From positions 71,623 through 135,622 of the forward strand of contig NZ_WJBI01000005.1 of assembly GCF_020804225.1 (NCBI RefSeq): a stretch of DNA of 64,000 bases, given 5' to 3'. The stretch's first letter is position 1. Each line of letters starts with the position of its first letter. The stretch is from Methanosarcina sp. DH2 (GTDB lineage: Archaea; Halobacteriota; Methanosarcinia; Methanosarcinales; Methanosarcinaceae). This document shows positions 1 to 64,000 of this stretch, piece by piece. A program made the translations under genes and the position numbers. The notes under the pieces were generated by a model. It searched no databases and was not told the DNA's origin. It saw only the letters and a program-made list of their open reading frames with translations.

Positions 1-213
1 CCCGATCGCTTTTACATCTACATTTGAGGTACTGTCAAGAGCGGAGCTAACATCCTGAACAGTTATTGTATTTCCATCATAAGTCACTTTAATTTTAATC
101 AAACCATCGTATTTATTATCATTTACATCAGTCAAATAAAATGTTTGTGCACTTGCCGTGCCAGCTGTAAGCAGCAAAAGTATAAGAATTCCCATAATAT
201 ATTTTAATTTCAC
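1..213 (-). CDS. Secreted/surface protein, N-terminal part only
   Basis: The first 71 codons of a leftward gene that runs off the left edge. It starts with GTG at 213, preceded by a good ribosome binding site (GGAGG on the minus strand, 221-225). The product opens with Lys-Leu-Lys, a hydrophobic stretch rich in Ile and Leu, and a likely signal peptidase site after Ala-Ser-Ala near residue 24, so it is probably exported. The visible mature part (TFYLTDVNDNKYDG and onward) is short beta-like sequence without a recognised domain. Function unknown; the export call is inference from the signal peptide. Confidence 0.7.
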   Translation of the reverse strand, partial: MKLKYIMGILILLLLTAGTASAQTFYLTDVNDNKYDGLIKIKVTYDGNTITVQDVSSALDSTSNVDVKAIG

Positions 214-1000
214 CAGCAAACCTCCTTTAGAGAAATAAGCGACTGTTTTTTTATCAATCTATAAAGAGATAAACTTATTTAGTTAAATATACTTTGAACA
301 GTATATTAAGGAAAAATCAGTATATTCGGCACTGGTAGAGATTTGAACCGAAGAGAAATTACAGAAATTCTTAAGACTTAAATAATATAACAAAATATAT
401 ATAATTATAAAAACGGATAAGATAGAACCAAACTGTTAATCTGTTCTTAAATCCGCATCAAATTTCGGAAAGCTTGATCTTTAAACGAGAATACATAACA
501 AAAAATAAGATTAAGTGTATATAAATATGAAAAAATTAATATACATGCATATTTAAGGCAGGACAACGGGAAAAGAACTATGAAAAAGTAAAAAACTGAC
601 GGAAATGATCTTTACCTTTCAGGGTTACTCCTACCTGCGCGCTGTTATATCTCTTTTTTCTGTTTCTTTATGAGCTTCCTTATCCATATTAAACCCTCGA
701 AATCCAGCCTATTGACAGCTTTACTCATATCCTCACCAAATTAGAGGATGATATCCAGGATATGGTTCTCAGAGCCACATAGTGTTTGTTTGTATGCATG
801 AGTTTTTCTTTTATGAATCTGGAAGGATGCCTGAATCTGATATCGGCACCCTGATTTTATAACTCATCGGGACAGGACATGAATCATTTGTTTTCAAAGC
901 ATGTATATTATTATAACAATTTACTCATAATTAGTAGCATAAAATATGAATCATATTAGAGACAATACTATTTTGAGTTCAGAAATTTTGAGATAAGCTC
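214..1000. other. AT-rich intergenic region with a uvrB-like remnant
   Basis: No intact gene is seen here. The only recognisable piece is a UVR-motif fragment at 645-740 (separate entry). The remainder is AT-rich and carries no tRNA or hairpin terminator that I can support. Confidence 0.5.
645..740 (-). pseudogene. Remnant of a uvrB-type UVR motif
   Basis: Reading leftward, a short frame ends at the TAA at 645-647 and encodes MSKAVNRLDFEGLIWIRKLI followed by a Lys-rich tail. It lines up with the last 30 residues of the intact UvrB encoded at 1777 (MREAADRLDFERAIQLREII plus a Lys/Glu tail). An in-frame stop lies a few codons upstream (about 741), so only the C-terminal UVR motif survives. It is on the same strand as uvrB and about 1 kb beyond its end, which suggests a partial duplication or an old second copy that decayed. 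It could also be a very short expressed peptide; decay is the simpler reading. Confidence 0.6.
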
Positions 1001-1564
1001 GTGAAATTAAAACCGAGTGAAAGAGAGCAAATTTTTCCCCTGCCTGTTGCCCTTATTTCTACGGTCTCAAAAGAAGGCATCCGGAATGCTGCCCCCTGGT
1101 CTGATATAACTCCGATTCTCCGCCCCCTCGAAGAAATGGTGCTTGCTTCCTGGCTAAAGTGCGACACACTCACAAACATTCGTGAAACAGGAGAGTTTGT
1201 TATAAATATTCCTTCCATAGAGATGGAAGAAGCTGTCATGGTCTGTTCCCGAAATTATCCACCAAAAGTAGACGAATTCGAAATGGCCGGGCTAAAGTCT
1301 CATATCTCTGAGGAAATAAGGGCTTCTGGTATTGAAGGCTGTCTTGCCTGGGAGGAATGCACCCTTGTGGAAGAGGTCCTGAGGGAAAAGTTCTCCCTTA
1401 TCATAGGAAAAGTCGTAAACATGGCAGTTGATGAGAACTTTTTTGATGAGGAAGGCAGGATAGCTTTTGAGGAAGGCAGGATGGCTTTTGAGAAAGCAAA
1501 ACCCCTGTCCTGTATTCTAGGGACCAAAAGGTCTTACTTTTACCTGCCCCAGAGATGCCGGTAA
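1001..1564 (+). CDS. Flavin reductase family protein (FMN-binding split barrel)
   Basis: A 187-residue protein with the pattern of the flavin reductase/flavoredoxin family: LPVALISTVSKEGIRNAAPWS near the N terminus, then the FVINIPSIEM segment, which in this family form the FMN-binding split barrel. Members bind FMN and act as flavin reductases or small electron carriers; the partner here is unknown. The start is GTG at 1001. Near the C terminus a 21 bp unit is duplicated in frame (1448-1489), giving EEGRIAF then EEGRMAF, a recent slippage product that lengthens the protein by seven residues. It is divergent from and not co-oriented with the uvr genes. Confidence 0.8.
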   Translation: MKLKPSEREQIFPLPVALISTVSKEGIRNAAPWSDITPILRPLEEMVLASWLKCDTLTNIRETGEFVINIPSIEMEEAVMVCSRNYPPKVDEFEMAGLKSHISEEIRASGIEGCLAWEECTLVEEVLREKFSLIIGKVVNMAVDENFFDEEGRIAFEEGRMAFEKAKPLSCILGTKRSYFYLPQRCR

Positions 1565-1776
1565 ATCGACAGACTACTCCGAAATGTTTTTGTGAGGAAA
1601 AGAGATTTTAAGCCAGATGCCTTGGCTTCCTGACTTTTTGATTAAAACTTTCTAACCAAGATATTCTGAGATGAACATTCAAAGGCAAAAACTCAGTTTC
1701 TTGTGAGAAGAGGAGATAGCTAGCCTTATTTAAGGCTCAGCTATATCACAGATTACTTCAGTCTCATATACCCGTT

Positions 1777-3789
1777 TCACACCGTTTTTACTTCTTTTTC
1801 CAGTTTCTTTATAATCTCTCTGAGCTGGATTGCACGTTCGAAATCAAGCCTATCTGCAGCTTCTCTCATCTCGGTATCCAGTTCGATGATTACATTGGGG
1901 ATGTCTGTCTTCGGGATATGCTTGGTATCTGTAATATCCACTACTTTTTCTCGTATGGGTTTTCGGATGGTCGTCGGGACAATGCCGTGTTCTTTGTTGT
2001 AGCCGATCTGCATTGTACGGCGGCGTTCAGTCTCACTTACAGCTTTTTTAATTGAGTCGGTCATTTTGTCAGCATAAAGGACAACCTTTGAACTGGAGTT
2101 TCGGGCTGCACGTCCTATGATCTGGATTAGGCTCTTAGAGTCCCTGAGGAAGCCTTCCTTGTCTGCATCAAGAATACCGATGAAGCCAACTTCGGGAATA
2201 TCAAGACCTTCCCTGAGCAGGTTGATCCCTACAAGGACATCGAACTTGCCAAGGCGCAGTTCGCGAATGATTTCTGTCCTTTCGATGGTCTTGATATCCG
2301 AGTGCAGGTAGCGAGCTTTGATCTCATTTCTGGCAAGGAATTCGGTCAGTTCTTCTGCGAGCTTTTTGGTAAGAGTGGTCACAAGGGCGCGATCTCCCCT
2401 TTCCACTATTTTCCGGATTTCCTGCATAACGTCCCTGACCTGACCCTCGAGGGGACGTATCTCAACTTCAGGGTCAACAAGGCCGGTAGGGCGAATAATC
2501 TGTTCCACTATCCGGGCGGACTGCTCCCGCTCATAGTCTGCAGGGGTTGCCGAAACAAAGATCACATTTTTCATGTACTTTTCAAATTCGTCAAACTTCA
2601 AGGGTCTGTTGTCAAAGGCGCTCGGGAGCCTGAAGCCATAATCAATAAGGCTCTTTTTACGGGAGCGGTCTCCATTGTACATACCGTGCAGCTGCGGGAT
2701 GGTCTGGTGGCTTTCGTCAATGACCAGGAGGAAGTCGTCAGGGAAATAGTCAAGCAGACAGAAAGGCTGTTCTCCTGGCTGCCTGTGATCAAAATGCCTT
2801 GAGTAGTTCTCAATACCCTTACAGCTGCCAGTCTCCTGAATCATCTCCATGTCATAGAGCGTGCGCTGCTTCAGCCTGTGAGACTCGAGCAGCCCGAGTT
2901 CGGGCAAGCGCTCTTCAAGCTCTTCAAGGATTGACTGGATTGCGCTTTTCTGTTCTTCTTCAGGGATAACATAGTGCCTGGCAGGATAAACGAAGAAGTA
3001 GTCCATTTCTTCCTTTCTCTCCCCTGTCTGCTTGTCTATCTCTGAGATCCTGTCTACCTCGTCTCCGAAGAGTTCGACCCGGATGATATCATCGAAGTAA
3101 CCGGGAATGATATCAATGGTATCCCCTTTTACGCGAAAGCGCCCGGGCATTAGTTCAAGGTCGTTCCTTTCAAACTGGATATCGATAAGTTTCTCAAGGA
3201 TTTCCTTTCTCTGGACCTTATCTCCAACCTTCAGTTCAAACCCCATCTTCTGGAAGTTCTCAGGGTTGCCAAGCCCGTAAATACAGGACACGGAAGCAAC
3301 CACAATCACATCCTGGCGCGACATGAGGGAAGCTGTGGCTGCAAGGCGCATCTGTTCAATTTTCGGGTTTATCTGCGCATCTTTTTCAATGTACTGGTCT
3401 TTGGCAGGAAGGTAGGACTCGGGCTGGTAATAGTCATAATATGAGACAAAGTACTCAACGCGATTTTCAGGGAAAAAGTCCCTGAACTCATTATATAGCT
3501 GGGCAGCCAGGGTCTTATTATGAGCAATAACAAGGGTAGGCTTCTTCACCTGGTTAAGAACATTTGCAACAGTATACGTTTTTCCGGACCCTGTCACTCC
3601 TAGAAGGGTCTGGAACCGCTCCCCTTTATTCAGCCCATCCACAAGTTTTTCTATTGCCTGCGGCTGAGATCCCCTGGGCTCAAAATCGGAAACCAGTTTA
3701 AACTGAGGGCTGTCCCGGTACCGTGCATCATGTATTGTTTCGGATTTTTCTCCGGATAACGTCTCGGGCGTCTGGCTGGAAACTTTCAT
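1777..3789 (-). CDS. uvrB: UvrABC system protein B (excision repair helicase subunit)
   Basis: Damage-recognition helicase-like subunit of nucleotide excision repair; it takes over the lesion from UvrA and recruits UvrC. From the ATG at 3789 it is 670 residues, normal for UvrB. Visible motifs: Walker A GVTGSGKT (residues 64-71), the beta-hairpin YYDYYQPESYLPAKDQYIEKD, the Walker B-like VIDESH, the GRAARN arginine motif, and a C-terminal UVR motif (REAADRLDFERAIQLREII). The frame stays open upstream to a TTG at 3855 and an ATG at 3849, so a 20-22 residue longer form is possible; no clear ribosome site decides. Last gene of the uvrA-uvrC-uvrB run, separated from uvrC by a 17 bp tandem repeat array. 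Confidence 0.96.
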   Translation of the reverse strand: MKVSSQTPETLSGEKSETIHDARYRDSPQFKLVSDFEPRGSQPQAIEKLVDGLNKGERFQTLLGVTGSGKTYTVANVLNQVKKPTLVIAHNKTLAAQLYNEFRDFFPENRVEYFVSYYDYYQPESYLPAKDQYIEKDAQINPKIEQMRLAATASLMSRQDVIVVASVSCIYGLGNPENFQKMGFELKVGDKVQRKEILEKLIDIQFERNDLELMPGRFRVKGDTIDIIPGYFDDIIRVELFGDEVDRISEIDKQTGERKEEMDYFFVYPARHYVIPEEEQKSAIQSILEELEERLPELGLLESHRLKQRTLYDMEMIQETGSCKGIENYSRHFDHRQPGEQPFCLLDYFPDDFLLVIDESHQTIPQLHGMYNGDRSRKKSLIDYGFRLPSAFDNRPLKFDEFEKYMKNVIFVSATPADYEREQSARIVEQIIRPTGLVDPEVEIRPLEGQVRDVMQEIRKIVERGDRALVTTLTKKLAEELTEFLARNEIKARYLHSDIKTIERTEIIRELRLGKFDVLVGINLLREGLDIPEVGFIGILDADKEGFLRDSKSLIQIIGRAARNSSSKVVLYADKMTDSIKKAVSETERRRTMQIGYNKEHGIVPTTIRKPIREKVVDITDTKHIPKTDIPNVIIELDTEMREAADRLDFERAIQLREIIKKLEKEVKTV

Positions 3790-3930
3790 AGGAATCAAGA
3801 CCTTCTTAAGTAAATGAGAATTATTGACATTATTGAAACTAACTGACATCACCAACTGAGGAGTGTCAAGGGCAAGGGATACGGCAAGGACTACAGGGTA
3901 GATGATTACAGGCCAGAGGACGACAATTCA

Positions 3931-4015
3931 CTGTAGGCTGCAATTTCCTGTAGACTGCAATTTCCTGTAGACTGCAATTTTCTGTAGGCTGCAATTCACT
4001 ATAGGCTGCACTTTC
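3931..4015. repeat. Five 17 bp tandem repeats between uvrC and uvrB
   Basis: Five head-to-tail copies of the 17 bp unit CTGTAGGCTGCAATTTC with one to three changes each (starts at 3931, 3948, 3965, 3982, 3999). There are no unique spacers between copies, so this is a minisatellite and not a CRISPR array. It fills the gap between the uvrC stop and the uvrB start. Confidence 0.9.
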
Positions 4016-4055
4016 CCATAATTACAGTTTAACGGGTATTAACGGATATTGAAAT

Positions 4056-5606
4056 TTACGGGATCAATGACTTCTGCCTGAGCAGGCGATTATAGTTAAT
4101 TGCAAACCTGTGGGCTTCGTCCCTGATTTCCTGAACAAAGAGAGAAGCTTTTTCATCTTTTTTGATAGGAAGGGGGGACTTAAGCCCCGGAACATAGATT
4201 TCTTCTTCACGTTTGGCAATGGAAATAATCGGAATCCTGAGCTTGAGTTTCCGGAGTTCCTGAAAGGCTGAAGAAAGCTGTCCTTTCCCCCCGTCAATAA
4301 CTATCAGGTCAGGCATCTCGTGTTTGTCCTCAATCAGGCGGGAATAGCGCCTGCGTACAACCTCGGCAATGGAAGCGAAATCATCAATCCCTTCTACACT
4401 TTCTATTTTGAAGCGGCGGTAATTATGTTTATCAGGTCTGCCTCCCCTGAACTGCACCATTGAACCGACCGTAGCCGTGCCCGAGAGGTGGGAAATATCG
4501 AAGCACTCTATAACGTTCGGGAGCTTTGGAAGGGAGAGTTTGCTCTGCAGGGCTTCGAGTTTTTTTCTGTCCCCGAAAAATCCGATTTCAACATTTTTCA
4601 GGACAAGATCAAGAAGCTCTTTTTTTTCTCCTTGCTTCGGAACCGTTACTTTCACTCTCTTCCCCTTCACATGTGTCAGGAACTCGACCATGGGCTCTTC
4701 AAGGGGTTCGGGAACTATCAGTTCCTCAGGCGGATCATTCTCGGAATAGTATTGCACCAGAAACTCTTCCAAAAAATCTTGTCCGAAGGCAAACACATAA
4801 TCCTGCTTGTCTTCCAGGGTCCCTTTGTAAACTTTGAAAAGCATGAGGTAGACAGTATCATCCCTGACAATGTAGTTCAGAATGTCCTCATCATGTTTCT
4901 TCTGCCTCTCCATGTTTTGTTTTTCCTGGAGGCTTTCAAGGGCTGCAATCTCGTCTCTGAGTTCCATGGCCTGCTCAAACATCTGCTTTGCAGCCATCTC
5001 TTTCATCTCTATTTCCATGGACTCGATGAATTCCCTTATATTGCCTTTCAGGATAGAAGTCGCCCTTTTTACCTTCTCTCCATATTCCTCCATAGAAATA
5101 CTCCCAATGCATGGCCCGCTGCATGCTCCTATATGATAGCGCAGGCAGGCACGAGCAGGCATTTTTTTACAGGTCCTGAGCTGGAAAGTTTTTCTTACGA
5201 CCTCAAAGATGTAGTCCCTTTCTTTTGCAGAAACGAAAGGCCCGAAGAACTCTCCTTCTCCGGTATTTTTCCGGGCAATCCTGATCCTGGGAAATTTTTC
5301 CCCGGTCAGGTGGATGCAGGCATATCGCTTTGAGTCCTTGAGGAGGATATTATACCTGGGCCAGTGCTTCTTGATCAGAGTATTCTCAAGGAGCAGGGCT
5401 TCCACCTCGGTATTTGTGACAATGAAGTCAAGGCCCCTGGCAGCCTGCACAAGGCTCGCTGTTTTAGGGTCGTGGTCCCTTTTCTGGAAATAACTGCTCA
5501 CCCTTTTTTTAAGGTCCTTTGCCTTCCCCACATAGAGAACAACCCCTTCCTCGTCCCTGTAAAGGTAGCAGCCGGGCAGATGCGGAAGAGCGTCCAGGTC
5601 AATCAT
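4056..5606 (-). CDS. uvrC: UvrABC system protein C (excinuclease), short form without HhH
   Basis: Nuclease subunit of nucleotide excision repair, which cuts on both sides of the lesion. Domain order: GIY-YIG nuclease at the N terminus (LPGCYLYRDEEGVVLYVGKAK), a Cys cluster (CKKMPARACLRYHIGACSGPC), a UVR motif (MFEQAMELRDEIAALE), then the RNase H-like endonuclease domain (ECFDISHLSGT, PDLIVIDGGKGQLSSA). The protein ends at 516 residues, just after the segment RDEAHRFAINYNRLLRQK. Bacterial UvrC is usually about 600 residues and continues with a tandem helix-hairpin-helix DNA-binding domain, which is absent here. ATG at 5604-5606. Middle gene of the uvr cluster, about 84 bp after uvrA. Confidence 0.95.
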   Translation of the reverse strand: MIDLDALPHLPGCYLYRDEEGVVLYVGKAKDLKKRVSSYFQKRDHDPKTASLVQAARGLDFIVTNTEVEALLLENTLIKKHWPRYNILLKDSKRYACIHLTGEKFPRIRIARKNTGEGEFFGPFVSAKERDYIFEVVRKTFQLRTCKKMPARACLRYHIGACSGPCIGSISMEEYGEKVKRATSILKGNIREFIESMEIEMKEMAAKQMFEQAMELRDEIAALESLQEKQNMERQKKHDEDILNYIVRDDTVYLMLFKVYKGTLEDKQDYVFAFGQDFLEEFLVQYYSENDPPEELIVPEPLEEPMVEFLTHVKGKRVKVTVPKQGEKKELLDLVLKNVEIGFFGDRKKLEALQSKLSLPKLPNVIECFDISHLSGTATVGSMVQFRGGRPDKHNYRRFKIESVEGIDDFASIAEVVRRRYSRLIEDKHEMPDLIVIDGGKGQLSSAFQELRKLKLRIPIISIAKREEEIYVPGLKSPLPIKKDEKASLFVQEIRDEAHRFAINYNRLLRQKSLIP

Positions 5607-5690
5607 TTTTGAGCCTCATTGTATTCAAATCTGGTTTATTCAAATTTGGTTTTCAGATTTTATTATTGGGAGAATCTTTGGAAGAATCTT

Positions 5691-8684
5691 TTAAAGTACC
5701 TGTCCTTCAAATAATTCATCTGCTCCGTCTTCAAATTCTTCTGGCTCTTCTTCGAGGCCTTCACTCGAGTCCTCTTCGAAATTTTCAAAATCGGCTTCAA
5801 AATCGGCTTCAAAATCTTCCCCGTCCTCAAAAATCGCCTCAACAGGCTGTGCTCCCGAGTCCAGATACGAGTTCCCTCCTCCCGATAGTCTGGGAGCAAG
5901 GAAGTGCCCGGTATAGCTTTCCGGAACCAGGGCAATTTCTTCTGGCGTACCTGTGGCAACAATCTCCCCTCCTGCGTTCCCGCCTTCGGGGCCGAGGTCA
6001 ATTACATGGTCTGCTGACTTGATGACGTCCAGGTTGTGTTCGATGACAACCACGGTGTTTCCTTTTGCGACAAGACCATTGAGAACCGAAATCAATTTTT
6101 TAACGTCATGGAAATGCAGCCCTGTTGTGGGTTCGTCGAGAAGATAAATAGTCTTTCCAGTTCCCTTTTTAGAGAGTTCGCGGGTCAGCTTTATTCTCTG
6201 GGCTTCTCCCCCGGAAAGGGTAGTTGAACTCTGCCCGAGTTTGATGTATCCCAGCCCTACTCGCGTGAGGGTATCAAGCTTGCCTTTGATTGCAGGGACG
6301 TTTTCAAAATGCTCTGCAGCTTCTTCAACTGTCATGTCCAGAACTTCGGAAATTGATTTTCCCCTGTACTTTACCTCGAGGGTTTCCCGGTTATAGCGTG
6401 TGCCTTTACACTCTTCACATTCAATGTAAACATCAGGCAGGAAATTCATTTCGATCTTGATCAGCCCATCTCCCTGGCAGGCTTCACAGCGTCCTCCTTT
6501 TACATTGAAAGAAAAGCGCCCGGTTTTGTAACCCCGGATTTTGGCTTCCTTTGTTTCGGCAAAAACCTGTCTGATTGCATCAAAGACCTTGGTATAAGTC
6601 ACAGGGTTCGAGCGGGGAGTCCTGCCTATGGGGCTCTGGTCGATAACAATTACCTTATCGAGCTCGGAATCAAAAACCAGCTCATCATATTCCCCGGGTG
6701 TTACATTTGATTTGTTGATCTTCTTCATCAGGGCTTTGTAAAGAGTATCGTAGATAAGGGTAGACTTTCCGGAACCCGAAACCCCTGTGATTACTGTGAA
6801 AAGCCCTATGGGAACATTCACGTCGACGTCCTTCAGGTTATTTGCCCTGCAGCCTTTCAGCCGGATGAATGCGTCGCTCTGTCGGCGGAGAGCAGGAGGT
6901 TTTATTTGCTTTTCTCCTGAGAGATACTTGCCTGTCAGAGACTCCGGATTTCTCTCGATTTCTGCGGGTGTCCCTTCAGCTACCACATACCCTCCATGTA
7001 TCCCTGCACCCGGGCCTATATCGAGCACATAATCCGCAGCCCGGATAGTGTCCTCGTCATGCTCTACCACGATAAGAGTGTTCCCCAGGTCCCGTAGGGT
7101 CTGCAGAGTCTGGATAAGCCGTTCGTTATCCCTCTGGTGCAGCCCTATCGAAGGTTCGTCCAGAACATAGAGTACTCCCATGAGATTTGAGCCGATCTGA
7201 GTTGCTAGCCTGATCCTCTGGGCTTCTCCACCCGATAGTGTACCTGCACTGCGGGAAAGGGTCAGGTAACCAAGCCCCACATGCTCAAGGAATCCAAGCC
7301 TGGAACGAATTTCTTTCAAGACTTGTTTTGCGATTTCCCTCTCTTTTCCCGAAAGCGCCATGTTTTCGAAAAACTGGATACACTGGATAATGGAGAGATC
7401 TGTCGTGTCCACAATTGACTTGCCAGCGAGCTTGACTGCAAGAACCTTTTCTTTCAGGCGCCTGCCCTCACATTTAGGACAGGGGTGGACCTGCATGAAT
7501 TTCTCAAGCTCTTTTCGCCGGTATTCGGATTTTGTCTGGCTATAAAGTCTCTCAGACTGCGGAAGAAGCCCTTCCCATGTCCCCCTGTGGGACCACTGGG
7601 CATCCCCGTTTTTCATGCTCATGTTAAAGTGGATGCGTTCATCTGAGCCATATATGAGGGCATTGTATTGCTTTTCCGAAAGAGCTTCAACAGGAGTAAA
7701 GATGTCAAAACCGAAATGCTTTGCAACAGCTGCCAGGTGCTGGCTTCGGTAGCCGTCAAGGTAGTTCCTGTAAAGAGCAACGGCTCCGTCGGCAATGCAC
7801 AGGCTTTTGTCCGGAATTATGAGGTCAGGGTCGAGTTCCATCTTAAACCCGAGCCCGTTACAGGCTTCACATGCTCCGAAGGGGCTGTTGAAAGAGAACA
7901 TCCTGGGCTGAAGTTCCTCAAAAGCCATCCCACAAACAGGACAGGCCATATTCGAAGAATACAGGTGGTCTTTTCCTTCCGAATCCACAGCGATCAGGAG
8001 CCCTTCGGCTTTTTTTAGGGCACTTTCGCAGGCTTCTACAAGCCTTGACCGGTCTTCGGCAGGGTCCAGGCGGTCAATTACCACTTCAATATCATGCTTT
8101 TTGTAGCGGTCAAGGGAGATTTCGTCATCTGTCCTGTGGATTTCCCCGTTTACCCTTACCCGCGTGAAGCCTTCGCTGTTCAAGTCCCTGAAAAGCTGCT
8201 GGTAAGTCCCTTTTTTCTGGCGGACTATGGGTGCGAGGATTGTAACCATTCCTTCACACTCCCTGCTGAGGCTGTCCGCAATCCTTTCCGGAGACTGAGA
8301 CTCTATTTTGATATCATGGATAGGGCAGTAAGGTGTCCCTACTCTTGCAAAGAGCAGCCTGAGGTAGTCATAGATTTCAGTTACAGTCCCTACCGTACTG
8401 CGGGGGTTTTTAGAGGTAGTTTTTTGCTCTATGGATATTGCCGGAGACAGCCCTTCAATGCTGTCCACATCCGGCTTGCTCATAAGCCCGAGGAACTGCC
8501 GCGCATAAGCTGAGAGAGACTCCACGTAACGCCTCTGTCCTTCGGCATAAATCGTGTCAAAAGCCAGGGTGGATTTCCCGGAGCCTGAAACACCTGTGAT
8601 AACAATGAACTTGTCCCGCGGAAGTTCTACGGTAATGTCTTTCAGGTTGTGTTCCCGCGCCCCTTTAACGATGATATTTTTCAT
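5691..8684 (-). CDS. uvrA: UvrABC system protein A (ABC-type damage sensor)
   Basis: Dimeric ABC ATPase that scans DNA and loads UvrB. The 997-residue product shows two ABC halves, each with Walker A (GVSGSGKST near residue 32 and again in the second half) and an LSGGEAQRI signature, plus zinc-binding cysteines ([39 protein letters not shown]). The last 55 or so residues form an unusual acidic tail built from repeats such as [14 protein letters not shown], with no counterpart in standard UvrA. First gene of the leftward uvrA-uvrC-uvrB set; ATG at 8682-8684. The presence of the full bacterial-type system in an archaeon fits ancient acquisition from bacteria. Confidence 0.97.
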
Positions 8685-8790
8685 TTTCTTTCTCTCAAGT
8701 TTTTCGTATTAATTGGATGGATAAAATAAAGATTTGAAAAGTTTGAATTAAGACTAAAGATTAAAATAAATATTCTGTAACTAATCTGAA

Positions 8791-8880
8791 ATCAGATACG
8801 TGTTTAAAGATCAGATACGTGTTTAAAGATCAGATACATGTTGATCAGACACATGTTTAAAGACCAATACATCTTTAAAG
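8791..8880. repeat. 19 bp tandem repeats upstream of uvrA
   Basis: About five imperfect copies of a 19 bp unit, ATCAGATACGTGTTTAAAG; the first two copies (8791-8809, 8810-8828) are identical and later copies degenerate or are shortened. They lie 100-200 bp upstream of the uvrA start. No spacers, so not CRISPR. A role in transcription of the uvr genes is possible but unsupported. Confidence 0.8.
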
Positions 8881-9840
8881 GAATATATTCTGTTTTAGTA
8901 GCACAGTTAATCAAGCTGATAATTCCAAATTATAATAAATAGTAAATCCAATAACAGATCCAGTTGATTGGACTGGTTTATCTACCGACATTCATTTTCT
9001 TCATCCATTCCCACCAGCAGCAAGAATCTATTTATTTTAATTAATTGCCCCAATTTTTCAACACACGTAACAGAACGCAGACTTTTTATTAATAAAGTTA
9101 TATAGCGGGCTGAAAGTATTAAACAATGGTTTGTTTGCGAAATTCCTGAAGACTCAACTTCCCATCGTCGAATTCATTGTTTCTTTTACTTGCTATTTTT
9201 TAACCTGATCTCTTGAATACTTTCACTTTCAGATACCCGAAACATTCACTCTGTAGACTTTATTTTAATAGTAACTCCACTTTAGTAAAATCTGATACTA
9301 TTGTATTCTAGCAGTTGAGGTTCTCTCTGAAGCCCGGAAAACATTTCAAAAAAGAGGGTTCTGAGGAAAAGCCCCGTAAGAATACAATAAAAAGCTGACT
9401 ATAATCGATGTAATACAACGATACGTACATCATGTTTATGGTATAAATAATTATCCAGTTTATTATATTTTAGTACCGAGATATAAATGAGAGCTGATCC
9501 AAAAACTCAGAGTTATGTTCCTGAACCTCTAGTTTGGAAAATCAATTATGCGTTCCGATCACCCCAATGTTTTCTAATTTAAGAATAAAGAAGATACAAT
9601 TTCATGATTTTTGTTCTCGGTATTGTCTTCAGCAATGGTTATGAAGTCATTCCCAAAGTGAATATTTGAAATTATATTTTTACCATTCCTTAACAAGAAG
9701 TGTGAGAATACCGGTGCGGTTTAAGGCAGTAACATAACGGGCATATTTCTTTTCAAAGGAAATAACTGTTCCAATATTTGATTCATTATTAATGCCTTCT
9801 CAATAAAATCAGGTGCCGGATATCGCGGCCTTGTTAAAGT
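8881..9840. other. Gene-poor AT-rich gap
   Basis: About 1 kb without a credible gene on either strand. A minus-strand stretch near 9690-9840 has short open pieces in two frames (for example RYPAPDFIEKALIMNQ) that may be a decayed gene, but I cannot name the family. Confidence 0.4.
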
Positions 9841-10243
9841 TCATTTTGCCTTAGTTGCGGATATTTTTTTATTTTTAATTCTTGCTTCATTTTCTTTTAC
9901 ATTAAATTCTACAATTTTCTTCACAATATCAAAAAGTATCGGTTTATCAATTGGAAATTGAACAGACCCTTTTGCTTGCTTATAAGGAGTCAGTTCCTTT
10001 TTGAAAGCAGTGATTGCTGAGGGGGTTGGATAAAATCAGATATGATTTTTGTATGCGGCAAAATGCACCAGGTTACCATTGAGCTTGAATGTGGGCATTC
10101 CGTAACTTATCGTTTCTTCGGCTTCAGGTGCCGACTCTCTGATATTTTTCTCGGTTCTTCTAAAATATCCTGGCCATTTTTGGAAATATTGCGATATATT
10201 CATCAATATTATTGAATTGTGTTTTTGGAGTTATTTTTTCCAT
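9841..10243 (-). pseudogene. DUF1801 (YdhG/Fra-like iron chaperone family) pseudogene
   Basis: Reading leftward from the ATG at 10241-10243, the sequence gives MEKITPKTQFNNIDEYI, then after a frame change ESAPEAEETISYGMPTFKLN, GNLVHFAAYKNHI, and FYPTPSAITAFKKELTPYKQ to a stop at 9841. This is the typical layout of DUF1801 proteins (YdhG/Fra-type), about 130 residues. Disabling changes: a frameshift around codon 20-30 with a TAG, and a TGA where the family normally has Gly in KNHIGFYP. The rest is still readable, so decay is recent. The family assignment is from recall of motifs. Confidence 0.75.
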
Positions 10244-10410
10244 AATATTTGAAATAATCTAAGTTACTTAAATTTGAGAGAAATGTGGGCGATATCAGAA
10301 TTGAACTGGATGAATAAGAAAGTAAAATATCAAGGTAAAACAATTTAGCCTAACCTTCAGGAGCCTTTCAGGAGCCTTTCAGGAGGCCTTTCAGGTCCCT
10401 TGTGAATCTG

Positions 10411-10590
10411 ACAGTTATCAGCCTATTGAAAGTGGAATTATAGAAACTAAGGATTTCATAAGAACTGAAAATTACAATCTCAGCCTAAAACCTGCAGGAG
10501 CCAGGAAGATTGTTAATGAATTTTCCAATATGCTGAATAAAAAGGTAAATTACCAGGAAAAGAAAAGTTCCTGGGATTATGCTGTCTTTT
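10411..10590 (+). pseudogene. cas1 fragment (CRISPR integrase), decayed copy 1
   Basis: Rightward translation gives PFRSLVNLTVISLL, then in another frame ESGIIETKDFIRTENYNLSL, KPAGARKIVNEFSNMLNKKV and NYQEKKSSWDYAVF followed by TGA and a frame that no longer fits. This matches the middle of the Cas1 C-terminal domain (the EPFRPLVD segment and the LKPEGARKLV helix region). Both ends of the gene are missing and at least one frameshift and one stop interrupt it. A small local amplification of CAGGAGCCTTT sits at 10360-10400, at its left edge. No CRISPR repeats or other cas genes lie beside it. Confidence 0.7.
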
Positions 10591-10619
10591 GAAAGACCGC
10601 TTTATTGAACACAAAATGT

Positions 10620-10650
10620 ACAAAAAAAGGTGAAAGGATTGACCTTTCAT
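10620..10650 (-). terminator. Hairpin terminator of the surface-protein gene
   Basis: On the minus strand, just past the stop of the large surface protein, TGAAAGG (10642-10648) pairs with CCTTTCA (10630-10636) around a 5-base loop and is followed by a run of T (A-run at 10620-10627 on the given strand). It sits 40-65 bases downstream of the stop. Confidence 0.6.
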
Positions 10651-10686
10651 CCGTTGTTTTTCATATATACCCTGCATTTCTCCTTT

Positions 10687-13600
10687 TTATGTTCTTATGT
10701 AAAGGAATACGCTAAGCAGGCTAACGATGCCACAAATGATTTCAAAACCTGGCATGCCTGTACTTTCCTCCTGTCCGGATTTTTGATCAGCTTCCGATCC
10801 TGTATTCGTCGTGTTCTCTTCAGAGTTGCCAGACTCATCTCCAGGCTGGACTTCAATTGCAGTTTTTTCAGAGGCAATTGCCTTCCCTGTTATTGCAAAG
10901 GGAGAAAAGCCCGGGGTTTCGGCTGTGAAGTACATGTAAATATCGTCTTCATCGAAAAGGGTTGCTGGCCGCTGTTCCCATATTTTGTTGCTATATCTGT
11001 TCAGAGCAATGGAAGACTGATCTATCTTTTTATCCTGCAACCAGGATTTTTCAACCCTGAAACCGATTACAGGGTTTTCGATATTCTTTGAGGTTACAAA
11101 CCCGCTGTTTCCAACCCATATGTTAAAGAACTTATAAACTTCATCCGAAGGCAGCCCTGATACAAGGGTAGATTTATTTTTTAACTGCTCAACGATGGTA
11201 GTAGTTTTACCTGCGGTCTTTTTTGCATCAAAGCCCACATACACAACGCAGGTTGCATTCTTCGTAAAATCAAATTGTATAGCTTTTCCGTTTGTGATGA
11301 AGACCTGGGAAAGTTCCTTTACTTCAACATTTCTTGCAGGTTCAGGAGAACCGCCGCCGCCACCGCTTCCACCACTGCTGCTGTGGCTGCTTCCACCACT
11401 ACTACCGCCATTTGAGCTGCTTTCTTGCATTACAGTTATTGTAGCAGTTTTGTAGGCAGTTCTGTCTGCGTTACCCACTTTCAGGGTAACTGTATAGGTT
11501 CCTGCTGCCGAGTAAGTGTGTGTTGGATTCTGCTCAGTTGAAGTACATCTATCTCCAAAGTTCCAGCTTCTCGATAGTGCGTTTTGTGAAAGGTCAGTAA
11601 AGAGGACTGAAAGGGGAGCACAGCCACTGGTGACATTTGTACTGAAGTCTGCTACAGGAAGTAATTTGCTGTTGTTCTCTCCGATGATCTTTTCAACGAA
11701 TGGATAGTACCTGAGTTCACTTACAGGGGTATCAGCAATCTTGAAGAACATGCCCTGGCCGATTTCCTCTTTGGAGCCTCTGGTCAGAATGAAGATGTTT
11801 TCATTGCTGATCCTGAGAGTATTGCCGTTTATGGAAACATCATTAAGTACGCCAAATTCATCGTCAGAAGTGATGGTCATTGCATTTGTGTAGTCAATGA
11901 GCCAGAGACCTTTGATCTGGACAATGCTGTCGACTGCGCCCTGGAAGACCTGGTTGACGTGCACTCTGAGGACAACAACACCGTTTTCGCCCTGGATATC
12001 GTCAAGTTCGACTTCCCAGGTGCTGTTTGAATTGCTATCGACTGAGAAGATCTCGTCGTCAACAAATTCTCCATTCCTGGTGAATTCGAGCCAGACTTTC
12101 TCACCATAGATATCAATCTGCTTGGCTTCGATAGCATAGCCCTGGCCGAGGTCGAGGAGTTCGCCGATTCTGATTGTGTACTTGTCATCGCTGTCAAGGA
12201 CGAGCTTTGCGAACTTGTTAGCTCTGTCAGGGTTGATCGGTATGTATTGCTCTCCAAAGAAGCCCATAACAGGGTACTGGTCCCAGCTAACGGAAGGCTT
12301 GAAGTACTCGTAATTAACCATTTCGATGGTTGTTTCATAGACAAGGCCACTTTCAGGAATCACGTTTCCGCTCATGCCGGAGACTTTGAGGGATTCTGTG
12401 AAAACATCGTCGTTAAGGTCGTAGTATAAACCTGCGAAGTTGGTTGCATCCCAGGTGAATTCACCTGTTCCGGATGCAACCTGTCCCCTGATTTCATAGG
12501 TCCCGGGATCTGTTATCTGCTTAAAGACATAGAACCTGAGTCCATTGGCAGGGGTGTCAGCTACCTTGAAGTACAACCCCTGAGCGATTTCCTGATCAGA
12601 GTTTCTGGTCAGAGTGAAGGTGTTTTCATTGGTGATAAAAAGAGTGTCACCGTTGATTCTAATATCATTGAGCTTGCCGAATTCATCATCAGGCGTGATG
12701 GTCATTGCGTTTACATAGTCAATGAGCCAGATACCTTCGATCTGGGCAATACTGCCAACTGCATCCTGAAAGATCTGGTTGACACGCACTCTGAGGACAA
12801 CGACATTGTCTTCGCCCTGGATGCCATCAAGCTCAACTTCCCAGGTGCTGTTAGAACCACTAACGACTGAGAAGATTTCGTCGTCTATGAATTCTCCATC
12901 CTTGGTGAATTCGAGCCAGACTTTATTACCGTCAGCATCGACCTGCCTGGCTTCGATAGCATAACCTTCGCCGAGGTCGAGTATCTCGTCGATTCTGATG
13001 CTGTACTCGTCATCGCTGTCAAGGACTAACTTTGCGAGCTTGTCGGCTCTGTCAGGGTTGAGCGGGATGTATTGTTCTGCAAAGAAGCCGATAACAGGAT
13101 ACATGCCCCAGTCTTCAAACTTGTAATTAGTAGCCTGAATGGTTGTCTGATAGACAATGCCGCCTTCTCCAATAATATTACCTTGAGTGCCTGCAACATC
13201 TCTTATGGAAAAAGATTCGGTTTTCACGTTATCGTCAATGGCATAGTAGAATGCTGCAAATTGAGTTGCATCGATTGTAAGGGTGCCACCGACGCCATAT
13301 TTTGTGATAACGTCGTCGATATTAGAGCCATCAAACACAGGACTACGGATCTCAACGTTATCGTTTATAGGAATTATCCCCACACTTATTATGGTAGTTT
13401 TTGTATTCGTGCCATTTTCATTGATTGCGGTTAGTTTAGCAGTGTAAGTCCCTGCAGAGGTGTACACATAAGCAAAACTTGCCTCATTAGAGTCTTCAAC
13501 TCCGTCATTGTTAACGTCCCAGCTTCTCGATATTGCGTTTTTTGAAGTGTCGGTAAAGAGGACAGTAAGAGGAGCAGCGCCCTGTGTAGTATTGATGCTG

Positions 13601-15519
13601 AAGTCTGCAACCGGAAGTACTTTGCTGTCGTTCTCTCCGAGGACCTTTTCGACGAATGGGTAGAACCTGAGTTCAGAGGTAGAGGTGTCAGCAATCTTGA
13701 AGAACATGCCCTGGCCGATTTCCTGATCAGAGTTTCTGGTCAGAGTGAAAACGTCTGCATTGCTGATAGAAAGGGTATCACCATTTATGAAAACATCATT
13801 AAGTACACCGAATTCATCGTCAGACTCGATGGTCGTTGTGTTTGCGTAGTCAATAAGCCAGATACCTTCGATCTGGGCAATGCTGTCGACTTCACTCTGG
13901 AAGACCTGGTTGACATGCACCTTGAGGACAACAACATCGTTTTCGCCCTGGATGCCATCAAGCTCAACTTCCCAGGTGCTTGTGCCGGTTCCGACTGAGA
14001 TGGTTTCATCATCTATGTATTCTCCGTCCTTGGTGAATTCGAGCAAGACTTCTTCACTGTCAGCATCAACCTGCTTGACCTCAATAGCATAGCCCTGGTC
14101 AAGGTCGAGGAGTTCGCCCTGTCTGATGGTGTATTTGTCATTACTATCAAGGACGAGCTTTGCGAACTTGTCAGCTCTGTCAGGGTTGATCGGTATGTAT
14201 TGCTCTCCAAAGAAGCTGATGACAGGGTACATATCCCAGCCTGTAGCTGTGTTGGAGTACTCGTAATCAACGGTCTTTATAGTGGTACTGTAAACTAGAC
14301 CGCCTTCAGGAATCACGTTTCCGCTCATGCCGGAGACTTTGAGGGATTCTGTGGAGACATCGTCGTTGAGGTCGTAGTAGAAATATGCGAAGTTGCTTGC
14401 ATCCCAGGTGAAGTCACCTGTTCCGGATACTATCTGCCCTCTGATTTCATAGGTTCCGGGATCTGTGATCTGCTTAAAGACATAGAACCTGAGTTCATTG
14501 GCAGGGGTGTCAGCTACCTTGAAGAACATGCCTTCAGCGATTTCTTGATCAGAGTTTCGGGTCAGAGTGAAGGTGTCTTCATTGGTGATAAAAAGAGTGT
14601 CACCGTTGATTCTAACATCATTGAGCGTGCCGAATTCATCGTCAGACTCAATGGTCATCGCATTTGCGTAATCAATGAGCCAGACACCTTCGATCTGGGC
14701 AATGCTGCCAACTGCGTCCTTGAGTATCTGGTTGACATGCACCCTGAGGACAACGACACCGTACTCGCCCTGGATACCATCAAGCTCAACTTCCCAGGTG
14801 TTGGTGCCGTCATCAAAGACCGAAATAATCTCATCATCTACATATTCTCCACCCTTGGTGAATTCAAGCCATATTTTATTGCCAGCGACATCGATTTGCT
14901 TGACTTCGATAGCATAACCTTTGCCAAGGTCGAGGAGCTCACCGGTTCTGATGCTGTACTTATCGTCACTGTCAAGAACAAGCTTTGTGAGCTTGTCGGC
15001 TCTGTCAGGGTTGAGCGGGATGTATTGTTCTGCAAAGAAGCCGATAACAGGATACATGCCCCAGTCTTCAAACTTGTAATCAGTAGCCTGAATGGTTGTC
15101 TGATAGACAATGCCACCTTCTCCAATTACATTGCCTGCAGTGCCTGCAACATCTCTTATGGAAAGGGATTCGGTTTTCACGTTATCGTCAATGTTATAGT
15201 AGAATGCTGCAAACTGAGTTGCATCGATTGTAAGGGTGGTACCGTCTCCGTATGTATCGATAATATCGTCGATATTAGAGCCTTCATATACAGGACTGCG
15301 AGCCCCAACGTTATCGTTTATGGGAAAAGCGGCAGTATATGGCCTTTCAATTGTTACGGAGGCAATATTGCTGTTTTCGTCCGACATATCTGCATATTGC
15401 CCCCTGGCCACAGAATTTTGTACCGAAGCTGCCGATACCGTGGATGACACGAGAATTAAAAATAAAACAAGTGTTGTTAAAGCTAAAACTATTGAACCTG
15501 GTTTCTTCTTAATATTCAT
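10687..15519 (-). CDS. Giant S-layer/PKD surface protein with PGF-CTERM anchor
   Basis: A 1610-residue cell-envelope protein. Order: signal peptide (residues 1-31, ends TVSAAS); two Methanosarcina-type S-layer domains (about 70-640, marked by EQYIPLNPDRADK and EVELDGIQGE); a PKD domain (about 637-715, PVADFSINTTQGAAPLTVLF); two more S-layer domains (about 725-1285); a second PKD domain (about 1288-1365); a Gly/Ser linker; a PGF-pre-PGF domain (about 1395-1545); and a C-terminal PGFEIICGIVSLLSVF segment plus a basic end, the PGF-CTERM signal processed by archaeosortase A. The S-layer-S-layer-PKD block is duplicated, at DNA level too. ATG at 15519 with GAGGA 8 bases upstream. Likely glycosylated, anchored in the S-layer or envelope; adhesion or lattice role is inference. 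Confidence 0.9.
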   Translation of the reverse strand: MNIKKKPGSIVLALTTLVLFLILVSSTVSAASVQNSVARGQYADMSDENSNIASVTIERPYTAAFPINDNVGARSPVYEGSNIDDIIDTYGDGTTLTIDATQFAAFYYNIDDNVKTESLSIRDVAGTAGNVIGEGGIVYQTTIQATDYKFEDWGMYPVIGFFAEQYIPLNPDRADKLTKLVLDSDDKYSIRTGELLDLGKGYAIEVKQIDVAGNKIWLEFTKGGEYVDDEIISVFDDGTNTWEVELDGIQGEYGVVVLRVHVNQILKDAVGSIAQIEGVWLIDYANAMTIESDDEFGTLNDVRINGDTLFITNEDTFTLTRNSDQEIAEGMFFKVADTPANELRFYVFKQITDPGTYEIRGQIVSGTGDFTWDASNFAYFYYDLNDDVSTESLKVSGMSGNVIPEGGLVYSTTIKTVDYEYSNTATGWDMYPVISFFGEQYIPINPDRADKFAKLVLDSNDKYTIRQGELLDLDQGYAIEVKQVDADSEEVLLEFTKDGEYIDDETISVGTGTSTWEVELDGIQGENDVVVLKVHVNQVFQSEVDSIAQIEGIWLIDYANTTTIESDDEFGVLNDVFINGDTLSISNADVFTLTRNSDQEIGQGMFFKIADTSTSELRFYPFVEKVLGENDSKVLPVADFSINTTQGAAPLTVLFTDTSKNAISRSWDVNNDGVEDSNEASFAYVYTSAGTYTAKLTAINENGTNTKTTIISVGIIPINDNVEIRSPVFDGSNIDDVITKYGVGGTLTIDATQFAAFYYAIDDNVKTESFSIRDVAGTQGNIIGEGGIVYQTTIQATNYKFEDWGMYPVIGFFAEQYIPLNPDRADKLAKLVLDSDDEYSIRIDEILDLGEGYAIEARQVDADGNKVWLEFTKDGEFIDDEIFSVVSGSNSTWEVELDGIQGEDNVVVLRVRVNQIFQDAVGSIAQIEGIWLIDYVNAMTITPDDEFGKLNDIRINGDTLFITNENTFTLTRNSDQEIAQGLYFKVADTPANGLRFYVFKQITDPGTYEIRGQVASGTGEFTWDATNFAGLYYDLNDDVFTESLKVSGMSGNVIPESGLVYETTIEMVNYEYFKPSVSWDQYPVMGFFGEQYIPINPDRANKFAKLVLDSDDKYTIRIGELLDLGQGYAIEAKQIDIYGEKVWLEFTRNGEFVDDEIFSVDSNSNSTWEVELDDIQGENGVVVLRVHVNQVFQGAVDSIVQIKGLWLIDYTNAMTITSDDEFGVLNDVSINGNTLRISNENIFILTRGSKEEIGQGMFFKIADTPVSELRYYPFVEKIIGENNSKLLPVADFSTNVTSGCAPLSVLFTDLSQNALSRSWNFGDRCTSTEQNPTHTYSAAGTYTVTLKVGNADRTAYKTATITVMQESSSNGGSSGGSSHSSSGGSGGGGGSPEPARNVEVKELSQVFITNGKAIQFDFTKNATCVVYVGFDAKKTAGKTTTIVEQLKNKSTLVSGLPSDEVYKFFNIWVGNSGFVTSKNIENPVIGFRVEKSWLQDKKIDQSSIALNRYSNKIWEQRPATLFDEDDIYMYFTAETPGFSPFAITGKAIASEKTAIEVQPGDESGNSEENTTNTGSEADQKSGQEESTGMPGFEIICGIVSLLSVFLYIRT

Positions 15520-16341
15520 TCATATGTCCTCTGATCTTCAATTTACTGGTATTATAAAATAAACAATATAAATATAAAAATACTGAAAAAAATTAGTACT
15601 GATAACAGTGTTAAAAAATTTAAACATTTCTATTCGAATTTAGGTTTTTACATATATAGCCGATTTTTCGATATCAAACGGCTGTTTTACTGTAATCAGT
15701 CATCCTTTTTAGAAAACGTGCCCGAGTTTTCGCTTGGAAGTTCTCAAAATAAAATTCTCAGAACAAAGTACAGGTTAGTTCCTGGGCTCTCTGTTGAACG
15801 TTCAGGACATGGATAGAATTATTTCAGAGGCATTTTTAAAGCACCTTCATGCGTCATCGGTCAGCGTTAAATAATAACTCCTGTATGTGTTTTTTGTTGA
15901 CAGTAATTCTTTATAAATGTGGAATCCAGCTACATGTTTGATATTCCGGGGTCAGACTTCCCGGCGCGGCTAATGATTTCATATTTATCTACTGTACGCA
16001 GGCGGGTTAAAACGGAGCGTGGCGCGTGAAAAAAAGAATGTGAGATGCAATTTACGGTCATTCAGGAATAATAAAAACTAATTAAACAGGGAGCGCATGG
16101 GATAAAACCTAAAGGAAAATTGTCTCCACCACCGGCTGGAAACTCAAAATCCTGTTTGATAATTCGGAGCGGCTTTGAATCAATCGAGTTCCAAGTCCAG
16201 TTTTTTGGGATATTAGGATGACCAGATAAGCCAGCTAAACGAAATTACACAAAAACAAGCCGTACATATTCAGAGCTTAATTCAGGAGAGTACTAATTTA
16301 TTACTATGGGATCGCAGAGGGTCACGAATACCCCGTCCTTT
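15520..16341. other. Intergenic region, promoter side of the surface-protein gene
   Basis: The first 60 bases hold AT-rich TATA-like sequence on the minus strand (TTTTTATATTTATATTG, about 15555-15575), a plausible promoter for the large surface protein. I see no gene in the rest. Confidence 0.45.
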
Positions 16342-16458
16342 ACAGGCTGTCCGATAATTCAATTTCAGGATAAAAAATGGTAAAAAAGGCATTTAAGGCT
16401 TTTAAATTGGAGAAGAAGGAATTCAGTTATTACTGGAGGTAATTATCGGACAGCCTGT
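16342..16458. mobile_element. 117 bp MITE-like element with 18 bp perfect inverted repeats
   Basis: ACAGGCTGTCCGATAATT at 16342-16359 recurs as its exact reverse complement at 16441-16458, enclosing 81 bases. The inside holds a 21-residue frame starting ATG at 16377 (MVKKAFKAFKLEKKEFSYYW) whose stop TAA overlaps the right repeat. This is what an internal deletion of a small insertion sequence would leave: the two ends with the transposase start joined to its last bases. No clear target duplication is seen. The parent family is not identified. Confidence 0.7.
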
Positions 16459-16617
16459 TCAGGTTGGGGTGGCCGCACGCAATTTGATTTTAGCATAAAA
16501 TCTCCCATCCCGCAGTCAACGACCTCTGCCCATTGGTCCGAAGGCATCGGAAGGGTACATTTTGACATCGTAGTGGCACGAACTGGCCGTCGTTCTTATT
16601 CTCGTGCCCGGGTTTTT

Positions 16618-16641
16618 GCAGGAGCAGTCCATTGCTCCTGC
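16618..16641. other. Perfect 9 bp hairpin
   Basis: GCAGGAGCA (16618-16626) and TGCTCCTGC (16633-16641) form a perfect stem with a 6-base loop just past the stop of the helicase gene. There is no T-run on the minus-strand exit side, so a terminator or RNA stability role is possible but not shown. Confidence 0.4.
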
Positions 16642-16694
16642 CAATGCCAATCGATCAATGGTTAGTTATAATGCAATGCACAGACGAACGGTGT

Positions 16695-17903
16695 CTAACA
16701 GTTTTTGTGCCTGGGTTTATGACCTTTTCTGGAGGGGTTGTTCATCCTATTTACCGGCTTTGGCAATCTTATTTCCGGTCTTTCAATTACAACCTTCTTC
16801 AGAGCAGGTAGTGCCTGTTCCTTAATATCCACATCATTGTCTTTCAGCACACTCATGAAATTAGCATGGTCATTTTTGGAAAGGATATTTATCGCTTTTC
16901 CTTCTGTTCCTGCTCGTGCAGTTCTTCCAATCCTGTGAATATACTGTTTACTCTCCCTGGGAATATCATAATTGTAAACATGGGAAACACCCTGTATATC
17001 AAGTCCTCTTCCGGCTACATCTGTGCATACAAGGACACATATGTTCCCGGAATGGAATTTTTCCATTATGCGAGTTCGTTCGTTCTGTGTCAATCCGCCA
17101 TGAATTGCCACGGCATTGATACTTGATTTTCTCAGGTTTTTTGCGACTTTGTCAGTGTTTCTTTTTGTGTTGCAGAAAACCATCCCGAGGTTTGACTTCT
17201 CATTTTGTAGAAGGTACACGAGCAGAGATAATTTCATGTCATCCTGTACTTTATAAACAACCTGATTCAATTTTTGCGGGTCGATATAAGAATCTGCTGA
17301 TACTCGAACCGGGTTTTCCATGTACTTGCGGGAAAGCCGGACAATATCTTTTGTAATGGTCGCAGAGAACAAAAGGGTCTGCCTGTTTTGAGGACATTCC
17401 TTGATAATTTTCTCTACATCCACTTTGAATCCCATATCAAACATCTGGTCTGCCTCATCAAGGACAAGGGTTTTCACATTGTTGAATTTGATGGTATTTC
17501 TGCTGATATGATCGAGTAGCCTACCGGGTGTTCCCACAACAACCTCGGCATTCTTTAATTCTTTAATTTGTGGATTGATCCCTACACCGCCATAGATAGT
17601 TGCGATATTTAACGGGTCGTATTTTGAGAATTTCCTGAATGAATTTGCCACCTGCTCCGCCAGTTCTCTTGTAGGGGTCAGGATCAAAGCCTGAATTCCT
17701 TTTCCTTTTTCGGAATTTTGTAATATGCCGGAAGCAAATGCGAGTGTTTTTCCGGAACCTGTTGCGGCTCCGGCTATAACATCTTCCCCAGCAAGTATTA
17801 GGGGAATTGATTTTTCCTGTACTGCTGTAGGGCTTTCAAAGCCATGATCATTTATTGATTTCAAAACAGCATTACTGAGACCTAGTTTTTTAAAATTATT
17901 CAT
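16695..17903 (-). CDS. DEAD-box ATP-dependent RNA helicase
   Basis: A 402-residue DEAD-box helicase core. Motifs in order: Q motif region (FESPTAVQEKSIPLIL), Walker A AATGSGKT, PTRELAEQ, TPGRLLDH, DEAD in VLDEADQMFD, SAT in LLFSATITKD, then CTDVAGRGLDIQGV and YIHRIGRTARAG. Such proteins unwind short RNA duplexes in ribosome assembly and RNA decay. I prefer the ATG at 17903 (MNNFKKLGLSNAV), which has GGAAAG upstream and matches family N termini; the frame extends to 17984 for 27 further residues. Short basic tail, no extra RNA-binding domain. Single gene; cold-induced helicases of this kind are known in methanogens, but nothing here shows that. Confidence 0.93.
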   Translation of the reverse strand: MNNFKKLGLSNAVLKSINDHGFESPTAVQEKSIPLILAGEDVIAGAATGSGKTLAFASGILQNSEKGKGIQALILTPTRELAEQVANSFRKFSKYDPLNIATIYGGVGINPQIKELKNAEVVVGTPGRLLDHISRNTIKFNNVKTLVLDEADQMFDMGFKVDVEKIIKECPQNRQTLLFSATITKDIVRLSRKYMENPVRVSADSYIDPQKLNQVVYKVQDDMKLSLLVYLLQNEKSNLGMVFCNTKRNTDKVAKNLRKSSINAVAIHGGLTQNERTRIMEKFHSGNICVLVCTDVAGRGLDIQGVSHVYNYDIPRESKQYIHRIGRTARAGTEGKAINILSKNDHANFMSVLKDNDVDIKEQALPALKKVVIERPEIRLPKPVNRMNNPSRKGHKPRHKNC

Positions 17904-18126
17904 AGTTATACTTTCCGTGATTTGTCTGAAAAAGCTACTTAATTGCTTTTTCATATTTGTATACTTAAGATATATTAAAAACAATTAAGAGCTATAAGCA
18001 CAACTTTAGAAAAGTTAAGATTAATTTACTGCTTAAAAGTTAATAATCGCTTATAACGGTGAACTCTCCCTTTATACTTTTGCCTATTTTGATAATGTGA
18101 TTACTCAGCATTCATTGTTCTTCCAA

Positions 18127-18386
18127 AGGTTCGACCCCAAATGGGTAGACCCGGACGGCATGACTTACGAAGAATATCAGGCTGCAATGGATAAGATGTG
18201 GCCCAGAATGCAGAGCCGGACGGGGAAGGCATAGACCTGCGCCCAGATAACCCAAGGCGGCGGTTTATAGCGACCAGCGAGGGTGTAATCTTCAGTCAAG
18301 CACCCCCCTTAACCGAAGAAGACAGGCTCGAAGCGGACCGGCTTTGGGACAGCATAGCTATGCAAGGAACCAGCCTGGGTACGTGA
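18127..18386 (+). pseudogene. Fragment of an unknown gene, GC-richer than surroundings
   Basis: Two overlapping frames look like one gene split by a frameshift near 18197: FDPKWVDPDGMTYEEYQAAM in the first, then AQNAEPDGEGIDLRPDNPRR, FIATSEGVIFSQAPPLTEED and RLEADRLWDSIAM in the second. The sequence is acidic, helical and clearly richer in G and C than its neighbours, so it is probably a stranded piece of transferred DNA. I do not recognise the family. No start or ribosome site is visible. Confidence 0.45.
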
Positions 18387-18513
18387 CCCCTAAGAAGAAG
18401 ACGCGCTAAAAAAATTATAAGATAGACGACACAAAATCTAAGTGCGAGGGTTGGATTCTAAACTCCTTATCCTTCAATCAAACTGCGACATGTAAGGCAA
18501 AGTCCTCTTTTAT

Positions 18514-19125
18514 TCATAGTTTTAATTGAGTGTCCGTAACGTGCTTCTCTTTGTAGGGAAATTGCTTTTCAAAATCCTCCAGTTCCTCATTTTCTATTTT
18601 AAAAACCTCGTCCTCATTAAATTTTCCTGAAATACCTCTCAGGCTACCATCGTAGAGTTCCAATGCCATAAATGCATCAAAATCATCACCCCAGGATGTC
18701 TTGATATTATATTCTTTAGCATTGACAAAACCAAAACGATGATAATAGTCGGGATTTCCGAAAATAATAATACCCTTATATCCCAACTGCCTTGCTTTTT
18801 CGATAGAATGATTCATTAATAAAGAGCCGATCCCCTGCTTTTGATATGATGGCGATACGGTTAATGGGCCCATACATAAAACTTCGAATTCTTTATTTTC
18901 CTCATTCAGGACCTTAGCTCTTGAATAGATAATATTGCCAACGATTGTACCCTTATCACATGCAACAAAATCCAATTCTTTTACAAATGCAGGTACTTTT
19001 CTTATTTTATGCACTACAAGATGTTCATCACATCCTGGTTTGTATAAATCCCAGAATGCTTCTCTTGTCATATATTCTACACTTTTGAAATCCTTTTCTT
19101 CTTCTAATCTAATAGAAATGTTCAT
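18514..19125 (-). CDS. GNAT family N-acetyltransferase
   Basis: A 203-residue acetyltransferase using acetyl-CoA. The core shows the GNAT fold: LGPLTVSPSYQKQGIGSLL-like acetyl-CoA binding (here CMGPLTVSPSYQKQGIGSLL), then a helix (NHSIEKARQLGYKGIIIFGN) and PDYYHRFGFVNA, typical of a YhbS-like subgroup. Substrate unknown. ATG at 19123-19125; the upstream minus strand has GGAGAGAACGACA ahead of it, giving a usable ribosome site. It stands alone, with long AT-rich flanks. Confidence 0.88.
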   Translation of the reverse strand: MNISIRLEEEKDFKSVEYMTREAFWDLYKPGCDEHLVVHKIRKVPAFVKELDFVACDKGTIVGNIIYSRAKVLNEENKEFEVLCMGPLTVSPSYQKQGIGSLLMNHSIEKARQLGYKGIIIFGNPDYYHRFGFVNAKEYNIKTSWGDDFDAFMALELYDGSLRGISGKFNEDEVFKIENEELEDFEKQFPYKEKHVTDTQLKL

Positions 19126-19629
19126 TGTCGTTCTCTCCTCCTATCGTTTGAACGATTCTTAAATCAAAATATTTAAGACATGCTAACTTCTACCTAAAAT
19201 ATAGAAAATCGTAAATATTTTCTATGTATAATCTTTTTGCTAATGTCTCATTCCTCAAAATGCTTGTTTTTGTACAATTATACGTACGTGTAAATATAAA
19301 TTAGTAAATAGTTGAGTTTATTTAGATTAATCATTTAGATAAATTTTTCAAACAACTTCATAAAATCAAATATTGAATTGTTTAATTAAAAGCGTACAAA
19401 AAATTCGAGCTCCTTATTACCCTATTCCTTAGTACGGGAGATTAGATTCGAACCCATGAATTCCTTTGAATCAAATTTAAAAATCCAATCTCTTCAATGA
19501 AGTTGCAGCATTTCAGAAGCAAATCCCTCTGGGTATAGTATCCTGCAACTCACGTAGAGCCTCTAATTGTGAAGGGAAACCGGCAAATAATAAAAAGTCT
19601 CATTATAAGTTTATATAATCAGTTTCCGG
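19126..19629. other. AT-rich intergenic region
   Basis: About 500 bases without a gene. A GATTCGAACCC string at 19448 resembles a tRNA T-loop but its arms do not pair, so no tRNA is called. Confidence 0.4.
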
Positions 19630-20596
19630 ATTTCTCTAGCCGTTCCTGTTCCAGGTTATTTTTCTTATGGTGTGGTTGTTGAAATGTATTTGGAGCTGAT
19701 CCCTCACGGAGGACACCTGCATATACCCAGGAAGATGAGGTTGATTTTGTCCCCCTGAGTTGGCCCAGTATATCCCTCATCAAGTTTCCCAATATTGCTG
19801 GCTTGGGCCCTATATATGGCGCTATTCTGGGAGCTTTATACGGTCCCGCTTCTTTCCTATGGATCGTCCTGGGCAGTATTTTTGCAGGCGGAGTGCATGA
19901 TTATTTTTCAGGGATGTTAAGTATCAGCCATGAGGGAAAGAGCATTTCAGAGATTGTGGGGGTGTATTTAGGCAGACGGGTGGGGATTGCCATGATTGCG
20001 TTCTCCGCCATCTTACTCATACTTATAGGAGCGGTGTTTATGTCCGGGCCGGCAGGGCTTTTGACAAATATTGGGTTCACAGGGCTGCTGACCCAATTGA
20101 ATTTCTGGTTTGTCATTATCCTCCTTTATTACTTCGTAGCTACTGTCGTTCCAATCGACAAGATCACAAGAAGTATCTACCCCTTATTCGGAGCTGTCCT
20201 GTTGATAATGGCAGTAAGCATCGGCTCCATGCTTCTCATCAAAGGATACGAGATACCTGAAATAACCTTCAGGAGTTTTCATCCTGAAGGCCTTCATTTT
20301 TGTGGTCTATGCTTTTCATAACCATCGCCTGCGGAGCTGTTAACGGGTTCCACTCGACCCAATCCCCGATAATGGCCCGATGTCTTACTAATGAAAAATA
20401 TGGCAGGCGTATTTTCTACGGAGCCATGATAGCAGAGGAAACTATCGCTCTTATCCGGGCTGCTGCTGCAATGTCTTTCTTTCCGGGAGGAGTAGGCGGT
20501 CTGGATGAAACAATCACTGCAGGAGGTGCTGCCCTGGTGGTAAAGAATGTATCATTGGGTTTGCTGGGGCCTGCAGGAAATAAAAAGGAAATGTGA
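19630..20596 (+). pseudogene. cstA: Carbon starvation protein CstA, truncated and frameshifted
   Basis: Three frames together spell CstA, a multi-span peptide or pyruvate transporter family. Frame one gives VPVPGYFSYGVVVEMY; after a one-base shift near 19690 comes FGADPSRRTPAYTQEDEVDF, then IAGLGPIYGAILGALYGPAS and FAGGVHDYFSGMLS; a second shift near 20290 leads to FITIACGAVNGFHSTQSPIM and GAMIAEETIALIRAAAAMSF. It then stops at 20594, well before the usual end of the family, so the C-terminal membrane part is gone. A start codon region is not evident either. The homologous gene was a full membrane protein of about 480 residues or more; this copy cannot work. Confidence 0.85.
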
Positions 20597-20700
20597 AGTC
20601 GGAGGAGTGAAGTAAGAGAAGCGAAGTAGGAGAAATGAAATAGGAAAAGTAAGTAGAAGAAATGGAATAGGAAAAGTGAAGTGGGAAAAGATTCCAGGAA
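20597..20700. repeat. Purine-rich 11-14 bp degenerate tandem repeats
   Basis: Repeated variants of GAAGTAGGAGAA and GAAATAGGAAAAGT follow the truncated cstA end directly. They have no spacers. The truncation point of cstA coincides with the start of this tract, so slippage or recombination here may have removed its 3' part. Confidence 0.6.
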
Positions 20701-20792
20701 CTATGTTGCAGATCTTGGAATCTTTTCCTTGATATCCAACCCTTGTTCGTTCTTACTTTTTGCAAAACCCGTTCAGGTTTTACCCCAATTTC

Positions 20793-21764
20793 TTAATGCA
20801 TGTGCCCATTTTTTATGGGTCTCTCACTTTTATCGTTATCAGGCACTGTTTCTTTTGACCAGTGCCCTGCAAGAAAAGCTCCGGACAGGTTGTGCCAGAT
20901 GCTAAAGATTGCACCCGGAAGCGCTGCCGCAGCAGTGAAATGTTTTATCGCAAGAGCAACACTGAGGCCTGAGTTCTGCATTCCGACCTCGATTGCCAGG
21001 GTCCTTGCTTCTTTTTCGCTAAGCCTGAATGCTTTTGCGACTCCATAGCCGCCTGCAAGCCCAAACCCGTTGTGCAGGATTACTGCAAGCAGGACCAGGG
21101 GACCGCTTTGTTCAAGGTTTTCGCTATTCGTCCCTATGATTATGGCAACTATTATCACTATAGCAGTGGCTGAAATTGCCGGAAAGATGTCCCTGACTGC
21201 TTTTATTCTTTTTTCAAAGAAGTAGTTTATTAAAAGCCCGAGAACTACAGGCACAATTACGATATTTACAACACTTACAAGCATACCTGTAACGTCAACT
21301 TCCACTGTTTGCCCGATAAACAGCCAGGTAAGGAACGGAGTTACGATAAAGGCAATCATCGTGGAGACAGATGTGAGTACTATAGAAAGTGCAACATCCC
21401 CTTTTGCAAGGTAGCAGATCACATTCGAAGCCGTGCCACCAGGGCAGCAGCCAAGCAGGATTACACCCGCCGTAAGGTCGGCAGGAAGATTTAAAGCCAG
21501 GCAAACTATCCACGCAGCCAGAGGCATAAGGGTGTACTGCATCAGAGTGCCCAGAAAGACCAAAAAAGGCTTTTTGAGGACTGCAAGGAAATTGTCTACT
21601 GAAAGTGTGACTCCCATTCCGAGCATAATCAGGCTTAAAAATGGTACAATGAGATTACTGTGTGGGGCAAAATATTCCGGATATACGTATGCCACCGCAG
21701 ATAGGAGTACCGCCCATAGGGGAAATAATTTTGTGAATTTTTGAAACATTTTTCTGTACACCAT
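20793..21764 (-). CDS. Bile acid:sodium symporter (BASS) family transporter
   Basis: A 323-residue, very hydrophobic protein with eight to ten predicted spans. Family marks: FLSLIMLGMGVTLSVDNF, the signature GVILLGCCPGGTASNVICYL, and VGMQNSGLSVALA in the second repeat, which in this family forms the sodium and substrate site. BASS proteins carry organic anions such as pantoate, pyruvate or bile acids with sodium; the substrate here is unknown. ATG at 21764 or the internal ATG six codons on; both have weak ribosome sites. It faces the cstA remnant tail to tail. Confidence 0.92.
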   Translation of the reverse strand: MVYRKMFQKFTKLFPLWAVLLSAVAYVYPEYFAPHSNLIVPFLSLIMLGMGVTLSVDNFLAVLKKPFLVFLGTLMQYTLMPLAAWIVCLALNLPADLTAGVILLGCCPGGTASNVICYLAKGDVALSIVLTSVSTMIAFIVTPFLTWLFIGQTVEVDVTGMLVSVVNIVIVPVVLGLLINYFFEKRIKAVRDIFPAISATAIVIIVAIIIGTNSENLEQSGPLVLLAVILHNGFGLAGGYGVAKAFRLSEKEARTLAIEVGMQNSGLSVALAIKHFTAAAALPGAIFSIWHNLSGAFLAGHWSKETVPDNDKSERPIKNGHMH

Positions 21765-22141
21765 CTCTTCATATAGACACCTGAGTCATTAAATAAACTG
21801 AAATTGTTATTTAAATATATACCTATTTATTCTCGATAAATAATAAAGCTGTAATTAATTTAGAAATAGTAGCAACGATACATAATGTATATTATACCGG
21901 AGTTTACATTTTGTAGTATAAAGCTGCATAAGGCAACATAAAAAAGTAGAATTTTTGAATATCGTACGAACTTTGGTTCTCTTGAATCGGGATCCCCGCC
22001 CGATAACTTTTTGAAATTTGTGATTTTACAGAAAAATCGACACACTACCAATAACAAATGAATGTCTGTTCTAATGATATTTTTGGCAGGCCTGGAAAAT
22101 GGAAGCTTTATTTAATTCAACTGCTATCGGTTAAATTTTAT

Positions 22142-22195
22142 CCCGTTATTAGTTTTCATCCTGTTATTAACTTTCATCCTGTTATTAACTTTCAT
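22142..22195. repeat. Three 18 bp tandem repeats
   Basis: CCTGTTATTAACTTTCAT occurs three times in a row (22142, 22160, 22178), the first copy with two changes. It sits 80 bases upstream of the methyltransferase gene, within its probable promoter or leader region. Confidence 0.8.
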
Positions 22196-22277
22196 CCGGT
22201 TAAATGCTCAGGGTACTCAGAATTTCTCGGACGTCACTTGCTACTTATATATACAGGCTCTGCCGATACAATCCCCC

Positions 22278-22979
22278 ATGAGACTGGATTCATACCTTGT
22301 AGAGATGGGACATTTTAAGTCCAGGGGACGAGCCAAGACTGCTATTGGTGATGGAAATGTTAAAGTCAACGGCACTGTAGTAACAAAAGTCTCCAGAGAC
22401 GTCTCAATTGATGATATAATAGAAGTTGTCGAGGGCCTGGACCAGCCGCAGGGCTACTTCAAACTCAGGCTTGTTCAGGAGGAAAGCGGGATTCTTAAAC
22501 AGGGGGACACAGTTCTTGACCTGGGATCGAGTGCAGGCGGTTTTCTCCTTTTTGCGTCTGAGATTGCAGGCAATGTAAAAGGCATAGAATTCAGCCGGGA
22601 TTTCAGGAGCGAGCTTGGTAAAATCGCATATGAGCGGGAAAATGTTGAGGTAATATTCGGGGATGTATTTACCATACCTCTTAAAGATCTCTCTGAGGAG
22701 CCCGTGGACGTTATTCTCTCAGACATGACCCTTGAGCCGGAAGACTCAATTAAAGCCCTTGCCAGAATGCTTCCTCTCCTGAAAGAAGGGGGAAGGCTGC
22801 TCCAGGTAATAAAAACTCCAAAAAAGAAAAACCCGAAGCCGATTCTGAGCAGGATTGAGAACCTGGGGCTTGAGATCCTGCAGGTTATCAGTTCCGAAAA
22901 GCAGGAGATTTACGTAGTTGCAAAAAAACCTCTGCCTGAAGAAAGAGAATCAAAAGGAATTCAAACGGATGAAAGCTGA
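22278..22979 (+). CDS. S4-domain/FtsJ-like RNA methyltransferase (TlyA-like)
   Basis: A 233-residue protein: N-terminal S4 RNA-binding domain (MRLDSYLVEMGHFKSRGRAK, VNGTVVTKVS), then a SAM-dependent methyltransferase of the FtsJ/RrmJ type with motif I VLDLGSSAGGFLLFAS, the acidic residue in VKGIEFS, and VDVILSDMTLEPED. This layout matches TlyA-type ribose 2'-O-methyltransferases of rRNA, so the likely target is rRNA; the exact base is unknown. ATG at 22278 fits the conserved S4 start. Its end overlaps the start of the next gene by 11 bases, suggesting translational coupling. Confidence 0.83.
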   Translation: MRLDSYLVEMGHFKSRGRAKTAIGDGNVKVNGTVVTKVSRDVSIDDIIEVVEGLDQPQGYFKLRLVQEESGILKQGDTVLDLGSSAGGFLLFASEIAGNVKGIEFSRDFRSELGKIAYERENVEVIFGDVFTIPLKDLSEEPVDVILSDMTLEPEDSIKALARMLPLLKEGGRLLQVIKTPKKKNPKPILSRIENLGLEILQVISSEKQEIYVVAKKPLPEERESKGIQTDES

Positions 22980-23682
22980 GGAAAAATCTGGTTCCTCTTC
23001 GGATAAGTACAGTTGTAAGGATATATGCAGTAAGAATACATGCGCTAAGGATATGTGCACTAAGGATACATGCACCAGGGATACCTGCGTTAAAGAAACC
23101 GGACTGAGGGTCTATGGGCATGGAAAACCTGTTCGCCTCTTTGTTGCAGGGTTGCACGGAGATGAGTGGAGAGACACAACGGAAATCCTGATGAAAATCG
23201 AGCCTCCTGAAAAAGGCACCCTTGCATTGATCCCTCTCGTCAGGAAAGGAGAATATACTTCAACTCTTGATCCTGCTTACTATCCGGTAATGGGAATAAG
23301 TATACTCGAAGCCATTGAAAGCCTGAACCCTGAAGTTTATATTGAGCTCCATTCTTATTCCAGAGAAAATCTTGAAAAACTTGCAGGGAGGGACAGGCTG
23401 GAAAGGATCGGAGTGCCTGCCTACAGCATCCTGAAAGCAGGAGTATTACTGGGTTCGGTTTCTCCCTGGATCCGGAGGAAGTATTTTCCAAAAGAAGCCC
23501 TTTGCCTTTCTTTTGAGATCCAGAAAGGAAATCCCGGGTCAAGAGAGTTTGCTGCCAGCATGCTTGAAGTCCTTAAAGAAACCGGATCAAGGGATGAATT
23601 CGTTGAATACCTGAAAAAAGAATTTCCAAAACAGGCAAGAAAAGCTATAGAGGATTACCGGCATTTTTACGGGGAAATCTGA
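22969..23682 (+). CDS. DUF2119-like putative zinc hydrolase with Cys-repeat insert
   Basis: A 237-residue archaeal protein. After a low-complexity head it carries FVAGLHGDEWRDTTEIL (His63, Glu66) and YIELHSYSRENLEK (His128), the H-x-x-E and H layout of zinc carboxypeptidase/aspartoacylase-type enzymes; DUF2119 membership is my best recall. Residues 16-40 have six cysteines at near-regular five-residue spacing (Cys16, 20, 25, 30, 35, 40) from a 15 bp DNA repeat, an insert not expected in the family. Start chosen at ATG 22969, with AAGGAA upstream, overlapping the methyltransferase gene; a longer frame from 22918 lies inside that gene. Substrate unknown. Confidence 0.7.
   Translation: MKAEEKSGSSSDKYSCKDICSKNTCAKDMCTKDTCTRDTCVKETGLRVYGHGKPVRLFVAGLHGDEWRDTTEILMKIEPPEKGTLALIPLVRKGEYTSTLDPAYYPVMGISILEAIESLNPEVYIELHSYSRENLEKLAGRDRLERIGVPAYSILKAGVLLGSVSPWIRRKYFPKEALCLSFEIQKGNPGSREFAASMLEVLKETGSRDEFVEYLKKEFPKQARKAIEDYRHFYGEI
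23011..23094 (+). repeat. 15 bp coding repeats giving a Cys-x4 ladder
   Basis: Variants of a 15 bp unit like AAGGATACATGCACT are repeated about five times in frame inside the DUF2119-like gene. Each adds a Cys plus Lys-Asp-Thr or a close variant. Confidence 0.8.
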
Positions 23683-23852
23683 GAGATTGTCTTCTGAGAT
23701 GTATAGCAGGAAAGGGCACTTTACTCCTCAGAAGGTAGCACTGAAAGATTTTCAAAAGGAAAATATTGAAAGATGCCGAGAAGAAAATATTAAATGCAGC
23801 AAAATATTAAATGCGGCATATAGGGAAATTGTACTTCTGGAAAACCAGGTTT

Positions 23853-24857
23853 TTATCCGTACCGCAGTAAAGCGTTCAGTTCCGAGTCTGTTTTAAGGAA
23901 TGCCTTCTCTTTTTCTTGAAGTGTGCGTTGAGCGATTTCAATCCCGCTTTTCATAACGATCTGTTCGGAGTAACTTGCATTGTTATATAGCGCGATCAGT
24001 TCGTTATAGTACAACCTCTCTTTCTCATAATCAAGAGCCTTTATTTTCCAGTCCCGGTATAGAGAAATGAAACTCCTGTAGTTTTTCGGATTACTGAAGG
24101 TCAGTCCCTGGTAGTACTTTTCATTTTCATCGCTATAAACAATGTAACCAGCAGTACATTCTATAGCTAGCCATGAATCCGGAGAAACTTCAGCCAGGAC
24201 CCATGCATGATTGAAGCCGTCAATAGTGCTCGAGTTCGACACATTCATATTACTGTAAGTACGGCTAGGGACTTCAATCTCACCAAGATTCCCGGAGTCA
24301 GGGCTTTTATGGACAGTTTTCGCATTTGCGATTCTGCTACCGCCTGCGGATTCAAAATTTCCTACTGAGATTCTTGCGTTAATTCCTTTTGCCTTTAACA
24401 TATTCCAGACATCCTGGGCCATGTTATCGCAGTCATAGACATCATCTTTTGAATATGTATGGCTACTGGAGTATTCTGTCGCTATTTGCTCGCACAACCG
24501 GATATTCTTATCAGTTTGTATCCGACCCTGAGGTATCGGGCTGTTTACAGCAGGAGACTCATTAGAGCCAAGGGCAAAAGTTGAGTACGCAGTCAATAAG
24601 GTTCCTAAAACACAAATTAAAACCACAATCCAGATACCTTTAAAAATGCATCTGTAGGTGGGTATTTTGCGGTTATTAAAAGAGAAAAATACTGATTTTG
24701 TAAAATTAAGTTCCCGGGAAGTAGAAGTTTCGGACTCAAAATCCTTTATCTCAAGTTCGGAACTTTCTATATCGGGTTTGTTTTTAATTCTCTTTCCGCA
24801 ACCTGAACAAAAAAAATCTTCCTGATCTACTATTAATCCGCAGTTATTGCAGTACAC
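23853..24857 (-). CDS. Zinc-ribbon membrane protein with transglutaminase-like domain
   Basis: A 334-residue protein. N-terminal zinc ribbon with two CxxC knuckles (MYCNNCGLI, FFCSGCGKR), a disordered linker, one membrane span (GIWIVVLICVLGTLLTAYST, about residues 73-95), then an outside domain with the transglutaminase-like triad pattern: Cys in DDVYDCDNMAQDVWNMLKAKGINA, His in GFNHAWVLAEV and an acidic residue near WLAIECTAG. Domain proteins of this kind are cysteine-protease-like or structural; the C-terminal helix is coiled-coil prone. ATG at 24855-24857. It converges on the DUF2119-like gene. Catalysis is unproven. Confidence 0.78.
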   Translation of the reverse strand: MYCNNCGLIVDQEDFFCSGCGKRIKNKPDIESSELEIKDFESETSTSRELNFTKSVFFSFNNRKIPTYRCIFKGIWIVVLICVLGTLLTAYSTFALGSNESPAVNSPIPQGRIQTDKNIRLCEQIATEYSSSHTYSKDDVYDCDNMAQDVWNMLKAKGINARISVGNFESAGGSRIANAKTVHKSPDSGNLGEIEVPSRTYSNMNVSNSSTIDGFNHAWVLAEVSPDSWLAIECTAGYIVYSDENEKYYQGLTFSNPKNYRSFISLYRDWKIKALDYEKERLYYNELIALYNNASYSEQIVMKSGIEIAQRTLQEKEKAFLKTDSELNALLRYG

Positions 24858-25400
24858 TTTCCACTACCTCATCAGGGGATCATCTTCATTGGGAATTATC
24901 TATAATTTTAAGAAGCTTAAGGTCTCAGAATATGTTAAATGAAAAATTAAGTTTATTAACCACAGTTCAAACTCTTTTTTCATTAAGTCCGTTCAGAAAC
25001 AGTTTATTCGGACAAGTTGTAGGTTTACTTAGTCAGGATTCAGTCCACTGAAGCTCGGTTGATCAATCCAATTGATTTACCCACCATTTCCCGCAGACCA
25101 GACACATGCAGCCTGAAAAGTATCACGTAAATTAGTTTCTGTTTAGCCAAAGGCTGGACCTAAATCTCTCAAGAATATTCATCCGAATATAAAAATAACT
25201 TACATATATAATTGAGTCAGTTTAATAATAGTTTAATAGTAAAAATTAGTGGAATAATAAAATAAAAGATAAAAAAATAAATGTGAAAGATAAAGAATAA
25301 TTATGAAATGGAAAAAATGAGTATGAGAGATAAAAAATAAAACAGATGGTCTAAAGATATAAAAAGAGAAAAAAGAAAAACCTGAAATATAGCACTTTTT
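24858..25400. other. AT-rich intergenic region
   Basis: No gene seen. The stretch 25200-25380 is almost pure A/T with many AAAGATAAA-type repeats, and it is open on the minus strand only because of its composition. Confidence 0.5.
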
Positions 25401-25402
25401 CC

Positions 25403-25434
25403 AAAAAAGGGAGCTGCAGAAAAACATCTGCAGC
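25403..25434 (-). terminator. Hairpin terminator after the thermosome gene
   Basis: GCTGCAGA (25413-25420) and TCTGCAGC (25427-25434) form a perfect 8 bp stem with a 6-base loop. On the minus strand it is followed by a run of six T (A-run at 25403-25408). It lies 60 bases past the thermosome stop. Confidence 0.7.
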
Positions 25435-25493
25435 CTTTTCTGTAATAAATAAGTTACTTCCTCTTCAATTGTCAAACTGAAAAGATTCGGGTT

Positions 25494-27137
25494 TTATCTG
25501 CGCATGTTAAGTGCAGGTGCTGACATACCGTCGTAGGTACTTGCCATATGCTCGGGTCTGACGTCCTGCATTGAAGAACTCTGAGCACGAAGCATGCTGT
25601 CCACACGGAGCACCATTGCTGCAGCTTCGGAACCTGCTTTGATGGAGTTAACCTTTACCCTGAGAGGGTCAACAACGCCTTTTTCAAGCATATCTTCAGC
25701 AGCACCTGTCTGGATGTTTAAACCGGCATTTTTATTTTCTGTATGCTTTGCACGGAGGTTCAGGATGGTATTGATGGTATCCAGACCTGCGTTTCTTGCA
25801 ATTGTCCTGGGAATTTCCTCAAGAGCTTCAGCAAAAGCTGTGATTGCCATCTGTTCACGCCCGCCTATACCGGAAGCATAAGAACGGAGTGAGAGTGCAA
25901 CTTCCATTTCCGAAGCCCCGCCTCCGGCAACAACCTTTCCATCTTCAACCACACATTTCACAACTCTGAGGGCGTCATCAATTGCACGTTCCAGGTTGTC
26001 TACCACATGCTCGGTTCCGCCGCGGAGAACAATTGATACTGATTTTGCACCCTTGCAGTCCCTGAGGTAGGTTTTACCCTGATCGTCGTCCCTGTCCTGC
26101 TCAAGGAGCCCTGCGTGCCCGAGTTCTTTTTCAGTAAGTTCCTTGATATTTCTTACAGGTCTGCCCCCTGTAGCGTCAGCAAGGTGCTGCATATCATCAT
26201 TCTTCACCCTGCGGGTTGCGTAGATTCCCCTGCTCTGGAGGTAGGCTGCGATCTTGTCGTCCATGCCTTTGGAGCAGAAGACAGCGTTTGCGCCTGCCCT
26301 GATAATATAATCTGCCATCTCAAAGAGGGATGCATCCTCCTGGTTTACGAAATTCTCGATATCACTTACATTGCTGATCTGGAGCTTTGACTTGTTTGCA
26401 GTCTTTCCAGTCTCCATAGGAGCATCAATGAGTGCGATATTGGGATTTACAATTTTGAGAGGGAAATTTTTATCGAGTGCAACCTTATCGAGTACGACTC
26501 CTTCCACAAATTCCGTCTTCTCAACAAGCCCACCGATGTCTTTTGTAAGGATAACGTTTTTAAGGTCAGCTTTTCCTTCCTCTTGAATGGCAAGAACCGC
26601 ATTCACACAAAGTTCTGCAATCAAACGATTGTATTTTTCAGAAGCCTTGCCAGTGATAGAGGTTCTGGCAGTTTTTATAAGCAGTTCTCTGTCGTCCTCA
26701 CCTACAGTAACTGCCAGGTTCTCAAAAGCCTCAACAGCTTTATCTGCTGCAAGCCTGTATCCTTTGACAACAACTGACGGGTGGACTCCTCTTTCAATAA
26801 GACCTTCTGCTTTTTCCAGCAGAGCGCCTGTGAACACAACAGCGCTTGTAGTCCCGTCACCTGCAGAGCTTTCCAGAGACTGGGCAACCTCCACGATCAT
26901 TTTGGCTGTCGGATGCTCAATGGACATATCGTGTAAGATAGTAGCACCGTCATTTGTGATGGTGATATCCCCCAGAGGGTTAACAAGCATCTTGTCCATT
27001 CCCCGGGGTCCGAGCGTACTCTTAACTATATTTGCCACTGCTTTTGCAGCTGCAATATTCATGCTGAGTACGTCTTTTCCCTTTGTTTGTTCTTTTCTCG
27101 GATCTATTATGTAGATTGGCTGGCCACCTTTATCCAT
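25494..27137 (-). CDS. Thermosome subunit (group II chaperonin)
   Basis: A 547-residue ATP-driven chaperonin subunit that forms a double-ring folding chamber. Signature pieces: KSTLGPRGMDKMLV, GDITITNDGATILHDM, VAQSLESSAGDGTTSAVV (ATP-binding Asp), GGGASEMEVALSLRSYA and NAGLDTINTILNLRA. Methanosarcina species carry several thermosome paralogs; which one this is cannot be said. The C terminus ends in ALNMRR and lacks the GGM-rich tail common in other subunits. ATG at 27135-27137 with GGAGG ten bases upstream. It is a single gene with its own hairpin terminator. Confidence 0.96.
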   Translation of the reverse strand: MDKGGQPIYIIDPRKEQTKGKDVLSMNIAAAKAVANIVKSTLGPRGMDKMLVNPLGDITITNDGATILHDMSIEHPTAKMIVEVAQSLESSAGDGTTSAVVFTGALLEKAEGLIERGVHPSVVVKGYRLAADKAVEAFENLAVTVGEDDRELLIKTARTSITGKASEKYNRLIAELCVNAVLAIQEEGKADLKNVILTKDIGGLVEKTEFVEGVVLDKVALDKNFPLKIVNPNIALIDAPMETGKTANKSKLQISNVSDIENFVNQEDASLFEMADYIIRAGANAVFCSKGMDDKIAAYLQSRGIYATRRVKNDDMQHLADATGGRPVRNIKELTEKELGHAGLLEQDRDDDQGKTYLRDCKGAKSVSIVLRGGTEHVVDNLERAIDDALRVVKCVVEDGKVVAGGGASEMEVALSLRSYASGIGGREQMAITAFAEALEEIPRTIARNAGLDTINTILNLRAKHTENKNAGLNIQTGAAEDMLEKGVVDPLRVKVNSIKAGSEAAAMVLRVDSMLRAQSSSMQDVRPEHMASTYDGMSAPALNMRR

Positions 27138-27601
27138 CTGAACAAAACCTCCTGAAAATACATAGTATGAATTGAAGAATAAATAGTTGATAATTTGAAG
27201 TTGTTTTCCGGCTTACGATTGCTTTTTTTAAGGTCTCGAAACTGAGAACTCTATTTTACGCAATTTGTCTGACTTGCAGATAGTAATTGATCAGGAAATT
27301 ACTGATAATACTTCTATAAAAATATACCGGTAAGACCTGCGGATTTACAAAAAGAACGCTGTTTCCGCATCCTGTTATCCTGCAGCTCCTGTTATCCTGT
27401 AAAGATGAAAAGGTAGAGCCCTTTTCTGCTTGCTACAGGGACCTGAAGGAAAAAATGTTTACAGGAAGCGCTTCTGCCGTTAACTTTTATCACTTAAAAG
27501 AATATCTTAATAGTTTCATTCTTTTATGTGAAATATCCGGCTTTTGTGCTCTTTTTCGGTGAATTTGTCTGTGATCCTGTTTAATTCGTTTTCTATCCTG
27601 T
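27138..27601. other. Thermosome upstream region
   Basis: 464 bases without a gene. On the minus strand an AT box (GGTATATTTTTATAG, around 27315-27330) could be a promoter for the thermosome gene, with a leader of about 150 bases; this is a guess. The segment near 27370-27400 repeats CCTGTTATCCTG. Confidence 0.35.
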
Positions 27602-28306
27602 TTACTTTTGCCTGGTTATAATCTTCACAGACCCGTCTTTTTCTCCTATATAAAGCTCATCAACATTACAAAAAACCCCGTGCTCAACCACTCCCGGGAT
27701 TGCAGACAATTGAAGAGCAAGAGCTTCAGGGTCTTTTATGACACCAAATTCTGCATCAAGGATAAAGTTCCCGTTATCCGTGATTACAGGCCCGTCTTTT
27801 TTTACAGCAGACCTGAGCCTTGTCTTTCCACCCAGTTCCCGGATTTTCTTTACGACAAGTTCTTTTGCAAAGGGCAGGACTTCCACGGGCACGATTTTAT
27901 CAAGCTGTGTGCCTGTTTTCGACTCGTCAGCCACAACTACAAACCGTTTTGCTGAAACAGAAACTATCTTTTCCCTCGTATGAGCCGCTCCTCCTCCTTT
28001 AATAGCACGGAGTTCGGAGTCTATCTGGTCAGCTCCGTCAATTGCAAGGTCCAGTTCGGGGTGCTGGGAAAGGGTTGTCAGCCTGATTCCGGCATCTATA
28101 GCGAGCATCTCGGATTGGTAAGAGGTAACAACCCCCAGGATATCGAGCCCTTCTTCCCGCACCCGGCGTCCAAGTTCCTTTATGGTGTATGCAACTGTTG
28201 AGCCTGTGCCAAGCCCGACAACCATCCCGGAGCTGACAAGCCCTGCTGCAGCAATTCCTGCTGCCCGTTTTTCTGGAGAATCAGTAGAAGTATTTCTTTC
28301 CGTCAT
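27602..28306 (-). CDS. rpiA: Ribose-5-phosphate isomerase A
   Basis: Interconverts ribose 5-phosphate and ribulose 5-phosphate, supplying pentoses for nucleotides. The 234-residue length is normal. Motifs: [15 protein letters not shown] (phosphate loop), [12 protein letters not shown] (catalytic Asp), [15 protein letters not shown] (catalytic Glu/Lys region), and [19 protein letters not shown] at 28304-28306. It lies about 90 bases downstream of aspS in the same direction and may be cotranscribed with it. Confidence 0.96.
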
Positions 28307-28397
28307 TTTATGTTCCGCCTTTCAGCTTTAAAAAAGTTAATAATATCTCTCAAAAACAGGAAGTTCTTTCAAGTTTAAAAGAAAAGATAAGAGGGTT

Positions 28398-29732
28398 TCA
28401 GGGAGAAAGTCTTCTCCTGTCCCTTGGGAAGAGTACGGTATCCCTGATATTGTCAGTCCCGAGCATGGTCATGACAAAACGCTCACAGCCAAGTCCCCAT
28501 CCGGCATGCGGGGGCATTCCGTATTCGAAGGCTTTAAGGTAGAACTCAAAGCCGTCAGGGTTTAAGCCCTGGGACTCGATCCGGCTCTTAAGCAGGTCAG
28601 GAATGTGAATACGCTGGGCTCCGGAAGAGAGCTCCATTGTACGGTGCATCATATCAAAGGACTTGCTGAATTCAGGCCTGTCCTCATAAGGCATGGCATA
28701 GAAAGGTTTGATTTCCGTAGGCCAGTCGATAACAAAATAGTGGGACTCACCTGTAGTTTCGTAGACATAATCTCCGACTGTGTGTTCTCCAAGAGTGCCC
28801 AGGTCATCTCCCCAGTGCATTTTCTCTTCCGAGCGGCTGTTTATGATCTCTATTACCTCGTCATAGGTAAGCTTCAGGAAAGGAGTCTTCGGGACCTTCA
28901 ACTCAACCCCGAGTGCTTCAAGGGAGCCTTTGGAGTTCTCAATTACACGGGTATAGACGTAAGCGACCAGGTTTTCCAGGATCTCCATTACATCAAAGTG
29001 GTCGGCAAAGCTGACTTCGACATCAATAGAAGTGGCTTCGTTTAAGTGCCTGCGGGTATCATGCTCTTCTGCCCTGAAAATGGGGCCAATTTCAAAGACC
29101 CTGTCAAACCCGCCGCTCATGAGGATCTGTTTAAAGAGCTGGGGACTCTGGTTGAGAAAGGCTTCCCTGTCAAAATAGGTGATCGGGAAAAGAGCAGTCC
29201 CACCTTCGGTTGCGGTAGCGACTACTTTTGGGGTTGCTGTTTCAATAAAGTTGTGTTTTACAAAATATTCCCTGATAGCCTGGAGAGATTCATGCCTGAT
29301 TTTGAAAACCGCAGTTGTCTCGGCTCTTCTCAGATCAATAAAGCGGGAGTCAAGCCTTGTGTCCAGTTCGGCTTCCACCTTTCCTGTAGTGTCCATGGGA
29401 AGAGGGGAAGCTGCGACGTTCAGGACATTGATCTCTTCAGGGAGCAGTTCATAACCATTCGGAGCTTTCTCTTCAAACTTGACGGAACCAGTTACGGAAA
29501 TTACGGACTCGCGAACGAGCCTTCTTGCTGCATCAAAGAGCTCTTTGTCGATTTTTTTCTTTACGAGTGTGACCTGAGCCTTTCCTTCCCTGTCCCTGAG
29601 AACAACGAAACAGATTCCTCCGAGGTCTCTGACCTCGTGGACCCAGCCTGCGAGGGTTATTTTCTGACCGTTATCAATTTTTTCGGGCTTGACATCGGTT
29701 GTATAATGTGTTCTGAGATTTGCTAAAGACAT
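28398..29732 (-). CDS. aspS: Aspartyl-tRNA synthetase, archaeal type
   Basis: Charges tRNA(Asp) with aspartate; in archaea lacking a separate asparaginyl enzyme it may also charge tRNA(Asn). The 444-residue protein has an N-terminal OB-fold anticodon-binding domain ([20 protein letters not shown]) and a class II catalytic core: motif 2 [20 protein letters not shown] and motif 3 [16 protein letters not shown], ending in the typical RDRRRLSP. It lacks the bacterial GAD insertion, as expected for archaea. ATG at 29730-29732. Discrimination between the two tRNAs cannot be read here. Confidence 0.97.
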
Positions 29733-29826
29733 AAATTCACCTTAATTAGGGGATAAATTAAACGTAAATATAAGAATGAAGCTGAAACGTAGGTGAATAG
29801 TCATAACTCATTATTAATGTATTTGT

Positions 29827-29920
29827 TGCACCGCCCGAATTTCGCTTCGGCACCCGAGTTTCGCTTCGGGAGCACGAAGTCCTTTTCACTTGCTTCGCTC
29901 GCTCAAGAGGACTAATTTAG
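29827..29920 (-). repeat. Dispersed GC-rich palindromic repeat, copy 1
   Basis: Reading leftward: CTTGAGCGAGCGAAGCAAGT, AAAAGGACTTCGTGCTCCCG and AAGCGAAACTCGGGTGCCG. The same word set occurs in the other orientation at 46350-46545. It contains repeated GAAGCGAAA/TTTCGCTTC palindromic parts that can fold. It is noncoding on both strands. Confidence 0.75.
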
Positions 29921-30159
29921 GGGTTTGTTATCACTTTTGCTTTACCCAAAAAGGGTTTACTGAAGTTATAATTTGGTTTTGAAACTGTGAAATGTGATGC
30001 AAAAGTTATGAAGAATCATAGCCATGTACTCTAGCGTTTCTGTGATTTTAACGGATTGACAATCAAGATTGCCGCACCGAGCTATGGTTTTCTGTCATTT
30101 GCAACTCTCAGTTTGTCCTCAGTCGTAGTACTCACAGCTTAAATTTCAAGTGTAACACC
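29921..30159. other. Intergenic, nothing recognised
   Basis: Between the dispersed repeat and the fragment at 30160 no gene, tRNA or terminator is seen. Confidence 0.4.
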
Positions 30160-30315
30160 ATATAGAAAATTATACATTGAAAAGCCCTAAAGGATCTCCA
30201 AGCCTGCCCGACTGCTCGATATGTTCATTAAAACCCTCTTCAGCTTCATCGGAGAAGGGAACCTGAAACAGATAAGATCCCTCATAGCTCTCAAAAATTT
30301 TTGCTAGGAAAAGAC
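30160..30315 (-). pseudogene. Orphan C-terminal fragment of an unknown gene
   Basis: A leftward frame of about 50 codons gives LAKIFESYEGSYLFQVPFSD and EAEEGFNEHIEQSGRLGDPL before a stop at about 30164. An in-frame stop closes it upstream and there is no ribosome site, so it is probably the tail of a lost gene. Family not recognised. Confidence 0.4.
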
Positions 30316-30355
30316 AAACTATTCAAATGCAAAAAATAAGATTCAACTTGAATAA

Positions 30356-31104
30356 TTAATTAGTTTCTAAAGAATACTGACGGAGAATTTTGTTAATATC
30401 TGGTCCTAAAATTACATCAATATTAAAATCAGAAAGATCTTTAGAAAAAGTTGATCTAAATTTAGTTGAAATGTTTATTGACCATACTGCACACTCAGCA
30501 TTAAGTAACCTTTTTGGAAAATCTCGATTGCCTGCGTCTTCCATAAACGGATTTCGCTTAAAATGCTTCCCTAAATGTTCGAGTCTGTATTCATTATCTT
30601 TTCTTGAAAGTTCGTTTTGCCACTTTGCTTTAAAATGCACCAAAGAATTATGCAAAAGAATAAGATCTTTAAAATCATTCCAAAGTTTGGTGTTTTTATC
30701 CAATTTCTTATTCAATATTCTTTTGTATGCATATTCAACATATTTTTCTTCAAGACTAGAAAAAAGAATTTTATTCTCTTCAGTTCTTTCCCATTCAGAT
30801 TTCAGATCCATCAGTTCATATTTATTTACATTCAACTTGTCAAATTTATAAAAAACCATTGGAAAAATTCATTTATAGTTGCTTCCTGAAATGCGACGCT
30901 AGATATTACTGCACCACAAGCATATGCCACATCTTCTTGATGCAAATCATTTTTTTCTCGAGTAGTATTTCCATCTTTAAATTCTTGCTCTATTTCTTTA
31001 CACCTATTTGCACAGAGACAAGCACATCTAAGATGAGTTCCAGAAAGTGGAACTAATGATCTCATTTCGAAACCTGTATCTATATGCGTCTTGGAATCTA
31101 CCAT
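30356..31104 (-). pseudogene. Hypothetical gene split by a one-base frameshift
   Basis: Two leftward frames overlap at 30832-30859 and read as one protein of about 249 residues: first ATG at 31104 (MVDSKTHIDTGFEMRSLVPL ... FQEATINEFFQWF), ribosome site AGGTG upstream; then, after the T6 run at 30847-30852, FYKFDKLNVNKYELMDLKSE to the stop at 30356. One extra T in that run would restore a single frame. The N-terminal part is rich in Cys (CACLCANRC), the rest is helical with an LHNSLVHFK piece that recalls HEPN-like helices, but I would not assign a function. It may be a true mutation, a switchable homopolymer or a sequencing slip. Confidence 0.6.
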
Positions 31105-31134
31105 TCTTACACCTATAGTACTTTTAAAGAGCAC

Positions 31135-31839
31135 AAAAACAATTTAAACGCAATATTACTTGAATTTTTAGTCTGAAAAATACACTTTTTTTCCTATTCC
31201 TGCCAGTTTTTCCTTTTGCACTTAGCAACTTCTAGGTTATTGGCATATATTGCGCTCGAAAGAAGCGTTTTAGGCAGTGTGCAACAACAAAATTCCCGCG
31301 CAGTCTGCAGGGCAAAAGGACGCTTGATAGGCTTCGTCATGCCAGACAGTAACTATAGAGAAAGTGCTGCCGACTTATTTGGACTCGGGCAAACGGGCAA
31401 GACATAATTTCTTCATGATTTCTCAGAGCTTTCAATTTTTTTCTTAAACTTAACCTTGGAATCACAAGCAGGGAGATTCATCTCTGGGCTTCTCACCCAA
31501 CCTTTATACATGGAAAAACTGTAAGCGTGGCAGGCAGATAGCCGCGAACTGCTCGGCATGCCAGAGCGTCCGGGTTCGGCTTTCCGCAGGTCGAAATCTT
31601 CCTTCTAAGATACCATCTCCTCAGGATGGAAGTCAGTGTGTACCTGAATTTCGGAAAAATTACGGTCTGAATTTAAAGTTAACGTTACCAATTATCCAAA
31701 TGCAGAAGTGGTTTGAGTTTTGAGACAGCCTCTAAGTTTCCGTATTGGTATTAAGAGAGATAAAAGTCAAATAAAAAGATAAACAAAGTGTAAAAATGGA
31801 ATCTAGGCGTAAAAACTGAAGTTTAGAGGAGAAAATAAC
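31135..31839. other. Intergenic region with a GC-rich tract
   Basis: 705 bases. Between 31216 and 31407 a 63-codon open stretch (AKGRLIGFVMPDSNYRESAA) has no ribosome site and is not called. The section 31520-31620 is GC-rich and may fold, but does not form a tRNA. The last 90 bases are AT-rich and probably carry the promoter for the cupredoxin gene. Confidence 0.4.
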
Positions 31840-32250
31840 GTGAAAAAGGAAATAATAATTTTTCTGATAATTTTGGGTGTGCTTTTTGCTGCTGGTTGTG
31901 CTGAAAATGGAAATTCGGATGAGCCTTCGCCTTCCACACCTGCTGAGGAAGTAGATAACGGAGAAGCTGCAGGAACTGAAGAGACCGTTACAGGAGCGGA
32001 ATCTGAGATTATTGATATTGAGATCCGGGACTACAAATATATACCCCAGAATCTTACCGTTAAGGTAGGACAGACGGTCAGGTGGACCAATAACGATACT
32101 GTTCTCCATGATGTTGTGGGATCGAGTATCGAATCCGAATACCTTCAAAAGGGGGAGACATTTACATATACTTTTGAAGAAGTAGGGACTTACCAGTATA
32201 TCTGTACACTCCACCCCTGGATGGAAGGAGAAGTAATTGCAGAGGTCTGA
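31840..32250 (+). CDS. Blue copper (cupredoxin) lipoprotein
   Basis: A 136-residue plastocyanin/amicyanin-like protein, probably an electron carrier on the outer face of the membrane. A lipoprotein signal (IILGVLFAAGC, lipobox Cys20) is followed by an acidic, Pro/Thr/Glu-rich linker (residues 21-55) and the cupredoxin domain: VKVGQTVRWTNND and the copper ligands His90, Cys122, His125 and Met128 (VLHDVV, YICTLHPWMEG). Start is GTG at 31840 with AGAGGAG upstream. It stands alone; no partner oxidase or reductase is next to it. Confidence 0.92.
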   Translation: MKKEIIIFLIILGVLFAAGCAENGNSDEPSPSTPAEEVDNGEAAGTEETVTGAESEIIDIEIRDYKYIPQNLTVKVGQTVRWTNNDTVLHDVVGSSIESEYLQKGETFTYTFEEVGTYQYICTLHPWMEGEVIAEV

Positions 32251-32437
32251 ATAACGAAGTAGCTCTTAAAATAGGCTCAGTAAAATCAATTTAAGGTACA
32301 TCCAGAAACATCCCTCGTGAAGTTTCACTTTTCTACTTTTTAAGCTTGTTTGACGGCTCTAAGAGGCTTATATATGGATAGAATGTAAAGCTTTTATAGG
32401 GCTGTAAATAACCCTAAAATAAAGGAGTGGGACTGAC

Positions 32438-32698
32438 ATGGGTGAAACAGATATTAGTGAAATCGATCCAGCGTGTAGAAGTGCACCAACTAAGACGATA
32501 AAAGATGGTGGAGTAACAAAAATACTTCATAATATTGATTCCTTTGTAGCAACCGGGATAGTACCAAAGGACTGGAAACCAGATCTCATTTTTGGAGATG
32601 AAATAGTCTGGAAAGGATGGCTCTATACCCTCCAGTACGAGGAAAAGAAAAATGATGAGATAACTAAACACTATGTTTGTCTGTATCCTAATTATTGA
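32438..32698 (+). CDS. Small hypothetical protein
   Basis: An 86-residue soluble protein of unknown family (MGETDISEIDPACRS at the N terminus, WKGWLYTLQYEEKKND toward the end). The start is convincing: AAAGGAG at 32421-32427 about ten bases before the ATG. Codon use is ordinary for the genome. It contains neither a membrane span nor a known motif. Confidence 0.65.
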   Translation: MGETDISEIDPACRSAPTKTIKDGGVTKILHNIDSFVATGIVPKDWKPDLIFGDEIVWKGWLYTLQYEEKKNDEITKHYVCLYPNY

Positions 32699-33385
32699 GG
32701 CTCTAAAGAGCCTCTAAAAAATCTGATGTAAGGGAAATGAATATACAAAAAGTACGGTCAAATCCAGGAATATCCCGAGTTGAGTTATATTTTTTTACTT
32801 TTTTGAAAACAGTTTGATATTTCTTTATCTAACTCATCCTTTTGATATAGAGTCATATATTGTGAAAATCCTTTCTACATGAAGACAATGTTCCACCTTT
32901 AGGGCGAACTTGATAAATAAGTCCTCAATTTTCGGCACTCTGGAAACAAGGTTTTGATATGTCGGATAGGGTGCGCTGGAGAGTAATGTGGATATGAACC
33001 TTTGTAGACATTTTACTTACAGACTTTTTTATAAGCTCAGAGCCTGAAAAAAAGGAATTAAATTTGACTTTATTCGAAGTCCATAGATATTTTTTTGAAA
33101 AAATTTCTTTCCCAAGCCCTTATAGACGCGCGCCCGGGAACTACATAAAAAACAGGACTGAATATTCACGAAAATCTTATTCTATGTATTTTTTAATGGT
33201 ATTCTACACGAATGAAAATTAAATAAATACTTATAAAGTTCAAAAAGAATTGAGGTTAAACTCCAGCTTTTTTAATGAATTATAATTAGATTTACAAAAA
33301 TATGTATTTTTCTCGGATACCTATATATAATGGAACTGGAATTCAATGGTCTGAACATAAATATTATATAAAATTTCAGAGAAAA
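32699..33385. promoter_or_regulatory. Intergenic region with TATA boxes before the phosphoesterase
   Basis: About 690 bases without a gene. Two TATA-like boxes precede the phosphoesterase: CCTATATATAATGG at 33320-33333 and ATATTATATAAAAT at 33361-33374. The first would give a leader of around 50 bases, the second a very short one. Confidence 0.45.
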
Positions 33386-33397
33386 GAGGAGTAAAAA

Positions 33398-34141
33398 ATT
33401 ATACAGATCGTACATCTTTCAGATATTCATTTTTCAGAAGCATACTTTGTCCCGGAAATCGCAGAATCCATGCTGCAGAGCATAAATAAGCTGGATCCGG
33501 ATATAGTAGTAATTACCGGTGACCTGACAGAAAATGGGTTTTCAGCCGAATATGATGGAGTAAAGAAGTTTATTGACAGGATTGAGTGTAAAGACAGAGT
33601 CCTTGTCCCTGGAAATCACGACTCCAAAAATGCCGGGTATCTGCACTTTGAAGACCTTTTCGAAAACAGGTTCTCAACCAGGAATCTCGGAGGCGTAACC
33701 GTTGTAGGGGCTGATTCCTCACAGCCTGATCTTGATGAAGGGCATCTCGGAAGGGAAAACTACGGCTGGATCAAAGAAGCCTTCTCCGGGGAGAATTTCA
33801 AGGTATTTGCCCTGCACCACCACCTTGTCCCGGTCCCTCTTGCGGGCAGAGAAAACACCGTCCTTGTCGATGCAGGCGATGTCCTTGATCTCCTGAACCG
33901 CTGCGAGGTAAACCTCGTGCTTTGCGGGCACTGCCATATTCCTCATGTCTGGAACCTGAACAATATGCTCGTTGTAAATGCAGGCACCTTCTGTTCCTCC
34001 AAGACCAGAGGCAAAACCACACAGTGTTTTAACCTGATTCAGGCTGAAAACGAAAGCTCAGATAAAAATAACTGGAAGGTCCGGATTTCCAGGGTTTTCC
34101 CGCAGGGGAACCTGGAGCTGGTTACAGAAACCGTAATGTAA
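33398..34141 (+). CDS. Metallophosphoesterase with an apparent ATT start
   Basis: A calcineurin-like phosphoesterase of 247 residues, related to class III cyclic nucleotide phosphodiesterases. Metal ligands are in place: Asp9 and His11 (HLSDIHF), Asp42 (VVITGDLTENG), Asn73-His74 (LVPGNHDSK), HHH in FALHHHLVPVP, and GHCH in VLCGHCHIPHV. The conserved start would be MIQIVHLSDIHF, but the codon there is ATT (33398-33400); GAGGAG lies six bases upstream at ideal spacing, and an in-frame TAA precedes it. The first ATG (33470) would cut off the Asp-x-His motif. So either ATT is used for initiation or the gene is impaired. Substrate unknown. Confidence 0.85.
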   Translation: MIQIVHLSDIHFSEAYFVPEIAESMLQSINKLDPDIVVITGDLTENGFSAEYDGVKKFIDRIECKDRVLVPGNHDSKNAGYLHFEDLFENRFSTRNLGGVTVVGADSSQPDLDEGHLGRENYGWIKEAFSGENFKVFALHHHLVPVPLAGRENTVLVDAGDVLDLLNRCEVNLVLCGHCHIPHVWNLNNMLVVNAGTFCSSKTRGKTTQCFNLIQAENESSDKNNWKVRISRVFPQGNLELVTETVM

Positions 34142-34192
34142 GGGAGCATCAGATCTCCTGGTTTTCCTTTACTGTTTTCCTCTTTTTTATTT

Positions 34193-34562
34193 TTGATTAT
34201 TCAGAAAGGGGACGTTGTCATCATTCCTTTTCCTTTCAGACTTTACCGCCTCAAAAAAGAGGCGGGCGATCGTGATCGCAGATCTGAAAGGAGAAGACCT
34301 AATCCTCTGCCAGATTACAAGTGCTGTAAGAAATGACGAGTATGCCGTTCCTCTTACGAACCCTGACTTCGAAGAAGGCAGCTTCCCTACCGAAAAGAGT
34401 TCGATTCACACAAATAAGGTTTTTACTGCTGACCTTTACTGCTGACCTTTACTGCTGACCTTTACTGCTGACATATCCCTTATTCTCTAGAGGAGTGACT
34501 ATCTTAAGCCACAGAAAATCCGGGAGGCCGAGGAAAAACTTACCGAGATATTTACAAAATAA
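34193..34562 (+). pseudogene. MazF/PemK-like toxin pseudogene
   Basis: The reconstructed product begins IIQKGDVVIIPFPF (TTG at 34193), continues in another frame as SDFTASKKRRAIVIADLKGE and DLILCQITSAVRNDEYAVPL, and ends LKPQKIREAEEKLTEIFTK at the TAA at 34560. This is the layout of MazF/PemK-type mRNA-cutting toxins. Three lesions: two bases lost after PFPF; a 39 bp insertion made of three extra copies of a 13 bp unit that brings in a stop; and a TAG in SLIL-stop-RSD. No antitoxin frame is seen next to it. Family assignment from motif recall. Confidence 0.78.
34422..34473 (+). repeat. Four 13 bp tandem repeats inside the toxin pseudogene
   Basis: TTTACTGCTGACC is repeated four times without spacers (34422, 34435, 34448, 34461; the last ends ACA). 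The flanking frames agree before and after, showing that one copy is ancestral coding sequence and three were added. Confidence 0.9.
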
Positions 34563-34602
34563 TTGCTTTGCAGGGAAAGCTACAGGTCAATTATTTTACT
34601 AC

Positions 34603-35340
34603 TTACCTCTTCCTGATCTGCCACCCTACCAGTTTATCCGTTTTAATTCTCTCAATCTCATTTCTCTCAGCCAGGTCCTGCAGAATTTCAAGGATCTCTT
34701 TTTCCCTGATCTCGAGATCGTACCTGTCCTTAAACTCAGCTATAATCTGAGAAGTATCAAGGACATTATGCCCAAGAATTTTTTCAGTAAAGCCTGCCAG
34801 ATCTTCATACCGAGCCCAGGGGTAAATAATCCAGCGCCATCTGACAACCTTCTGACCATAAAAATCCGGAACGAAAGAAGAACAGGTCTTGTGCTGGAGG
34901 ACTGCGGTTCTTATCTCTGCAGGTCTCAGGCTCCGTACATAATCCACAGCAAGCTGCAGGGTATCTCCAGTATCGGTTATGTCGTCTGCAATCAATACCT
35001 TTTTCCCGCTTATGTCCCCGGAAACAGGAAATTTGATTCTGGCTCCTGCCTGCATGTCAGCCCCCCACATATAGTGTTCAATTTTCATTGAGGTAAGCTC
35101 TTTAAAAAGCAAAAAGTCCGAAACCAGCCTCCCTGGAACATAGCCTCCCCTTCCTATAGCAATGATCAGGTCGGGATGGTAGCCTGAAGCTTTAATTTTC
35201 CGGGCAAGAAGCCTGGAAAGGCGAGAAACCTCTCCAAAGCTTATGAGTTCACACCTGAAAGATCCCTTTTCTGCCGGAGAACACCCTTGCTGTCGGGCTT
35301 CTTTTCTTTTTACTGTGTTCAGATAAACCGCCTTCTTCAT
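34603..35340 (-). CDS. Phosphoribosyltransferase (COG2236-like)
   Basis: A 245-residue type I phosphoribosyltransferase. The PRPP motif is KVLIADDITDTGDTLQLAVD, preceded by LIIAIGRGGYVPGRLVSDFL. Such enzymes move ribose phosphate from PRPP onto a purine or pyrimidine base; the base is unknown and xanthine/hypoxanthine salvage is a guess. The last 60 residues (EKILGHNVLDTSQIIAEFKD onward) look like a small helical add-on outside the catalytic fold. ATG at 35338-35340. It converges on the toxin pseudogene. Confidence 0.88.
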   Translation of the reverse strand: MKKAVYLNTVKRKEARQQGCSPAEKGSFRCELISFGEVSRLSRLLARKIKASGYHPDLIIAIGRGGYVPGRLVSDFLLFKELTSMKIEHYMWGADMQAGARIKFPVSGDISGKKVLIADDITDTGDTLQLAVDYVRSLRPAEIRTAVLQHKTCSSFVPDFYGQKVVRWRWIIYPWARYEDLAGFTEKILGHNVLDTSQIIAEFKDRYDLEIREKEILEILQDLAERNEIERIKTDKLVGWQIRKR

Positions 35341-35429
35341 GCATGTCTTTCAGGCTTCTCTTCCGGATATGAACCTGAGGGAAGCTACTGTACTTGCAAA
35401 CGATCTCCTAATGAGCAAATAGTGCACCC

Positions 35430-35918
35430 TCAATACTGATATGAGGTACGTATTTCAATCACCTCTTCCCTTGAAATTACTTCAGTACCATCTACCACAG
35501 CATAGACTCTGAAATAGAGGTTACCTGCAGCAGGTGCTACTATACTACCTTCGAACTCCTGAGGACTTATTCCATTCTGTGAAAAACTTCTTGAAGGATA
35601 TGCATCAATGTTCGGACCTGCATGTGTAGAACTGCTTAGAATACGGGTATCACTGATATTACCCGGAGATCCGCCTGATACCTTCCATCGGATATTAAAA
35701 GCATCTCCGCCCCGAACGCTTTCCGGCGCCTCAGTAATTTCAATAGATATTTCTTCAGCTTCTGTACCTGAAGGTGACTCCGCAACTTCAGGTGACTCTG
35801 CAATTTCAGGCGTTTCATTATCTGTGAGCGGCTCGACCTGCCCGTTTTCGGTGCAGCCTGCTGCAAACACCAGTGATATGCAAAAAAGTATAGAGAAAAA
35901 ATGAATCATACCTCTCAT
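35430..35918 (-). CDS. Secreted lipoprotein, Ig-like
   Basis: A 162-residue lipoprotein. The signal ends in FAAGC (lipobox Cys22), then comes an acidic linker with EIAESPEVAESP repeats, then a compact beta-rich domain (about 55-160; GDAFNIRWKVSGGSPGNISD, FRVYAVVDGTEVISREEVIE) that looks Ig-like. It shares the FAAGCTEN/FAAGCAEN lipobox region with the cupredoxin at 31840. ATG at 35916-35918 with a GGGGG tract eight bases upstream. Role unknown; surface binding is a guess. Confidence 0.75.
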   Translation of the reverse strand: MRGMIHFFSILFCISLVFAAGCTENGQVEPLTDNETPEIAESPEVAESPSGTEAEEISIEITEAPESVRGGDAFNIRWKVSGGSPGNISDTRILSSSTHAGPNIDAYPSRSFSQNGISPQEFEGSIVAPAAGNLYFRVYAVVDGTEVISREEVIEIRTSYQY

Positions 35919-36298
35919 TAAACAACCCCCTTACAATAACTTGATAACCATACTTGATAACCCTGTATGCCTGGATTTTAACTGTAGCTCCCTGCTCTAG
36001 ATTTATCTTACCAGTATCAGTTGAAAAAAGGCAAGAAGTAAGAGAAAGAATATTCGAAAAACACTTGCCGATTTTGATCCCCCATTTTGATACCCCAATT
36101 ATAATTTTACTGGAAAATATATAAGGTTGTTTTTGTAAAGAATAAAGGATATCTTCACATTTATTAATTCTAAACGGCCTTTACACTAACTTATTCAAGA
36201 TCCTGAAACTTTAAATATTAAAATAAGCATCCAGGATTAAAATAAAAACATAAGTCGTTGAAAAAACAGAAATCGTTTCCTAAAGCGGTAAAAAACGG
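35919..36298. other. AT-rich intergenic region
   Basis: No gene seen between the divergent lipoprotein and tiny-peptide genes. The right end leads into the probable promoter at 36299. Confidence 0.4.
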
Positions 36299-36312
36299 CA
36301 TTTTTATATACC
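36299..36312 (+). promoter_or_regulatory. TATA box for the tiny membrane peptide genes
   Basis: TTTTTATATACCTG is a good archaeal TATA box, and the expected start 25 bases further would leave a leader of about 45-50 bases before the first peptide gene with its AAAGGAGG site. Inferred from sequence only. Confidence 0.5.
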
Positions 36313-36382
36313 TGCGTCTCACTACTAATTTTACCCACAAAACGGATTTTTATTGATAGTTTTTAAAAGGAGGATAATAATA

Positions 36383-36466
36383 ATGGACTTCAAAGCAATC
36401 CTTGCGATACTTGTATTCTGCACCCTCTACTTTATCTATCATTTCTCATCCGGCGCTATAGCCTGA
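36383..36466 (+). CDS. 27-residue membrane peptide, copy 1
   Basis: Encodes a 27-residue peptide that begins MDFKAILAILVF and ends FSSGAIA. One hydrophobic helix (about residues 5-19) follows a short Asp-Phe-Lys head, and the tail is Tyr/His/Ser-rich, so it should sit in the membrane as a single span. AAAGGAGG lies seven to ten bases upstream of the ATG. It is 22 of 27 residues identical to copy 2, while the DNA differs at more than ten silent third positions, which shows selection on the protein. The family is unknown to me; small membrane peptides of this size often act as subunits or regulators of larger complexes. Confidence 0.85.
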   Translation: MDFKAILAILVFCTLYFIYHFSSGAIA

Positions 36467-36497
36467 GAAATACCGTCGAAAAAGGAGTATAAAGCTT

Positions 36498-36581
36498 ATG
36501 GATTTTAAAGCGATTCTTGCGATACTAGTCTTTGCTGTACTTTACTATATATATCATTATTCAAACGGAGCCATAGCTTGA
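36498..36581 (+). CDS. 27-residue membrane peptide, copy 2
   Basis: Paralog of the peptide gene 31 bases upstream: MDFKAILAILVFAVLYYIYH then YSNGAIA. Same length, same helix and same Asp-Phe-Lys and Gly-Ala-Ile ends. GGAG at 36484-36487 gives a ribosome site ten bases before the ATG. The short spacing suggests one transcript for copies 1 and 2. Differences from copy 1 fall at residues 13, 14, 17, 21 and 23, in the second half of the span and the tail. Confidence 0.85.
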   Translation: MDFKAILAILVFAVLYYIYHYSNGAIA

Positions 36582-37228
36582 AAAAGAGAAAAGCAATACC
36601 GGAATTTCATAAAAAAGCAATTCTTAAAAAGCAATTCTTAAAATTTGAATAATGATAAAGGCAGTTGAGATTATGTAGAAAACTTATTAAATTAGGATAA
36701 GGGTTTCTGCAGATCAAGAGTTATGTTGATTCAAGGATATTTCTATCCCGACTTAAAAAATATTTTAATCTTGTTCTAAAATTCGTGTTATATGAAAATT
36801 CTCCAGTCAACCTTTGAATTTATCTTTTAGTATCTACTGAGCTACATACACTTTTTACTTCAATATATTTCCTGCCGAAACAATAGTTAGAATTTACGAT
36901 TCTAAAATTTATTTGGCACTTCTACTTTATTTGGTACTTCTACTTTATTTGGCACTTCTACTTTATCTGGTACATTTTAGCTGGTACTTCTATTTTATTC
37001 AATTGTACTTTAATTTCTACTTTACTTGACCATGCTTGATATCAAGTTTATTTTGTGAAGTTTCTTTTATTTGACTCTATATTTTAGTTATAATTTTATA
37101 GATATTATATACCGATTTTGTAAATATTATAATATCATCTGAAAACTTATCTTATTACCTGAAAATATTTGAACCAGGGACACAATAAATATAAGATAAA
37201 TCTGGGAAAGAAATAGGGATTAGGGGGA
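36582..37228. other. AT-rich spacer with 18 bp tandem repeats
   Basis: 647 bases between peptide copies 2 and 3 with no other gene. It holds a direct repeat AAAAAGCAATTCTTA near 36613-36640 and the 18 bp array described separately. Confidence 0.5.
36911..36990. repeat. 18 bp tandem repeats
   Basis: ATTTGGCACTTCTACTTT occurs three times in a row (36911, 36929, 36947), followed by two worn copies. No spacers. Confidence 0.8.
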
Positions 37229-37342
37229 TTGACAATAATAAGGGACTTTTTAAAGAAAATCGATTTTAAAGCTGCTCTTGCAATTCTTGTTTTTCTGGTT
37301 CTTTACTACATATACCATTTCTCTGGAGGAGCCATAGATTAA
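37229..37342 (+). CDS. Membrane peptide, copy 3, without ATG
   Basis: Third paralog. From 37259 it reads IDFKAALAILVFLVLYYIYH then FSGGAID and stops at 37340, exactly 27 codons like copies 1 and 2, but the first codon is ATC instead of ATG. The frame stays open upstream to a TTG at 37229 (TIIRDFLKK added), with a GGGGG tract just before it, so the peptide could start there as a 37-residue form. Otherwise translation from ATC, or loss of function, has to be assumed. The coding part differs from copies 1 and 2 mostly at silent sites, so it was under selection until recently. Helical-repeat protein gene follows 130 bases on. Confidence 0.65.
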   Translation: MTIIRDFLKKIDFKAALAILVFLVLYYIYHFSGGAID

Positions 37343-37470
37343 AAACAAATGAAACAAAAAATCATAAGGAGACAATCTACTAAAGCAGCAAAGGACATCT
37401 TAGAAGTTACAATAAAAAGTAACAGGAGCATTTCATAACAGGCATAATTGATGAAAAGGAGCCTCAAGCT

Positions 37471-38367
37471 ATGCTATCAAGAGAAAAAGATCAAGTAACA
37501 CACCAGGGGCTGGCTTCCGTTGAGGAAGAGTTTGACGAAGGAGTTGGGCAGGCTCTTGCTTCCCTGACAGAAATAGGTACAGTTTACCTCAGTGAAAAAA
37601 AAGAAGTGGAGGCTCAGAGTACGGTAGCTTCCATAAAAGAAATAGGAAAGGCTGCTGCCCTTCAGGGAATGGAGAATGCAGCAGTCAATGCTATCAGGTC
37701 TCTCGAAAGGATGCTCCAGTACTCAATGGAACAGAATATGGAGGGCACGACTGTCAGGGTTCTACTTTCTTTTGGAACCATAGGGAAGACAGCTGCCGAG
37801 CAGCAGCTGGAAACTGTAGCCAAACTTGCTGCGTCAGTTCTTGGGAAAAGCGGAAATACGGCAGCTTTTCTGAACAGGGAAAGAGAAACAATTGCAGTAG
37901 CAATCGGGCTTGGGGAGATTGGAAAAGCGGTTGCAAGGATGAAATTCTCCGATGTCTCTGAAAATACCGCAATATGCGTTTCCTGCCTTGGGGATACCGG
38001 AAAACTGGCAGCTCAGAAAAGCCTTGAAGAGGCTGCAGTAGGAGTAGAGATAATGCTCGAAGAGATAGCTGCAGCAGCCATGCAAGAAAACCTTCAAAGT
38101 GAAGTAAGAAATATTGCATCTTCTATTGAGGAGGTCGGGAAAAGCGCTGAACAGGAAGATATGGAAAGCGCAGTTTTTCAGGCGACTTCTGCCCTCCAGA
38201 CGATCATGAGTAACGCAGGAAATAGATACCTGCACGAGACCTCGATTGCGGCAAAGATCGCCCTTGAATCCTTCAATGAACTTGATATAATAAACGACGA
38301 AACCAGAATAAGAAAAATAGAAGAAATAAGGAAAATGATGAGAGCTTTGTGGGCAGATTCGAAGTAA
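37471..38367 (+). CDS. Helical-repeat (HEAT-like) protein
   Basis: A 298-residue, all-helical protein made of about eight repeats of 32-33 residues with the pattern A-x2-SL-x-EIGK-x-A-x2-Q-x-ME-x-A (for example VASIKEIGKAAALQGMENAA, VAIGLGEIGKAVARMKFSDV, IASSIEEVGKSAEQEDMESA). This is a solenoid suited to binding a protein or peptide. No signal or membrane span, so it is cytoplasmic. AAAAGGAG lies about ten bases before the ATG at 37471. It sits directly downstream of the third membrane peptide gene, and a physical link between the two is a hypothesis. Family not recognised beyond the repeat type. Confidence 0.75.
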   Translation: MLSREKDQVTHQGLASVEEEFDEGVGQALASLTEIGTVYLSEKKEVEAQSTVASIKEIGKAAALQGMENAAVNAIRSLERMLQYSMEQNMEGTTVRVLLSFGTIGKTAAEQQLETVAKLAASVLGKSGNTAAFLNRERETIAVAIGLGEIGKAVARMKFSDVSENTAICVSCLGDTGKLAAQKSLEEAAVGVEIMLEEIAAAAMQENLQSEVRNIASSIEEVGKSAEQEDMESAVFQATSALQTIMSNAGNRYLHETSIAAKIALESFNELDIINDETRIRKIEEIRKMMRALWADSK

Positions 38368-38480
38368 ATTCGAAGTAAAAAAGGCGAGAAAGACAACGAA
38401 AGTGAGAAATGGTAAAAAAACAATTCAGAAAAAGCAATCCAAAAAATACCGGAAAAAAGAATTCCGGAAAACAATTCCGG

Positions 38481-38524
38481 AAAAGCCTCAGAAAAGCCTC
38501 AGAAAAGCCTCAGAAAAGCCTCGG
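38481..38524. repeat. Four 11 bp tandem repeats
   Basis: AAAAGCCTCAG occurs four times head to tail (38481-38524, last copy ends CGG), in the gap between the helical-repeat gene and the converging UPF0210 gene. Confidence 0.8.
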
Positions 38525-38546
38525 AAGAAAAGCCCAGGAAATATCC

Positions 38547-39908
38547 TTAATTTGTCAGCGACTGGATAGGAGCTGGAATTCTTCCTCCCCGCTTTATAAA
38601 AGTCTCTGAACTGAAATTACTTACTGGCATAACAGGTGCGCTTCCGAGCAGCCCGCCGAATTCCACTGTATCTCCAACCCTTTTTCCTGGTGCGGGAATG
38701 ATCCTGACTGCAGTTGTCTTTTTATTTATTACTCCTATTGCCATCTCGTCGGCAATTATTGCAGAAAGGGTAGTAGCAGGAGTATCTCCCGGGACTGCTA
38801 TCATATCAAGGCCGACGGAACAGACGCTTGTCATGGCTTCGAGTTTTTCGAGAGAGAGAGCCCCGACTTTAACTGCTTCGATCATGCCTGCGTCCTCACT
38901 TACCGGAATGAAAGCCCCGCTGAGACCCCCTACGGAAGAAGAAGCCATTGCTCCGCCCTTTTTTACCGCATCGTTAAGAAGCGCGAGGGCTGCAGTCGTG
39001 CCGTGGGCTCCACAGCGTTCAAGTCCCATAGCTTCCAGAATAGCGGCAACACTGTCCCCGATTGCCGGAGTTGGGGCAAGAGAAAGGTCAAGAATCCCGA
39101 ATTCCACACCAAGCCTTCTCGAAACTTCCCTTCCCACCATCTCCCCCATGCGTGTGATTTTAAAGGCTGTCTTTTTGATCGTCTCGGAAATTTCAGTGAG
39201 GTTAGGGGTTTCAAGCTCGCAAACAGCTGCATTAACCACGCCAGGCCCGCTTACACCCACGTTGATAACACACTCGGGCTCACCTATCCCGTGAAAAGCT
39301 CCTGCCATAAAAGGGTTGTCTTCAGGGGCATTTGCAAAAACAACGAGTTTGGCACAGCCTATCCCGTCCCTGTCAGAAGTCAGTTCCGCAGTCTTTTTAA
39401 TCACTTCTCCCATCAGGCGGACTGCATCCATGTTAATGCCTGCTTTTGTAGTTGCAACGTTTACTGACGAGCAGACTTTCTCGGTAGTCGCAAGGGCTTC
39501 AGGAATGGAATTTATCAGTTTGAGGTCTCCCCGGGTTTGCCCTTTATGGACAAGGGCGCTGAACCCTCCTATAAAATCGACGCCTGCTTCCTTAGCAGCT
39601 TCATCCATTGTCTTTGCAACGGAAACGAAGTCCTGAGACTTGCAGCTTTCGGCTACTATGGCTATGGGAGTAACGGAAATCCGCCGGTTGATAATGGGAA
39701 TCCCGTAAAGGCTCTGGATTTCATTTGTCGTCCTGACAAGCTCCTTTGCCCTGGAAGTTATTTTTTCGTAGATATTTTCGTTGAAGACCTCAATATCCGG
39801 GTGGCTGCAATCTCTGAGGCTGATCCCCATGGTGACGGTCCTGATATCAAGGTGTTCCATCCTGACCATCTGGATTGTTTCCAGGATTTCTTTCGGGTTT
39901 ATAAGCAT
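38547..39908 (-). CDS. UPF0210 (PFL family, DUF711) protein
   Basis: A 453-residue protein of the UPF0210/DUF711 family, widely conserved in archaea and Firmicutes, structure related to pyruvate formate-lyase-type barrels but function not settled. Recognisable parts: [59 protein letters not shown] and [22 protein letters not shown] at 39906-39908. The ACT-domain gene ends 26 bases upstream in the same direction; the two are paired across many genomes, which suggests amino-acid-responsive control or a shared complex. Confidence 0.9.
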
Positions 39909-39934
39909 GAAAAATCCTCCTGCTTCCTTACAGA

Positions 39935-40213
39935 TCAGATCCTGTGCATGAAACGGAAAGCATCTTCATGCTGCACCTTGATCTCAACTCCAAGGCTCTT
40001 TCCTTCGGCATCCATAGCCTGCTGAAAAGCCGAAAGGTTAAAGTTTTCCTTTGGGGCTTCTGCGAGCATGATCATTGTAAAGATGCCCTGCATGATAGTC
40101 TGGGTGATATCAACAATATTTACGTTGTAACTGGCCATCACCGTGGTGACCCTGGCAACAATCCCTACCCTGTCGCTGCCAATAACTGTGATAATGAAAC
40201 GACTTGATGTCAT
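39935..40213 (-). CDS. ACT-domain regulatory protein (UPF0237)
   Basis: A 92-residue protein that is almost only an ACT domain: [43 protein letters not shown] domains bind small effectors, usually amino acids, and GcvR-like members regulate gene or enzyme activity. The start at ATG 40213 has AGGAG eight bases upstream; the frame runs open further to 40354 but without a ribosome site. First gene of the pair with UPF0210. Confidence 0.9.
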
Positions 40214-40479
40214 GAAATATCTCCTGTTGATCCTGTTTTTTTTGCAGGTTAATACATGAAAACTGTAGACAAGAAAATTTTGTTCAGATTGAAGACCTGA
40301 TAGATAATAAAGTAAACTGCTTAAAGTAAACTGCTCCAGTCCCGAAGTGAACACTTCTAACCCTCAAGTAGACGCGCGGACCCCATTAAAACTAAAGATA
40401 TTGGAAGGGTTATAAAGAAAAAAAAGTTATGAAAATAAAATAATTTATAAGCCGGGTTAATTTATCATTTATGAAAGGT

Positions 40480-40622
40480 TGATTAATCGAAAGTTGATTA
40501 ATCGAAGGCTGAATAGTAGAAGGCTGAAATAGAAGGCTGAATAATAGAAGGCTGAATAATAGAAGGCTGATTAATGGAGGGATGATTAATGGAGGGATGA
40601 TTAATGGAGGGATGATTAATAA
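40480..40622. repeat. Two families of 15-16 bp tandem repeats
   Basis: GAAGGCTGAATAATA-type units (five copies, about 40502-40570) run into GGAGGGATGATTAAT units (three copies, 40575-40619). These lie just past the stop of the shikimate kinase-like gene. No spacers. Confidence 0.8.
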
Positions 40623-40638
40623 GCAGTTGATTCTCAGA

Positions 40639-41148
40639 TCAGGCCTCCGTTTCAAAACAGAGCTGGATTATCCTTCCCGCGACTCTCTGAATATTCTCCC
40701 TACCTTTAAGTCTTATTGAAAAGTCAGCATACTTACGATATAGAACCAGTCTCTCTTCAAAAAGCTCCTTAAGGCTTCTGTCTCTGAGCCCTACTATACC
40801 TCTCTTTCTTGCGTTAGGGGTCCTTTTTACAATGCTTCTGAAAGGAGCGTCCAGGAAGACTATCTTAGAGACTTTTTTTAAGTGCTCCATGGCTTTTTTA
40901 GAATAAACAACACTCCCACCTGGAGATATAATACAATTATCCACCTGTTCAAGCCCTAGAATAGCCTCTTCTTCAAATCTGATAAGAGCAGAATCACCCT
41001 GTTTATCAATAAGAGCCTGAAGGGGCATTCCAGCCTTCTCTGTTATCAGGCCATCGACATCAATAAAAGTATAATTCAGGCGTTTTGCAAGTGCCTTTCC
41101 TATGGTACTCTTCCCCGCTCCTGCCATGCCAATTAATGTTATGTTCAT
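40639..41148 (-). CDS. Shikimate kinase-like P-loop kinase
   Basis: A 169-residue kinase of the bacterial AroK fold. All key residues line up: P-loop GMAGAGKST (residues 7-15), Asp32 (IDVDGLI), Arg57 followed by Glu in IRFEEEA, GG at 77-78 (ISPGGSVV), and the lid and ADP region GLRDRSLKELFEERLVLYRK with Tyr-Ala-Asp. This fits phosphorylation of shikimate, yet most archaea use an unrelated GHMP-type shikimate kinase, so another small alcohol substrate is also possible. ATG at 41148 chosen because it begins the P-loop strand and has AGGAAG upstream; the frame extends 18 codons to 41202. Confidence 0.8.
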   Translation of the reverse strand: MNITLIGMAGAGKSTIGKALAKRLNYTFIDVDGLITEKAGMPLQALIDKQGDSALIRFEEEAILGLEQVDNCIISPGGSVVYSKKAMEHLKKVSKIVFLDAPFRSIVKRTPNARKRGIVGLRDRSLKELFEERLVLYRKYADFSIRLKGRENIQRVAGRIIQLCFETEA

Positions 41149-41202
41149 TGCCCACGCTTCCTGCCTGCGAAAATCAAGGAATTTGCTGACGAAAATTCCC
41201 AT

Positions 41203-41516
41203 AGGTAAAAGGCTTGCAGTCCATAAGTTATCAGGACAAAATAGAATCTTCTGCTATATAAAATGTGCAACGTGAGTATTTTAAAGAAAAAGAAAACTTA
41301 TAACACATGTCCGTAGTTTTTCAGACATATCAGGAGTTTTTCAGGCAGCCGTTACGATCATTTAGAGATAGCATATAAATTCATATAAGTTTATAATTTA
41401 CCAGTTATTTCCTCATATATTACTTCAATGAAAAAAACCTTATCCTGTTTTATAATTACAGGAAAAAGATTTAAAGAAATAATCGAATATAAGAAGCTAT
41501 TATTAATTCTGAGAAA
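41203..41516. other. AT-rich intergenic region
   Basis: 314 bases without a gene between the kinase-like gene and the end of the next leftward gene. Confidence 0.4.
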
Positions 41517-41951
41517 TTATTTTCTGATATGCCGTTCTTTTCTGATACGTTGTTCATTTCTGTTTACTGGCTGAGAGCTCAGGCTGCAGATATATTTTTC
41601 AACCTCTTTAGAGGAGCGCATAAAAGTAGACATATACTCCAGAAGGACAAACCTGCTTCCGCGTACATAATGTCTGAAAAGACTCAGGATCGTCAGCTTA
41701 TCAACCTGTTCGAGAGAAACAATTGCAAGATACATGAGAAGCCGGATAAAAAAGACGAGATGGAACACGAGCATTTTGACCCAGGGACTGTCCGAACTGA
41801 TAGCCAGCCCGCAGATCCATTTACAAAGTTTCAGAGAGTGTGAGAGAAGCCTGAATTTATAAAAGTGAAAAAACAGAGCCAGAACTATAAAAAGAAACGC
41901 AGATCCTGCTAATAAATTTATTTTCTGCTCTATTAAATCCATATGGTTCAT
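41517..41951 (-). CDS. Small membrane protein, unknown
   Basis: A 144-residue hypothetical protein with two likely membrane spans (LLAGSAFLFIVLALFFHF, about residues 14-31; MLVFHLVFFIRLLMYLAIV, about 60-78) and a basic C-terminal tail (NEQRIRKERHIRK). AAGGGTTA lies before the ATG at 41951. The opposite strand is also open for 104 codons, so the gene call is less sure than most; the hydrophobic pattern and charged tail favour this strand. Confidence 0.55.
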   Translation of the reverse strand: MNHMDLIEQKINLLAGSAFLFIVLALFFHFYKFRLLSHSLKLCKWICGLAISSDSPWVKMLVFHLVFFIRLLMYLAIVSLEQVDKLTILSLFRHYVRGSRFVLLEYMSTFMRSSKEVEKYICSLSSQPVNRNEQRIRKERHIRK

Positions 41952-41979
41952 TAACCCTTACTTTTCGCTATTATTTGAA

Positions 41980-42031
<52 letters not shown>

Positions 42032-42482
42032 AAGGCCCTTTTTTCAATTCAGATCAATCAGGCATTTGCTAAAAACAGATTTAAGTTTGTAGTTTCCCGC
42101 TTAAAGCTCGCTCTGGGGAAGGTTTTTCAGAAAAGAGTAAAGAAAAACGGAAGGGATGCCCGACAAATAAAGTGTCTGACTAGAAAAATTTGTCTGCCTG
42201 CACCCCTGTAACCGGACCTTACCTTAATTTTCCGGAGCCGTTAACGAATCATACCTGTCAGCCCCTTCTGGCAGGAACGAAAACGGACAATCCGGACCCT
42301 GCTGTTAGCAGGAGGAATGGTCTGCACATAGACACTTTATCCTATGTAGAGCTTATATTTAACACTTTTCTAAAAATTCGTATTAACATATAAAACATGT
42401 CTAATTAAAGCCCTGAAAGCCTGAGAAATAGACCCTTTAAAAAAGATAAAAGCGAAAAGTTAAGCCTGACGTTAAAGTCTGC
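42032..42482. other. Intergenic region
   Basis: No gene called. An imperfect hairpin CCTGTCAGCCCCTTCTGGCA (about 42255-42276) is the only structured element seen. Confidence 0.35.
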
Positions 42483-43016
42483 TTATTCCTTGATGTTTTC
42501 GATTACATGTTTGCCCCTTTCAGCTGGGATAATTTTCAGCTCAGCACCTGAGAACTCTTTTTCAAGCGGCTCCTTCTCAGCAATCCTGTCCATTGTGATT
42601 GCAACTGCCGCAACTTCGGAATGGGGTTGGCTGCCTACGGCCACATTCCAGTCAGCGAGCTGGTAAATTTCTGGTGGGACTTTTTCTGCACCTACAACGA
42701 TCATGAGCCTGTCGCACTTTTTGAGTTCGTCGGTAACATCTGGCAGGTTGACCCCGTACATGGAAAGGTGGCAGACTTTTCCGCCTTCTTCTTTCCAGCC
42801 CCTGATTTCCTGCTTAAAGTTAACGTTATTTTTAATGTAAAAGTTTCCACCCCAGCGCTCGACCACATCTTCAAGGGTCTGCACAATCCCTGGGTCATCA
42901 GAAGCAAGAAGCATGCCTTCAGCTCCAAGCATCCTGGCAGTTAAGCCAACATGTGTGGTAATTCTCTTATCCCTCTCAGGGCGATGCCCCAGGCGCAGTA
43001 ATACGATCCTCTTCAT
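42483..43016 (-). CDS. tRNA (cytidine(56)-2'-O)-methyltransferase, aTrm56
   Basis: Archaeal SPOUT-class enzyme that methylates the ribose of C56 in the T-loop of tRNA. The 177-residue length is normal. It starts with the strongly conserved VLLRLGHRPERDKRITTHVG and carries the knot region LMIVVGAEKVPPEIYQLADW and NVAVGSQPHSEVAAVAI, typical for SAM-binding SPOUT proteins. ATG at 43014-43016. An 11 bp repeat array separates it from the AMP phosphorylase gene upstream. Confidence 0.94.
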   Translation of the reverse strand: MKRIVLLRLGHRPERDKRITTHVGLTARMLGAEGMLLASDDPGIVQTLEDVVERWGGNFYIKNNVNFKQEIRGWKEEGGKVCHLSMYGVNLPDVTDELKKCDRLMIVVGAEKVPPEIYQLADWNVAVGSQPHSEVAAVAITMDRIAEKEPLEKEFSGAELKIIPAERGKHVIENIKE

Positions 43017-43050
43017 GCTCGGCTAAAACCCTTACAAGGTATTAAAGGGT

Positions 43051-43190
43051 TTCACTTAATTTTCACTTAATTTTCACTTAATTTTCACTTAATTTTCACT
43101 TAAGTTTAACTTAAGTTTCATTGAAGTTTCATTGAAGTTTCATTGAAGTTTCATTGAAGTTTCACTTAAGTTTCACTCGGTTTCACTGAA
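43051..43190. repeat. 11 bp tandem repeat array, about thirteen copies
   Basis: TTTTCACTTAA repeated about five times grades into GTTTCATTGAA (four copies) and then GTTTCACTTAA variants. The two related subtypes in one array point to stepwise slippage. It lies between the AMP phosphorylase stop and the aTrm56 start. Confidence 0.9.
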
Positions 43191-43217
43191 AAAATGGAGA
43201 AAAAGAAAATATGGGTA

Positions 43218-44738
43218 TCACTGGAACCCATAAGTTCCCGGGATTCTCCTGAGAAGCATACCTTCTACTATTATCGGGTTTGTTCTCTGGGCCGTTGTCA
43301 ACGCGGTATCGAGCTTGAACTCTTTTTCAGCATAGATAGTAAGGATAGCGTCTCCTTTTTTAACTTGCTCTCCCATTTTCTTATGGATAGCAACTCCGGC
43401 TCCTTTATCATTCGGAGCCCCTGCAAGCCTGGCGATCTCAATTATCCACCTGTTGTCAAACTCGATGACATACCCATCTGCAGAAGCAAAGATGTCAGCA
43501 GTGTATTGCCCTACCTGGATATCATCGGATTTAATGTTCGGGTCTCCGCCCTGGGCTTCAATGATCTGCCTCATCTTTTCAAGGGCTTTTCCGCTCCGGA
43601 GTGTTTCCAGCGCAATTTCTTTTCCGCGGTCCCTTGGAGCCGCCCCTCCCATCTCAAGAAGAATTCCGGCAAGGGCAGCACTCTTTTCAATGAGGCTGTT
43701 TGGACCTTCCATGCTTTCCAGAACTTTCAGGGCTTCCCTTACTTCCAGCGCTGGTCCTACTTTTCTCCCTATGGGAGACGAACCGTAGGTAATGGCACAC
43801 TCAACATTCATCCCAAGCCTGTGCCCAAGATTGATCAGGTCTCTTGCCAGTTTCTGCCCTTCCTGGACGGTGGGAACCTTTGTGCTTGGCCCGACAGGGA
43901 TATCCATAACCACATTATCGGCTCCTATAGCTCCCTTTTTTGCCATAATTGAGGCAAGCATCTGGTAATAAGGATCAATAGATAAGGGGTACTCAACTCT
44001 AATGAGTTTGTCATCCGCAGGCGCAATATTGGTAGCTCCTCCCCAGACAAGCGCACCTCCTACTTTCTCGGTTATCTCCTTAACTTCCTGAGAACTGAAC
44101 TCAACAGGACAGAGCACTTCCATGAGGTCTGCAGTTCCACCTGCACCTGTGATTGCTCTGGAGCTTGTCTTCGGGATAAGCAGCCCGTTTGCAGCAATGA
44201 TAGGGACAACAAGGAGAGAAATCTTGTTTCCGGGTACTCCTCCTATCGAGTGCTTGTCCATAATAGGATGGGTGTCAAACTCAATCGTGTCTCCGGTATC
44301 GATCATAGCCCTTGTCAGCCATTCGACCTCGTCATCAGTCATTCCATGGATATAAGAAGCTGTTATAAAAGCCGAAAGTTCGATATCACTGAGGTTTTCC
44401 TCCACAATATCGGTTACGAGCAATTTGATCTCGTCCTGGACAACAGGTTTTTTGTCCAGCATCTTCTTGATAACGCTCGAAGATTTTGAGCGGAACGCAG
44501 GGACAACTTCAACCGGCTTATCCCAGTCTTCGAAGTGCTCGTAAACTTCAGAAAAAACACCCAGAGTGCCCGGAGGAACCATATCATCAGTTGTGTCCAC
44601 AATAGCAGAAAGACTTCGATGCCCACGGATTCGGACCCGATCTCCGGGATTAACTCCCAGTTCCTTCGCATCGACAATATTGAACAGCACTTTATGCTGC
44701 CCTATTTTTATCTTAAAATGTTCCAGCTTCAACTGCAT
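43218..44738 (-). CDS. deoA: AMP phosphorylase
   Basis: Converts AMP and phosphate into adenine and ribose 1,5-bisphosphate, feeding the archaeal pentose bisphosphate route with ribose-1,5-bisphosphate isomerase and type III RuBisCO. The 506-residue length fits the archaeal AMP phosphorylase, longer at the N terminus than bacterial thymidine phosphorylase (an extra barrel domain, residues 1-85: VLFNIVDAKELGVNPGDRVR). Core signatures: SDIELSAFITASYIHGM, DKHSIGGVPGNKISLLVVPI, SSRAITGAGGTADLMEVLCP, and PRDRGKEIALETLRSGKA. ATG at 44736-44738. The partner enzymes are not in the window. Confidence 0.94.
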   Translation of the reverse strand: MQLKLEHFKIKIGQHKVLFNIVDAKELGVNPGDRVRIRGHRSLSAIVDTTDDMVPPGTLGVFSEVYEHFEDWDKPVEVVPAFRSKSSSVIKKMLDKKPVVQDEIKLLVTDIVEENLSDIELSAFITASYIHGMTDDEVEWLTRAMIDTGDTIEFDTHPIMDKHSIGGVPGNKISLLVVPIIAANGLLIPKTSSRAITGAGGTADLMEVLCPVEFSSQEVKEITEKVGGALVWGGATNIAPADDKLIRVEYPLSIDPYYQMLASIMAKKGAIGADNVVMDIPVGPSTKVPTVQEGQKLARDLINLGHRLGMNVECAITYGSSPIGRKVGPALEVREALKVLESMEGPNSLIEKSAALAGILLEMGGAAPRDRGKEIALETLRSGKALEKMRQIIEAQGGDPNIKSDDIQVGQYTADIFASADGYVIEFDNRWIIEIARLAGAPNDKGAGVAIHKKMGEQVKKGDAILTIYAEKEFKLDTALTTAQRTNPIIVEGMLLRRIPGTYGFQ

Positions 44739-45147
44739 TGAATAAACACCATCCTTTTCATTCTCAATATAATTGTGATTTTGTCATTGTAATTTATTTC
44801 GCCTGAATTAGATCCCCTGCTGGTTTCCCAACCCCGGAAAACACAGAGAGTACGAAAAAATACAGGATTTTAAGAGCAGACATAGTAAACAAATATAGTA
44901 GATACAGGTAAAATACCAGGACTACAGACTAAATACTAAACCGAGCTAACATATTAACCTTTATGTTATTTTAAATAGTTCCGTAAAAACCTTCTGAGGA
45001 TCAAAAGAGGATCTCAGGAAAAAATGCTTCAGGATGAAAAACCTTAGAAGAAAATATCAGAAAGAAAACCTCAGAAAGAAACCTCAGAAAGAAACATCAG
45101 AAAGAAAAAAGACCCAAATTAAAGAAAAAAGGTTCAAATTAAAAAAC
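44739..45147. other. Intergenic region with A-rich 12 bp repeats
   Basis: No gene. The stretch 45055-45130 holds four to five copies of AACCTCAGAAAGA and variants, then two copies of AAAAAAGGTTCAAATTAAA type. The upstream part before 44900 probably contains the AMP phosphorylase promoter. Confidence 0.5.
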
Positions 45148-46023
45148 TTATTTTCGCTCCTGTATCAGTACAACTGCTGCAAGTATGAGCAGAACCCCTG
45201 CTAACTGCCAGCCTGATAGCACTTCCCTGAAAAAGAAAAAACCTACAAGGGTACCTACAACAGGCTCTATTGTTGCTACTATGGATGCCCTGCTCGATTC
45301 GACTTCTTCAAGCCCTTTGGTGTACAGCAGGTAGGCAAGCACACTGGGAAAAAAGCCCATGCCTGCAAGGTAGATCCAGAAACTTTCCATAGAGAAAGCT
45401 TCTCCAGAATTTTTAAAGTTGCTAAAAGGCAAAAGAGCAAGGCTCGCAAAAATGAAAGTATAAGCTGTAATTGTCAGTGTATCGTACTTTTTAAGGGCAG
45501 CCTTTCCAAATATGCTGTAAAGGGCATATCCGAAACCTGCCCCTAACCCGGTAAGAAGCCATGGCAGGGAGAGAGAAGGAGAATTTCCGAGTTCCGGAAG
45601 ATAACCGGTTACAAAAGCACACCCTGCAAGGGTAAGACCCAGAGAAAAAAGTTTCTTTGCTCCCAGGCTTTCCCTGAAAAAAATCCTGGAGAGAACCACG
45701 ACAAATGCAGGGGCTGTGTAGAGCAGAGTAACGGCAATAGCAATTGAAGTTTCCCTGATGGTAATAAAATAGCAAAGGTTAAAGAAAGCAAGGCTGAAGA
45801 TACCTGTTCCGACAAAATAAGGAAAATCGCGAAATCTGATTTTCAGCAGTTCCGGCCTGGTAAAAAGAAGATACATCAACATGATAACAGATGCTGAGAA
45901 AACCCTCAGGGTTACGACCTGAAGCGAAGAGAATCCTAACCCATAAAGTCCTCGAACAAAAATCCCTATCGTACCCCACAGGATACCACTTGTAATAATC
46001 AGTAAATATGCCCGTTTTTGCAT
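45148..46023 (-). CDS. EamA/DMT family transporter
   Basis: A 291-residue membrane protein with ten spans in two EamA halves, each about 140 residues: TSGILWGTIGIFVRGLYGLG opening the first half and GLGAGFGYALYSIFGKAAL opening the second. Ends with the glycine-rich VVGTLVGFFFFREVLSGWQL, typical of the drug/metabolite transporter superfamily. The substrate is unknown; amino acids or metabolite efflux are common in this group. ATG at 46021-46023, with a short GAAAGGGGG site upstream. Monocistronic. Confidence 0.92.
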   Translation of the reverse strand: MQKRAYLLIITSGILWGTIGIFVRGLYGLGFSSLQVVTLRVFSASVIMLMYLLFTRPELLKIRFRDFPYFVGTGIFSLAFFNLCYFITIRETSIAIAVTLLYTAPAFVVVLSRIFFRESLGAKKLFSLGLTLAGCAFVTGYLPELGNSPSLSLPWLLTGLGAGFGYALYSIFGKAALKKYDTLTITAYTFIFASLALLPFSNFKNSGEAFSMESFWIYLAGMGFFPSVLAYLLYTKGLEEVESSRASIVATIEPVVGTLVGFFFFREVLSGWQLAGVLLILAAVVLIQERK

Positions 46024-46349
46024 TCCTTAACCCCCTTTCTCCAGACCTTCAGTTTAGTATACCTATATCCATTTGAAATCTTCGTTCAGTGGAATTTGTT
46101 ACTGAATCATTCAACTGACAATCAGAACATGATTTGAATAACCACTCGTAAATCGAAAAAAGAAGGAGAAATGAAATCTTCTTTGACTTCGTTTTTTGCA
46201 TATATCTGGCTATTTAAATAATAACATTGGTAAAACTGCCATATAAAAAATTAATAATAAAAAATAAGGATTTAATTGACAATACAGCCTAATGAAACTG
46301 TTTTTACGTGATTTCTCTTGAACTCATCTCACTGTATGACGTATAAATC
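46024..46349. other. AT-rich intergenic region
   Basis: Nothing recognised between the transporter start and the dispersed repeat. Confidence 0.4.
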
Positions 46350-46545
46350 AGTCCTCTTGAGTGAAGCGAAACTCAGGAAGTAAAATCTGTGATTTTATAA
46401 ATTAGTCTGCTTGAGCGAGCGAAGCGAGTGAAACAGACCTCGTGCTGTTGCACTTGCAGTGCAACTCCCAGAAAATCTTCGATTTCCTGTGATCCCGAAG
46501 CGAAACGCGGGAAGCGAAACGCGGGAAGCGAAACTCAGGCCGAAG
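46350..46545 (+). repeat. Dispersed GC-rich palindromic repeat, copy 2
   Basis: Shares CTTGAGCGAGCGAAGCGAGT, a nearby GACCTCGTGCT, and CCCGAAGCGAAACGCGGGAA with the element at 29827-29920, but in the opposite orientation and longer. GCGAAACGCGGGAA is itself repeated three times and a perfect hairpin GTTGCACTTGCAGTGCAAC (46447-46465) lies inside. Noncoding; much richer in GC than the flanks. Confidence 0.75.
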
Positions 46546-46615
46546 AAAAGTATGTATATAAAAAGGAGAGGAAAAGAAATCCATCAATAAAAAATAAGTA
46601 CGCACTGGAATTCAG

Positions 46616-46822
46616 TTATTTGTACTTATATATGGAAACCAGACCTCTGGCAATAGCTATTGAAATTATGGATATCAATACTGCAGTTAAGAGAACCATG
46701 AAAAGATTTTCTTGCTCAGCAAATTGGAACATAAAATAGAAGAGAATAACACTCAACGCTACTCCGACAAACAGCAAGATTGCTGCCGGCCCTCCCATAA
46801 TTTTTTCAGTATCCTTGCGCAT
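46616..46822 (-). CDS. Small two-span membrane protein
   Basis: A 68-residue protein with two hydrophobic spans (AAILLFVGVALSVILFYFMF and FMVLLTAVLISIISIAIARG) and a basic end (YKYK). The start is chosen at ATG 46822 because AGGAGG stands eight to ten bases upstream; the frame extends 11 codons further without a better site. No family recognised. Confidence 0.7.
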   Translation of the reverse strand: MRKDTEKIMGGPAAILLFVGVALSVILFYFMFQFAEQENLFMVLLTAVLISIISIAIARGLVSIYKYK

Positions 46823-47728
46823 AAATACAGCCCTCCTGAGATAATTCACAAGCAAATTAACATTTCAAATTTTCTTTTCAAGTTATCCTTTTTAAGGATT
46901 TTAATGTTTCCAGAAACCTGAATGCAACAAAATTGAGTAGAATTACATTTTTTAACGGAAAGAAGTGATTTTAATTAATTACAGCAATCAGAGATAAGAA
47001 TGCATTAGTAAAGGGAATCTATAGCTTTAAGCATACCGATTCTCAGAATTTTATAAAAGAATCGGAATTATTGGAGTTATTTTTCAGGTATGACAGCCTT
47101 CTAAGTTCTAAATAAATTTATAGTTTTTGATTTTGAAAATCAGATGATGCCCTTGAGAACATATTTCTGAAATAAGAAATTGCTGATCATCCGTCTTTAA
47201 ATGGCTGATGCTTTTGAGCAAAAATAAAACAATAATCTGCTCTAGACTCTGAAAACTGCCCTTATCACGCCAGATAGAGAAGAAAGGTATCTCAGACAAA
47301 AAAGAAAAAAGGACCAAAATTATAAACCAGAAAGTAAAAATGAAATAAAAAGAACAAATACTAAAAACGATAGAAAAAAAAGAACAAATACTAAAAACGA
47401 TAGAAAAACCGGCACAGATACGAACAAAAAGTGATTAAATACGCATTAGCAGCACTCTTTTCTCTCTTTTTAACGTATGTTTTTCGTGCTTTTTTTGTTT
47501 CCTCCTAATTTCGTTCTCCTTTTAAAGAGTGTCAAGCAAGCTGTCGGGGCCGCTTTTGACGTGAAAATTAAAAAGCGATAGGGTTAAGGAAATTATTTTT
47601 CTGGCTAGCAGGGCGGTCCAGTCCTTTATGGAGGGGAAACACGTCTATCAAAAAAGTTTATCGAAAATGGGTACGACTATTTGAAAGGTAAAGGTATCGA
47701 GGAATCCGCCGATTAGAAAATTAAGGCT
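46823..47728. other. Intergenic region with a 30 bp direct duplication
   Basis: No gene is called. A 30 bp unit, AAAAAGAACAAATACTAAAA plus ACGATAGAAA, stands twice in tandem at 47347-47406. The section 47600-47715 contains a short readable stretch (KKFIENGYDYLKGKGIEESA, stop at 47713) with no start, which may be a leftover of a lost gene. Confidence 0.45.
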
Positions 47729-47950
47729 TCAGAGAAACTCAAGGCACAGAGATACGTAATATTCCCTTGTAATTTCTTTTAGCCAGTCTGGAACCAGGCA
47801 GTACCTGTCAACAATAAGCTCATTCAGGTAGTAAAGGGACTCTTCAGTTTTGCATTCACTGAGCCTTTTTACAGCCGTCCTTCTCGCCCATGCAGATCTC
47901 TCGTCGTCAAGAATCTCAAGATAAAGCTGGTATTCTTTACTATCATCCAT
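47729..47950 (-). CDS. Short HEAT-like hypothetical protein
   Basis: A 73-residue acidic helical protein (from MDDSKEYQLYLEILDDERSA to a stop at 47729), with RRTAVKRLSECKTEESLYYL resembling a single HEAT repeat. The start could also be the TTG at 47971. Neither has a clear ribosome site, so expression is uncertain. Function unknown. Confidence 0.5.
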   Translation of the reverse strand: MDDSKEYQLYLEILDDERSAWARRTAVKRLSECKTEESLYYLNELIVDRYCLVPDWLKEITREYYVSLCLEFL

Positions 47951-47971
47951 TACAATAAAATTATCTGCCAA

Positions 47972-48574
47972 AGAATATAAATATTTGTATCAGGTGTCAA
48001 AAGCGCCGATATCCGTAAGGTTTTCAAGAGATTTTCATGGATTACAGCTGATTCCTAGCGGGTAGGACAATTTTAGGATTTTTCGACAAAGAGTCTGGGT
48101 AATAAACTTTAAGAACTTGAGATAAATCAAAAAAATTAAAGGTATTTCTGAAGAAGATATTAGCGTAATCAAAAAAACAGATTGCTGAATAGAATAAAAT
48201 AAAAGGGATTCCCTTTATGCAGTGATCAGCTGCCAGCAATCCCCCACTCAAATGTTCGCTCTGTGCTACAAGTTAGCGCTCAAAAATACAATACAAGTGT
48301 AAATATAGTTTCCGAAATTCTTTTGAAAAACCGAAAATTATGGAAAATGTTTCCTGAAGCCATCCCGATGAGCTCCTGAATAAGGCTACAACAAGTACGA
48401 AAAAAATATGAGGACATATGTAAAAAAGTGATTTCAGGTTATAGAGTGTAAAAATAGGAAAGGAGAATTCCCACGCAATGATCAGTTGATGAGAATTCCT
48501 GCACAAGGTTTTGTTCGCTATTGTTCGCTATGCTTACGAAGTAAGTAATCATTAGTCAAAAAAGATATATAATT
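47972..48574. repeat. Intergenic region with a diverged duplication
   Basis: Two related segments, about 48190-48262 and 48455-48530, share TGATCAGCTG/TGATCAGTTG, flanking GGATTCCC/GAATTCCC arms and a TGTTCGCT end. The first can fold through GGGATT and AATCCC. No protein frame is conserved between them, so they may be copies of a small noncoding element. Confidence 0.45.
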
Positions 48575-48600
48575 ACCGGGATTGAAATTTCAATCCTGGT
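48564..48600 (+). promoter_or_regulatory. TATA box with adjoining 26 bp palindrome
   Basis: GATATATAATT (48564-48574) is followed at once by ACCGGGATTGAAA/TTTCAATCCTGGT, a 26 bp palindrome with a single mismatched pair (48575-48600). A TATA box abutted by a palindrome is a typical archaeal operator layout, but no convincing gene follows on the right, so the target is unknown. Confidence 0.4.
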
Positions 48601-48781
48601 GGCATATTGGACCGCGTTGAAATGTTTAAAGCCAGCAATAATTTTAAGAGCATCGTTAATTTTTTTGCCTTCATAAATTATTTTGAATGAAAAGAAGAGA
48701 GGCGGGAAAGAATTATGATTACAAATGTCTTTTCATTTATGCATCTTTTTACTTAGAGAATATATATTCAACTGTACTTAC

Positions 48782-48835
48782 GCATTTATTTACTTTTATG
48801 CATTTATTTACTTTTATGCATTTATTTACTTATCT
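48782..48835. repeat. Three 18 bp tandem repeats
   Basis: GCATTTATTTACTTTTAT occurs three times head to tail from 48782, downstream of the permease gene. No spacers. Confidence 0.85.
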
Positions 48836-48927
48836 CTTTTCCTTACTTTACCTGAGTTTTGCATTTTTTAAATTTTATTTCCTTCCAGGCATATTCCACT
48901 TTAACTGTACAAATCAAATCTTCGGAA

Positions 48928-50106
48928 TCATCTTGTGCTTATTGCTTTTACAGGGTCCAGCTTTGCTGCCTGCCGCGCAGGATAGATCCCTGTAATCAGG
49001 TTCAGCAGAAATACAGCAACAATAATGACCACGATATCCTGAGGGCGTACAACAATTGGGATAAAAGTAATACCACCGTAGACATCGGAAGAAGCTGCCG
49101 GGACTTCATACTGGCCTATTGCCAGAGCTACAAGGACTCCTGCAAAAGTACCGGCGAGAGCGCCCATCAGGCCGAGGATTCCGCTCTGGAGAATGAAGAT
49201 CCTCTGGATGCTTGAAACAGAGGCACCCATAGCGCGGAGCATACCGATCTGGCCTGTTGCTCCGATAACCGAAAGGTTCAGGGTACTGACCACTCCGAAA
49301 GAAGCTATGATAATAATAAGTCCATATATGACGTTGTTTGAAGTGCTTTCTATAGCAATGGTACGGAGGATTGCAGGGTTTGTTTCTGTCCAGCCTCTTG
49401 CCCTATAACCGGTTTCTTCGATCTCGGCTGCGACTTTCCGATCCTGATCAAAATCCCTTAGCCGGACTGAAATGCCATTAACCACATCCGTGACGTCATA
49501 AAATTCCTGGGCAGTATCCAGGGAGGTATAGGTCAGGGACTCGTCCAGAGGAGACCCCGTATGAAAGATCCCTACAACTCTAAGGGAAAGAGGATTTGCA
49601 TTTGGAAAAGATACACTTACGGAGTCGCCAAGATTAACTTCAAGTTTATCTGCCAGCCTTGAGCCTATAACCACTGTATTTCTTGAAAACTCAAGTTCCC
49701 GGAAATTGCCTTCAACCATATCTTCTTCAATAGAGCTGATCTCATTTTCCTGTGAAGGGATGATGCCTCTAAGCTCGGAGTTGAGGGAATTGTCCTTGAA
49801 CCTGAAAGAAGCCTGTCCGGTAAGGAAAGGAGAAACTGTGGAAACTCCTTCGATTGAACTGATCCTTTCCGTAAGAGTCCTGTAAAGATAGATGTAATCC
49901 TCACCTTCCTGCGGGGAAACCGATACATGAGGGAGTTTATTCACGGTAGTGTTGTAAAGCTCCCCTGTAAAACCCACCATAAGGGCTTGAGAAACCGTAA
50001 GTACCATCACTGCAAGGGCTATTGCTCCTACCGAAAGGAGAGTCTGGAATTTTCTTGCCCTGATCTGCCTGAAAGCAATAAAAAGTTCATAGTGCATGGA
50101 ATTCAC
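48928..50106 (-). CDS. FtsX-like ABC transporter permease (MacB/LolC type)
   Basis: A 392-residue permease. One span near the N terminus (LLSVGAIALAVMVLTVSQAL, about 24-45) after the FRQIRARKFQTLL amphipathic start, a large extracellular MacB-PCD domain (about 50-260), and three C-terminal spans with the FtsX core (SVIGATGQIGMLRAMGASVS, GIYPARQAAKLDPVKAIS). Such permeases pair with an ATPase of the LolD/MacB type to move or release envelope proteins or lipids; no ATPase gene is in the window. Start is GTG at 50106 or ATG three codons on. Probably cotranscribed with the PGF-CTERM protein upstream, 106 bases away. Confidence 0.9.
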   Translation of the reverse strand: MNSMHYELFIAFRQIRARKFQTLLSVGAIALAVMVLTVSQALMVGFTGELYNTTVNKLPHVSVSPQEGEDYIYLYRTLTERISSIEGVSTVSPFLTGQASFRFKDNSLNSELRGIIPSQENEISSIEEDMVEGNFRELEFSRNTVVIGSRLADKLEVNLGDSVSVSFPNANPLSLRVVGIFHTGSPLDESLTYTSLDTAQEFYDVTDVVNGISVRLRDFDQDRKVAAEIEETGYRARGWTETNPAILRTIAIESTSNNVIYGLIIIIASFGVVSTLNLSVIGATGQIGMLRAMGASVSSIQRIFILQSGILGLMGALAGTFAGVLVALAIGQYEVPAASSDVYGGITFIPIVVRPQDIVVIIVAVFLLNLITGIYPARQAAKLDPVKAISTR

Positions 50107-50212
50107 GGCTTTGTTGAATTTTATTAAGCTTTAGTCGGATTTTTCCTGATCGGTGCATCTGTGTTTTTATGCAAACTGATTTTTATGCAAACAAGCTTAA
50201 TGCAAACGGATT

Positions 50213-51364
50213 TTAGTGCTGCTTTTTAAGAAGGGCAAAAACCATAATAAGCCCTGCAACGCCGAAAGCAACTGAAAATCCAGGGATGCCATCCCCATCG
50301 TCTTCATCTGAGGTTTCGTTTCCTGTATCAGGGTTTACTTCGCTTGCATTCGAGGAAGAAAGATCAGACTCAATAATGGTTTCCCTGCGTTCGATAACAT
50401 CGCCATCGTTGCCGAAAAGTTCTATCTCAAGCCTGTAGACCCCTTCCGTGAGCCTTTCATTCCAGGCGACTTCAACGGTCTCGTCATCATCATTCAACAG
50501 TACGGGGACTCTTTCCCTGACAGATTCAACAAACACGGAACTGCCATCCTCTGATATTGCCTGAAGTTCATATACGGAAAAAACCAGGCTTCCTTCAAAA
50601 GGCACCTGGGAACGCCCTAAAACAGTTGCACTTGCTCCGGTCTCATCCTGATAAATGTCAGTAATATCTGCATCGTCTCTGGCAGTGAAACGCTCTGTTG
50701 AAGCTATGAACCCTCTGTTTGGGGAATAAACCTGGACCTTCACTCTTCCTGCATACTCTTTATTATTCTCGAGGAGAGAACCCCATGACGCAGAAAAGGC
50801 TTCCGGGACGCTGGTCAGGGATGCTTTTTCGGTTGTTGCCCTGTAAATGACATCTTGCCCGTCTACAAGCATATACTCGATATCAAAAAGTGAGGCCTGA
50901 TTGGGGGAGAGAACAACAGTGATCCCTTCGGAGTTAGGGACAAGGTCATCGACCTGAAGCCTGGCAGCAGAGTTACTGCCGTAAACAAAACCATATTCCG
51001 ATTCTGAAAGCGCCTGCCCATTTTCCAGAAGTCTTGCTTTTATAGTATAAGCTCCACGTTCGGCATTTCTGACATCCCAGAAGCCGACTTTCGTGACTCT
51101 CGTATTTGCAGGAAAACTGCCAGTTGAGAACTTCTGTTTAGCAATGACCTCTCCAGACCCCCTTCCTGGCCTGACCAGAGAAACCTCAAGGGTCAGGTTC
51201 TCTTCCGGCTGGATTGAGTAAAGTGTCACATCAAAAGACTCGATATCACTGAAAAGTTCGGCTATGCGGGCCTGACTTGTTCCGCCGACCTGAGAGGTAT
51301 TTGCTGCAGAGGCCGGAAGAACAGATATAAGAAATAAAGCAAGTACAAAAAGCGCGGCTTTCAT
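50213..51364 (-). CDS. Secreted protein with PGF-CTERM anchor
   Basis: A 383-residue exported protein. Signal peptide (LFVLALFLISVLPASAANT, cut near residue 21), a long beta-rich region of several Ig-like units, an acidic linker (NPDTGNETSDEDDGDG) and the PGF-CTERM signal IPGFSVAFGVAGLIMVFALL with a KKQH end, the substrate mark for archaeosortase A. It is first in a pair with the FtsX-like permease, so it may be the extracytoplasmic partner of that transporter. ATG at 51362-51364. Ligand unknown. Confidence 0.88.
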   Translation of the reverse strand: MKAALFVLALFLISVLPASAANTSQVGGTSQARIAELFSDIESFDVTLYSIQPEENLTLEVSLVRPGRGSGEVIAKQKFSTGSFPANTRVTKVGFWDVRNAERGAYTIKARLLENGQALSESEYGFVYGSNSAARLQVDDLVPNSEGITVVLSPNQASLFDIEYMLVDGQDVIYRATTEKASLTSVPEAFSASWGSLLENNKEYAGRVKVQVYSPNRGFIASTERFTARDDADITDIYQDETGASATVLGRSQVPFEGSLVFSVYELQAISEDGSSVFVESVRERVPVLLNDDDETVEVAWNERLTEGVYRLEIELFGNDGDVIERRETIIESDLSSSNASEVNPDTGNETSDEDDGDGIPGFSVAFGVAGLIMVFALLKKQH

Positions 51365-51841
51365 GGTCTTTTTTCCCCGTTTGATAACAAAAAGATTGTT
51401 TTGATCTTATTTAAAAGAAATGTAGCCGGATAAATACACTTATTTTCATGGAAAGCAGCAGGATAAACAGAGAGAAAAATGGAGATAAGCAAAAAAAAAT
51501 GAAATAGAAAAGCAAAAAAAAGAAAGTCGAAAAAAAGTCGAAAAAAGAGTCTAAAAAAGAAAGACAAAAATAAGAAAACAGAAGTCGAGGAAACAAAGGT
51601 TGAGAAGACAAAAGAGCAGAAAATTAAAAAGTTTTTCAAATTAACTAAACAAAACCTGCAGTGAATCCGAAAGTATTTATTCTTTAGTTGAAGTATATGA
51701 AGACAATTATTAAATCTAAACAAGTTTACTTGATTTACAGCTACGAGATCAAAAAATCCCATTGTTGATTTTACTGAGATCGTTATTTAATAAAATCGTT
51801 ATTAAATTTAATAAAATCGTTAGTAAATCATCCTGTACTGG
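51365..51841. other. A-rich intergenic region
   Basis: Divergent promoter region between the PGF-CTERM protein and cobQ. The part 51480-51620 is extremely A/G-rich (AAAAAAAGAAAGTCGAAAAA), which makes the minus strand look open for over 100 codons by composition alone. Confidence 0.5.
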
Positions 51842-51853
51842 AATTATATAAAA
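51842..51853 (+). promoter_or_regulatory. TATA box of cobQ
   Basis: AATTATATAAAA about 35-40 bases before the chosen start codon fits an archaeal TATA box with a very short leader. There is no room for a riboswitch between it and the gene. Confidence 0.55.
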
Positions 51854-51884
51854 AATACGTGTTCAAGCAGAAGGTATGGTAAAA

Positions 51885-53342
51885 ATGGAGAAGAAAAGCC
51901 TCTTAATCCTGGGAACCGCCTCTCATGTTGGTAAAAGTTCAGTTGTGACTGCAATATGCAGGATCCTGTCCAGAAGCTACAGGGTTGCCCCCTTCAAGGC
52001 CCAGAACATGAGCCTGAATTCCTGGATCACAAAAGACGGAAAGGAAATAGGGATTGCGCAGGCAATCCAGGCAAAAGCCGCAGGCACCGAACCCACTGCA
52101 GACATGAACCCTGTCCTCCTGAAACCCAAAGGAGATTGTGTTTCCCAGGTAATCCTGCTCGGGGAACCCTATGCTGACAAGAGTGCAGGCCAGTATTACG
52201 ATTCCATTGAAGAGATGCATGCAGTCCTTAAAGGGGCTCTGGAAAGGCTCTGGAAAGAACACGACGTCATTGTTATGGAAGGAGCCGGAGGGGCTGCAGA
52301 GATCAACCTTTATGAAAGAGATATCGTAAATGTAGGTACTGCCAGGCTCACTCAGGCTCCGATAATTCTTGTAGGGGATATTGAAAGGGGAGGCGTATTT
52401 GCAAGCCTTTACGGCACGGTTGCCCTTCTGCCTGAAGATGTAAAGAAGAACGTTAAAGGGTTTATTATCAATAAATTCAGGGGTGACCCTGAAATCCTGA
52501 AACCCGGACTCAAGCAGCTTGAGGAAATAACCGGGATCCCGGTGCTTGGAGTCCTTCCTCATTTCAAGCTCCGCATCCCCTCTGAGGATTCGGTCTCCCT
52601 CGGGGATAAAGAAGGTTCAAAGACAGAAAGAGAAATTGAAATCGCAGTAATCCGCCTGCCCAGAATCTCAAACTTTACTGATTTCGAACCCCTTGAGGGG
52701 CTCGTAAAAGTCCGCTACGTAGACATTGACGAAGAACTCGGAAACCCTGATGCAATCATGATCCCAGGCACGAAGAACACGGTCAACGATCTCCTTGACC
52801 TCAGGGCAAGCGGGATGGACAAAAAAATCCAGGCTTTCAAAGGAAAAATCCCTATCTTCGGAATCTGCGGCGGCTACCAGATGCTTGGCAGGACTATCTT
52901 TGACTCCGGAGTAGAAAACGGAGTCGAAGCTGAGTTTGAAGGTCTCGGGCTTCTGGACATAGGGACCAGATTCGGGGCATATAAAAAGAGGACAGTCCAG
53001 GTAACAAAGAAAATCAATGGACATGGCCCTATTCTGAAACCCATAGACGGAGAAGAGATAAAAGGTTATGAAATCCACATGGGAGTTACCGACTCGAACC
53101 GTACCGTTTTCGGAGACGATGGAGCCATTGATGAAAAAGGCCTTGTAATAGGCACATATCTTCACGGACTCTTTGATAACAGGAATATCAGAAACGCCCT
53201 TGTCCAGTATCTCTGCGATAAAAAGGGGCTGGAATACACACCTGAAGAGATCGTGAACGAAAACGATGCCTACGAAGAGCTTGCAAACATGTTTGAGCAA
53301 AACATTGACATGGAAAAGCTCTACGAGATTGCCGAGCTCTGA
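51885..53342 (+). CDS. cobQ: Cobyric acid synthase
   Basis: Amidates four side chains of adenosylcobyrinic acid a,c-diamide with glutamine and ATP on the way to cobamides, needed for methyl transfer in methanogenesis. The 485-residue product has the N-terminal P-loop-like domain (ILGTASHVGKSSVVTAICRI, APFKAQNMSLNSW, MEGAGGAAEINL) and a C-terminal class I glutamine amidotransferase (IFGICGGYQMLG with the nucleophile Cys; YLHGLFDN with His). I choose the ATG at 51885, because AGAAGGT sits eight bases before it; the ATG at 51876 is too close to that site. Monocistronic here. Confidence 0.96.
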   Translation: MEKKSLLILGTASHVGKSSVVTAICRILSRSYRVAPFKAQNMSLNSWITKDGKEIGIAQAIQAKAAGTEPTADMNPVLLKPKGDCVSQVILLGEPYADKSAGQYYDSIEEMHAVLKGALERLWKEHDVIVMEGAGGAAEINLYERDIVNVGTARLTQAPIILVGDIERGGVFASLYGTVALLPEDVKKNVKGFIINKFRGDPEILKPGLKQLEEITGIPVLGVLPHFKLRIPSEDSVSLGDKEGSKTEREIEIAVIRLPRISNFTDFEPLEGLVKVRYVDIDEELGNPDAIMIPGTKNTVNDLLDLRASGMDKKIQAFKGKIPIFGICGGYQMLGRTIFDSGVENGVEAEFEGLGLLDIGTRFGAYKKRTVQVTKKINGHGPILKPIDGEEIKGYEIHMGVTDSNRTVFGDDGAIDEKGLVIGTYLHGLFDNRNIRNALVQYLCDKKGLEYTPEEIVNENDAYEELANMFEQNIDMEKLYEIAEL

Positions 53343-54133
53343 AAATATCCTGGTCCGCAAAGATAAATAAAGTACTGAAAACACGCTCAAGCAGGTGCTG
53401 CTGTCCTGCAGTATCTGCGGAAGTCGTTATAAAATACTACAATATGCCTGCATGGAGCAGACTCCGAAACCGGTTGGCGCCGAGAGAAATATAGAACAGG
53501 TATTGAGCGAATTCTAGAGAGCATATGGAGAATACTGGAACTAAAGAAATGGTACTATTGGGGTAAGTACAATGCTCGCGGAGGCATACTGATCCCCAGA
53601 ATCTGCTCAACGTTTAATAATTTTCATCTCTATCTATTTATTCATTGTGAATTAATTCTACTTATTTTAAATAAGGTCTATTTGTAGTCAAACTCGTCTG
53701 TTTTAAGTAGCGTAGGTAGTCACCCACTTCTACTTCATTTCCTAGAAAATTGGCTAGTTTCAAACCTAGTTGAGGTAATGATCAATTCTGCCTGAATTGC
53801 AAAAGAATTATTAGAGGGCACTACATTATGTCGCAGCTTGATTGGAGGAATTAGGAGTTCGAATTCTACCCTTCGCACTAAAATTCGGGGATATAGGTAA
53901 TATCAATTTTTTGTACGCTACTGAAAAAATTCAACGGCACCGATTTTTCCGAAGTTGTCCTAACAAAAATTGATTCTTATTTTTTTGCAGGCTTCGCTCA
54001 ATAAAAAGTGTGTAATTTTTTGTACGTTGTTTTGTGAAACTAATTCTTTATTCTCGTTTCTATATAGAACTCATTCTTGAAATGATTTTAATGAAAACAA
54101 TACTTTTCTGAGATAGTGCGCTTATTGACTCTA
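53343..54133. other. Left border of an AT-rich island with a gene remnant
   Basis: No intact gene. A degenerate fragment lies at 53500-53615 (own entry). A tRNA-like string GGAGTTCGAATTCTACCCTT at 53850-53869 does not fold as a T-arm. Confidence 0.45.
53500..53615 (+). pseudogene. Remnant related to the fragment at 61310
   Basis: Frames here read RAYGEYWN, then KKWYYWGKYNARGGILIPRI. The segment at 61310-61440 reads REEYGEYFGDKN, then GAGMFARRGWIKPRKLAAQQ. Both show a YGEY block, then a W/G-rich stretch with an Arg-Gly motif and a K/IPR ending, so they look like two worn copies of one gene family. The family is unknown to me; a repeated transposon or plasmid gene is likely. Confidence 0.45.
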
Positions 54134-54407
54134 AATTTTGTTTTTAATCCCACATTCCGCAGTATTTTTTCGAGAATCAACATTTTTCCTGATTGCGTTT
54201 TTGGAACAGATTTAAGTAATTATGACTATTAATGTAATTTGGTGAAAATTGATCGATATCGTTTTTTGGCTCTAAATACTCCATATAGTTGCTTTTACCT
54301 CATGCATAAAAGTCCAATAAATCGACGTATATTCAAAATCGATAGCAGGAAAAATCATGAAATCTGAAATTTTACTGCGGAAAGTGGGTTTAATGAAAAC
54401 AAAACTT
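54134..54407. mobile_element. Imperfect long inverted repeat pair (MITE-like)
   Basis: The segment 54134-54197 (containing TTTTTAATCCCACATTCCGC and ATTTTTCCTGATTGCG) matches the reverse complement of 54340-54407 (containing ACTGCGGAAAGTGGGTTTAA and CGATAGCAGGAAAAAT) over about 65 bases with several changes, around a 142-base centre. A direct repeat, AATGAAAACAATACTT (54090) and AATGAAAACAAAACTT (54392), runs past the right side. It has no coding capacity. This is consistent with a non-autonomous mobile element or the worn ends of one. Confidence 0.55.
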
Positions 54408-54451
54408 ACTAAGAAAAAAATTATCAGATAAAGAAAATATTAACTTTATAT

Positions 54452-55705
54452 TCAATTTCGGTAATTTGTGTATATTCCATATATTAATATACTAAATAGA
54501 ACGGAGTCAATAATAAATAACCATAGTAAATATGTTGTGAATTGTTCTGGGGTAAATATTGTTACAATGCCTATTGCATAAGTAATAATAACGAGGAAAA
54601 TAAAAGCTTTATATAATCTTAATATTCCGGTTTTATATGCAATATCTGAGCACTCAAGTCTTACATGAAAATTTGACAGTGTTTTAGCGAAAGTTTTTAT
54701 GTTTTCCTTACTAAACTTAATAATATAATTGTGGCCGAATCTTCTAGTTTTTATATTTTTAAGATTAAAGCTTATGATACTTGATAAGTCCAAGCATAAA
54801 AACAAGTTATTTTCAGAATACAGATCTTTAAATATATTTACTTGGGCTAATAATTTTTCTCTTAATGAACTCTCTTCTTCATAGTAGCGATCAATTATAG
54901 ATAAAACTACAGTTCCACCAACTGCTAATGAAAAATAGAATCCAGCCAAAGAAAGTTGATTACTTACTGATTCAATCTTAAATTTATATATATAATTTAA
55001 AAGAAGAAGTGGAAAATTAACATAATTACTTGGTATATTATTGAACATCCCATTCTGTTCATAAAAAAAGAATTGATATATACTTATTAATGAAATTAAG
55101 ATTATATATGAATAAACAGTTATACAAATGTTGTCAAGCGTGATCTTTAAAAATCTAAACAATAACTTTTCCAGTGAATTATATCCTATTCTTATCATTC
55201 TATTGATTACTACAAAAAGCAATATTGGCAAAAATAAGAATGACAATACAGATAGCAAAAATAAATTAGGACCATAAGTGACATTAGAAAGCATAGAAAC
55301 TGAAAAGAAGAATGCAGCGGATAATATAGGGATAAAATAGTTAAAGTAGGGAAAATATTTATACCTTTTATATTTTAAATTAAAAAATATGAGTTCTTCA
55401 AGTGAGTATGCTTGAAAATAATAATGAATATGTTTTATAACTGATATTTGCCCTTCTGGAGTTTTCTTAAAGTGCAATTCATTATAAAGCTGTTCTAAAG
55501 ACTTTGTTCTAAATATCTTATAATAGAAGAAAACAGCAGCACTGTGAGAAATAAAAACAAAGATAAATACTAATAAAAATTTACCCACATTTACGAAAAA
55601 ATGCTCAATAGAAACTAAGTCCATAGTATTCATTATCCAATACTTATTAGAATCTAAACCTAATGTATTCGTATCTCGTTTATTTCTTAAAGGTTTGTAA
55701 ATCAA
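54452..55705 (-). CDS. Large multi-span membrane protein, unknown
   Basis: A 417-residue protein, very AT-rich in its coding sequence compared with the housekeeping genes. About eight hydrophobic spans (for example GKFLLVFIFVFISHSAAVFF, FLLSVLSFLFLPILLFVVIN, LAGFYFSLAVGGTVVLSIID, and two at the end). A soluble helical stretch (YEEESSLREKLLAQVNIFKD) lies between spans. The true start may be the ATG 24 codons in (MNTMDLVSIEHFF). No family recognised. The composition and the lack of housekeeping neighbours suggest transfer, and a phage-defence or envelope role is possible but only a guess. Confidence 0.65.
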   Translation of the reverse strand: MIYKPLRNKRDTNTLGLDSNKYWIMNTMDLVSIEHFFVNVGKFLLVFIFVFISHSAAVFFYYKIFRTKSLEQLYNELHFKKTPEGQISVIKHIHYYFQAYSLEELIFFNLKYKRYKYFPYFNYFIPILSAAFFFSVSMLSNVTYGPNLFLLSVLSFLFLPILLFVVINRMIRIGYNSLEKLLFRFLKITLDNICITVYSYIILISLISIYQFFFYEQNGMFNNIPSNYVNFPLLLLNYIYKFKIESVSNQLSLAGFYFSLAVGGTVVLSIIDRYYEEESSLREKLLAQVNIFKDLYSENNLFLCLDLSSIISFNLKNIKTRRFGHNYIIKFSKENIKTFAKTLSNFHVRLECSDIAYKTGILRLYKAFIFLVIITYAIGIVTIFTPEQFTTYLLWLFIIDSVLFSILIYGIYTNYRN

Positions 55706-55774
55706 TTAAATCTAATAACATATTAGTTCATTGAAAGACTCTTAAACTATGTGCCTTAATTATAATTTACATAC

Positions 55775-56293
55775 TTAAAAATTATAATATTTTATAATTT
55801 TTCTCATTATGGGCGTATTAAAATTTAACTTTCCATCTCCTGCTTTTTCCTTTAGATACTTTAGCTCACTTCTGTGTTTAATCCCTATTTTTCGGGCTTC
55901 TTCAGGAGTTAAAGCCAAAATCTTCTGCTTGATCTTTTCCTCATTAGTGAAAACTTGAGCTCCTATTACATCTAAAGGCTGATCCTCAATATTATTTGCT
56001 TCTTTCCCTATGTAGACCAATCCATCAGCCTGAATATGTTTTTTCTCAAAAACTCCTATACCTCCATCAAACTTGTTTTCTGGATGCTCAACATGCAATA
56101 TGGTTCAGCTCAATAGTTTGAAATAGTGTGATCCTTCTTTAATTTCTCCCGTTTCATAATCAATAAATGGCCCATGAACTATGGTCTGAAAATTCTTGTT
56201 GAAAGGCGCTAAAGGCTTAACAGCCTTACTGTTATGCCTTCAAATCTTTTCTGCATCTGGACGAAATCCAAGAGCTAGGAAGCCACAATATAA
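55775..56293 (-). pseudogene. Degraded gene of unknown family
   Basis: One leftward frame reads LYCGFLALGFRPDAEKI, stop, RHNSKAVKPLAPFNKNFQTI, VHGPFIDYETGEIKEGSHYF, stop, then HVEHPENKFDGGIGVFEKKH, LVYIGKEANNIEDQPLDVIG and ALTPEEARKIGIKHRSELKY to a stop at 55775. Two in-frame stops (near 56240 and 56106) break a protein that otherwise aligns in one frame. The last 107 codons alone are open from an ATG at 56098 but lack a ribosome site. The ending LTPEEARKIGIKHRSELKYL looks like a small winged or helix-turn-helix end. I cannot name the family. Confidence 0.6.
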
Positions 56294-56590
56294 GCAAGAC
56301 AGAAACAAAGAAACGAAAGCAAAAGCCGTATTATTTTTATTTTTATTAATAATGATTTTATTGAAAAATTAAACATTATATAACCTATTTTATCCTTAAA
56401 AATCATTCTGAAAACAGCAAGTTATAAAATGAAGAAGGAATCTCTGAGTTTTTTCATTTGTCTTTTTTGACTTCAATGATATTCATCTTTGCTAAAAGAA
56501 TTGCCTATTTTTATATAAAACAAAATAAAAACGTTTTAATATTCCACCTTTCAAATTTCATTATGTTATTGGATATTTTGAGGTGGTTAT
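56294..56590. other. AT-rich intergenic region
   Basis: No gene seen. The last 40 bases lead into the lipoprotein gene with GAGGTGG as its ribosome site. Confidence 0.4.
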
Positions 56591-57160
56591 TTGAAAAAAT
56601 ATTCTTTTCTTATTTTGTTTGTTTTGCTGGCTTCAATGCTGTGTATAGGATGTACAGGCTCAGGTAATGAAAAATCGTTAGATCAAGTGCAAAACACTTC
56701 GACCTCTTCTATAAATAAGGCAACTCCTTCTCAAAATTCCGAGTCGTCTTTTAAGATTTATAATATCGGCAAAACAGCTACAGATGGACTGACAAAAATA
56801 ACAGTCAATGGAGAAAGATATACAAACTCAATCAATGAAATCCCTGATGAGGTTGTAGAGGCAGGAAACGAATCTCAATTTTTAATTCTTAATATCACTC
56901 TTGAAAATATAAGCCCTAACCGCACAAGAACCTATGCTATTATGCAATATAAGATATTGAGTCCTGATGGATCAACATATGAATGTGATTATGACGCAAG
57001 TGAAGCATTATCAAAAGCAATTGATGTGGCACATGTAACACCTGGTAATATGCGCCGTGGAGAACTCGCATTTGCAGTTCCAAACAATAGTACAGGATTA
57101 CAATTTGAATTCATCTATGATCCTCTAAACAGCGCTGATGCGGTTGTTTTTAATCTCTGA
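56591..57160 (+). CDS. DUF4352-type lipoprotein
   Basis: A 189-residue lipoprotein. Signal peptide with the lipobox SMLCIGC (Cys21), a Ser/Thr/Asn-rich linker to about residue 55, then a DUF4352-like beta domain: FLILNITLENISPNRTRTYA, YKILSPDGSTYECDYDASEA and GELAFAVPNNSTGLQFEFIY, the common telokin-like fold of secreted proteins. The start is TTG at 56591, preceded by GAGGTGG at good spacing. Ligand unknown. Confidence 0.82.
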   Translation: MKKYSFLILFVLLASMLCIGCTGSGNEKSLDQVQNTSTSSINKATPSQNSESSFKIYNIGKTATDGLTKITVNGERYTNSINEIPDEVVEAGNESQFLILNITLENISPNRTRTYAIMQYKILSPDGSTYECDYDASEALSKAIDVAHVTPGNMRRGELAFAVPNNSTGLQFEFIYDPLNSADAVVFNL

Positions 57161-57295
57161 TTCAAAAAGCCATCCTGGTAAGAGTTCCTCTTTTCGGGAT
57201 GCTTTTATAATCATTTGAAGGGCTTCATATCTGGCCTATAGCTTGGGCCTGCCAAGAAAAGATAGCCTTTTGAGAGATTCCATTAAATTTGATTT

Positions 57296-57574
57296 ATGAA
57301 CGAAAAAGAAGAACTTAAGGCTAAAGCTCGGGAGCGTATAAAATTAATTGACAGTCATATAGTTTGTTTGAAAATTGAACGCTGTTATTGGGAGAAAGTT
57401 CTCACGGGAGATAAATGTGAAATAACGGAACGTTTGCAGCCCGAAGATTTGAAATTAATAAAGCAGTTGTATGAGAATCACAAAGAGATAATCGAGCATC
57501 ATATTAAATTCGAAAATGGACTAGATCAGACTGCTGCTTTTATTGTAAAAATGATTGCTTTAGGAGAAATTTAA
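57296..57574 (+). CDS. Small helical hypothetical protein
   Basis: A 92-residue, strongly charged, helical protein (MNEKEELKAKARERIKLIDS, EDLKLIKQLYENHKEIIEHH) with coiled-coil character and two Cys in the first half. ATG at 57296; the ribosome site is weak. No family recognised. Confidence 0.5.
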   Translation: MNEKEELKAKARERIKLIDSHIVCLKIERCYWEKVLTGDKCEITERLQPEDLKLIKQLYENHKEIIEHHIKFENGLDQTAAFIVKMIALGEI

Positions 57575-57790
57575 ACATGAACGCCTACTTTTATATGGCC
57601 TTATTTATAACTGCTGTGTTTTTTTAATCAATTTTTTCTGTTAGAGTTTGCAGTAAACGATGGAAACGTGAGTATTCTTAAGGTACGTGGAATAACTGAG
57701 TTAAAAAAGCATATTATGAAGAAAATAAGATAAATAATACAGTTTACGTTATTACAAAAATTCAACATTAAACAATCTTCTTCTACTATG

Positions 57791-59650
57791 TCAGTCCCGT
57801 TTATGTTGTAAATATTCTTCAAATCCGAAGTAGAAATCTTGGAAAGGTTTGATATAATCTGTAATGTCTTCAAATTTATCCCGTCGTTTATCATTAGCGA
57901 GAGTAAAAAATGACGTTTCTTTTCGAATATATTCACTCTCAAAAATAGACCTTATATCAGAGTTCTTTGAATGTTTAATTTGAGAAACTATCTTCTCAGT
58001 AACCCAATCGGGGTAATTTTTCATGATATAAGCACCGATGATCCATAAGTATATCAAAGAACGCTCGAACGTTTTGCCATACTTAAATGTATAAATGTAT
58101 TTTTTTCTATCCTTATAATAAATCGGTAATACTTTCACACATTCTGGTTCACTTTTATGCTCCTTTCCAAAAGCGTTTATACTATAAGATCGGCGAATTA
58201 AAAGTACCTGTTTTTTTTCTTCATTAAGCTCAAAGTTGTAATTAATGCTTGAATCCCCTCTGTTAAGAATTAAAGTTTTGCCATCATCTGCCATTTCCAT
58301 ATTATAAACTGTATATAGCATTCGCGTATGCTCTTTGAAAAACTTATTTATTTTATCTAAGTCTTTTTTTTGGTAATAAAAACCTTTAATATCGTCCCAA
58401 CAGAATAAGGGTTCCCTGTTTTCAGTTGATTTTTCAGCTATTTCTAATAACATTTGAGCTAAAGTAGGACTTTCCTGGTTACTCCAATCTCCTTCTATTA
58501 GGCTCAATTGATTAGGGAGAACCATACGTAAATCGTGAGATATAGTTTTCAAGAAAGTAGTCCTAATCTTCTGAATATACATATATCCAATATTAAATAG
58601 AATTTCACACGAAACACATACATTCGATTCATCAGAGTTTTTATCGATACTACCAACACAAAGTTCTCTAAACCCGTTTGTGATATTCCAAGCAATTGGA
58701 TATTCGGGCAGACCAATATAATGATGCATTACAGGCCAAGGAACTGCATAATAACCGATATTCGTTTTTCGATCCATTGCTAGAAGACCTAAACTTTCCA
58801 ATTCAATAATAGCTTTTATAGTTGATTTTTCTAAATTGTTCTCAATACTAAGATTAGCCAGATTCCTGATGCAAGTTGTAATGTCCATAACTTCATCTGG
58901 TAGTGCTTCTTTCAGTGCACTACGGCCTAATTCGCCTAATCTAGAAATGTTATCTGAAGAAACCACATCTTTTCCAGAATAAATTGCATCTTTTGCCTCG
59001 CTATATAATTTTGAGATACCCCCTTCATATTTCGCGATTCTATTAATTTTAATAGTGAATGGTATTATTCCTAGAACGCAGAAAACTGCTAAGGTTAAAT
59101 CTAATGCTAATAAGTCTATGTTTCCAATAGAAGACAAATTAATTGAATGTATACCTATTTTCAGTTGTAGTAAAGGTAAATTGGTACCAATTTTTTCCAA
59201 AAATGAAAGCAAATTGATTGAATATATCCCTGTTATCAATTGCCATATAGGAAAAATTATACCTACAGAAAATAGGATAATGTACCTCTTTGTCCATTTA
59301 TCCATTACTTTATCTAGTGCTGTAAATATCCCCATAGTTTGAGCACCAAAAATAGAAATTGTAAATGCAAGGGCAAAAAATGCTGCAAGGCCTTGGGAAA
59401 TAGAACTGAGAAAATATTGAATGTTACTTATATTATTTTCATATGAATTTGAATACAAATGAGTCAGATAACCCACCAATAGAGCACAAATAATACAAGC
59501 AGCTACCCAGCGAGAAACATTACTGCGTAGTTCTTTTCGTATTTCCCGCCTAAGATCTATCAAGTAACCTTCTATTTTCTGTAGAGGATCTACTATCAAG
59601 AACTTAATAACTTTTAATATAATTTTTGCTGAAGATTCTAAAATATCCAA
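57791..59650 (-). CDS. Large membrane protein with cytoplasmic domain, unknown
   Basis: A 619-residue protein in the AT-rich island. N-terminal amphipathic helix, then four or five spans (WVAACIICALLVGYLTHLYS, FLSSISQGLAAFFALAFTIS, YIILFSVGIIFPIWQLITGI, ALDLTLAVFCVLGIIPFTIK), followed by about 410 soluble residues. The membrane part holds an internal repeat: LITGIYSINLLS against LKIGIHSINLSS, each followed by a Leu-rich loop. The soluble part has no motif I know. DUF2254-like layout comes to mind without firm support. ATG at 59648-59650. It may be an effector of a defence or envelope-stress system, which is speculation. Confidence 0.65.
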   Translation of the reverse strand: MDILESSAKIILKVIKFLIVDPLQKIEGYLIDLRREIRKELRSNVSRWVAACIICALLVGYLTHLYSNSYENNISNIQYFLSSISQGLAAFFALAFTISIFGAQTMGIFTALDKVMDKWTKRYIILFSVGIIFPIWQLITGIYSINLLSFLEKIGTNLPLLQLKIGIHSINLSSIGNIDLLALDLTLAVFCVLGIIPFTIKINRIAKYEGGISKLYSEAKDAIYSGKDVVSSDNISRLGELGRSALKEALPDEVMDITTCIRNLANLSIENNLEKSTIKAIIELESLGLLAMDRKTNIGYYAVPWPVMHHYIGLPEYPIAWNITNGFRELCVGSIDKNSDESNVCVSCEILFNIGYMYIQKIRTTFLKTISHDLRMVLPNQLSLIEGDWSNQESPTLAQMLLEIAEKSTENREPLFCWDDIKGFYYQKKDLDKINKFFKEHTRMLYTVYNMEMADDGKTLILNRGDSSINYNFELNEEKKQVLLIRRSYSINAFGKEHKSEPECVKVLPIYYKDRKKYIYTFKYGKTFERSLIYLWIIGAYIMKNYPDWVTEKIVSQIKHSKNSDIRSIFESEYIRKETSFFTLANDKRRDKFEDITDYIKPFQDFYFGFEEYLQHKRD

Positions 59651-59706
59651 TATAAGATTTATTAAGAACCCTATAATTTCCCTAAAAATGTTTCGATCAA
59701 TCGTAT

Positions 59707-60030
59707 CTATAGCCTATCCCGAAAGTTAGTATTGTATGTTGAAAAGTCGTAGGTATATAATATTAGAGTATTTGTTTCGATTCGAAAGGCTCCTAAAAAA
59801 TGCAAATCATAATTTCCGTTACTTAAACTTTTTACTAGCTTTCCCATCACAGTTACCCTTGGCACCAAGACATCCACTAGGTTATTCTCGGTGGCTTCAG
59901 GTAAAAGGTTCATATTCAATTTGCTGTTTTTCCTGTATTAGGCTTTAAGAATGTACAGCTCTTGCTTTTGTATGACTCCATTTAACTGGCTTGCTTGTCC
60001 CTCATAGCCAGCTGTTCAAAAATGCCTGTA
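59707..60030 (-). pseudogene. Coiled-coil gene remnant, copy A
   Basis: Leftward pieces read TGIFEQLAMRDKQAS, then LIQEKQQIEYEPFT/NMNLLPEATENNLVDVL in adjacent frames. The same series occurs at 60835-61030 (copy B) as LYEQLHTKNSQIE, LNENMHEQAVPIQSLIQENS and LNMKLLPEITTNKN. Both look like the C-terminal coiled coil of one protein family with frame breaks. Copy A ends immediately upstream of the cas1 remnant's stop. Confidence 0.5.
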
Positions 60031-60048
60031 AATAAATCACTTTAGAGA

Positions 60049-60438
60049 TTAGATTAACCCATTAGAAACCAAGTTTTCCCAAGCCTTAACCCTCTCCAAA
60101 ACATGACTGTTAAGGGTAAAATGCTTGTCACTCTTGGCGTTTTGCTTCATGTAATGTAGAGTCCCCTTAGAAAACCCTAACTTTTTCCAATCTGAATAGG
60201 AAATATTCAGGATTTTTTGCCTGATTTCATAGGAATCAACCCTCTGCCCCCCAAACTCGGGGAGAACAAAATCAAGTTCTTTTGTTTTCCCTGCCAATGG
60301 GCTAACCCCCTAACCTTTAAGAGAAGGGTAAGCCTTCAAGAAATCTGTTTCTCCCCATAACCCACGGTCCCATCAGTTAGAAAACTCATTAACTATTTCC
60401 TTGGCCCCTGATTCCTTTAACCTCGTATTCTCATGGAA
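60049..60438 (-). pseudogene. cas1 C-terminal remnant (CRISPR integrase), copy 2
   Basis: A single leftward frame gives HENTRLKESGAKEIVNEFSN, stop, FLKAYPSLKG, stop, LAGKTKELDFVLPEFGGQRV, DSYEIRQKILNISYSDWKKL, GFSKGTLHYMKQNAKSDKHF and TLNSHVLERVKAWENLV to the stop at 60049. The last three pieces are the characteristic Cas1 C terminus of methanosarcinal and related archaea. Two in-frame stops and loss of the whole N-terminal half and metal site make it non-functional. The open part from 60297 starts only with TTG. No CRISPR repeat array is in the window. Confidence 0.78.
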
Positions 60439-60632
60439 AAACTGGAGACTTATTAAAAGATGGGTTCTTCTGAGTTTCAATGGAAGAATAGAAACTGTTA
60501 TTTATGGTTACTGTAATTTTGTAGACAAGACAAATGTCCACTTATCCTCTACGAATTTATCTCATTAAAGGAAACCTGGAAAGTTGAGGTCAATGGAATA
60601 ATGTCTTAAGTAAATATTATTGAGGTTATATT
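60439..60632. other. Short intergenic region
   Basis: Nothing recognised beyond the ribosome site GAGG at 60622-60625 for the small gene that follows. Confidence 0.4.
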
Positions 60633-60809
60633 ATGAGCATGAAAAAAGACTGTATCCATTATATGATTATTCTAAAGCCTGATTACGAACCTGGAAGTCA
60701 AGAGGTTCAGGATAATACTGAACAACCAGCTTGCCGAAGGGAAAAATTTTTAGCAGACTCTTGTCCTCCGAATTGCGAGTTGTATGAACGTTTTGTTTTG
60801 TACGAGTGA
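60633..60809 (+). CDS. 58-residue Cys-rich small protein
   Basis: ATG at 60633 with GAGG seven bases upstream. The product (MSMKKDCIHYMIILKPDYEP, ACRREKFLADSCPPNCELYE) has four cysteines, the last three as Cys-x11-Cys-x3-Cys, suggesting a small zinc-binding or disulfide protein. It has no membrane span. The frame is intact within a region otherwise full of broken genes, which hints that it is still used. Family not recognised. Confidence 0.65.
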   Translation: MSMKKDCIHYMIILKPDYEPGSQEVQDNTEQPACRREKFLADSCPPNCELYERFVLYE

Positions 60810-60834
60810 TAAAGCAATACTGTTGGCTTTTTAA

Positions 60835-61030
60835 AATTTACCAAAACTTCCGCCATTGTTTTTATTCGTGGTAATTTCAGGCAATAGCTTCATGTTCAAT
60901 TTACTATTTTCCTGAATTAAGCTCTGAATAGGGACTGCTTGTTCATGCATATTTTCATTTAACTTTTCTATATGGTTATCTCTATCTGGCTATTCTTAGT
61001 GTGCAACTGTTCGTAAAGTGCCTGTATTTG
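60835..61030 (-). pseudogene. Coiled-coil gene remnant, copy B
   Basis: Leftward: LYEQLHTKNSQIE, then after a frame change NHIEKLNENMHEQAV and IQSLIQENSKLNMKLLPEIT to the TAA at about 60833. It is better preserved than copy A at 59707-60030 and is related to it over about 150 bases. The heptad pattern indicates a coiled-coil C terminus, as in phage regulators or plasmid proteins; no N-terminal domain remains. Confidence 0.5.
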
Positions 61031-61988
61031 AATTTTCAGAAATTATAGGCTTTCATAAATGTAAAAGTTTATTATTTCTGACATTTTGTTTCAAATCTTA
61101 TTTTTCTTCGACCTAATACCCCAAAAAAGACAGAAAACGAGTCAAGAAGTCGATTGACGCAAAGTTACGCCGAATTACTATAGTGATTTGTGGTGGCTGG
61201 TATTGGTTTGAAGGGCTTTCATATATCGCGAGTAATAAGACAGAAGAATCTAAGAGTAATACAGGCGGAAAAAGAAGCATTACGTATTCTTTTCTAAAAG
61301 CTTTGCCTGAAAAGAGATTGTTGAGCGGTTAGAGAGGAATATGGGGAGTATTTTGGGGATAAAAATTGATACCATTTGGGGGGCTGGTATGTTTGCTCGT
61401 AGAGGGTGGATAAAACCCAGAAAGTTAGCCGCTCAACAAATATAATTTTGCTGCTAAGTATTTATGTCTTATGAATTTATCTTACTTATCTAAGGTTACT
61501 AAATTCAAGCCTCAAAGCATATAAATACCGCAAAATTTCGACATAGTTTGAGGTGAAATCCTGAAAAACGAGGAGCGATTTTTAAAAATTAGATATCATT
61601 AAAACCTGCGGAACGCAAGGATTTTTTCAATCGTTTATTTATATTCTGTTTTAATAACAGGTGCTGTTTCATTTTTGACTGCTGCCAGACCTGTAAAAGT
61701 GCTACAGATCAGGACAGGCATGATTTACCTGACCCCGGGATTCATAAAAAGCTTCCGGAATCTCCCTGATTTCCTTTCTGCATAAATGTAACGCCAAAAC
61801 AAAAGGAAATATATACTCATGAGTATTACGGACAATCCAGTGTAGGGAGAAATTTTAAAACTAATAAAGTTTGATCTATCAATAAAAATGCTATTCAAAG
61901 AAAATTAAGTGAAAATATTACAACTTATCAAATATTTAGTGATAATGTATGCATGGAAAGCCAGGCACACATAACTGGAGGATTTAAA
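61031..61988. other. Gene-poor region with a remnant at 61310-61440
   Basis: No intact gene. The segment 61310-61440 is the second copy of the YGEY-type remnant (see 53500-53615). The end, 61975-61988, is the ribosome site of the next gene. Confidence 0.45.
61310..61440 (+). pseudogene. Remnant related to the fragment at 53500
   Basis: Reads REEYGEYFGDKN and then GAGMFARRGWIKPRKLAAQQ in shifting frames with stops. It shares block order and several residues with 53500-53615, 7.8 kb away in the same orientation. Unknown family. Confidence 0.45.
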
Positions 61989-62717
61989 TTGAGATATTCA
62001 TTTCAGAGGAAGTTCCTTTTTATGATAATCCTGTTTTGTGCAGTCTCAGGAATTTTAATGAGTCCTGCATCTGCAAATGTGAAAGAATGGCAATTATCTC
62101 CGGCTTCTCCCAGTATAGGAGACAAGGTTACGATTTCCGGGACTGCAGAAAAGAATGATATTATAGATGTATCGATTTTGCATGAAGAAATGGTTCCTGT
62201 ATCAGGAAAAAATTACATTTATCAGATAAACAAACTGACGATTCCAGAGTCCGTATCCGGCAATAAGAATTTCTTCGAAGTCAGTGCCACTGGTGAAAAC
62301 GGTATTGTAGTCAAGGACATGCATATACGAGTTAAGAAATTTAAATGGATTTCCAGGCACACTAATGCCAAAGATGGCACTGCTACAATTTCTCAATCAA
62401 ATGTCCCGTCGTGGATGAGTTATTTTGTAAAAATCGACGGAGACGTTGTCTCCAAAAAAGAAGCATCTGAAAAAAACAAGGACAAAAGTAATTCAAACAA
62501 TGGGCAGGTAAAACTTACATTCGAAACTTCTTACGAAGCTGCAAAAGCTGACTTAAAGGGAAATTTCATTTGCAGCTATGATACAGACTCACTTCCTGCG
62601 GGCGATTACACAATAACTGTAGGAGGCATTGCAAAAGAGTTTACCCTTAATCCCGAAAAAGGAAAAGAGCTTCAAGAAAAAGAACTTAAAGTAAAAAAGA
62701 AGGTAAAAGGGCTTTAA
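61989..62717 (+). CDS. Secreted beta-sandwich protein
   Basis: A 242-residue exported protein. The start is TTG at 61989, seven bases after GGAGG (61977-61981); the frame is open from 61953 but that start has no ribosome site. Signal peptide with a long hydrophobic core (FLFMIILFCAVSGILMSPAS, cut after Ala-Ser-Ala), then Ig-like beta sequence (WQLSPASPSIGDKVTISGTA, FFEVSATGENGIVVKDMHIR), and a second unit (DSLPAGDYTITVGGIAKEF) before a Lys-rich end. No anchor motif, so it may be shed or bound by charge. Function unknown. Confidence 0.8.
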   Translation: MRYSFQRKFLFMIILFCAVSGILMSPASANVKEWQLSPASPSIGDKVTISGTAEKNDIIDVSILHEEMVPVSGKNYIYQINKLTIPESVSGNKNFFEVSATGENGIVVKDMHIRVKKFKWISRHTNAKDGTATISQSNVPSWMSYFVKIDGDVVSKKEASEKNKDKSNSNNGQVKLTFETSYEAAKADLKGNFICSYDTDSLPAGDYTITVGGIAKEFTLNPEKGKELQEKELKVKKKVKGL

Positions 62718-62816
62718 GGTAACTTTCCTGATGATTGCTTATTAATGCTTAACGCATAAGCGAAAAACAGGATGAAAAAGAAAAAAGAGTATGCAGCTCA
62801 ATAAAAATATCTGATC

Positions 62817-62920
62817 CCATGGAAGTATCTTTTACTTCCATGGAGCTATCTTTTACTTCCATGGAGCTATCTTTTACTTCCATGGGGCTTCTTTTACTTC
62901 CATGAAGCTATCTTTTACTT
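62817..62920. repeat. Five 21 bp tandem repeats
   Basis: CCATGGAGCTATCTTTTACT is the core of a 21 bp unit present five times (62817, 62838, 62859, 62880, 62900; the fourth is 20 bp). Each unit can form small stems between TGGAAG/CTTCCA parts. No spacers. It lies between two converging genes. Confidence 0.9.
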
Positions 62921-62999
62921 CCTGCATCAGCTTAAATTAACAGTTAAATTAACAGCCATATCAAATTAATATTGATACCTGTACAGAGCCTTTTTTCTT

Positions 63000-64000
63000 T
63001 TACCTGACTGAAAACTTCACTTCAACTCCTGGGAAACCTGTAATCGGGAGCCTTTGAGAAGAAAGCAAATAGCCATCTTCAATGCTTGATACTCTGAACT
63101 TTATATCAACGATTTTTCCTTGAGACCTGATTTTTACAGTGCCTCCCTTTACAAGCCCCAGCCTCCTGATCATACGCAGGTTCAGTTCGACAAAATCGTT
63201 CTCATCTTCAAGCCCGTGCCACATGAAAGGGGAAAGAGAATAAACGAGCGAAGCTGAGATCGAAGCTGAAGAATATTCTTGGAGGGATTCAGAAAGGAAT
63301 ATGGAGCAGGATTTCTGACCGGGTTCGTATTTTGAACATGGAGCTTCAGTTTCAACCGGCCCGGAGCAGGGTTCAGCAGGAGCCCGGAAGGCAAACTCAC
63401 CTGCTTTCTTCAATCCGAAGTCTTCAAACACCTCTTTCCGGGCCGATTCGAAATCGAGCTGTTTTCCGAAAGCTGCCGCCAGGCTGGAAAGGGCATCGAA
63501 ACTTAGAGTAGAGTCTCCACCTATTGAAAGTAGCCTTCCTTCCGCATTGAGTACTGTACCCTGTTTGCGGTAAAATGGTTCGGATGCGATCACTATGTCA
63601 GCAAGCCTGGAAAGCTCCCCCCGACTTGAAGTCTGGACTATCAGGGAATCCAGTTTCGAGAGAGCCCTTACTGCAGCCTCCCGGTCAGGAGTAAGTTCGA
63701 GAAAATCGGATTCCAGGCAGAAGAGGGTCTTTATTTTTCCGGAATCGATGCCCTCAAGCAGCTTTTCCAGTGTACACTGCTTTGTGTTCGCTGTAAGCAG
63801 CCCTGCACCTGCAGAATTTGCAAAGGGCTTGAGGATGAGGGTTTTTGAACCGGAAACCTCTGCAAGTTCCAGGACTGCTTTTATGTGCTCAGGGTCCGAG
63901 TAAGGATGAATATCGGCTACAAGCACGGAATCCTGTGAAGGAAACAGGAATTTCCCGTATTCTCCTGGTTTCAGGCAGAACTGCTCGTCAGCAACAGGCA
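63000..64000 (-). CDS. Molybdopterin oxidoreductase-like protein (NuoG-like), C-terminal part
   Basis: The last 333 codons of a leftward gene that continues past the right edge. It shows the molybdopterin oxidoreductase tail: LFCLESDFLEL, LIVQTSSRGELSRLADIVIA and SEPFYRKQGTVLNAEGRLLS, as in NuoG and formate dehydrogenase-like chains, then a variable, Cys-containing linker (CSGPVETEAPCSKYEPGQKS) and a molydopterin-dinucleotide-binding-like end (NLRMIRRLGLVKGGTVKIRS). Stop TAA at 63000-63002. Which complex it belongs to depends on the missing N terminus, where iron-sulfur cysteines would be. Confidence 0.75.
   Translation of the reverse strand, partial: PVADEQFCLKPGEYGKFLFPSQDSVLVADIHPYSDPEHIKAVLELAEVSGSKTLILKPFANSAGAGLLTANTKQCTLEKLLEGIDSGKIKTLFCLESDFLELTPDREAAVRALSKLDSLIVQTSSRGELSRLADIVIASEPFYRKQGTVLNAEGRLLSIGGDSTLSFDALSSLAAAFGKQLDFESARKEVFEDFGLKKAGEFAFRAPAEPCSGPVETEAPCSKYEPGQKSCSIFLSESLQEYSSASISASLVYSLSPFMWHGLEDENDFVELNLRMIRRLGLVKGGTVKIRSQGKIVDIKFRVSSIEDGYLLSSQRLPITGFPGVEVKFSVR

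Follow-up and report, generated by a model that had tools for sequence, protein, structure and literature searches.

A new family of small single-span membrane peptides in Methanosarcinaceae that carry both Rnf and acetate kinase

Peptide genes and signals at the locus

We analyzed a 64,000-nucleotide stretch of the Methanosarcina sp. DH2 genome (contig NZ_WJBI01000005.1, positions 71,623 to 135,622), referred to below as the window. Three very short genes were identified on its forward strand, together with their signals and a larger neighbouring gene. The features are as follows, with the supporting evidence in brackets.

36293..36314, + strand: promoter element of the copy 1-2 unit, AAACGGCATTTTTATATACCTG, with the TATA box TTTATATA (ortholog conservation)
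36367..36373, + strand: Shine-Dalgarno site of copy 1, AAGGAGG (kept in orthologs)
36383..36466, + strand: copy 1, subfamily A, 27 aa, MDFKAILAILVFCTLYFIYHFSSGAIA (family-profile E 3.7e-19; purifying selection)
36482..36487, + strand: Shine-Dalgarno site of copy 2, AAGGAG (sequence)
36498..36581, + strand: copy 2, subfamily A, 27 aa, MDFKAILAILVFAVLYYIYHYSNGAIA (homology; purifying selection)
37158..37195, + strand: promoter common to copy 3 and the solenoid gene, CCTGAAAATATTTGAACCAGG plus ATAAATATAAG (conservation)
37223..37227, + strand: GGGGG, probable Shine-Dalgarno site of copy 3 (ortholog spacing)
37238..37342, + strand: copy 3, subfamily B, about 34 aa, (M)RDFLKKIDFKAALAILVFLVLYYIYHFSGGAID, with a proposed AUA start (aligned with ATG-started orthologs)
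37471..38367, + strand: gene for a 298-aa alpha-solenoid protein, downstream of copy 3 (AlphaFold2 prediction; gene order)

Copies 1 and 2 both start with ATG, and no gene on the same strand lies immediately downstream of them. In the ortholog alignment, the AAACGGCATTTTTATATACCTG element was nearly invariant in Methanosarcina and in the sister genus g5 and was recognisable in the sister genus g4. It had a single match per genome in the four genomes searched with up to three mismatches. When the whole genome of the window (G000) was searched, the three copies matched one another with E values of 1.5e-12 to 8.4e-9, and no fourth copy was found. The preliminary description of this locus had reported three near-identical frames of exactly 27 residues, the first two with ribosome sites. 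This was confirmed for copies 1 and 2 and for the two sites listed above; the third frame is the end of a peptide of about 34 residues that belongs to a distinct subfamily.

The same description held that copies 1 and 2 agree at 22 of 27 residues with more than ten silent changes, and that the protein sequence had therefore been kept. We found the same 22 identities and counted 12 further codons changed silently. Nei-Gojobori counting between the two copies yielded 15 silent differences in 20.2 sites and 8 replacement differences in 60.8 sites, and so low a number of replacements never arose in 5000 random placements. For all pairs, silent versus replacement differences per site were 0.42 versus 0.11 in the copy 1 set, 0.54 versus 0.10 in the copy 2 set, and 0.51 versus 0.12 in the copy 3 set, a ratio of about four- to five-fold in every subset. 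Since silent changes lie far above replacements, the peptides are translated and selected. They are genuine unannotated small membrane proteins, coding and under purifying selection.

Eight residues, D2, K4, L10, L15, I18, Y19, S22, and G24, were invariant. The hydropathy fits one membrane span, as had been described, with a value of about 2.5 in the best 15-residue window. The peptides thus combine a short frame, one hydrophobic helix, and selection on the protein, the features of single-span small membrane proteins. Their basic N-terminus suggests an N-in topology.

The copies of subfamily A differ in number and state among genomes. One copy was found per g4 genome, and a tandem duplicate is present in g5 and Methanosarcina. 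Copy 1 is intact in all Methanosarcina carriers. In G008 copy 2 has decayed, and in G023 it is cut short. At the G023 locus L037, copy 3 sequence (GCAATTCTCGTTTTTCTGACACTTTACTA) occupies the middle of copy 1, apparently through gene conversion between the two subfamilies. At the g4 locus L107 (G034), the A copy at 7436-7516 has ATA after AAAGGAGG at the normal spacing, and an in-frame ATG lies further upstream.

Other elements were observed in the surrounding sequence. An AT-rich tandem repeat with an 18-base unit (TTTATTTGGCACTTCTAC) occupies window positions 36908-36998, between copy 2 and copy 3. The intergenic stretch of the peptides also holds a lipoprotein-like gene (35430-35918), which is present in some carriers (G007 and G022; two or more in g5) and missing from others. 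The alignment fold suggested a hairpin over the copy 1 ribosome site; it was rejected, as it showed no covariation and was no more stable than shuffled sequences. Rfam gave no match over the gathering score at the peptide locus.

Distribution, loss, and co-occurrence with Rnf and acetate kinase

Searches at the genus, family, order, and class levels identified homologs in 14 of 112 Methanosarcinaceae genomes, at orthologous loci in three genera. The carriers comprise 8 of the 31 Methanosarcina genomes, both g4 genomes searched, and all four g5 genomes. Homologs were absent from 126 further genomes of the class, where the class-level matches up to E 0.001 were the 14 carriers only. Weak extra matches (L004 and L012-L015, E over 0.05) had low identity and no proper start or context, and look like chance. 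The preliminary description had staked its reading on homologs outside this locus and on silent changes outnumbering replacements among them; both were found. Its picture of unannotated, selected membrane peptides stands, and the family is not genus-wide, as 23 Methanosarcina genomes do not have it. One of these is G009, which we take to be M. mazei from a 100% match to the M. mazei PylRS sequence.

Subfamilies A and B are ancient, and their divergence predates that of the three genera. They have been moved apart by a rearrangement in G008, where A is still near a phosphoribosyltransferase gene and B next to the solenoid gene; thus, A and B are separate units. On the tree of the solenoid protein, two changes account for the pattern of carriers and non-carriers: the family was lost once in the M. 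barkeri-type clade and once in M. mazei together with G025. Five non-carriers were examined; all of them are without A, and only some 300-500 bases lie between their phosphoribosyltransferase and solenoid genes. Degenerate B pieces persist beside the conserved solenoid promoter in M. mazei and in several Type I species. Because B is wrecked in non-carriers and dead B copies occur in carriers, B decays where A is lost, and A can persist with a dead B.

We compared the distribution of the peptides with those of CydA and RnfC, and then with that of acetate kinase (AckA). CydA did not match, and a link to cytochrome bd, in which the peptides would act like CydX, was rejected. RnfC exceeded the cut-off in 8 of the 31 Methanosarcina genomes, exactly the eight carriers; this agrees with the published Rnf count of 8 of 31 (PMC12918732). 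All six g4 and g5 carriers also have RnfC, so that it is present in 14 of 14 carriers. Within the family, acetate kinase is limited to g1, g4, g5, g6, and g8. The genomes with both RnfC and AckA are exactly the peptide carriers (14 of 14, versus 0 of the 98 others among 112 family genomes), a co-occurrence that rests on two independent losses only and for which a sign test cannot reach 0.05. The 14 carriers are therefore Rnf-type ("Type II") acetoclasts. Rnf and MmcA distinguish Type II Methanosarcina from those of Type I (PMC12369344), and deletion of mmcA-rnf abolishes growth on acetate (PMC12918732). The genome of the window has a complete mmcA-rnfCDGEAB operon.

About 60 Rnf-bearing genomes of other genera have no peptide; therefore, it is no general Rnf subunit. 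The confinement of the peptides to genomes with both AckA and Rnf, among the 112 searched, suggests a role in that energy metabolism. We tentatively propose that they serve the Rnf/MmcA electron-transport system as accessory or regulatory subunits, the best of the readings considered, in which the link to Rnf is correlative and the partner is putative. Each peptide would span the membrane once, as a helix whose N-terminal D-F-K end is cytoplasmic and whose aromatic YYIYHFSxG end lies at the outer face. Type II acetoclasts use the Rnf/MmcA system instead of H2 cycling; the helix would pack against a membrane subunit and, like CydX and KdpF in their own complexes, tune assembly, stability, or activity. 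There is precedent for small regulators of this kind, as the small proteins MtrI and MtrR bind the Mtr complex in M. mazei (PMC12774963, PMC13370731).

It is also possible, though less probable, that the peptides belong to the Type II lifestyle but have a different partner in the membrane, for example an antiporter, the S-layer, or a transporter. Rnf would then co-occur with them only because the Type I clades dropped a whole gene set. The small number of losses, just two, is consistent with this, and Type I and Type II species differ in H2 use, cell surface, and capsule besides Rnf (PMC12369344); other Type II genes should share the distribution of the peptides. Nor are the peptide genes linked to rnf in the genome: they were absent from the rnf operon in the three operons read, and no promoter motif common to both was found. 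What speaks for Rnf itself is that RnfC gave a perfect match when CydA, the other electron-transport family tried ahead of acetate kinase, gave none, and that the intersection of RnfC and AckA is likewise perfect over 112 genomes.

Methanosarcina conserve energy from acetate in two ways, Rnf-based growth and Ech with H2 cycling, and the route that electrons take from Rnf via MmcA to methanophenazine is a matter of ongoing work. Selected peptides that track Rnf-type acetate metabolism exactly across 112 genomes are genetically testable candidates for missing accessory parts.

Start codon of copy 3 and the solenoid gene

The 27-residue core of copy 3 begins with ATC. No Met precedes it, and it forms part of a longer frame (37229-37342) that extends upstream to TTG at 37229, an alternative start. 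At the start position of the orthologs, ATG is found in G022, G023, and g5, and TTG in g4; the same position is AUA in the window's genome and in G011, AUC in G001, and AUU in G007. Because the alignment with the ATG and TTG of the relatives places it there, the start of copy 3 in the window's genome is probably AUA at 37238, giving about 34 residues. In the orthologs, this position is preceded by a G-rich site at a distance of about 9-11 nt. The N-terminal extension that distinguishes subfamily B is basic, for example MDFLKK or MRDFLKK. The simplest reading is that AUN codons probably serve as starts here. If translated, copy 3 would be a clear case of AUA, AUC, or AUU initiation in an archaeon.

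A different view is that copy 3 died recently in the window's genome and that only copies 1 and 2 are made. In favor of this, its conserved start position is without ATG, GTG, or TTG, and the copy 3 genes of G010 and G008 are dead and frameshifted, respectively. Set against it are substitutions between genomes whose copy 3 has no ATG: G001 and G007 differ by 6 silent changes and 1 replacement (p 0.0016), and G000 and G001 by about 11 silent changes and 6 replacements (p 0.0004). The variants at the start, moreover, are all AUN with a G-rich site 9-11 nt upstream. We consider recent death of copy 3 unlikely; it concerns copy 3 alone and is compatible with the Rnf/MmcA reading of copies 1 and 2. 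Copy 3 of G011 differs from that of G007 by 3 silent and 3 replacement changes, a pair that speaks neither way. In the B copy of G008 (L033, at 7247), the frame is shifted directly after the ATG by one additional T (seven in a row where six are expected), and this may represent either slippage or recent loss.

Copy 3 sits between a promoter and the coding region of the solenoid gene, and this order is identical in all carriers. The promoter is kept in Methanosarcina and g5 genomes, including those that have lost copy 3. The solenoid protein was predicted by AlphaFold2 with a mean pLDDT of 92, as about twelve helices with a repeat every 23 residues. It had no Pfam or NCBIfam match over the cut-off. 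The fold search returned only generic and designed helical repeats, the best solved match being a designed circular tandem repeat (7rdr), and thus gave no pointer to a partner. Several paralogs of the solenoid gene occur per Methanosarcina genome. The gene persists without the peptides in Type I species; hence, it does not depend on them.

With this arrangement, copy 3 could regulate the solenoid gene as an upstream ORF or leader peptide, in which case copies 1 and 2 would be paralogs freed from that role. Both its position behind the promoter in all carriers and its weak start codon in several species would suit such a function. A leader peptide is nevertheless improbable, given that conservation spans the whole peptide and not merely a stalling motif, that Type I species keep the solenoid gene without copy 3, and that copies 1 and 2 have no same-strand gene immediately downstream to regulate.

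In the proposed Rnf/MmcA role, the two promoters, one belonging to A and the other, for B, ahead of the solenoid gene, would provide two dosage settings, and the weak start codon of B would keep its level low. The full combination, in which the peptides are unrecognised Rnf/MmcA subunits or regulators required for Rnf-based acetate growth and copy 3 is translated from AUA, AUC, or AUU in several species, is rather unlikely to hold in all its parts.

Relation to known small proteins

The peptides form a new family of small membrane proteins with one span, whose distribution is unusual and whose copy 3 probably uses a non-canonical start. The preliminary description knew of no described family; no match over the cut-off was obtained in Pfam, NCBIfam, PHROGs, or PADLOC, and none in the PDB by profile. 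The peptide strings had no match in the literature searched. A viral origin was considered and rejected, as viral contigs contained no confirmed homolog and no PHROG scored over chance.

Bacterial type I toxins of the Ldr, Ibs, Hok, and TisB kind are also short hydrophobic helices that occur in tandem copies, and the peptides could be similar toxins held in check by RNA. They resemble those toxins in size, in having one span and tandem copies, and in their apparent gene conversion and sporadic loss. Unlike mobile elements, however, the peptides have been inherited vertically at one locus since before three genera diverged, and they have no viral homolog and no toxin family match in Pfam or PADLOC. 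The flanks where an antisense RNA would start are not conserved, and the apparent hairpin at the ribosome site does not outperform shuffled sequences and lacks covariation. Stable vertical inheritance and the lack of conserved flanks thus make a toxin role highly unlikely.

The peptides could also be a CcmD-like helper of cytochrome c maturation. CcmD is likewise small and single-span and is said to be missing from archaea, and such a helper would suit Type II species, which depend on the c-type cytochrome MmcA. This is hardly credible, as Pfam gave no CcmD match and the ccmABCEF genes of M. acetivorans matured MmcA in M. barkeri Fusaro, a member of a clade without the peptides (PMC9084895).

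Single-span small proteins are known as subunits of cytochrome complexes (PMC10903887). CydX, CcoQ, CcoS, and KdpF resemble the peptides in being very short with one membrane helix, and theirs is the kind of accessory role that we propose. The peptides differ in that they have no Pfam match (none of 30 members matched the CydX, KdpF, or CcmD families), do not lie beside their supposed partner, and occur as three copies in two subfamilies. DltX (PF12459) is also single-span, and 23 of the 30 members gave weak helix matches to it, with a best E of 0.0016. Homology to DltX was rejected: the scores were 17.0 and 17.4 bits versus a curated cut-off of 25, only 15 helix residues align, and the peptide locus has no dlt context.

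MtrI and MtrR offer a further parallel: they too are small, unannotated, and from Methanosarcinales, and the bioenergetic membrane complex that they bind is regulated by them (PMC12774963, PMC13370731). Unlike the peptides, MtrI has 68 residues with a zinc ribbon and MtrR has 49 residues without a membrane span, and both occur in M. mazei, which does not have the peptide family. The sORF_05 protein of M. mazei is another unannotated hydrophobic helix found in membranes (PMC11456600); it lies in a methylamine operon of that species, which has no intact copy of the peptide family. The M. mazei Ribo-seq atlas (PMC11456600) is therefore not expected to contain the peptides. That M. mazei, the best-studied strain for small archaeal proteins, naturally does not carry the family would account for its having been overlooked until now.
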